Assembly: GCA_014879575.1 (NCBI GenBank)
Contig: JACSRU010000174.1
Span: 1 to 33,391, forward strand
From: Chthoniobacterales bacterium
Lineage (GTDB): Bacteria > Verrucomicrobiota > Verrucomicrobiia > Chthoniobacterales > Terrimicrobiaceae
DNA length: 33,391 nt
Reading direction: 5' to 3'
This document shows positions 1 through 33,391 of this stretch, one piece after another. The notes under the pieces were generated by a model, which did not search any database, was not told where the DNA came from, and worked only from the letters and a program-made list of their open reading frames with translations. How positions within the stretch are numbered: position 1 is the stretch's first letter; every line of letters starts with the position of its first letter. The position numbers were made by a program, and so were the translations under genes.

Positions 1-279
1 AAATCGGCCTTTCTTTTCAGGAGCTTTTTTCGGCGCAGGGGCTGCCGAAGGCTCGATCTCGGCGACGGTCTGGCCGATCTTTACCTCGTCGCCCTCCGCG
101 ACCTTCCGGCGGACAATTCCCGCCTCGGGTGCCGAGACTTCCTGCGAAACCTTATCCGTCTCCAGCGTGAAAAGGATGTCGTCCTTGCGGATGTGTTCGC
201 CTTCTTTTTTATGCCAGACGGAGAGGATGCCGGAGGAGATCGACTCCCCCACGGCAGGGACTTTCACTTCAATATTCAT
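1..279 (-). CDS. sucB: 2-oxoglutarate dehydrogenase E2 (dihydrolipoyl succinyltransferase), N-terminal part
   Basis: Only the first 93 codons lie in the window; the gene continues past base 1. They encode a biotinyl/lipoyl domain starting MNIEVKVPAVGES, with the lipoylation motif ETDKVSQEV and the modified lysine at residue 43. An Ala/Pro/Lys-rich linker starts after about residue 80. E2 moves the succinyl group from E1 to CoA through the swinging lipoyl arm in the TCA cycle. The start is the ATG at 277-279, 18 bases after the sucA stop, so the two genes are almost certainly one transcript. The lipoyl domain alone could belong to another 2-oxoacid dehydrogenase E2; the neighbouring sucA makes the succinyl-transferring enzyme the best call. 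Confidence 0.9.
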   Translation of the reverse strand, partial: MNIEVKVPAVGESISSGILSVWHKKEGEHIRKDDILFTLETDKVSQEVSAPEAGIVRRKVAEGDEVKIGQTVAEIEPSAAPAPKKAPEKKGRF

Positions 280-297
280 GAGAATGGTTCGGTTTTT

Positions 298-4735
<4,438 letters not shown>

Positions 4736-4783
4736 GAAATTTCCTCAACGCCTCCTCGCTCATAAATCCTTTTCCCCGTTCCC

Positions 4784-5185
4784 ATGTTACACTTGGAAAT
4801 TGTCACTCCTGAGCAGAAGACCTACTCCGACGATGTGGACTCGGTGGTGATTCCCGGCGTGGAGGGTGAGTTGGGGGTTCTTCCCCAACACGTGCCGTTG
4901 ATGACCCAGCTTCTGCCCGGAGAACTCCGGGTGATCAAGGGTGGCGAGGAACTTCGCCTCGCAGTCGGCGAAGGCTTTGTCGAAATCACGGCCGAAAAAG
5001 TGGCCGTCCTCACGGATATGGCGGTCAAGGAGAGCGATATTGATGAGTCCGCCGCCGAAGCCGCCATCCGGCGCGCCGAAGAGGCCATGAAGGATAACAA
5101 GCTGGGCGATGAGGAATACGCGACCGTGAAGGCCTCCCTCCAAAAATCCCTCGCCTTGGTTCGCGTCAAACGGCGCCGGAGCTAG
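4784..5185 (+). CDS. atpC: F1Fo ATP synthase subunit epsilon
   Basis: Small central-stalk subunit that couples rotation to catalysis and can inhibit ATP hydrolysis. The 133 residues match the usual length. The N-terminal beta-sandwich shows LEIVTPEQKTYSDDVDSVV, then PGVEGELGVLPQHVPLMTQL, the most conserved stretch of the family. The C-terminal half is the charged two-helix region (roughly residues 85-133), ending in basic residues. It lies directly downstream of atpD in the same direction, as in most bacteria. No terminator hairpin is obvious in the 43 bases before the convergent hisS stop. Confidence 0.95.
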   Translation: MLHLEIVTPEQKTYSDDVDSVVIPGVEGELGVLPQHVPLMTQLLPGELRVIKGGEELRLAVGEGFVEITAEKVAVLTDMAVKESDIDESAAEAAIRRAEEAMKDNKLGDEEYATVKASLQKSLALVRVKRRRS

Positions 5186-5228
5186 CCGAAGAACAATCCA
5201 TGGCGGGGATTTGCAGCCGGAGCGGTTC

Positions 5229-6488
5229 TTATCCCGGCGACCCTGCGCGCAACTTTTCCAAATGCCCGGTCAGTTCCGGATGCGCAATGGCGATTTCCTG
5301 CCGGGTGGCCAGCGTTTTGAGTTTTACGGCGGGCCATTCCGCCCCCACGACGACTGCGTGACGAGCGCTCAGGCCTTCGGCATCCTGGAACTGGCGACCC
5401 ACCTTTGCGGGCTTTAACGAAAAATCGGTTTTCCAGCCTTGATCGCGGAGCTGTTGGACAATCTTCAGGGCGTTTGGTCGTTGCGCCTCGTCGGCCACCA
5501 CAACATACACCTCACACGCGGGAATCGCGACGGAACGCCTTTTCCCGTCAGCGGCAGGGATCTCGTCAATCAGATGCCCCAGAACGACATCCCCCATCCC
5601 AAACCCGATGGCGGGCAGGTCGGACGCGCCGTCACTCAATCCCTTGATCAGGTTGTCGTAGCGACCACCACCGGCAAGCGCCCGGAGATTTTTTGACCGG
5701 TCGAAAATCTCGAAAACAACCCCGGTATAATACGCCAGTCCCCGGACAATCGACAGATCGGGCTCGATGAAGTCGCTCATCCCGCGCGCTTCGAGTGCCG
5801 CCAGCACGGGCGCGAAGGACTCCGGACTCCCTGCCGCGATGAAGTTTTTGAGATCAACGACCGTGAGCCCCGAGGCGGCCAGCTTTTCGTCGAGTTTTTC
5901 CGGCGACTCCCGCTCGATTTTGTCAGCGCAGGCGAGGACTGCCTGGGATTGCGAGGGGTCGCACCCGCGCGAAGCCAAAAAATCCCTCCAGGCCCTGCGG
6001 TCACTGAGGCGCACGACGAAGTGTTCCCGGCTGAACCCGAACCCGCGCATCAAATCCACCGCGAGGGCGACAATCTCGGCGTCTGCTTCCGGCGAACTTT
6101 CCCCGAGGATGTCCGCATTAAACTGCAAAAACTCCCTCAATCGGCCTTTTTGCTGGCGTTCATGACGAAAAAAGTTTGAGACGCAAAACCACTTCATCGG
6201 CTTGCGAAAATGCTTCTCCCGCGCGGCCACCATCCGCGCAAGCGTGGGCGTCATCTCCGGACGCAGGGCGACCTCGCGATCTCCGCGATCACGGAACGAA
6301 TAAAGTTGTTCGAGGATCTCGGCCCCCTCCTCGTTCTTCTTCCGATAAAGATCGCCGCCCTCCAGCGTCGGGCCATCGTATTCGACAAACCCATAGGTTT
6401 GCGCCACCTCGCGCCAGGTTTTCACAACGTAATTCCTGCGGGCGCAGTCCTCGGGATAAAAATCCCGGAATCCCGGTAGCGCGGGCAT
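5229..6488 (-). CDS. hisS: Histidyl-tRNA synthetase
   Basis: Class II aminoacyl-tRNA synthetase that charges tRNA-His. It has 419 residues, a normal length. The N-terminal LPGFRDFYPED is typical. RPEMTPTLAR is at 76-85, motif 2 FRHERQQKGRLREF at 107-120, the histidine-specific RGLAYYTG at 249-256 and AGGGRYDNL at 272-280. An anticodon-binding domain follows (about 330-415). The start is the ATG at 6486-6488, supported by a strong GAGGAGG ribosome-binding site six to seven bases upstream. The open frame extends further upstream to 6716, but that part lacks family similarity. The gene lies downstream of lipA on the same strand and converges with atpC. Confidence 0.96.
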   Translation of the reverse strand: MPALPGFRDFYPEDCARRNYVVKTWREVAQTYGFVEYDGPTLEGGDLYRKKNEEGAEILEQLYSFRDRGDREVALRPEMTPTLARMVAAREKHFRKPMKWFCVSNFFRHERQQKGRLREFLQFNADILGESSPEADAEIVALAVDLMRGFGFSREHFVVRLSDRRAWRDFLASRGCDPSQSQAVLACADKIERESPEKLDEKLAASGLTVVDLKNFIAAGSPESFAPVLAALEARGMSDFIEPDLSIVRGLAYYTGVVFEIFDRSKNLRALAGGGRYDNLIKGLSDGASDLPAIGFGMGDVVLGHLIDEIPAADGKRRSVAIPACEVYVVVADEAQRPNALKIVQQLRDQGWKTDFSLKPAKVGRQFQDAEGLSARHAVVVGAEWPAVKLKTLATRQEIAIAHPELTGHLEKLRAGSPG

Positions 6489-6507
6489 CAACGGTCCTCC
6501 TCGATTC

Positions 6508-6732
6508 TCAACATGAAGGCATTTTGCCCGCCACTTGCCGGGTTGAAAAGCCTTTCGTGGGGGATTGGAACCAGGCTCTGAACTTTCTGATTCCGACACG
6601 CAAAAGCCCACGGAACTTGTATTTCTGCGGCTCGATTTTTGTGAAGCCCTGAATGCGCGCCAGGTCATCCCGGATTCCCTCCCGGGCAAATCCGGGCGCG
6701 GGCCGTCCGCCCGCAAGGATCTTCCAGATCAA
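6508..6732 (-). CDS. Possible small protein translationally coupled to lipA
   Basis: A 74-residue open frame fills most of the gap between lipA and hisS. It would begin with TTG at 6730-6732, overlapping the lipA stop codon (TTGA), and end 19 bases before the hisS start. The first half, including GFAREGIRDDLARIQGFTK, looks protein-like and uses the GC-rich third positions of neighbouring genes. The second half is basic and less convincing. I recognise no family. The alternative is a long untranslated spacer between two housekeeping genes. Confidence 0.35.
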   Translation of the reverse strand: MIWKILAGGRPAPGFAREGIRDDLARIQGFTKIEPQKYKFRGLLRVGIRKFRAWFQSPTKGFSTRQVAGKMPSC

Positions 6733-7616
6733 CGGGTGACGGGGTTGAAGTCCCCAGCGTGATACGAACTGCGGACGAGGGGTGCGCTGGCCACGAAAGT
6801 GAAGCCTTTTTTCCGGGCGATCTCGCCGTAGAGCTGGAATGTCTCCGGGTTCACATATTCGACCACCGGCAGGTGATTTGGCGTCGGACGGAGGTATTGT
6901 CCGAGCGTCAGCACCTGGACTCCGGACTCGCGCAGATCGTCCATGGCCTCAAAAATTTCGGTCTCCGCCTCCCCAAGGCCCAGCATCAACCCGCTCTTTG
7001 TCATCACTCCGGGCTCCATCTCTCTGGCCCGCTTGAGAACGGCCAGGGAAAGCCGGTATTTCGCCCGGGAGCGGACGAGTGGGGTGAGGCGCTCCACGGT
7101 TTCGATATTATGATTATAGATATCCGGACGGGCATCCAGCACGCGGCGGATTGAGGAATCCTTGCCGTTGAAATCCGGCACGAGGACTTCGATGGCGATT
7201 TTTGGATCGAGGGCTCGAATCGCTTCGATCGTCCGGCCAAAGTGGTCCGCGCCGCCATCCGCCACATCATCGCGGGCCACGGCGGTGACGACCACATGCT
7301 TGAGGCCAAGCCGTTTGACCCCCTCGGCGACGCGCTGCGGCTCGTCTTCTTCCAGGGGCAGGGGTTTCGCGGTATCCACCGCGCAAAATCCGCAGGCGCG
7401 GGTGCAGCGCTCCCCGGCAATCATGAAAGTCGCGGTCCCCCCGCTCCAGCATTCCCAGCGGTTCGGACACTGGGCGCTTTCACAGACGGTGTGCAGCCGC
7501 AAATCCGAAACCAGATCCTTCGTGGAAAAGAAGACCGGGTTGTTCGGAAGGCGGACCTTGATCCAGTCCGGCTTCTTGCTCGTGTGCAGCTCGGGATTGA
7601 TCTTTGGACTAGGCAT
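6729..7616 (-). CDS. lipA: Lipoyl synthase
   Basis: Radical-SAM enzyme that inserts two sulfurs into protein-bound octanoyl groups, completing the lipoyl cofactor used by E2 proteins such as the sucB product at the left edge. It has 295 residues. The auxiliary 4Fe-4S cluster cysteines are C45, C50 and C56 (CESAQCPNRWEC). The radical-SAM CxxxCxxC is C71, C75 and C78 (CTRACGFC). The C-terminal RSSYHAGD (282-289) supplies the conserved serine ligand. The start is the ATG at 7614-7616; the open frame upstream to 7760 is not family-like. lipB is not in the window. The gene diverges from the STN-domain gene, with 77 bases between them. Confidence 0.97.
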   Translation of the reverse strand: MPSPKINPELHTSKKPDWIKVRLPNNPVFFSTKDLVSDLRLHTVCESAQCPNRWECWSGGTATFMIAGERCTRACGFCAVDTAKPLPLEEDEPQRVAEGVKRLGLKHVVVTAVARDDVADGGADHFGRTIEAIRALDPKIAIEVLVPDFNGKDSSIRRVLDARPDIYNHNIETVERLTPLVRSRAKYRLSLAVLKRAREMEPGVMTKSGLMLGLGEAETEIFEAMDDLRESGVQVLTLGQYLRPTPNHLPVVEYVNPETFQLYGEIARKKGFTFVASAPLVRSSYHAGDFNPVTR

Positions 7617-7693
7617 GCAGGGTGGATCATCGCCAGCCAACCCCCCGGTGTCAATTTTTCCGCAACTTCTGCGCGCGCGGGGAGTTTCATGGA

Positions 7694-8737
7694 ATGATGC
7701 ACTCCGTCCGCACAAAGATCCTGCTTGCCGCCGCCGTCCTGACCCTCCTCTTTGGCGCATGGCAACTCTTCCGGTCGGATGGTTTGATCACCCTGGATTT
7801 TCATGAGGCCCCTGTCTCGAAGGTGATCGCCTCCATCGAACGCCAGGGACGCATTCGCCTTGCCACCAATGTCCCGCCGGAAACTCCGGTGACCATACAG
7901 GTGAAAAGGGCGCCACTTATGGAGGCGCTCGAAACCCTTGCCGTGAGGCTCGATGGAGATTGGCGTGTCGTTTATGCCGGGGCTCCAACCAAGGCTCAGG
8001 CGCAGGCCGTGGTGGAGGGCGTCGCAACCGACAAACGATCCGATCAGTGGGCCACCGCATGGTTTCCCGCCATGGGCCTGCTTGAGGATGAGGCCGTCGT
8101 GGATCCCCGCACACTCACCGTGAAGCCGGAAGCCGACACGAAGAACGACCTCCAATCCGCCCTCCGCCAGATCGCCATGAAGTCCGGCATCATGACCGCC
8201 GTCCCGCAGGATTGGAATCCCACCGCAAAAATGCCCGCAAAATCCGCCACCGCTGCCAGCCTCGTGAAACAACTCATCCAGTCCTCCGGCGGACAGTTCC
8301 AGGAAAGCTTTTTGATCATCGTCCGCAGCGGACGCGAGTGGGTGGCCGATCGCGGGAATCCGCCGCCGCCCCAGGGGATGCCCGGCGAGAGACCGCCAGG
8401 CGACGGGCGATCCCGCTCCGGACGGGAGGGAATGAATCCCGAATGGCTGGCCCAGCGGACGGAGGCCGCCATTGCCAGGCTCCCGGCCGATCAGCAACAG
8501 GCTGCCCGGACAGACTACGACACCATGAAAAAATTCTGGGAGGAAGTCCGCGCCCTGCCCGAAGACCAGCGCCGCCCGAAAATCGCGGAATTCATGAGCC
8601 GTCCGGATATTCAGGAAAAAATGGAACAACGCATGGCCGCCCGGGATGCCCGCCGATCCCCCGAACAACGGGAAAGACGCATGAAAAATTACATCGAACG
8701 CAAGAAGCAGATCAAAGGCGCGCCACCGAAGGCATGA
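7694..8737 (+). CDS. Membrane-anchored protein with secretin/TonB short N-terminal (STN)-like domain
   Basis: A 347-residue protein of unknown function. Residues 8-23 form one hydrophobic segment (uncleaved signal or anchor). An STN-like beta-alpha fold follows (about 34-95: ITLDFHEAPVSKVIASIE, later APLMEALETLAVRL), a domain found at the periplasmic end of secretins and TonB receptors. A second similar repeat may lie around 145-215. The C-terminal third is rich in Arg, Glu and Gln and probably helical. GGGGAG nine bases upstream supports the ATG at 7694; a second ATG follows at once. Its stop overlaps the start of the pseudopilin gene (ATGA), so the two are translationally coupled, suggesting a shared role in pilus-like or type II secretion. 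The secretin part itself is absent. Confidence 0.72.
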   Translation: MMHSVRTKILLAAAVLTLLFGAWQLFRSDGLITLDFHEAPVSKVIASIERQGRIRLATNVPPETPVTIQVKRAPLMEALETLAVRLDGDWRVVYAGAPTKAQAQAVVEGVATDKRSDQWATAWFPAMGLLEDEAVVDPRTLTVKPEADTKNDLQSALRQIAMKSGIMTAVPQDWNPTAKMPAKSATAASLVKQLIQSSGGQFQESFLIIVRSGREWVADRGNPPPPQGMPGERPPGDGRSRSGREGMNPEWLAQRTEAAIARLPADQQQAARTDYDTMKKFWEEVRALPEDQRRPKIAEFMSRPDIQEKMEQRMAARDARRSPEQRERRMKNYIERKKQIKGAPPKA

Positions 8738-9300
8738 AACGCGGATCCTCCGGCTTTACACTTCTTGAGTTGATTGCGGTGGTCGCGATCCTCTCCATGC
8801 TTGCCACGCTGGCGATTCCTCATTTTGAAAAGGTTCGAAGTCGCGCGCAGAGCATCGTCTGCACGAACAACCTCCGCCAGATCGGGATCGGTGTTCTTGC
8901 CTATGTCGGCGAGAACGACAATTTGTTCCCCATCATCGAACCGAATCCAAATTCGCCCGTGTATCTGCCGGAGGACGAAGCCACGCCGCTCTATGTCGAA
9001 CTCGAACCCTACGGGGTCACGCAACAAGTGCTCACCTGCCCGTCCGACATCAAGGGGCCGAACTACTTCGCGCAGCGCACCACGGTCATTGACGGAAAAT
9101 CCTATGGCACCAGCTATCAGTGGCGTCCGATCATTGATGATGAGAATGCCATTTCCCCAAAAATCTACGGAGGCCGCCGGGGGGCGGGCGTTCGAATTGT
9201 CAAACCCTCGCGGGTTACGCTCTGCACCGATTTTGTCGGCGTGCATTCCGGGAGAATGAACCGGCTCTACGCGGACGGACACGTCTCCAAACCGTATTAG
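8734..9300 (+). CDS. Type IV pilin-like pseudopilin (prepilin-type cleavage, H-X9-DG motif)
   Basis: A 188-residue pseudopilin. The prepilin peptidase site is G7/F8 in SSGFTLLELIAVVAILSML, with the conserved glutamate at mature position 5 (E12) and a hydrophobic helix up to about residue 30. Two cysteines and a globular beta domain follow. Near the C-terminus GVHSGRMNRLYADGHV contains the H-X9-DG motif typical of the very large pseudopilin families of Verrucomicrobiota, Planctomycetota and Lentisphaerota. Its ATG overlaps the stop of the STN-domain gene by four bases. It probably sits in the inner membrane or a short pseudopilus; its exact role is unknown. Confidence 0.88.
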   Translation: MKRGSSGFTLLELIAVVAILSMLATLAIPHFEKVRSRAQSIVCTNNLRQIGIGVLAYVGENDNLFPIIEPNPNSPVYLPEDEATPLYVELEPYGVTQQVLTCPSDIKGPNYFAQRTTVIDGKSYGTSYQWRPIIDDENAISPKIYGGRRGAGVRIVKPSRVTLCTDFVGVHSGRMNRLYADGHVSKPY

Positions 9301-9354
9301 CCGGAGCGCGGGCACTCCTTCCTTGCGTCACGGAGCCTTGGGCGCCAGGGAATT

Positions 9355-9783
9355 TTACAGTTCCCCGGAGAGCCAGCGGAACATCGTTTCAAATACCAGC
9401 CCAAAGCCAATTTTCAGCGCAATCAGGATTCCGACCCAGCCCCACCACGGCAAGGTGACAAGCCGGGTGAAAGGGGCCAGCACCGAGAGATACAGGCAGA
9501 GGAGCATGAGAAACTTGAACGCATGCCACGCATCGGTCGTGGCCACCAGAGCGGTGGAGGAAAAGGGGAAGGCCTCCCCCTTCGATCGGTCCCCATCCTT
9601 CCACTTGTTCCGCCACGAAATCGCGGGATTCCACCAGCCTTCCATCGCCGGATGCCGTGCGAACCAGGTTTTCCCGTAACGAAAGCTCAGCGCATCCATG
9701 GTGGCATTCGAGGCAGCCGCCAACACCAGCATGAGAGAACTGAAAAGAACAACTTTCCAAAGAGGAGAAGGGGTCAGTCCCAT
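9355..9783 (-). CDS. Small membrane protein of unknown function, N-terminus inside an inverted repeat
   Basis: A 142-residue protein with hydrophobic segments at about 9-25, 88-106 and 112-130. A tryptophan-rich middle (KTWFARHPAMEGWWNPAIS) looks conserved-protein-like. I do not recognise a characterised family. As drawn, it starts with the ATG at 9781-9783, which lies inside the left arm of the 29-bp inverted repeat, so residues 1-5 (MGLTP) are encoded by the repeat. The next in-frame ATG is residue 18, which would cut the first hydrophobic helix. Either the inserted element supplies the start codon, or the original start was lost. It converges with the pseudopilin gene. Confidence 0.7.
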   Translation of the reverse strand: MGLTPSPLWKVVLFSSLMLVLAAASNATMDALSFRYGKTWFARHPAMEGWWNPAISWRNKWKDGDRSKGEAFPFSSTALVATTDAWHAFKFLMLLCLYLSVLAPFTRLVTLPWWGWVGILIALKIGFGLVFETMFRWLSGEL

Positions 9784-10018
9784 AAGTTATAATTTCTCGT
9801 TGTCGCGGCTTAAAAAGAGGTCCGCAATTCAGCAAGGAAGGAGCAAGCCTCGCGTGGACGGGGTTCCGGCGAATGGAGTTGACCAATCCAGGCAGCAGCG
9901 ACCGCCCTTCCTCGATGAGGAGACTCTTGTAGGGGGATTGATACACATCTGGTCATGGGGCCATCCTCGGCATTTCCAGGTTCGGAGTCAATTATAACTT
10001 ATGGGACTGACCCCTTCT
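9766..10018. mobile_element. 253-bp element bounded by perfect 29-bp inverted repeats; possible RAYT/REP-type remnant
   Basis: Bases 9766-9794 and 9990-10018 are perfect reverse complements over 29 bases; the core of the left arm reads GGGGTCAGTCCCATAAGTTA. The 195-base interior has no complete gene. On the minus strand one frame contains NSIRRNPVHARLA (bases 9842-9880). This resembles the YIHLNPVRAGLV signature of REP-associated tyrosine (Y1/IS200-like) transposases, so the interior may be the last piece of such a gene. This is inference from a short motif. No target duplication is obvious. The ATG within each arm is read as MGLTP by both flanking genes in opposite directions. Confidence 0.65.
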
Positions 10019-10031
10019 ACCTTCTGCGCGA

Positions 10032-10060
10032 TTGACCGCGGGCTCTGGCCGCGACATACT
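10032..10060 (+). promoter_or_regulatory. Candidate sigma-70-type promoter for the TPR operon
   Basis: TTGACC (10032-10037), a 17-base spacer and CATACT (10055-10060) resemble a -35/-10 pair. Transcription would start near 10067, almost at the TTG start codon at 10070, implying a nearly leaderless message. It lies just outside the right arm of the inverted repeat. This is an eye match only. Confidence 0.3.
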
Positions 10061-10069
10061 GACACCACT

Positions 10070-10717
10070 TTGAAAACCCTATTCCTCCTCCTGGCCGCCA
10101 TTTTTTTCGGAACCATTTTGGCCGATGCGCAGAGTCCGTCGGCTCAGGACGCCCATGCGTTGAAGCTCGCCGTTCAGGAGGCGCTGGGCGACTTCGACAC
10201 AAAAAATTACGATGCCGCCCTGAAGAAGTTGGAGGACATTGTGGCGAAGGTTCCGGAGGATCCGTTTGTCCAGAATCTCCTGGGGGCGGCCTATACGAAG
10301 AAGAAAAATTTTGAGGCGGCGGAGAAGTGTTTTGATAAAGCTCTGGAGAAGCAGCCGGATTTCTTCCCGGCGAAGTTCAACAAGGGGGAGCTCCTCTTCC
10401 TCCAGCGTCAGTATGCCGAAGCTCTGGAGTATTTTCAGAAGATGCTGAAAGCCGATCCCCGCAACGAGTTGCTCCAATTCAAAGCCCTGCTCTGCAATCT
10501 GCAACTCGGGGAGAAGGAGGCGGCGCAGAAGATTTTGAAAGGGATCAAGTATCCCGGTGACACGCCGGCCTGGTATTACAGTCAGGCCGCCGTGGAATCC
10601 AAAAATGGCAACAAGAAAAAGGCGCTCGAGTATGTCACCGGTGCCAAATACATTTTTGGAACCAAGACCGAATTATTCGACGAGACGTTTCACGATCTCG
10701 GAATCGCCCTTCGCTGA
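10070..10717 (+). CDS. Exported tetratricopeptide-repeat protein
   Basis: A 215-residue protein when started at the TTG at 10070-10072. That start gives a clean signal peptide (MKTLFLLLAAIFFGTILADA, cleavage before QS). The open frame reaches back to the ATG at 10001, but that codon lies inside the inverted repeat and would put 23 polar residues before the signal peptide, so I reject it. At least three TPR-like helical pairs follow, for example NYDAALKKLEDIVAKVPEDP, FEAAEKCFDKALEKQPDF and YAEALEYFQKMLKADPRN (roughly residues 47-140). It is probably periplasmic and acts as a scaffold; partners are unknown. The stop codon directly abuts the hldD ATG. Confidence 0.82.
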   Translation: MKTLFLLLAAIFFGTILADAQSPSAQDAHALKLAVQEALGDFDTKNYDAALKKLEDIVAKVPEDPFVQNLLGAAYTKKKNFEAAEKCFDKALEKQPDFFPAKFNKGELLFLQRQYAEALEYFQKMLKADPRNELLQFKALLCNLQLGEKEAAQKILKGIKYPGDTPAWYYSQAAVESKNGNKKKALEYVTGAKYIFGTKTELFDETFHDLGIALR

Positions 10718-11794
10718 ATGAAACCCGCTCCCTTTACCACCGGCCGATTCAAACGGCAGAATCCGCTTGCGGCAACAAAAGCCACCCCGCGCGGCCTCCT
10801 TCTGCACGAAAAAGCCCGCATCCTGGTCACGGGTGCCGGGGGGTTTATCGGAAGCGCCCTCGTGCATGAACTCAACCGCCGGGGACTCACCCAGATCGTC
10901 GTCACCGATTTTCTCGGGGAGGACGAGAAGTGGAGGAATCTATTGCCGTTGGAGTTCGAGGATTATGTCCCGGCAGACGAGTTTCTGGATGGCATCAATC
11001 GCGATCCGGAACACCACGGAAAATTTGCGGCCGTCTTTCACCTCGGCGCCTGCTCCGCCACGACGGTGACGGACGCGGCCTACGTGCTAAGAAACAACTA
11101 CGCCTACACGCAGGCGCTCTGCAAATGGGCGCTCGCGAGCGGGGCACGGTTTGTCTATGCCTCCTCGGCCGCCACCTACGGGGACGGCTCGGCCGGGATG
11201 GATGACCGACAGGAAAACCTTCGGACATTCCGTCCATTGAACCTCTACGGCTATTCCAAGCAACTCTTTGATCTCTACGCCTGGCGCGAGGAAATCCTCC
11301 CCGATATTGTCGGCATCAAATATTTCAATGTGTTTGGTCCGAATGAATACCACAAGGGCGACATGCGCAGCCTCGTCTGCAAGGCGTACGAGCAGATCTG
11401 CGCGACAGGACAAATCCGCCTTTTCAAAAGCTACAAGCCGGAATATCCGGACGGCGGGCAGCAGCGGGATTTCGTTTATGTGAAGGACGCCGTGGACATG
11501 ACCCTGCACCTTGCGGAAACCGAAACTGCGGGTGGCCTGTTCAATGTCGGTTCCGGGGCGGCCCGCACCTGGGTGGATTTGGCAAACGCGCTCTTTTCTG
11601 CGCTCGGCCAAACGCCAAAAATCGAGTTTATCGAAATGCCGGAAAACATCCGGAGCCAATACCAATATTACACGTGCGCGGCGATTTCCAAACTCCGCGA
11701 AACCGGATACCACACGCCGACCACATCCCTCGAGGATGCCGTTCGGGACTATGCCGTGAACTACCTGCAAGCCGCCAAGAGGCTGGGTGAGTAG
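10718..11794 (+). CDS. hldD: ADP-L-glycero-D-manno-heptose 6-epimerase
   Basis: Extended short-chain dehydrogenase that epimerises ADP-D-glycero-D-manno-heptose to the L-glycero form for the LPS inner core. The Rossmann motif GAGGFIGS is at 39-46, SSAATYG near 149-155, the catalytic Y177-x3-K181 in YGYSK, and RDFVYVKD near 252. The 358 residues exceed the usual 310-330 because of about 30 extra N-terminal residues before the Rossmann strand. There is no ATG, GTG or TTG closer to the domain that I would prefer. The gene starts immediately after the TPR gene stop (TGAATG) and its end overlaps the frame of the next gene, so all are probably one operon. Related UDP-sugar epimerases are the alternative, but FGPNEYHKGDMRSLVCKA is typical of HldD. 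Confidence 0.9.
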   Translation: MKPAPFTTGRFKRQNPLAATKATPRGLLLHEKARILVTGAGGFIGSALVHELNRRGLTQIVVTDFLGEDEKWRNLLPLEFEDYVPADEFLDGINRDPEHHGKFAAVFHLGACSATTVTDAAYVLRNNYAYTQALCKWALASGARFVYASSAATYGDGSAGMDDRQENLRTFRPLNLYGYSKQLFDLYAWREEILPDIVGIKYFNVFGPNEYHKGDMRSLVCKAYEQICATGQIRLFKSYKPEYPDGGQQRDFVYVKDAVDMTLHLAETETAGGLFNVGSGAARTWVDLANALFSALGQTPKIEFIEMPENIRSQYQYYTCAAISKLRETGYHTPTTSLEDAVRDYAVNYLQAAKRLGE

Positions 11795-11813
11795 CTCCCG
11801 CGAGGGTTCCGGG

Positions 11814-12722
11814 ATGAAGGGAAAAAAAATCGCAATCGTCGGCTCGGGAGCGATCGGGCTCTTTTACGGCGCAAGGCTCGCCTCGGCGGGATGTCGTGTG
11901 CATTTTCTGATGCGCTCCGGATTTGAAGCAGCCACGCGGGGGGGGATTCGCATCCATTCCGGGGAAGGCCCGCTGCATCTGGAAAATCCGGCCATCGCAA
12001 AATCCCCGGCGGAGATCGGTGCCTGCGACGGCGTCATTGTCGCGGTGAAGTCCCCATCGAATGATGTCCTTCCGGTCTTGCTCCCGCCGCTTCTGGGCGA
12101 TCAGACGTGGATCCTCACCCTTCAGAATGGCTTGGGGAACGAGGAATTTCTGGCCGCGCATTTTGGAGCCGACCGGATCCTCGGGGGGCTTTGCTTCGTC
12201 TGCCTCACGCGGCGGAATCCCGTGGAGGTCGATCATGTCGGGCACGGCACGCTCTCGATCGGGGAGTTCCAGGGTCCTCCACGCGACCGGACACGACAGC
12301 TCGTGCAGGCATTCCAGGACGGCGGGGTGGAGACCCACCTTGTGGAAAGTCTCGCCGGAGAACGCTGGCGGAAGTTGGTTTGGAACATTCCCTTCAACGG
12401 ACTCTGCACGGTCCATCGCGTCGGGGTGGATGGCGTTTTGGGCGATCCGGATTTGTTTCGCCGTTGCGAATCTCTCATGGAAGAAACGCGGGCCATCGCC
12501 GCCGCCGAGGGGCACGAGATTCCGCACCACTACGCGGCGTATCAGGTCGAGCGCACCCGTCCCATGGGCGCCTACCGGCCCTCCACCCTTGGGGACGCGG
12601 AGGCCGGAAACCCGCTCGAAATTGATCCGATCTGGGGGGAACCCCTGCGCCGGGCGCGCCGGGCGGGAATCGAGACCCCCCATTTGGCCGCACTCTGCCA
12701 ACAACTCAACGCCCTCGCATGA
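11814..12722 (+). CDS. panE: Ketopantoate reductase family protein (2-dehydropantoate 2-reductase)
   Basis: NADPH-dependent reductase of the ApbA/PanE family; the classic member makes pantoate for coenzyme A. It has 302 residues. The dinucleotide-binding motif is GSGAIG (10-15), QNG is at 104-106, and the catalytic-type lysine is K187 in WRKLVWN, with N191 and N195 nearby. The start is the ATG at 11814 with GAGGG about eight bases upstream. A GTG at 11787 in the same frame overlaps the hldD stop and is an alternative. The stop overlaps the next ATG (ATGA). Many bacteria carry several paralogues of this family, so the exact substrate is uncertain, and the operon context does not point to pantothenate synthesis. 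Confidence 0.8.
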   Translation: MKGKKIAIVGSGAIGLFYGARLASAGCRVHFLMRSGFEAATRGGIRIHSGEGPLHLENPAIAKSPAEIGACDGVIVAVKSPSNDVLPVLLPPLLGDQTWILTLQNGLGNEEFLAAHFGADRILGGLCFVCLTRRNPVEVDHVGHGTLSIGEFQGPPRDRTRQLVQAFQDGGVETHLVESLAGERWRKLVWNIPFNGLCTVHRVGVDGVLGDPDLFRRCESLMEETRAIAAAEGHEIPHHYAAYQVERTRPMGAYRPSTLGDAEAGNPLEIDPIWGEPLRRARRAGIETPHLAALCQQLNALA

Positions 12723-13492
12723 AAAACCGCATCCCCCGGGAACTCGTGGAATGCGGCGCCACCACCGCAATTGTGCTGGGATCGGGACTGGGGCCCCTTG
12801 TTGAGGAGTTGGAGCCCGTCTGTTCCCACGAATACGCCGCGCTGGGTCTCCCGGTGTCGAAAGTTCCCGGTCACGCCGGCCGCATCCTGGTCGCCCGGCT
12901 CCAGGGGCGCCCGCTCCTCATTGCGCAGGGCCGCGTGCATCTCTACGAAGGCTGGAGCGCGTCCGAAGTCGTAAGGATGGTGGACTTCCTGCGGGAGATC
13001 GGAATCCGCTCGCTCATCCTGACCAATGCGGCCGGCACCGTGAATCCGGATTTCTCCCCCGGGTCGTGGATGATGCTCTCCGACCACCTCAACCTCACCG
13101 GGCAGTCGCCCCTTTGCGGGGGACCGCATTTTGTGGATATGACAGAGGTTTACAGTCGCAGGCTCCGGAGTCTCTTCCACAAGGTTGCGTCCAGGCAGGG
13201 GACCATTCTTCACGAGGGCGTCTATGCCGCTCTGCCCGGCCCGCAATACGAGACTCCTGCGGAAGTCCGCATGCTCCAGCGTCTCGGCGCGGACGCCGTC
13301 GGCATGTCCACCGTTCCGGAAGCCATCAAGGCTCGGGCTCTTGGACTGGAAGTCGCCGCATTCTCGTGCCTGACAAATTGGGGTGCCGGTCTCGCTCCCG
13401 GTCACCTCAGTCACGAGGAGGTCACCTCCGCAGGGAGATCCGCCGCCTCCTCCCTGAGCGACATCCTTCGCGAGGCACTCCCGTTGATATAG
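12719..13492 (+). CDS. Purine nucleoside phosphorylase (PNP/MTAP family)
   Basis: Trimeric-type phosphorylase that cleaves purine nucleosides with phosphate to give base plus ribose-1-phosphate. It has 257 residues. Motifs are GSGLG (21-25), GHAG (51-54), GRVHLYEG (71-78), LTNAAG (101-106), GPQYETPAE (174-182) with the base-contacting glutamate E182, and GMSTVPE (195-201). Asparagine N220 in SCLTNWGAG corresponds to the purine-binding asparagine. The family also contains methylthioadenosine phosphorylases; an asparagine rather than aspartate at 220 favours true PNP for 6-oxopurines. It is translationally coupled to the panE-like gene and is the last gene of the operon. The AraC pseudogene converges with it, four bases away. 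Confidence 0.9.
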   Translation: MKNRIPRELVECGATTAIVLGSGLGPLVEELEPVCSHEYAALGLPVSKVPGHAGRILVARLQGRPLLIAQGRVHLYEGWSASEVVRMVDFLREIGIRSLILTNAAGTVNPDFSPGSWMMLSDHLNLTGQSPLCGGPHFVDMTEVYSRRLRSLFHKVASRQGTILHEGVYAALPGPQYETPAEVRMLQRLGADAVGMSTVPEAIKARALGLEVAAFSCLTNWGAGLAPGHLSHEEVTSAGRSAASSLSDILREALPLI

Positions 13493-13496
13493 AGGT

Positions 13497-14340
13497 TCAA
13501 CGGGATTGGGGAAAATCTTTCTGCCCGGCCCGCCATTGGGTTGGGTTCATCTTTTGTTCCGAGCGGAAGGCCCGGGAGAACGTGGACAGATCCTCGAATC
13601 CGCAGGCGAAGGAAATGGAGGCCACCGATTCGGAGGATTCCCTCAGGAGCCGGCAAGCGTGGCCGATGCGCAGTTTTTGTAGATACTGCGGGCGCGAGCG
13701 GCCGGTGAGCTTCCGGAAATAGGCGGTCAGGCTCTTCGTGCTCATGCCCAGGCGCGCGGCGGCGGCTTCATTGGTTTCCGATTCGTGAAAACTGACGGCG
13801 AGCTGCCGGACATCCTGCTGCACGCGGGCGATGGCCGTCACGGCCTGGGGGCGCTGTTTGCCGGATACCCGGCGGCGTTTCAATTTGCTGAGCAGGAGCA
13901 GGGTTTGAGCGATCACCACCGCCCCCGTGTGCTCGCGCGCGAGCGACTGCTCGAACAGGATCGCCCGCAAATGCAGGGCGACCTCGCGGCTCAAACTGGA
14001 ATTTCTCGGAAGCGAAAATTCCTCCGGAAGCACGCCGGCCCACACGGATCCCTGGTCGCTCCGGGGCCGGATGCACAGGCACAGGACGGCGAGCGGCGAG
14101 GCCGGATGGTCCTCGATGCGGTATTCCTCCCCCCGGGGGATCACCATCAGATCGTGCCGACGGATCGGATGCCGGATCTTCCCATGAATGATCCAGCACG
14201 AGCATGACCTCCGAGAAATCATACCGGGACGGTGCCATCGCAAAGGTCTCGGAGTGCCGACTTTCGAGAATGCAGATCCCGTAGTCCGGAAACTTCGGCA
14301 GCACCGGGTGGCGCGCTTCGAGTTCAATGATCGCCTGCAT
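13497..14340 (-). pseudogene. AraC-family transcriptional regulator, frameshifted
   Basis: The gene is split over two frames. From the ATG at 14338-14340 one frame encodes the start of a cupin-type sensor domain (FPDYGICILESRHSETFAM, then DFSEVMLVLDHSW). Around 14170-14190 similarity moves to another frame, which continues with KIRHPIRRHDLMVIPRGEEYRIED and runs to the stop at 13497. The C-terminal domain is intact: two helix-turn-helix units (EAAAARLGMSTKSLTAYFRK, then ESVASISFACGFEDLSTFSR) ending in MNPTQWR. AraC regulators with this layout bind a small ligand, often a sugar, and activate nearby catabolic genes. A single-base assembly error would also explain the break. A shorter protein from an internal start (ATG at MVIPRG) is possible but would lack most of the sensor domain. 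Confidence 0.8.
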
Positions 14341-14844
14341 AGGACATCATTCTGAAAAGAGATTGTGGCATATTGGCAGATGGTATCGCGGCCCTTCAGG
14401 CCGCAGAATTCTCTCCGCCCATAACCCAGGCCGTTGGCCTGGGCTATGGGATGATGCGCCTTTGGCGCAGTCGAAATGGCCAGGCCCCGGCAACGGTTTG
14501 GAAAACCCGTTCCTGGAGTTTGGACATTTTTGGGATGATGCCAAAGGCATCTGAGCTTCGGCAGTCGGGGGTTGCGCGAAGCGACACCCCCAGTTCTCCA
14601 CACGGAAAAAGGCCCGATCCCAAATGGGATCGCAGCCCCGCTCAATCCAGATATTTTGCCTCGCATACGATGCTTGCCAGTTTCAACTCCTGGCTGGCAC
14701 CCCATCCGGGGTGCTGAGTTTTTTTGGATTCCATCCCAGGGGTGTCGCTTCGCGCAACCCCTGGCTTCTGAAGTTGAACACACCTCCGGCGTGAAAAAAA
14801 TGTCCATACTTCAGCAACGGGTTGGAAACCCGTTCTACATACGC
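14341..14844. repeat. Cluster of short palindromic repeats
   Basis: About 500 bases without a gene, made largely of hairpins. They are 14418-14450 (15-base arms, one mismatch, loop GTT), 14455-14469 (TGCGCC/GGCGCA), 14537-14551 (GATGCC/GGCATC) and 14615-14632 (CGATCCCA/TGGGATCG). Others are 14697-14714 (GCACCCC/GGGGTGC followed by seven T) and 14816-14834 (AACGGGTT/AACCCGTT). The last has a diverged copy at 14491-14512. Bases 14568-14590 and 14739-14761 form a perfect 23-base inverted pair 148 bases apart. The composition resembles REP-like interspersed palindromes of Verrucomicrobiota and Planctomycetota genomes. Confidence 0.75.
14697..14723 (+). terminator. Hairpin with T-run resembling an intrinsic terminator
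   Basis: GCACCCC, loop ATCC, GGGGTGC (14697-14714), followed by TGAG and a run of T. The shape fits a rho-independent terminator on the plus strand. No plus-strand gene ends just upstream, so it may only be one of the palindromic repeats of this region. Confidence 0.35.
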
Positions 14845-15193
14845 TCAGCTCCGCCGACGGCGGAGCAGGAGGGTCGCGGCGAGGCCCGACACTGCGAGAA
14901 GCACGGTGGATGGCTCGGGAATCACGACCACCTGGAGACCCGTGCCCTGGAAATACGCTTCCTTGCCCCCGCCGATGCTGGCCTTGTTGAGGAGGCCGAA
15001 GTTCGAGACGTTGGCGTAGCTGCCGAAGTTTGCCGTTCCGTTGATGAGCGTGTAGGTTCCGGCGGCGACCGAGCCATCCAAGCCGATGACATTGGTGAGC
15101 GAGAAGCCGCCGAAGGTCACACTGGTTCCATTGACGGTGAGAGTGGAGGTGAGGCTGAACACAAAGTCCGCCCCTGCCGTCAGGCTCAGGCTG
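14845..15193 (-). pseudogene. PEP-CTERM sorted surface protein, C-terminal remnant
   Basis: About 116 codons of the C-terminal end of a PEP-CTERM protein. The sorting tail is textbook: IPEPSTVLL, a hydrophobic helix (AVSGLAATLLL) and a terminal RRRRS. The upstream part (ADFVFSLTSTLTVNGTSVTF, then GLDGSVAAGTYTLINGTANF) looks like the last beta-rich repeats of a secreted autotransporter-like or adhesin-like protein. In Gram-negative bacteria such proteins are processed by an exosortase at the inner membrane and exported to the surface or exopolysaccharide. The frame runs into the left end of the IS at 15194. On the far side of the IS I find no continuation of the gene, so its N-terminal part has been lost. 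Confidence 0.85.
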
Positions 15194-16126
15194 CCCAATA
15201 CTGTTAACGTAACACTTTACTCGATCGTTATTCTGTGCTCGGATCGGGCACATGCTGCGTCCAGCCAAAACCTTGTCCGTGGGGTGATCTTCCGGGCCGA
15301 ACTGGGCCGATACAAAGATTCGGAGATCGTTCTGGCGGAGAAAGTCGTCTGCGGGCTGCGCAAGGGCATGCTGTGTCTGGCCGACCGGCTCTTCCCCGGT
15401 CTGGCGTTGTGGAAAAAGCCACCGCCTCCGGAGCGCATGTGCTTTGGCGTGCGAAGGTCAGCATGAAGCTCAAAGTCGACAAAGTGTTGCCTGACGGTTC
15501 CTGGCTGGCCACATGGAAATCTGCCACGCGAGGACAGAAAGATGAGCGGGGAGTGAGCGTGCGGGTCATCGAATACCGGCTCAAAGGCGGCAACGGGGAA
15601 ACCTTCCGCCTGATCACCAGTCTGCTTGACCACGAGACAGCTCCCGCCCGGGAACTAGCTGCGCTTTACCCGCAGTGCTGGGAAATTGAGTTGGCTATCA
15701 AGGAAGGCAAGCACGTGCTCAGATCCGGCCAAATCACCCTGCGCAGCAAAATGCCCGAGTTGGTGCGACAGAAATTCTGGGGCGTGCTCCTGGCTCATTA
15801 CATTGTGCGCAAGATGATGGCCCGAGCAGCACTGGACGGAGACGTTGCCCCCGACGTTCTCAGCTATCAGAGCAGCGTGGAAATCATTCGCAGTAGCCAG
15901 ACTGGACCAGTTCTGGCCTTTTTCCCCCCTCAGCAAAGAGTGAGTCAACAGGAGGCGTTGCTCAAAGAGATCGGACGGCAAAAAGTCTCCAGCAGTCGCG
16001 GCAAGTCCAAAGAACGGAGCATCAAGGCAAAACCGCGACAAAAATTTGCTCCGCGACCGTTGGGGTCAAAAGTCAGAGTGAAGAGCGTCCTGAATGAAGT
16101 TGAAGTGTTAAGTTAACAGTATTGGG
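15194..16126 (+). mobile_element. Internally deleted IS4-family insertion sequence
   Basis: A 933-bp element. The left end 15194-15217 and the right end 16103-16126 are inverted repeats of 24 bases with one mismatch (CCCAATACTGTTAAC then g/t then TAACACTT); the match continues three bases outward on both sides. The flanks CAGGCTG (15187-15193) and CAGGATG (16127-16133) agree at six of seven positions and may be an eroded target duplication. The inside carries only the second half of a DDE transposase, so about 0.5 kb seems to be missing compared with a typical IS4-type element. Confidence 0.88.
15250..16116 (+). pseudogene. IS4-family transposase remnant (N-terminal half missing, frameshifted)
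   Basis: The remaining coding piece starts mid-domain (VRGVIFRAELGRYKDSEIVLAEK) and reaches GMLCLADRLFPGLALWKK with the second catalytic aspartate. It then jumps to another frame for ATASGAHVLWRAKVSMKLK and runs to the stop at 16116. The frame change lies at a run of five A (15413-15417, TGGAAAAAGCC); a -1 slip there restores the reading exactly. The YREK region reads YPQCWEIELAIKEGK, so the family arginine has become cysteine. The first aspartate of the DDE triad is in the deleted part. The protein cannot be an active transposase, though the ends could still be moved by a complete copy elsewhere. Confidence 0.85.
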
Positions 16127-16228
16127 CAGGATGCCCACGCTCCTTTGGTTGCACAAAACGGAGATGCGCCCGTCAGGAGGAAACCCGCCGTGTGGACAGG
16201 CGTCAACCTCTGTGATATGGTCGCCCAT

Positions 16229-16477
16229 ATGAAAACAACCATAAATATTGCCGACCCGCTCTTTCAAAAGGTCAGGCACATCGCGGGACAGGAAAACTCC
16301 ACGTTTCGGGCCTTGGTTGAGGAAGGTCTGCGCTGGGTTGTGGAGAAGAACAAACGCAAAGGAACCCCCTTCCGTCTGGGCAACCTCAAGACGCGGGGGG
16401 GGGGGCTTGCGGAAAAGTTTCGAGAGGGCCGTTGGGAACAAATTCGCGACGAGATTTATCAGGATCACGGAGCATGA
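16229..16477 (+). CDS. VapB-like antitoxin with an 11-G tract
   Basis: An 82-residue protein that starts MKTTINIADPLFQKVRHIAG, the pattern of small type II antitoxins with an N-terminal DNA-binding domain and a C-terminal toxin-binding tail. I set the start at the ATG at 16229; the open frame reaches further upstream without similarity. Codons 56-59 lie in a run of eleven G (16395-16405), read as RGGG. Gain or loss of one G would truncate or garble the C-terminal third, which should bind the toxin. The stop overlaps the toxin start (ATGA), the usual arrangement. The pair should repress its own promoter, which would lie in the 100 bases after the IS. Confidence 0.8.
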   Translation: MKTTINIADPLFQKVRHIAGQENSTFRALVEEGLRWVVEKNKRKGTPFRLGNLKTRGGGLAEKFREGRWEQIRDEIYQDHGA

Positions 16478-16911
16478 TTGCCGTGGACACCAACATTTTG
16501 GTCTATGCCCACCGGGAGGAGTTTCCTTTTCATTCCCAGGCCAGGAAGAAGGTGATTGCCTTGGCGGAGTCTTCCGCATTTTGGGCCATCCCGTGGCCCT
16601 GTGTGCATGAATTTCTGGCCATCTGCACCAATGCGCGGATCTTCAAGGAACCCACGGAGGCGGCGGAGGCTCTTGATTTTCTGGAAACCCTTGCATCGAG
16701 TCCCTCCCTGCTTTACCTCTCGGAGACCGAAGACCATTTGCAAATTCTGGGGAAAATTGTGAAGGAAAGTCGTGTCCAGGGCGGGCGGATTCATGACGCC
16801 CGCATCGCAGCGATTTGCTTGGGAAATGCCGTCTCGGAACTTTGGACGGCCGACAGGGATTTTTCCAGCTTCCGGCATTTGGTCGCCCGAAATCCCCTCC
16901 TTTTCCCGTAG
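16474..16911 (+). CDS. PIN-domain ribonuclease toxin (VapC family)
   Basis: A 145-residue PIN-domain nuclease, the toxin partner of the gene just upstream. Acidic residues at the expected places are D5 (MIAVDTNILVY), E46 (CVHEFLAI), D108 (IHDARIAAIC) and D127/D129 (LWTADRDF), which would hold the Mg ions. VapC toxins cut RNA, often tRNA-fMet or ribosomal RNA, and are held inactive by VapB. The ATG at 16474 overlaps the antitoxin stop by four bases, so translation is coupled. All catalytic residues are present and the gene appears intact. It sits between an IS remnant and a converging methyltransferase gene, a typical accessory location. Confidence 0.9.
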   Translation: MIAVDTNILVYAHREEFPFHSQARKKVIALAESSAFWAIPWPCVHEFLAICTNARIFKEPTEAAEALDFLETLASSPSLLYLSETEDHLQILGKIVKESRVQGGRIHDARIAAICLGNAVSELWTADRDFSSFRHLVARNPLLFP

Positions 16912-16947
16912 GAACTCCCATCTCCGCGTTCCTGCGGGAGACCTGTT

Positions 16948-17721
16948 TTATTCTCCCTTGCTGCGGCAAAAGAGGGCGTTGAAGACTCCGTTCGTCGGAT
17001 GGGTCAGAGGGTTGGGAACACGCTGGAATCCCAGTTCCTCGAAGATCGCCTGCACGGGTTCCTCGGTCTTGCCGGATTCGATCTCGATCATGGCCTGACG
17101 TAGCGAGGCATGCGCCAGCACGTCCCGAAGGCCCTCGACAGCCCGGACCTCCAAGCCATCAATGTCCAGCTTTAACAACGTGGGACGGGGCAGGCCAAGG
17201 AGTTGCGGCAGATCGCCTCCCTTGAGGCAGAGAATGCCCTGGCGGATTTGTCCGCCCGCTTCGCCCACCTGATGGCCCGCTGACCCGGCGCGTGTGTCCT
17301 TCACTGCCATCTCCTCCGGCGCGGTGTGGTCCAGAAGCCCCGCATTCACCGGAAAGACCTGTTCGCTCACCCCGTTGAGCGCGATGTTGTCCCAAAGATG
17401 GGCGAAGGTCGGGATGAAAGGTTCGAAGGCGAACACCTTCGCCCGGGGACACAGCTTTGCCGCCAAAATAGAATACGCGCCGACATTGGCTCCCACATCC
17501 CAGAGGACATCGCCGGGTTTCAACTCCCGCTTTAGCCAGTCCACCATGTCCGGCTCGCCCACATAGCTCCCCTGGGCGCGATTATTGTGTTCATACCAGG
17601 TGTGAACCACGAAATCCACCGACACATCCGTTCCGGGAACGGGTGCGGTTTTGATCAAGGGCGGTTGCTCGAGCCGGGATTCGAGCCATTTGCGTTTGAG
17701 GAAGCCGCGAAGGGAGGGCAT
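16948..17721 (-). CDS. FkbM-family SAM-dependent methyltransferase
   Basis: A 257-residue O-methyltransferase. The SAM-binding motif DVGANVGAYS is at 75-84, followed by the acidic FEP after strand 2 (99-101) and the FkbM-typical LLKLDIDGLEVRAVEG (about 183-198). Family members methylate hydroxyls of polyketides and of sugars in surface polysaccharides. The ATG at 17719-17721 lies four bases after the kdsB-like stop, so the genes are almost certainly one transcript. The context suggests methylation of a surface glycan or of the sugar acid handled by the two upstream genes; this is inference. Confidence 0.85.
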   Translation of the reverse strand: MPSLRGFLKRKWLESRLEQPPLIKTAPVPGTDVSVDFVVHTWYEHNNRAQGSYVGEPDMVDWLKRELKPGDVLWDVGANVGAYSILAAKLCPRAKVFAFEPFIPTFAHLWDNIALNGVSEQVFPVNAGLLDHTAPEEMAVKDTRAGSAGHQVGEAGGQIRQGILCLKGGDLPQLLGLPRPTLLKLDIDGLEVRAVEGLRDVLAHASLRQAMIEIESGKTEEPVQAIFEELGFQRVPNPLTHPTNGVFNALFCRSKGE

Positions 17722-17725
17722 AAAT

Positions 17726-18475
17726 TCAGAAGATCTGGTTGAACAGCGGGTCTTTGGCCATTTCCCGTTCCGCCTCGGCCCGGTCGCCCTCGGTGTCCAC
17801 GCTGAGGCCGGTGGCCTCGCAGGGAACCATGCGCACCTTGAAGCCGTGTTCGATGGCCCTCATCATGTCCACGGACTCCCGGATTTCCAGCGGGGTCGGT
17901 TCGAGCCGGGAAAACTGGTGGAGAAACCGGTTCGTGAAGGGGATCACGCACACCTGCTTCCAGGCGTGGTCGAAGGTGCCGCCTTTTTTGAGGCTCGGGA
18001 TGGGCTCGCGGGACATGTAAAGCGCGTCGCGGTTCCGATCAAAAACCACCTTGACCTCGTTGGGATCCTCCAGGGTTTCCAAGTCGGTGATGCGGGCCAT
18101 CAGGTTGGTGCAAACGAGCGCGGCATCCTCCAGCATCGGTGCCACGGCAAGGTCAATCATTTCCGGTGTCACAAAAGGTTCGTCCCCCTGCACATTGACG
18201 ATGATGTCCCCGCCCACGACATCCGCCGCCTCTTCAATGCGGTCGGTGCACCGTTCGTGCTTGTCGGAGGTCATTACGGCCCGTCCCCCGCAGCGGGTCA
18301 CCTCGTCGGCAATCACCTGGTCGCAGGTGGCCACCACGACCTCGGAGAGCGATTTGGCCAGGCTGACCCGGCGGAGAACATGTTCGATCATCGTGTGACC
18401 ACAGATTTTTGCGAGGGGTTTCCCGGGGAACCGGGAGGAGCCCATGCGGGCGGGAATGATGGCGGTAATTTTCAT
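17726..18475 (-). CDS. kdsB: CMP-Kdo synthetase-like cytidylyltransferase (KdsB family variant)
   Basis: Nucleotidyltransferase that activates a 3-deoxy-2-keto sugar acid with CTP, normally Kdo for LPS. It has 249 residues. The N-terminal signature IIPARMGSSRFPGKPLA (6-22) binds CTP and NVQGDEP (94-100) supplies the metal-binding aspartate. SVDTEGD near the C-terminus matches the usual VDTPED. Two features differ from canonical KdsB: HERCTDR (73-79) replaces the common SGT-E/D-R, and the substrate region EPTPLEIRESVDMMRAIEHG is diverged. It may be an ordinary KdsB of a divergent phylum or a paralogue for a related sugar acid. It lies seven bases downstream of the aldolase gene and four bases upstream of the FkbM gene. 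Confidence 0.82.
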   Translation of the reverse strand: MKITAIIPARMGSSRFPGKPLAKICGHTMIEHVLRRVSLAKSLSEVVVATCDQVIADEVTRCGGRAVMTSDKHERCTDRIEEAADVVGGDIIVNVQGDEPFVTPEMIDLAVAPMLEDAALVCTNLMARITDLETLEDPNEVKVVFDRNRDALYMSREPIPSLKKGGTFDHAWKQVCVIPFTNRFLHQFSRLEPTPLEIRESVDMMRAIEHGFKVRMVPCEATGLSVDTEGDRAEAEREMAKDPLFNQIF

Positions 18476-18482
18476 AAAAAAA

Positions 18483-19253
18483 TCAGAGGTTCCGCGTCAC
18501 GGCACCCAGGGTTTTCTTCGCATGGTTGAGAAGAAAAAGGTAGTCAATTCCGAAGGCGATGAAGCGAAAACCTTCCGCCAACCTGGCCTGGGCGTCCGAT
18601 GGCACGGGCTGCACCACATGGATGCCGGGCACCGTCGGGACAAGGGTCTGAACCCGTTTCACCTCAGACATGGCCTCCTGCATTTTCGGGTGCTGGAAAT
18701 CCCCCGGGATCCCCAGCGAGGCGGAAAGATCGTAGGGCCCGATGAAAAAGCCGTCCACACCCGGCGTCCGCAAAATCGCCTCGAGTTGGCCCACCGCGTC
18801 AATGTGCTCGATCTGCACAAAGACGATGCTCTCCTCGTTCAGCCAGCGATAGTGGACATCGAATTCCTCGGCATACCCCTGGGCCCGGGAAAGCCCGACG
18901 CCGCGCGTGCCGTGCGGCGGGTATTTCGCCGCCGCCACGATGGCGGCGGCCTGCTCCGGCGTGTTGACGGTCGAGGCGATCACGCCATGCGCACCCGCAT
19001 CCATCACCCGTTTGATGACATTCGCATCATGGCTGCCCACGCGCACGAAGGGCCTGGCACCGGCAAGGTCAATCGTGCGAATCAACTCCGCGGTGCTCTC
19101 CAGGCCAATGGGACTGTGTTCGAGGTCCACCGTGACCCACTCGAACCCCGCACGCACCATCAATTCGGCGACAGCAGGCTGCGGGAGGGTGAGCCAGGTG
19201 CCGAAGCTCGGTCGGGAAAGAAGACTGGCTTTCGAGGGACGATTCAAGCGCAT
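18483..19253 (-). CDS. HpcH/HpaI-family aldolase
   Basis: Class II pyruvate-dependent aldolase of 256 residues. Such enzymes cleave or form 2-keto-3-deoxy acids such as 4-hydroxy-2-ketoheptanedioate or 2-keto-3-deoxy-rhamnonate. The catalytic-type histidine is in VDLEHSP (42-48) and R71 follows in FVRVGSHD. The metal ligands are E149 in VQIEHIDAV and D175 in GVDGFFIGPYDLSASLG. I chose the ATG at 19251-19253 because family similarity begins just after it. The open frame continues to 19466, but through the NNGGC repeat array, giving a nonsense N-terminus. It is the first gene of a three-gene leftward cluster with the cytidylyltransferase and methyltransferase. The promoter should lie in the adjoining island edge. 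Confidence 0.87.
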   Translation of the reverse strand: MRLNRPSKASLLSRPSFGTWLTLPQPAVAELMVRAGFEWVTVDLEHSPIGLESTAELIRTIDLAGARPFVRVGSHDANVIKRVMDAGAHGVIASTVNTPEQAAAIVAAAKYPPHGTRGVGLSRAQGYAEEFDVHYRWLNEESIVFVQIEHIDAVGQLEAILRTPGVDGFFIGPYDLSASLGIPGDFQHPKMQEAMSEVKRVQTLVPTVPGIHVVQPVPSDAQARLAEGFRFIAFGIDYLFLLNHAKKTLGAVTRNL

Positions 19254-19300
19254 CCGGGAAGAATGGGGCAGTTTTGGACGAGATGAAAGAAAAACGTAAA

Positions 19301-19391
19301 GGCTGGCAGGGCTGGGCACGGCGCGGCAAGGCAGGCACGGCGTGGCTTGGCGAGGCGCGGCCGGGCCTGGCGCGGAAAGGCAGGCAAGGCA
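19301..19391. repeat. NNGGC pentanucleotide-periodic array
   Basis: About 18 consecutive units of the form NNGGC (ctGGC, tgGGC, acGGC, gcGGC, aaGGC, gtGGC, ttGGC, gaGGC, cgGGC, ctGGC, aaGGC and others), with a few units of four bases. The two variable bases differ from unit to unit while GGC and the five-base period are kept. It is not coding: the minus-strand open frame through it gives only a Pro/Ala/Cys/Arg-rich string. It lies between the aldolase start and the first phage-like gene. Confidence 0.75.
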
Positions 19392-19491
19392 CACACCGCA
19401 GTCAGTGAGCGGGGTATAAGAGACTGACGACAGACAGCGAAACAACCAACCAACAACCAACAACATTGACTACGCCAAGAGGGGGCAATAT

Positions 19492-19653
19492 ATGCCCATC
19501 GCCACCATCGCATCCGACAAGAACGCCATGCAGCAAGTCGCCTCCGCCGCGATAAGCGAGTTGAGGGCCTTTGCGCGGAAGTATGAGAACTTGCAAGCCA
19601 TCCCGCAACTTGCGCAGGTCTTCGTTGCCATCAACCACGCCATCGCCAAGTGA
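19492..19653 (+). CDS. Small phage-like protein of 53 residues
   Basis: A 53-residue gene starting MPIATIASDKNAMQQVASAA, predicted to be mostly helical and without cysteine. A purine-rich AGAGGGGG lies six bases upstream, a good ribosome-binding site. Its stop overlaps the GTG start of the next gene (GTGA), as in compact phage operons. I recognise no family. The A/C-rich stretch upstream (19440-19464, repeated AACAACC) may be part of the leader. Confidence 0.6.
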   Translation: MPIATIASDKNAMQQVASAAISELRAFARKYENLQAIPQLAQVFVAINHAIAK

Positions 19654-20048
19654 CATTTGATGATTTGCGCAAGCTCGGCTACATCCGGCAGGCCGACGGT
19701 TCCTATTCCCGGCCAGATTCCCGTGAAGCTCGTCCTGCCCGGCTATCTCACGCCGTCCCTCAACCGGCTCCTGGGGAAACACTGGACCGTCCTCAACCGC
19801 GAAAAGAAAAAGGCAGCGGACGCACTCTCGTGCGCATTACGCGCTGTGCCCCCCGGCTCCTCGATGCCGACAATTTCGTCGGCGGCTGCAAGCCGCTCAT
19901 TGACCAACTCCGCTACCACGGATTGATAGCCGACGACGCCCCCGCCAGCATCGAGTTGCAGTTCCGGCAAAAAGCCGTGCGCGGCAAGGGGTGGACAGAG
20001 GTTGAGATACTTCCCTGTCCCCTTGACAACCCGGCCAACAACCAATGA
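19650..20048 (+). pseudogene. RusA-like Holliday junction resolvase gene, apparently frameshifted
   Basis: Three pieces of similarity sit in two frames. From the coupled GTG at 19650 one frame gives TFDDLRKLGYIRQADGSYSRP, a phage-like N-terminus. The +1 frame then carries VKLVLPGYLTPSLNRLLGKH (from GTG 19723), followed by WTVLNREKKKAADAL. From about 19830 the first frame resumes with RTLVRITRCAPRLLDADNFVGG, then CKPLIDQLRYHGLIADDAP, ending at 20048. The SLN.LLG.HW and LDADN..GG.KP..D.L....I.DD patterns are those of RusA endonucleases, with the catalytic aspartates in DADN, D and DD. A one-base lesion near 19815-19840 would explain the split. An assembly error or two overlapping genes are alternatives. 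Confidence 0.6.
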
Positions 20049-20725
20049 TCCAGATTCACGGAACGAAAATCCAGATTTCCCAAGAGGGGATCGTCTCGGC
20101 GTGGGACCAATACTACGTGGCGAGCGAGGGGGGAGTTGATGATGTGCCGACCAAGCGCAACTCGGTAGGCGGCAGCGGGGTGCTTGACCTTGTGGAGATT
20201 TCCTCCTCACAGGCCGAAGAGGGGAAGCAACATGTCGTCACCGCGAAATATGAGGGGCTGGCGGCGGAGCGGTTCGTGAACAGGACCTATGAGTGGTCGC
20301 CGGAAGAAAGTCAGACCGACATCATCCTGAATCCAAACATCAAAGAACTTTGGCTTCGATACGGTGGGAGGTGGGACGACGACTTGCAGGATGTGAAGTG
20401 GCCGAAGACGCTGAAAAATAAGAAGGGTCAGGAGACGGAAAACCCAATGCTCGGGGTAACCGATTGGATCGACCTCTTCGGGATGTGGACCGAGACGAAA
20501 GCACAGGAGGCTGTCGGAGAGGACGTTTTTCAGGGCGTGTGGAGTATCGTGGATGAAGTTCCCGGCGGGTTCCCGACACCCCGGAATCGCGCATGGCTCG
20601 TGCTTCCGCCGCAAATCACCCAGCGCGGCGCGTGCTTTGAAATCAAAAATAGGTGGCGTCTTACGGGAGTGATGACGCGGGAGCGTCTGGAAGCCTCACG
20701 GTTGATTTACACCCCGATCCAGTAG
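20045..20725 (+). CDS. Phage-like hypothetical protein
   Basis: A 226-residue protein whose ATG overlaps the stop of the RusA-like gene (ATGA). The N-terminus (IQIHGTKIQISQEGIVSAWDQ) and the C-terminus (RGACFEIKNRWRLTGVMTRER) look like beta-rich virion-type or tail-type protein, and the middle is rich in Trp, Asp and Glu. There is no signal peptide or membrane segment. I do not recognise a characterised family. It is the last rightward gene of the island and its stop lies six bases from that of the leftward secreted protein. Confidence 0.65.
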   Translation: MIQIHGTKIQISQEGIVSAWDQYYVASEGGVDDVPTKRNSVGGSGVLDLVEISSSQAEEGKQHVVTAKYEGLAAERFVNRTYEWSPEESQTDIILNPNIKELWLRYGGRWDDDLQDVKWPKTLKNKKGQETENPMLGVTDWIDLFGMWTETKAQEAVGEDVFQGVWSIVDEVPGGFPTPRNRAWLVLPPQITQRGACFEIKNRWRLTGVMTRERLEASRLIYTPIQ

Positions 20726-20731
20726 GGGAGG

Positions 20732-21169
20732 CTACCGCAAGTCCTGCCCGCCGGTGGCCGTCGGGACCGACCGCAGGTTTTTTTCATTGATGCGGATTCG
20801 CGTCTCGCCGGTGGTCAATGCGGAAGCGGACCCCTTTTCGCTGCCCGAGATAGTGTGCCCACCGGCACGCGATGCCACGCGGGCCGTCATCCCGTTCCCA
20901 GTCACCGACCACCCACCAGCGACACGGGCCGCGCGGTAAATCATCCCCCCGTAGCTGACGGACAATCCCCCCGCTGCCGCGGCAATCTGGCCGGGCTGCG
21001 CCTTGCCATACAGATTGAATCCGCTGGCCCCTCTGGTGATGCGCACCGGCTCGCCTCCGCTTACTACGGCGACAATGGCAGCCAAATCAGACGACGGCAC
21101 ATTTGCGGGGTCTTCCGCCCGGCAGACGTTGACAATTCCGATCATCATCAAAATGCCCGTCCATTTCAT
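20732..21169 (-). CDS. Predicted secreted Gly/Ala-rich protein
   Basis: A 145-residue protein with a signal peptide (MKWTGILMMIGIVNVCRA, probable cleavage after RA). After it comes a Gly/Ala/Ser/Val-rich region with repeated beta-like phrases (VSYGGMIYRAARVAGGWSVT, then VASRAGGHTISG). The ATG at 21167-21169 is preceded by GGGGAAGG, a good ribosome-binding site. The open frame extends nine codons further upstream, but the signal peptide supports this start. No known family. It belongs to the island and may be a virion-associated or cargo protein; function unknown. Confidence 0.6.
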   Translation of the reverse strand: MKWTGILMMIGIVNVCRAEDPANVPSSDLAAIVAVVSGGEPVRITRGASGFNLYGKAQPGQIAAAAGGLSVSYGGMIYRAARVAGGWSVTGNGMTARVASRAGGHTISGSEKGSASALTTGETRIRINEKNLRSVPTATGGQDLR

Positions 21170-21172
21170 ACC

Positions 21173-21334
21173 ATGAACCTTCCCCCAGATGCCCAAAAAG
21201 GCAAGAGCATAAAGGCCGCATGGCTGGAACTCCCCAATCCCGCCGCCGTGATGGGTTTTCTTGTGTTCTTGGTGATCTGTTTTCTTCTGGGCGGCTTCGT
21301 TTTGCTCCCGATCCTTTTCGGGCTCCTGAAATAA
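21173..21334 (+). CDS. Possible small single-pass membrane protein
   Basis: A 53-residue open frame: a polar N-terminus (MNLPPDAQKGKSIKAAWLEL) then one long hydrophobic stretch (about residues 27-52) ending LLK. The ATG lies only three bases from the divergent start of the secreted protein, and no Shine-Dalgarno sequence precedes it. A minus-strand frame (21166-21384) covers the same bases and overlaps both leftward neighbours by coupled codons, but its protein is basic and low in complexity. At most one of the two is likely real; the hydrophobic one looks more protein-like. Confidence 0.4.
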   Translation: MNLPPDAQKGKSIKAAWLELPNPAAVMGFLVFLVICFLLGGFVLLPILFGLLK

Positions 21335-21358
21335 GCCCCCCGACTCTTGGCTTCCCTG

Positions 21359-21574
21359 TTATCTCCTTTTGTCAAGGAGGGCATTGATTTCCCGGCGCAT
21401 CGCCTGTTCTTGCGCCTGCAAAGCAGCCTGGCACTTTCCTTGAAGGCCGCGAACCCCTCCGATGAATTTCACAGCGTTTGTCATGGTGATCTGGACGCCC
21501 CCATTATTTGTTGTCACGATCAGCCCCCCATTGTCTTTTCCTTTTCCCGTGATCCAGGCCGGAATGCCTTTCAC
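21359..21574 (-). CDS. Small hypothetical protein coupled to the integrase-like gene
   Basis: A 71-residue protein from the GTG at 21572-21574, which overlaps the stop of the integrase-like gene (GTGA). It begins with a Gly/Thr/Asn-rich segment (GGLIVTTNNGGVQITMTNAV) and ends in a charged helix (QAALQAQEQAMRREINALLD) followed by KRR. The same frame is open upstream to 21652, so an alternative is that it is the frameshifted tail of the integrase-like protein, but it shows no recombinase catalytic motif. Family unknown. Confidence 0.5.
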   Translation of the reverse strand: MKGIPAWITGKGKDNGGLIVTTNNGGVQITMTNAVKFIGGVRGLQGKCQAALQAQEQAMRREINALLDKRR

Positions 21575-22071
21575 GCCCAGACCAGCCACCGCTCTATCCT
21601 CGCCGCGTCGATCTCCAGGAGAGGGACCGTCTGCCACGGAACGCGGGCACATGTGCTGTTGATCGCACAGCGATGCCGTTCACTGCACTCTATTCTTCGT
21701 TGATACCGTCCTGCCCACTCTCGCCATGAAAGAGGCGCAGGGACAGGGGAAGGCGTTTTTCCCCCGCCCGATCTCCACGCAGCGAGAGCAAGCGCAATCT
21801 CCATCGTGTCCGCCCCTGCAACATCACACGCAGCTTTCCGCAGTCTCGATGCGACTTGGCGGGCATGTTCGCGGGCATCGTTTCGGGCCGCGAAAAACTT
21901 CCTCTCGCGCTTCCCGGACACTCTCCATTCCACCTTCCAAACGATGCGGCCATCGGCGTATCGGTAGCGCGAAACTTTCGGCGAAAATCGGCGTATAGTG
22001 GGCAATTCTGGGCAATGGAGAAAATGCCGTCGTCTAGCAAAAAAACCCGCGAATCGCCCGCAAACCCGCAT
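21571..22071 (-). CDS. Tyrosine-recombinase N-terminal-like protein, lacking the catalytic domain
   Basis: Begins about 30 bases beyond the 3' end of tRNA-Ala on the same strand, where integrase genes of tRNA-targeting elements lie. From the ATG at 22071 (or the TTG at 22005) it encodes up to 166 residues. An arm-binding-type beta region (YRYADGRIVWKVEWRVSGKR, then KFFAARNDAREHARQVASRL) precedes a part resembling a core-binding helical domain (LSWREWAGRYQRR, later LLEIDAARIERWL). It stops there. None of the catalytic R-H-R-Y residues are present, so it cannot recombine alone. It is probably a truncated integrase, but the short length and intact coupling to the next gene leave room for a free-standing DNA-binding protein. 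Confidence 0.55.
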   Translation of the reverse strand: MRVCGRFAGFFARRRHFLHCPELPTIRRFSPKVSRYRYADGRIVWKVEWRVSGKRERKFFAARNDAREHARQVASRLRKAACDVAGADTMEIALALAAWRSGGGKTPSPVPAPLSWREWAGRYQRRIECSERHRCAINSTCARVPWQTVPLLEIDAARIERWLVWA

Positions 22072-22103
22072 CAATACAGGCCAAAACAACCTGGGCGGAG
22101 TGG

Positions 22104-22176
22104 TGGAGCCTAGGGGATTCGAACCCCTGACCTCCTCAATGCCATTGAGGCGCTCTACCAACTGAGCTAAGACCCC
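22104..22176 (-). tRNA. tRNA-Ala (anticodon GGC)
   Basis: A 73-base gene without encoded CCA. The acceptor arms GGGGTCT/AGGCTCC pair with two G-U pairs, discriminator A. The D arm is GCTC/GAGC with AGTTGGTA. The anticodon stem CCTCA/TGAGG encloses the loop ATGGCAT, giving anticodon GGC. The T arm is AGGGG/CCCCT with TTCGAAT. It decodes GCC and GCU. Its 3' end borders the island and is the likely attachment site. Confidence 0.95.
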
Positions 22177-22270
22177 GTAAAGTTGCCGACGGTGTCGGGT
22201 GGGCTTGCGGACAAGGACCGCTTCCGAAACAGTCCCCTCTGCCGCCACCCGATTCCGAAATCGCGGAAGC

Positions 22271-22300
22271 GTATTATGCACTTGGCAGGGTGGAGGGCAA
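22271..22300 (-). promoter_or_regulatory. Candidate promoter of tRNA-Ala
   Basis: On the minus strand TTGCCC (22295-22300) and TAATAC (22271-22276) are separated by 18 bases, or by 17 if the -10 is ATAATA. The start would lie about 90 bases upstream of the tRNA, so a 5' leader would be trimmed. The remaining bases of the 22177-22375 gap show nothing else I can name. Confidence 0.35.
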
Positions 22301-22375
22301 ATAAAAACGAGTCGGCGGGGATTTTTGGATTTCGTGAAAACTCTTCCCCTGTCGGAGGCAGGGGCGGCGCGTCAC

Positions 22376-23323
22376 TCAGCCAGCGCGCAGGCAAATGGCC
22401 AGAGTGAGTCCCACCACCCCCAGGAGGATGCCCCATCCGGCCAGTTCGCTCCGCCAGGTGGCGGCAGGTCCCGGCCGCAGCCAAAAATTCATCAGGAGCG
22501 TCAAGCGGGGCATCACGAGGTAGGTCAGGATTGCCAGATCAACGATCAGCAGGAGGAGAAAAGCCAGCGGGGACGGAAGACCCCCGAGCAGCGGCAACAG
22601 GAAATGCCGGAGGGTCATGATCACGGGATATAGGGCGGTCAGGATCACGAGGGCCTGACGCCAGAGAGCCGGCCCCTGCTTGTTTTCCGAAGTCTCGAAC
22701 CACCCTTCAAACCCGCTGCCGATCCTCCTCAGCGCGTAGTGGTCAACATATTTGCGCACTTCCCGCAAAAATTTTCCCCGGGCATCCGAGGCGAGCCAGG
22801 CGTCCAGATGCGTCCGGTTGTCAAAGCGCACGACGACGACAACCTCCGGATGGAGACTATCCAGTGTGTCGAAGGATTCGGTGCCCAGAAAGCCCTCCCA
22901 CGTGCGCGCTTCCTCCTGGATGCGCCGCCGCCAGTCCTGAAACTCCGCCTCGCGATCCGGCCGGATCCGGTAGGCGAAGACCGATGAGGCGGTCCCGGCC
23001 TGGCGTCGGCTGTGGGCAAAGAAAAACTCATGCGAGGGCTCGAGCAACTGGCCGTCCATTTCCCGGAGCATTTCCCGGCGCAGGTCGGACGCCAGCCACT
23101 GGCGGAGATGGTTCCCGCGGTCGAAGCGATAAAGAATGACATAGGCATCCTGCACGCCGGGAATCGGAGGAAAAATTTCGGAACCGAGGTGTCCCTCGAA
23201 TGTTCTGGCGAGGGCCATGATGTTGCGCATGATCGTTTCGGCGGTCGCCTCCTGGCCGGGGGCAATCCGCCGCCAGACAATCCCGGTGACCCCCGCCAAA
23301 TCAAACGCTTCCATGTCGGACAC
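22376..23323 (-). CDS. Membrane protein with two antibiotic-biosynthesis-monooxygenase (ABM)-like domains
   Basis: A 315-residue protein. Two ferredoxin-like ABM-type domains stand in tandem, at about 11-100 (GVTGIVWRRIAPGQEATAET, then DAYVILYRFDRGNHLRQWLA) and 112-205 (SSVFAYRIRPDREAEFQDW, then PEVVVVVRFDNRTHLDAWLA). Three hydrophobic helices follow (about 220-240, 250-270, 295-313). ABM domains occur in heme-degrading and quinone-forming monooxygenases and in many uncharacterised proteins. I see no metal or heme ligand that decides the activity. The GTG at 23321-23323 has GGAG five bases upstream and directly abuts the stop of the peptidase gene; the ATG at 23314 is the alternative. Both domains should be cytosolic. 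Confidence 0.75.
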   Translation of the reverse strand: MSDMEAFDLAGVTGIVWRRIAPGQEATAETIMRNIMALARTFEGHLGSEIFPPIPGVQDAYVILYRFDRGNHLRQWLASDLRREMLREMDGQLLEPSHEFFFAHSRRQAGTASSVFAYRIRPDREAEFQDWRRRIQEEARTWEGFLGTESFDTLDSLHPEVVVVVRFDNRTHLDAWLASDARGKFLREVRKYVDHYALRRIGSGFEGWFETSENKQGPALWRQALVILTALYPVIMTLRHFLLPLLGGLPSPLAFLLLLIVDLAILTYLVMPRLTLLMNFWLRPGPAATWRSELAGWGILLGVVGLTLAICLRAG

Positions 23324-24121
23324 TCAATCTCCGCCCCCGGGAAAAGGAAAGCGGTTTGCTGAGGCCGGAGAGAACGCGGCGAGGCACTTGCCGAGCGCGA
23401 CACTCAATATCGCCTCGTGGGCGGCCACCCGCTCGTCCATCGCAAATTCCGACGGGGTCTCGATCGTGAAGGTGCGCGTGGCGTGCGAGAAGTGCAGAAC
23501 AAACGCCTCCGGCCAATCCGGCATCAGATCGGGCGTGATTTTTCGTCGCACGAGCCCGCTTCGGTTCCTGCGGCCATCGATGCTTTTGCGGGTGTCGGGC
23601 ATCATGCCGGGAAGGGCGGCCGCAAGAAGTTCCTCGCCCCAATGGGGGAGCTTCTGCGCGACCTCGTAAATATAGAGCCCCTTTGCGTCGTAGTCCTCGT
23701 GCAGCATCAGGGCCAGATCGAATTGTGCCCTGCCCAGAATTTTCAAGTGGGCACGAATTTGTGGAACGCGGGGATTATTGAAGCATCGGTTCAAATCCCT
23801 TCCGCGGATGTCCAGACGCGAGTTGTTCACGAGTCCCCAGGGATTCAGGCACGGGAAGATCAGCGCGCGGAATTTGCGCAGCCACCGCGCGTTTTTCTCC
23901 ACCCAGGTGATGAGTGCCTCGGGGGCGGCCGCTTCATCCCCATGAATGCCGGCGGAGAGATAGACGGAAGGACATTCGTGTCGGGCGGGAACGGAAGCCA
24001 GGGAGTAGAGCGGATGATTTCCGCTCTCCGCGAATTCCCGCAGGATCAGGCCGGCCTTCGGCGCGACGCGTTGCCAGCGGCGAACCAGGTTGGGATAGTG
24101 ATGCGCCGCGAGGTGTCGCAT
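23324..24121 (-). CDS. M14-type zinc carboxypeptidase / deacylase-like protein
   Basis: A 265-residue cytosolic hydrolase of the zinc carboxypeptidase superfamily. The zinc ligands are H60 and E63 in SAGIHGDEAA and H141 in ALMLHEDYD. NPWGLVNNSRLDIRGRDLNR (93-112) contains the substrate-carboxylate arginine and asparagine region. E221 in TIETPSEF is the likely catalytic glutamate. This pattern fits murein-peptide amidase MpaA-like or succinylglutamate desuccinylase/aspartoacylase-like enzymes; I favour the former because of the RGRDLNR motif. It has no signal peptide. It lies nine bases downstream of guaB and directly upstream of the ABM gene, so the three may be cotranscribed. Confidence 0.82.
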   Translation of the reverse strand: MRHLAAHHYPNLVRRWQRVAPKAGLILREFAESGNHPLYSLASVPARHECPSVYLSAGIHGDEAAAPEALITWVEKNARWLRKFRALIFPCLNPWGLVNNSRLDIRGRDLNRCFNNPRVPQIRAHLKILGRAQFDLALMLHEDYDAKGLYIYEVAQKLPHWGEELLAAALPGMMPDTRKSIDGRRNRSGLVRRKITPDLMPDWPEAFVLHFSHATRTFTIETPSEFAMDERVAAHEAILSVALGKCLAAFSPASANRFPFPGGGD

Positions 24122-24130
24122 GGTGGAGGA

Positions 24131-25699
24131 TTAACCGGTTTTCACCTCGATGACATCATGCGGGGCGCTTTCCTTCAGGCCGGCGGCTGTGATCCGGGTG
24201 TAGCGGGCGTTGGCCCGGAGATCCTTGAGCGTGGCGGCACCCAGGTAGCCCATGCCGCTCTGGAGTCCGCCGGCAAGCTGTGCAAGGACGGCATCCGCCG
24301 GGGCGGAGACTTCCTTCAGGGCCTCGACCCCTTCGGCGGCGGATTTTTTGGAAACCTCCTTCGTGTGCCCGTAGCGGGCGGCACTCCCGGCCTTCATCGC
24401 CGCATGGCTCCCCATCCCGCGGTATTGTTTGTAGAATTTCCCGTTGATTTCCATGATCTGTCCGGGGGCTTCGGGACATCCCGCCAGGAGGCTGCCGCAG
24501 ACGATCGCATCCGCGAGGGTGAGCGCCTTGACGATGTCTCCGGATTTTGTGATTCCCCCATCGGCAAGAATCGTGACTCCGCAGCGGGCGGCTGCCTGCG
24601 AACAGACATACAGGGCGGTCAACTGCGGGATGCCCACGCCCGCCACCACGCGGGTCGTGCAGATCGAACCAGGGCCCTGGCCAACCTTGATCGTATTCGC
24701 CCCGCAGCCCGCCAAAAATTCCACCCCGGCCGCGCTCGTGACATTTCCGGCAATGATCGGAAGCGTGGGAAACGCGTCGCGGATCATTCGCACGGATTCC
24801 CCCACCCCCTTCGTATGCCCGTGGGCGGTTGAGACCGCGACGACATCCAGTCCGCGTTCCCTCATCGCCTCCACATGTTCGAGGAGTGCCCGGCGGTCGA
24901 TCTCCCCCGTGGCCAGCCGGGGGGCACTGACGGCGGCACCGCACCGCAAACGAAACTTCTCATCCCGCGCCGGCTTGGTCTGAAGGAGCCGTTCCTGGGT
25001 GATGCGCTCGATGTCACTGAGGGTGAAGAGCCCGCGCAGTTGGTCGTTCGCATCCACGACAAGGAGCTTGTGAATCCCGATGTGTTCGGTAAAAAATCGG
25101 TCCGCCCTTGCGATCGGATCATCTCCGAGCTCGTCCTCGCGGATGGTCAGCACCTGCGAGCGTTCGATCATGGCTTCGGTCACCACCCTCGGCGCAAAGC
25201 GTGGTCGCACGCAATGCCCCGGCAGCAGGCCGAGGAGCACCCCGGACTCCCCGACGACGGGAAACGTGCTGAAGGAATATTTTTTTTCCTCGATCAGGGC
25301 CAGAATATCGCCGATGCGCTGATCGGGGGCGACCTTGATTGGTTCGCGAATCAGCCCATGCACATGGTTCTTCACGCGGGAAACCTCCGAGAGTTGCTGG
25401 CGGAGTGACATGTTGTAGTGGATGAGGCCCAGTCCGCCGTTCAAGGCCAGGGCGATCGCCATGCGCGACTCGGTCACCGTATCCATGTCTGCGGAGACCA
25501 CCGGCAGATGCAGCGAAAGGTCCGGCGCAAGCCCGACCTCGTAGTTTGCATCCCTCGGAAGGATTTCCGAATACCTCGTGGACAACGTCACGTCGTCGTA
25601 GGTCAGGGAAAATCCGGAGTGCTCGGTGAAAAATTCCTCGGCCGGACGATAGAACAACCCGTCCAATTCCGCCGACAGGCAAGGCGCAGTGGGTTCCAT
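24131..25699 (-). CDS. guaB: Inosine-5'-monophosphate dehydrogenase
   Basis: NAD-dependent oxidation of IMP to XMP, the committed step of guanine nucleotide synthesis. It has 522 residues, somewhat longer than the usual 485-500 because of about 25 extra N-terminal residues. [16 protein letters not shown] opens the barrel. Two CBS domains are inserted at about 115-235. The catalytic cysteine is C347 in [14 protein letters not shown]. The flap and C-terminal part show [30 protein letters not shown] and a terminal potassium-loop-type region. The ATG at 25697-25699 gives a sensible N-terminus. It diverges from the histidine kinase gene, 88 bases away. Confidence 0.95.
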
Positions 25700-25747
25700 G
25701 AGACATCATGCGGGCAGCCACGGAAGAAAATCAAGCGGGAATTTTCC

Positions 25748-25777
25748 TTGTCGAAACCCGGGCGGCGAATCTACGAT
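25748..25777 (+). promoter_or_regulatory. Candidate promoter of the histidine kinase gene
   Basis: TTGTCG (25748-25753) and TACGAT (25772-25777) are separated by 18 bases. The predicted transcript start falls only a few bases before the ATG at 25788, implying a very short leader. This is an eye match without further support. Confidence 0.28.
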
Positions 25778-25787
25778 AAGCCCTGCG

Positions 25788-26999
25788 ATGAGCGAGTCAG
25801 CCCCCAGGGATGGGCGAGTGCCCCGTGACCTGATCCTTTCGCAAGCGCACAAGCTCGCGGAATGGTCAGAAATCCGGGGGCTCTTTGATGCCATTCCCGA
25901 TATCCTTCTGGCGGTCAATTCGTCGCGTCAGATCGTTTATGCGAATCAGACGGCGGTGGATTATTTTCACATCCGGAGTGCCTCCCATCTGTGGGGCAGG
26001 CGACCCGGTGAGGTTGCGGAGTGCATCCACAGCCGGGAAGCTCCGGGGGGATGCGGCAACGCGGAATCTTGCCGGGTTTGCGGTGCCTTCCTGGCAATCA
26101 CCCGTGGATTGGAGGGGGAATCCCCTGTCGAGGAATGCCGGATGATGCTTCAGGATGGCACGGCACGGGATCTCCGAATCTGGGTGCGTCCTTTTCAAAT
26201 TGATAAGGAACCATTCCTCTTTTTGTCGATCCAGGACATCAGCGATGAAAAGCGTCGCAAGATCCTCGAGAAGTTGTTCTTTCATGATCTCTTGAACACC
26301 GCCGGGGGTCTGCGATCCCTCAGCGAAATCCTCGGACACTCCGCGCCGGAAGAACTCGGCGAGCTGCACGACATCCTGGCCAGTCTGTCGGATCAACTCG
26401 TGGATGAAATCCAATCCCACCGGGATTTGCTCTCCGCCGAACGGGGCGAGCTGCACCCGCAATTTCGTCCGGCCAACAGCCGGGAGATTGTGGCAAAAAC
26501 CATCGCGATGTATTTGAAAAATCAGGCCTGCGACGGGAAAACGATCCAATCTGCGGCGGTCTGCGAAGAGATCCCGCTCTCGACGGACAGCGCCCTTCTG
26601 TTGCGCGTGCTGGGAAATCTGGCGAAGAACGCCCTCGAGGCCTCGTCACCCGGCGGCACCGTGACGATCGGCTGCCATGCGCCCTCCCCGCAGACTGTCG
26701 AATTTTTTGTCCACAACGAGGCCTGCATGCCCATGGACACCCAACATCAGATTTTCAAGCGTTCCTTCAGCACGAAAGGTTCCGGGCGCGGACTCGGAAC
26801 CTATAGCGTCAGGCTTCTCACGGAACGGTTTCTTGGCGGGCGGACCGACTTCACCTCGACTCCGGGGGAGGGAACCATTTTTTCTGTGCGCCTGCCGAAG
26901 ACGGCGTGCCCGCCGACGGATCCTTCCGTCCGCGAGAGTGGCCCCGGGGTTCAAAGTTCGGTCACCGGTGCCCGGCAGGTGAAGTTCTCGCACTCATAG
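25788..26999 (+). CDS. PAS-domain sensor histidine kinase with a four-cysteine cluster
   Basis: A 403-residue soluble kinase with no membrane segment. A PAS domain (about 31-150: [20 protein letters not shown], ending in [13 protein letters not shown]) contains an inserted Cys motif C79-x9-C89-x5-C95-x2-C98, which could hold a metal or iron-sulfur centre. The phospho-accepting histidine is H166 in [12 protein letters not shown]. The ATPase domain has N277 and N281 in [16 protein letters not shown] and the lid [18 protein letters not shown] (327-344). It should sense a cytosolic redox or metal signal and phosphorylate a response regulator, but none lies nearby. The ATG at 25788 was chosen because the upstream open frame lacks similarity. 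The 3' end overlaps the convergent thioredoxin-fold gene by 49 bases. Confidence 0.88.
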
Positions 27000-28969
27000 A
27001 CGGTGGGGCGACCGGCGGTCGTCTTCATTTCGCGAACGCCGGGGGCATTCCGCGAAAAAATCTCCACGGCCTCCGGCGAATCGAGAAGCAAGGTTGCCGT
27101 GTGGGGGCGGAACTTGCCACGCAAGGGCTGGAGCAACGACTGCACGGCATCCCGGTCACCGACAAGGATGGTTTGGGAGGGCGGATGGAGCGCGAGATCG
27201 AGCGCGACAAGCATCTGGGGGACGGCGGTCGGCATCCGTTCCATTTGCCGTGCGTGGCCGCACAGGATTTTCCGTGCCGCCGCCTCCATCGAATCGTCGT
27301 GGAGCATGCGCCCCAGTCGCAGGAGATTTCCCGCGCTCACGGAATTTGCGGAAGGTTCGGCACCGTCATAATCCTCCTTCATGCGCAACGGCACCAGGGG
27401 ATCCCCCGCCCGGCTGCTGAAGTAGGAATCCCCGTCCCGGAACAACTCTTCCTGGCTTTTCTGAAGGGCCACCGCCAGCTTCAGCCAACGCAACTCGAAT
27501 CCCGCCTCGTAGAGATCAATCAACCCCTGGATGAAGAAGGCATAATCCTCCGCAAACCCCGGGATGCCCGATGCCGACCCCCGCCATGTGCGCAGAAGCC
27601 CGCCATCCCACGTAAGTTTTGCGTTCACAAACTCCGCGGCCCGGGTTGCGGCCCGCAGATAGAGCGGTTCCCCCCACATCCCTCCCGCCTTCGCAAAGGC
27701 GGAAATCATGAGCCCGTTCCAGGCGGTCAGGATTTTGTCGTCCAGATGCGGTCTCGGCCGCTGCGTCCGCAGATCAAAGAGCGTCCGCCGGCTTTGCGCA
27801 AGCGACGGGGATTCCCCATCGCGGGTGGCATGGAGGATGTTCTTCCCCGTGAATTCCCCGTGGGGATCGCTTTCCCCAGGCGCATTGCCCTCCGCGCGGA
27901 CGTCGTAGAATTTGCAGAATTCCTCCGCCTCCGCCGCACCCAGTGCCTCCTCGATTTCGGACTTCGTCCAAACGTAGAAGGCGCCCTCCGCATGCTCCGG
28001 TGAGCCGTGGGCGATCCGGCTATCCGCATCCTCTGCGGAATAAAATCCCCCCTCCGCGTGCGTCATGTCCCGTAGGACATAATCGAGCGTGCTCCGGAGG
28101 GTTTCGGAAAAAATTGGTTCCTTCGTGATCTGCCAGGCCTCCCCGAGCGCGATCGCGATCTGGGCCTGGTCGTAGAGCATTTTCTCGAAGTGCGGGACAT
28201 GCCAGAAGCGATCGACCGAATATCGGTGAAATCCCCCGCCAAGCTGATCGCGCAGGCCGCCACGCGCCATCGCACGAAGCGTCTCCAGCGCCATCCGGAC
28301 CGACTCCCCGTCACCACGCAACAGGAAGTTCAGCACCGATGGACGCGGAAATTTTGGCGCCCCACCAAACCCGCCCTGCCTGGCGTCGTAAATTTGCGCG
28401 AAGGCCGCGTGCGCCTGGCCGATCCAGGTGTCCCGGAGTTCCGCCGTCGGCACCTGCCCTCGAGCGTCTTCCTGCAATTCTTCGATCCCGCGGGCCGCCT
28501 CGGTGGCGATCCGCTCCCGGTCTTCGTGCCACAGGCGGGCGATTTGCTGGATGATTCGCGGAAATCCCGCGCGCCCGCCGCGATCCTCAGGCGGAAAATA
28601 CGTTCCGCCAAAGAATGGATGGCCCTCCGGCGTGAGCCAGACGCTCATCGGCCAGCCCCCGCCCCCGGTCGTTGCCTGCACAAACGCCATATAGACGCGG
28701 TCCACATCCGGACGTTCCTCGCGGTCCACCTTGATGTTGACAAACGCCCGGTTCAGGAGGCCGGCCGTCTCCGGATTTTCAAACGATTCGTGAGCCATCA
28801 CATGGCACCAGTGACATGTCGAATAGCCGATCGACAGGAAAACCGGTTTCTGCTCCGCCCGGGCCCGCGCGAAGGCCGCCTCGCCCCACGGCATCCAATC
28901 CACGGGATTGTCCTTGTGCTGGAGGAGGTAGGGCGATTTCTCGCCGGCAAGCGCATTTTCAGAAGTCAT
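26951..28969 (-). CDS. DUF255/YyaL-type thioredoxin-fold protein
   Basis: A 672-residue protein of the widespread YyaL family (related to animal SPATA20). The N-terminal thioredoxin-like domain begins [20 protein letters not shown] and has the CxxC-type motif C52-H-W-C55-H in [20 protein letters not shown]. It is followed by REERPDVD and [11 protein letters not shown], all family hallmarks. The remaining 500 residues form a helical toroid like that of glycoside hydrolases or epimerases, for example [20 protein letters not shown] and [16 protein letters not shown]. The biochemical activity of the family is not settled. The gene lies 33 bases downstream of actP and its end overlaps the histidine kinase gene on the other strand by 49 bases. 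Confidence 0.92.
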
Positions 28970-29002
28970 ACCGATGTCCTACGGATCCGCGAAGACCTGT
29001 CC

Positions 29003-30577
29003 TCAATGGCTCGATGCCTTCTCCGCGCCGAGACCGGTGTTGCCGCGGACCTTGAGTTCGGCAAAGAGTTTTTCCGCCGAGGGCTCCCGGGACAGGAAGG
29101 TTCCGAGGAACGCCCCAAGGAAACCGAGCGGGATGCTCACGATGGCGGGATTCTTCAAGGGAAACCAGGCCTCCTTGAGAAAATCCGGACTCACCAGAAT
29201 CAGCAAAATACTGGAAACCAGACCAACCAGCAGCCCGCACACCGCACCGGTGGTCGTGAAGCGCTTCCAGAAAATCGAGAAGACGATGACCGGCAGGTTT
29301 GCGCTCGCCGCCACCGCAAAGGCGAGGCCGACAAGAAACGCAACATTCACCGAGGGGCCGAGCAGGATCGCTATCCCGATCGAGGCGGCACCGACGACGA
29401 ACGCCGTGATCCGGGCGACCTTCACTTCCTCGCCCGGACGGTGTTCCTTCCCGTGGTGGAGGACATTTGTAAAAAAGTCGTGGGCGAAACTCGTGCTTGC
29501 GCTGATCGTGAGCCCCGCCACGACCGCGAGGATCGTGGCAAACGCGACGGCACTAATGAAGGCAAAGAACACCTCGCCCCCGAGTGCCCGCGCGAGCTGG
29601 GGGGCGGCCATGTTCGTGCCCCCGTGGGCCTTCAGGTAATCGGGGCCGAGCAAACTCGCCGCTCCGAAACCAAAAAACGTCGTCATGATGTAGAAGAGCC
29701 CGATGATGAGCATCGCCCATACGACGCTTGCCCGCGCGGTCTTTGCATCGGGCACCGTGTAAAACCGGATCAAAATGTGCGGCAGACCGGCCGTCCCGAA
29801 CACGAGCGCCATCCCAAGCGAAATCTGATCCCACGGATTCTTGAAGAGCAGGCCGGGCGTCAGGAAGTTTCGCGTGACCGTTTCCCCATTTGCGGCCGTC
29901 GAGGAAATCGCCGTGAGCGATTGGAAGAACTTCCCAAGGTCGAAGCCAAATTTGTTGAGAACAAGAATGCTCAAAAACACGCTTCCACTCATCAGAAGGA
30001 TTGCCTTGATGATCTGCACCCAGGTCGTCGCAAGCATGCCGCCGAAGACCACGTAGATGACCATCAGGATTCCGACCCCGATGACCGCCACCTCGTAGCT
30101 GACTCCCGGGATCAGTTGCCGGACCAGGGTTCCCGCCCCCACCATCTGGGCAATCATGTAAAACACGGAAACCGTCAGGGTGCTCAACGAGGCCGCCGCG
30201 CGGACCGGACGCGGTTTCAAGCGATAAGCCAAGACGTCGGCCATCGTGTATTTTCCCGCATTCCGCAACGGTTCCGCCACCACGAAAAGAACCGTCAAAT
30301 ACGCGACCAGAAATCCGACCGAATACATGAAGCCGTCGTATCCGTTGAAGGCAATCATGCCGGCGATCCCAAGAAAGCTCGCCGCGCTCATGTAGTCGCC
30401 CGCCACCGCCAGCCCGTTCTGCCAGCCGGTAATCCGGCGACCGGCCGCAAAATACGCGCTCGCCCCCGTGGATTTGCGTGCGCTGAAATACGTGATGACC
30501 AGCGTCGCGGCGACGAAGGCCAGAAACATAAACAGGGCCGTCTTGTCGCCGGCGGACGCCAGGGCTTCCGCGATCAT
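29003..30577 (-). CDS. actP: Sodium:solute symporter, acetate permease (ActP) type
   Basis: A 524-residue membrane transporter of the SSS family with about 13 hydrophobic helices. Family features include YFAAGRRITGWQNGLAVAGD (near 40-60), DYMSAASFLGIAGMI, FGGMLATTWVQIIKA, GTAGLPHILIRFYTVPDAKT and the Na-site region VAGLTISASTSFAHDFF. The closest characterised type is cation/acetate symporter ActP. The ATG at 30575-30577 has GGAGG just upstream and overlaps the stop of the DUF485 gene (ATGA). The open frame continues upstream, but only antisense-like and low-complexity. It probably imports acetate or another short monocarboxylate. Confidence 0.9.
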   Translation of the reverse strand: MIAEALASAGDKTALFMFLAFVAATLVITYFSARKSTGASAYFAAGRRITGWQNGLAVAGDYMSAASFLGIAGMIAFNGYDGFMYSVGFLVAYLTVLFVVAEPLRNAGKYTMADVLAYRLKPRPVRAAASLSTLTVSVFYMIAQMVGAGTLVRQLIPGVSYEVAVIGVGILMVIYVVFGGMLATTWVQIIKAILLMSGSVFLSILVLNKFGFDLGKFFQSLTAISSTAANGETVTRNFLTPGLLFKNPWDQISLGMALVFGTAGLPHILIRFYTVPDAKTARASVVWAMLIIGLFYIMTTFFGFGAASLLGPDYLKAHGGTNMAAPQLARALGGEVFFAFISAVAFATILAVVAGLTISASTSFAHDFFTNVLHHGKEHRPGEEVKVARITAFVVGAASIGIAILLGPSVNVAFLVGLAFAVAASANLPVIVFSIFWKRFTTTGAVCGLLVGLVSSILLILVSPDFLKEAWFPLKNPAIVSIPLGFLGAFLGTFLSREPSAEKLFAELKVRGNTGLGAEKASSH

Positions 30578-31008
30578 TTGGCCTCCTTCCCCTGGAATTT
30601 CGCGATCACGGCCGCCGCCTGCTGATCCCACCCTGCCGCCACAATGACGTAAAACCCCGCCAGAACCCACGCCATGAGAAATTGCGAAAACGCAAACAGG
30701 TAGGCCACATTCACCGCCCCCCAGACCGTCTTTTCCATCAGCCCCGGAAACCACCCGACCCCGATCGGCAGGGCAAAGTAATACACCACAAAGAAGACCG
30801 TTGCGGGTGCCACGAACATCGCCTTCGATTTCAACAGCGCGACAAAATCCGCGTCCGCCTCGATCGCCTCCCAATCCGCCAGCTCCGCATCCTCGGCTCC
30901 TGTCCGCTCATGCGCCGGCTTTTCCGCCGTCCGCCCCAAGGGGGCAATGTCTGTCGGCGCAGCCGATTCGGGTGTCAAGTCCTGTGCCTCACGATCTGGG
31001 GTGCTCAT
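30574..31008 (-). CDS. yjcH: DUF485 small membrane protein (YjcH-like), partner of ActP
   Basis: A 144-residue protein. The first 45 residues are acidic, Pro/Ala-rich and probably disordered. A DUF485 domain follows with two membrane helices (about 62-82, AMFVAPATVFFVVYYFALP, and 98-125, AVNVAYLFAFSQFLMAWVLA). DUF485 proteins are encoded next to ActP in many bacteria and are thought to support the symporter. The stop overlaps the actP start by four bases, so translation is coupled. The extended acidic N-terminus is longer than in E. coli YjcH (about 104 residues). Confidence 0.88.
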   Translation of the reverse strand: MSTPDREAQDLTPESAAPTDIAPLGRTAEKPAHERTGAEDAELADWEAIEADADFVALLKSKAMFVAPATVFFVVYYFALPIGVGWFPGLMEKTVWGAVNVAYLFAFSQFLMAWVLAGFYVIVAAGWDQQAAAVIAKFQGKEAK

Positions 31009-31180
31009 TGCCCCAGATCAATACTGGAAGATCCGGGAATTGTCCAGCGGGAGCCCCTCACAACCCTGCCGGCGGAGCTCCAGGCATTCCGTTGCTCGTA
31101 ACAGAAATGCCGGATAAGCCCTCCCGAAAGCGAGGAGGATTCCTCCGCGTCGTGCCCCTGCCTTGGGGATGGACGGCAAC

Positions 31181-32365
31181 CTACCCAAGGGACGGAATTC
31201 CGACTTCGGGGTTCGTCTCTGCGGTGTAGTCCACACCGTCGAGCCCAAAGCCGAAGAGGCGCAGAAAGCTCGTCTGGTAGCCCTCGAAGTCGCTGAGTGC
31301 GGGAAAGTTTTCCGTGGTCACGTCCTCCCAATGCCGCTGCACAGTCGTCTGGACCTCCGGATCCATTTCCCAGTCATCCAGGCGGATGCGTCCGGCCTCA
31401 TCGGGATCTGGATTGCGGAAGCGGTCGCGGAAAAGCCGGTCCATTTGCTCGATGCAGTCCTCATGGGAACCGCGAGCCTTCATGACTTTGTAAAGCAGTG
31501 AGATGTAGAGCGGAACAACCGGGATGGCGGAACTGGCCTGGGTGACGAGTGCCTTGTTCACCGAGATCCAGGCCTTCCCATTGATGGGGGACAATTTGGC
31601 ATCGAGAGCCTTTTGTGCGCGTTCGAGATCCGCCTTCGCGCGGCCAATCGTGCCATCCTTGTAGATCGGCCAGGTGAGTTCCGGCCCGATGTAGGAATAC
31701 GCAACCGTCCGGGTTCCCCCGGCCAGCACGCCGGCGTTCGAAAGCGCTTCAATCCACATCTCCCAATCCTCTCCCCCCATCACCGTGATGGTCTGGGCGA
31801 TGTCCTCCTCGCTCGCGGGAGCAATCGTCACTTCGCGAACCTCCCCGTTGCCGGTGTTGAGATTTTTGTTGGTAAAGGGCTCGCCAACCGGTTTGAGCAC
31901 CGAGGTGAATGTCTGGCCGGTGACGGGGTGAATCCGCCGCGGCGAGGCCAGGCTGTAAATCACGCAATCCACCTGCCCGAGATCGGCCTTGATGGCCTCG
32001 ATGACCTGGGCTTTGATTTCGTGGGAATAGGCGTCGCCGTTGATCGAACGGGCGTAGAGGCCTGCAGCCCTGGCCTCCGCCTCGAAGGCGGCTGTGTTAT
32101 ACCAACCGGCCGTGGCCGTGCGATCCTGCGTGCCCGGCCGCTCAAAGAAGACTCCGAGTGTCGCAGCCTGCGAGCCAAAGGCGGCGGCAATGCGGGAGGC
32201 AAGGCCGTAGCCGGTGGACGAACCGATCACGAGAACCTTTTTGGGACCACCGACAATCGGTCCCCGGTTTTTGACGACAGCGATTTGCTCGGCCACATGT
32301 CGGGCGCACCCTTGCGGATGGGCGGTCGTGCAGATGAAGCCGCGGATTTTTGGAGCAACGATCAT
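31181..32365 (-). CDS. fabV: Enoyl-[acyl-carrier-protein] reductase, FabV type
   Basis: NADH-dependent trans-2-enoyl reductase completing each fatty-acid elongation cycle (or acting on enoyl-CoA). It has 394 residues, the usual FabV length. The N-terminus MIVAPKIRGFICTTAHPQGC is typical. The Rossmann motif is GSSTGYGLAS (48-57). The catalytic Y-x8-K pair is Y235 and K244 in IYKDGTIGRAK, following AYSYIGPELTWP. The ATG at 32363-32365 was chosen from this similarity; the frame is open to 32428. FabV enzymes are generally insensitive to triclosan. The 172 bases between its stop and the DUF485 start contain nothing I can name. Confidence 0.95.
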   Translation of the reverse strand: MIVAPKIRGFICTTAHPQGCARHVAEQIAVVKNRGPIVGGPKKVLVIGSSTGYGLASRIAAAFGSQAATLGVFFERPGTQDRTATAGWYNTAAFEAEARAAGLYARSINGDAYSHEIKAQVIEAIKADLGQVDCVIYSLASPRRIHPVTGQTFTSVLKPVGEPFTNKNLNTGNGEVREVTIAPASEEDIAQTITVMGGEDWEMWIEALSNAGVLAGGTRTVAYSYIGPELTWPIYKDGTIGRAKADLERAQKALDAKLSPINGKAWISVNKALVTQASSAIPVVPLYISLLYKVMKARGSHEDCIEQMDRLFRDRFRNPDPDEAGRIRLDDWEMDPEVQTTVQRHWEDVTTENFPALSDFEGYQTSFLRLFGFGLDGVDYTAETNPEVGIPSLG

Positions 32366-32463
32366 ATGGTGGGCAAAGGTGCCCGCCCTTCTCCCCGCGT
32401 GCAATCCTTTTTCAGCGGGGAATGGCATGCGCGGGAACGGAAAATCTTCCCTGCATCGGAAAG

Positions 32464-33189
32464 CTAAGGGGTGATGGAAAACCTGGCGTCTCCCACGCGC
32501 AACGCCGGCGAGATGTCCGCCGGCGTGCTGTTCTGTTCGGCGGGGCCGACCCAGGAGCGCTTCAGGAATCCCTCACTCGAAGCAAAGATCAGGTCGTTCC
32601 AGCCGTCTGGCCAGATGCAGAGCGCCCCCTCGGCGGTCTTTTCCCATTTTCCCTCCGTTCCGCCATTGATCGTGCTCATGGCGCGTCCGGAGGATTGCAA
32701 GGCCACATACAAATAGCTGCCGTCGGGCTCCTTGTTCAGGCACCAGACCCCGGCAAATTCCTCCCCCTCGAGCTTTTTGGCCGGGGACTCGCCCTTCGAC
32801 TGACCATCCAACGCAACACCCGGCTCGAACCCCCGATGCACGAATCCTTCGGGGGCCTCGGCGAGCAGAGTCGTCCAGCCATCATGAAAAACCACCAAAA
32901 GTCGGGTGCCCTCCCTCCGCCAGAATCCCCTTTGTCCGCGGGCCCCGGATGGTCCCTTTGTCCAATTGCTGACCGCCTGGCCATTGGGAAAAATCACCAA
33001 ATCAAAAAGCTGCCCCTGGGCGTCGGAGAGCGACCACGTGCCGACAAATGGCACCTGGCCGACAGACTTTTCAACCACGGCCGACTCCCCGGCATCGGAT
33101 TGAGCCGGGGGTGCCGCCGAAGGTGCCGACGGCTTCGAGCATCCCACCGTGAGCAGCAAAACAATTGAAAGCCACGCAAGTCCCTTCAT
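32464..33189 (-). CDS. Predicted lipoprotein of unknown function
   Basis: A 241-residue protein with a lipoprotein signal peptide (MKGLAWLSIVLLLTVGC, lipid-modified cysteine at 17). A Ser/Ala/Pro-rich linker follows, then two related beta-rich repeats: FVGTWSLSDAQGQLFDLVIF (about 45-115) and FAGVWCLNKEPDGSYLYVAL (about 145-215). Each repeat contains a G-W core, a phrase like DGWTTLLAEAPEGFVHR or DGWNDLIFASSEGFLKR, and an aromatic end. The repeats suggest an internal duplication. No known family comes to mind. The ATG at 33187-33189 is chosen for the signal peptide; the open frame upstream runs into palindromic sequence. It lies 98 bases upstream of fabV. Confidence 0.75.
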   Translation of the reverse strand: MKGLAWLSIVLLLTVGCSKPSAPSAAPPAQSDAGESAVVEKSVGQVPFVGTWSLSDAQGQLFDLVIFPNGQAVSNWTKGPSGARGQRGFWRREGTRLLVVFHDGWTTLLAEAPEGFVHRGFEPGVALDGQSKGESPAKKLEGEEFAGVWCLNKEPDGSYLYVALQSSGRAMSTINGGTEGKWEKTAEGALCIWPDGWNDLIFASSEGFLKRSWVGPAEQNSTPADISPALRVGDARFSITP

Positions 33190-33307
33190 GCAGGGGGAAT
33201 TCTCAGGCTCCACCCCCCGGCGCGCAACTTCTTTCTCGAGGGCTCCGCAAGGAAGCCTGCCGACGCCGAGGAGGCAAAACCTTCGCGCTGCCGCATCGAT
33301 TTGCCGC

Positions 33308-33375
33308 GGACCAGACGGAGCTGGTCCCTCCATGCGCGGAGCGCCACTTCTGGAGGGATGACCTCCGTGTCGTCC
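33308..33375. repeat. Nested palindromic repeats
   Basis: Three hairpins in under 70 bases lie around a larger one: GGACCA/TGGTCC (33308-33313, 33322-33327), GCGC/GCGC (33334-33337, 33341-33344) and GGATGAC/GTCGTCC (33356-33362, 33369-33375). An outer arm pair TCCCTCCA/TGGAGGGA (33325-33332, 33351-33358) encloses the middle hairpin. The rest of 33190-33391 shows no convincing gene. Confidence 0.65.
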
Positions 33376-33391
33376 GCCTCGGGCCGCGCCA

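Follow-up and report, generated by a model that had tools for sequence, protein, structure and literature searches.

The window, that is, the whole stretch of 33,391 nucleotides that was analysed (contig JACSRU010000174.1 of the Chthoniobacterales genome assembly GCA_014879575.1), carries three closely packed genes on its minus strand, in the order aldolase, KdsB-like cytidylyltransferase and FkbM methyltransferase:

18483-19253, minus strand: HpcH/HpaI-family class II aldolase (256 amino acids, ATG at 19253; PF03328)
17726-18475, minus strand: KdsB-like CMP-ulosonate cytidylyltransferase of the PRK13368 subfamily (249 amino acids; PF02348)
16948-17721, minus strand: FkbM-family methyltransferase (257 amino acids; PF05050, TIGR01444)

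A sequence-only reading had described the trio at this place, with seven and four bases between the genes; this was confirmed, the gaps being exactly 7 bases between the aldolase and the KdsB-like gene and 4 bases between the latter and the FkbM gene. A longer aldolase frame, up to 19466, is present and is without support. All three frames are intact, and in GC, GC3 and codon use they resemble the window's housekeeping genes. Pfam and NCBIfam agree with the family calls made earlier: the aldolase matched PF03328 with 108.5 bits (cut-off 25; E 4e-31) and the KdsB-like protein PF02348 with 151.9 bits, while the methyltransferase exceeded the cut-offs of TIGR01444 (69.0 vs 37.7 bits) and PF05050 (34.0 vs 22.7 bits). 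The trio is adjoined by an IS-like element (15191-16129), with a DDE_Tnp_1 transposase frame at 15235-16116 and 27-nt terminal inverted repeats at 15191-15217 and 16103-16129 (96% complementary), and by a VapB-like antitoxin gene (16217-16477) and a PIN-domain toxin gene (16474-16911), both on the plus strand and convergent with the FkbM gene.

The assembly of the window's genome (3.6 Mb, 178 contigs, 97.7% complete) encodes three PF02348 proteins. The best match is a canonical kdsB on contig C158, which adjoins genes for a GmhB-like phosphatase and an HldE-like carbohydrate kinase and has a gene for an MlaE-like permease downstream (names by inspection), and the third is an SpsF-like protein clustered with a NeuB-like gene on contig C113 (again named by inspection). 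A kdsA was found on contig C112 (361 bits vs a cut-off of 314) and a waaA on contig C141. Thus the canonical kdsB and kdsA on which the earlier proposal turned both exist, together with waaA, on contigs other than that of the trio, and a reading of the KdsB-like gene as the sole kdsB of this genome is rejected. The region around the SpsF-like and NeuB-like genes (C113, 85000-104000) appears, by inspection of its genes, to be a further acidic-sugar cluster.

When the aldolase alignment was scanned against 84,980 species genomes, 80 loci were retrieved, most of them from metagenome assemblies, and a cytidylyltransferase was present in 63 of these (45 KdsB-like and 18 NeuA-like by nearest match), two different families filling the one slot beside the aldolase. 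The paired genes were on the same strand in 62 of the 63 loci, with fewer than 150 bases between them in 37 and less than 1.5 kb in 49, and the carriers span 15 named phyla. By comparison, not one of 28 further HpaI homologues, taken from related genomes, had a cytidylyltransferase within 1.5 kb. The conservation across genomes shows that the association of the aldolase with the cytidylyltransferase is beyond chance, and it speaks for the earlier proposal, which a separate placement of the aldolase in relatives would have countered. No kdsA homologue was found in the retrieved aldolase loci. We also searched ten carrier genomes from Chloroflexota, Actinomycetota, Bacillota and Woesearchaeota, phyla mostly without LPS, and found neither a kdsA above cut-off nor a waaA in these mostly metagenome assemblies, whose completeness is uncertain and which may be incomplete or mixed. 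Six of the ten showed weak matches to the kdsA profile (115-133 bits; cut-off 314), which we take as putative related PEP-dependent synthases.

The aldolase falls well below the NCBIfam equivalog cut-offs of HpaI (167.5 vs 368.8 bits), GarL (150.4 vs 406.75 bits) and RhmA (133.3 vs 441 bits). In the alignment it keeps the active-site residues R71 and H46 and the metal ligands E149 and D175, and it carries the clade-typical residues Y174, H150, H212, Q125, F131 and L121. Its AlphaFold2 model (pLDDT 94.0) is nearest to solved folds of the HpaI/GarL/SwHKA family, including the hydroxypyruvate-binding SwHKA. In a quick tree of 115 sequences, supported by SH-aLRT values only, the window aldolase belongs to a clade of 62 rows (SH-aLRT 98), in 60 of which the gene has a cytidylyltransferase partner; the two unlinked members are L122, whose locus stops at a contig end, and L112, which is not at a contig end. 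Five more linked aldolases form a neighbouring group outside this clade, and E. coli GarL and RhmA and Klebsiella HpaI also lie outside it. The linkage label changed 4 times on the tree, against 37.6 times with shuffled labels. The aldolase shares with the catabolic HpaI, GarL, RhmA and SwHKA the fold, the metal ligands, the pyruvate-binding arginine and the base, whereas it differs from them in its separate clade, its clade-typical residues and its biosynthetic context. No relative was found in the viral sequence collection. We propose that the enzyme condenses pyruvate or hydroxypyruvate with a polyhydroxy-aldehyde to give a 2-ulosonic acid. HpcH aldolases take hydroxypyruvate and polyhydroxy-aldehydes such as erythrose in vitro (PMC7610986), and SwHKA is likewise a hydroxypyruvate-accepting HpcH aldolase (PMC10099721).

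The KdsB-like protein lies just below the kdsB equivalog TIGR00466 (148.1 vs 155.2 bits) and above the cut-off of the PRK13368/NF009905 subfamily model (310 vs 255 bits), which is named only as 3-deoxy-manno-octulosonate cytidylyltransferase. Its AlphaFold2 model (pLDDT 94.5) has CMP-Kdo synthetases as nearest solved folds, the first being KpsU (1h7e; 36% identity, TM 0.92). The lysine K19, which is catalytic in KdsB, and the metal aspartates D98 and D227 (E. coli numbering; PMC3149649) are invariant in the aldolase-linked KdsB-like clade. In a second quick tree, again with SH-aLRT as the only support (83 sequences), the 46 proteins with a linked aldolase, together with 3 of a related second type, were separated with a value of 100 from 34 canonical KdsB proteins, among them E. 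coli KdsB and a KpsU. Five residues that are invariant in the canonical proteins, H181, Y185, Y187, E210 and Q211 of E. coli, are replaced by Q, I, F, D and M in the aldolase-linked proteins (Q174, I178, F180, D203 and M204 in the window protein), and the Q, D and M replacements at H181, E210 and Q211 occur in 46 of 46 linked rows. We assume that the changed positions themselves contact the Kdo sugar. They are located in the C-terminal domain of KdsB, which has been assigned to Kdo binding (PMC3149649). The second-type proteins, which occur in some of the clusters (L064 10585-11358, L116 18858-19583 and L117 17172-17903), form a clade of their own with support 100, and at the H181 position have W in L064 and E in L117.

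Furthermore, partners of the pair were identified by de novo clustering of neighbouring ORFs in 82 loci. A PGDH-like 2-hydroxyacid dehydrogenase was found in 63 of them, a Gfo/Idh protein in 32, a SAM methyltransferase in 31, a HAD phosphatase in 28 and a GmhA-type SIS isomerase in 22; the HAD, SIS and methyltransferase clusters occurred only in cytidylyltransferase-carrying loci, and PGDH-like genes were also noticed beside 7 of the 28 control HpaI homologues. The loci are rich in glycan biosynthesis genes, namely transferases, flippases, aminotransferases and NeuB. We take the NeuB homologues, which are present in only 16 loci, as putative separate cassettes, and the NeuA-like alternates resemble sialic and pseudaminic acid enzymes. 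Two subtypes of gene order could be distinguished. In subtype A, the aldolase and cytidylyltransferase are followed by PGDH, SDR, in some cases a cyclase-family protein, and HAD, whereas subtype B has the aldolase, cytidylyltransferase, methyltransferase, Gfo/Idh, SIS and PGDH, with IMPase or with an SDR plus an AroB-related cyclase. As the two differ in their tailoring genes, more than one product is suggested. Such an SDR paired with a TIGR04425 AroB-related protein was seen in the type B loci L083 (12771-14592), L099, L100, L107, L119, L127 and L133. TIGR04425, an AroB-related putative sugar phosphate phospholyase, is a hypothetical model with no pathway assigned, exceeded by the L083 member (440 vs 400 bits) and absent from the window trio.

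In contrast to the pair, FkbM cluster members were present in only 7 of the 82 loci, the closest being from Verrucomicrobial relatives, and FkbM is therefore not a core component. The gene adjoins the KdsB-like gene also in G010, a genome of the same family and another genus, and, divergently oriented, in the Verrucomicrobial locus L074. We suggest that FkbM might be an accessory enzyme that O-methylates the product or the glycan that carries it.

Among 96 relatives, close copies were found only in G010, whose aldolase and KdsB-like protein are 83% and 89% identical to those of the window; each is on a contig of its own. Contigs C13 and C265 of that assembly share short repeat matches only, consistent with a break in repeats. 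The KdsB-like and FkbM genes of G010 face a 2-hydroxyacid dehydrogenase gene and a HAD phosphatase gene, and homologues of both were located elsewhere in the window's genome, on contig C51:

38950-39888 of C51, minus strand: PGDH-like dehydrogenase (68% identical to the G010 copy)
37453-38115 of C51, minus strand: HAD phosphatase (64% identical to the G010 copy)

Between them sits a PF13578 methyltransferase gene, a homologue of which adjoins the KdsB-like gene of L074. With the PGDH-like, methyltransferase and HAD genes on C51, the cassette of the window's genome is split into two three-gene pieces. The trio is thus not the whole of the proposed pathway, its partner genes for the dehydrogenase and the phosphatase being at another place in the genome. 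No orthologue of the type A SDR epimerase was found in this genome (best match 33%), and none of the genes beside the trio was recognised as a dedicated glycosyltransferase. Acuticoccus sp. I52.16.1 carries a more distant relative on a plasmid: this aldolase is 42% identical to that of the window, and the genes after it encode an acylneuraminate-type cytidylyltransferase, a phosphoglycerate dehydrogenase, a HAD hydrolase and an NAD(P)-dependent oxidoreductase.

We consider it likely that the trio belongs to a pathway whose genes are dispersed and whose product is a CMP-activated 2-ulosonic (Kdo-like) acid other than the Kdo of LPS. The earlier proposal that aldolase and KdsB-like enzyme together could make and CMP-activate such an acid is supported at the level of sequence by the separate kdsB, kdsA and waaA and by the conservation of the pair; the third part of the same proposal, methylation by FkbM, found weak support and would concern a non-core step. 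The reactions, the sugar and its location at the surface, as we infer them, would be as follows. An HpaI-type metal aldolase, and not a PEP-dependent synthase of the KdsA/NeuB type, would join a 2-oxo-acid donor to a polyhydroxy-aldehyde by aldol addition of the 2-oxo-acid enolate; the KdsB-like cytidylyltransferase (NeuA-like in other taxa) would convert the product to a CMP-sugar, which would then be transferred to a cell-surface glycan, and FkbM may add an O-methyl group. The frequency of the PGDH-like enzyme in the loci suggests that hydroxypyruvate could be the donor, in which case the PGDH-like and HAD enzymes would supply it from 3-phosphoglycerate and an oxygen would be retained at C3 of the ulosonate. 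This idea is weakened by the PGDH-like genes beside 7 of the 28 control HpaI loci, and we hold it to be possible, if doubtful. Alternatively, the HAD enzyme may, like KdsC, dephosphorylate the product of the aldol reaction. That a widespread aldolase route with a hydroxypyruvate donor yields C3-hydroxylated ulosonic acids, free of any PEP-dependent synthase, in bacteria and archaea that lack LPS is a wider and somewhat less likely proposition.

It may be argued that the pathway is real and its product a known sugar acid, such as Kdo, Kdn, Ko or 3-deoxy-heptulosaric acid, reached by a different route. The cytidylyltransferase fold is indeed close to those of the CMP-Kdo synthetases (KpsU, 1h7e), the NeuA-like alternates are near the sialic and pseudaminic acid enzymes, and HpcH aldolases can reach polyhydroxy ulosonates (PMC7610986); however, the canonical-invariant KdsB positions are altered throughout the linked clade, and the different tailoring genes of the two subtypes suggest more than one product. 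We therefore regard a known product as a tenable minority reading. A distinctly improbable alternative is that an acquired glycan cluster is decaying in this genome and the trio is what is left of it, with the pathway split and no product made. Its intact frames, housekeeping-like codon use and conserved catalytic residues, and the intact PGDH-methyltransferase-HAD group on C51, speak against decay, although no aldolase relative was found in three genomes of the same genus, the IS-like element and the VapBC pair adjoin the trio and the type A SDR is missing. Since a capsule-specific second copy of CMP-Kdo synthetase, KpsU, is known in E. coli (PMC3149649) and KpsU is the nearest solved structure, the KdsB-like protein might also be such an enzyme, with the aldolase an unrelated catabolic neighbour by chance. 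But KpsU groups with canonical KdsB, apart from the window protein, and retains the canonical residues, while the pair is kept across 15 phyla in loci without kdsA; a KpsU-like origin is rejected by the cytidylyltransferase tree, and this explanation is largely refuted and very unlikely. Least likely of all is a salvage scheme that includes the cytidylyltransferase and in which the aldolase cleaves a ulosonic acid. The catabolic nature of HpaI, GarL and RhmA and the reversibility of aldolases would fit it, yet genes for glycan biosynthesis abound in the loci and CMP-activation is a biosynthetic step.

The gene set is thus real, conserved and apparently undescribed; it is probably a variant of CMP-ulosonate biosynthesis, best read as a route that leads to CMP-activated 2-ulosonic acids without KdsA or NeuB. 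To our knowledge, all CMP-activated 2-ulosonic acids known so far (Kdo, sialic, legionaminic and pseudaminic acids) come from PEP-dependent synthases. Like the canonical Kdo pathway (KdsD-KdsA-KdsC-KdsB), the cassette has a KdsB-fold cytidylyltransferase as its last enzyme and includes a HAD phosphatase, to which the type B clusters add an SIS isomerase. It differs in that KdsA is absent and the C-C bond is apparently formed by the HpaI-type aldolase, in that the KdsB-like enzyme has its own clade and altered invariant positions, and in that its carriers include genomes without recognised kdsA and waaA; a KdsA-dependent Kdo operon is likewise unlike the trio's cluster, which has no kdsA, that of the window's genome being on another contig. 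The NeuB/LegI/PseI plus NeuA/LegF/PseF pathways resemble it in giving a CMP-activated acidic sugar and in the NeuA-like enzyme of some cassette clusters, but in the cassette the aldolase would replace the PEP-dependent synthase of these nonulosonic acid pathways. No published account of the gene set, its parts or the AroB-related family was found in the open-access literature searched, subscription journals being mostly outside it. If the pathway is true, it would provide a new building block for microbial surface sugars, and the conservation of the pair in 15 named phyla, some without LPS, would suggest that many environmental microbes bear charged sugars that have so far gone unrecognised. 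Annotation pipelines may mislabel the cassette enzymes as belonging to Kdo synthesis (KdsB) or aromatic catabolism (HpaI). The analysis also yields a short list of assayable enzymes and culturable carriers; relatives of the window's aldolase and KdsB-like enzyme occur in the isolates Kiloniella laminariae DSM 19542 and Sediminibacterium roseum, and the NeuA-like variant in Croceivirga thetidis.

A few minor observations may be added. A family of proteins of 500-600 amino acids (e.g. L089 18945-20723), with members in up to 28 loci, occurs in the cytidylyltransferase clusters; it has no significant Pfam match, and with sub-threshold Pfam hints of a glycosyltransferase it looks like a transferase. 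In the window, a 35-nt inverted repeat (14556-14590 and 14739-14773, 89% complementary, 148 nt apart) lies beside a frame with a PEP-CTERM-like tail, as judged by inspection (14845-15198). In G010 (loci L064 and L065), short sequences related to one another are repeated between the genes and again at either end of the contigs, so that several frames end in similar peptides (e.g. ...QGAGGKE).
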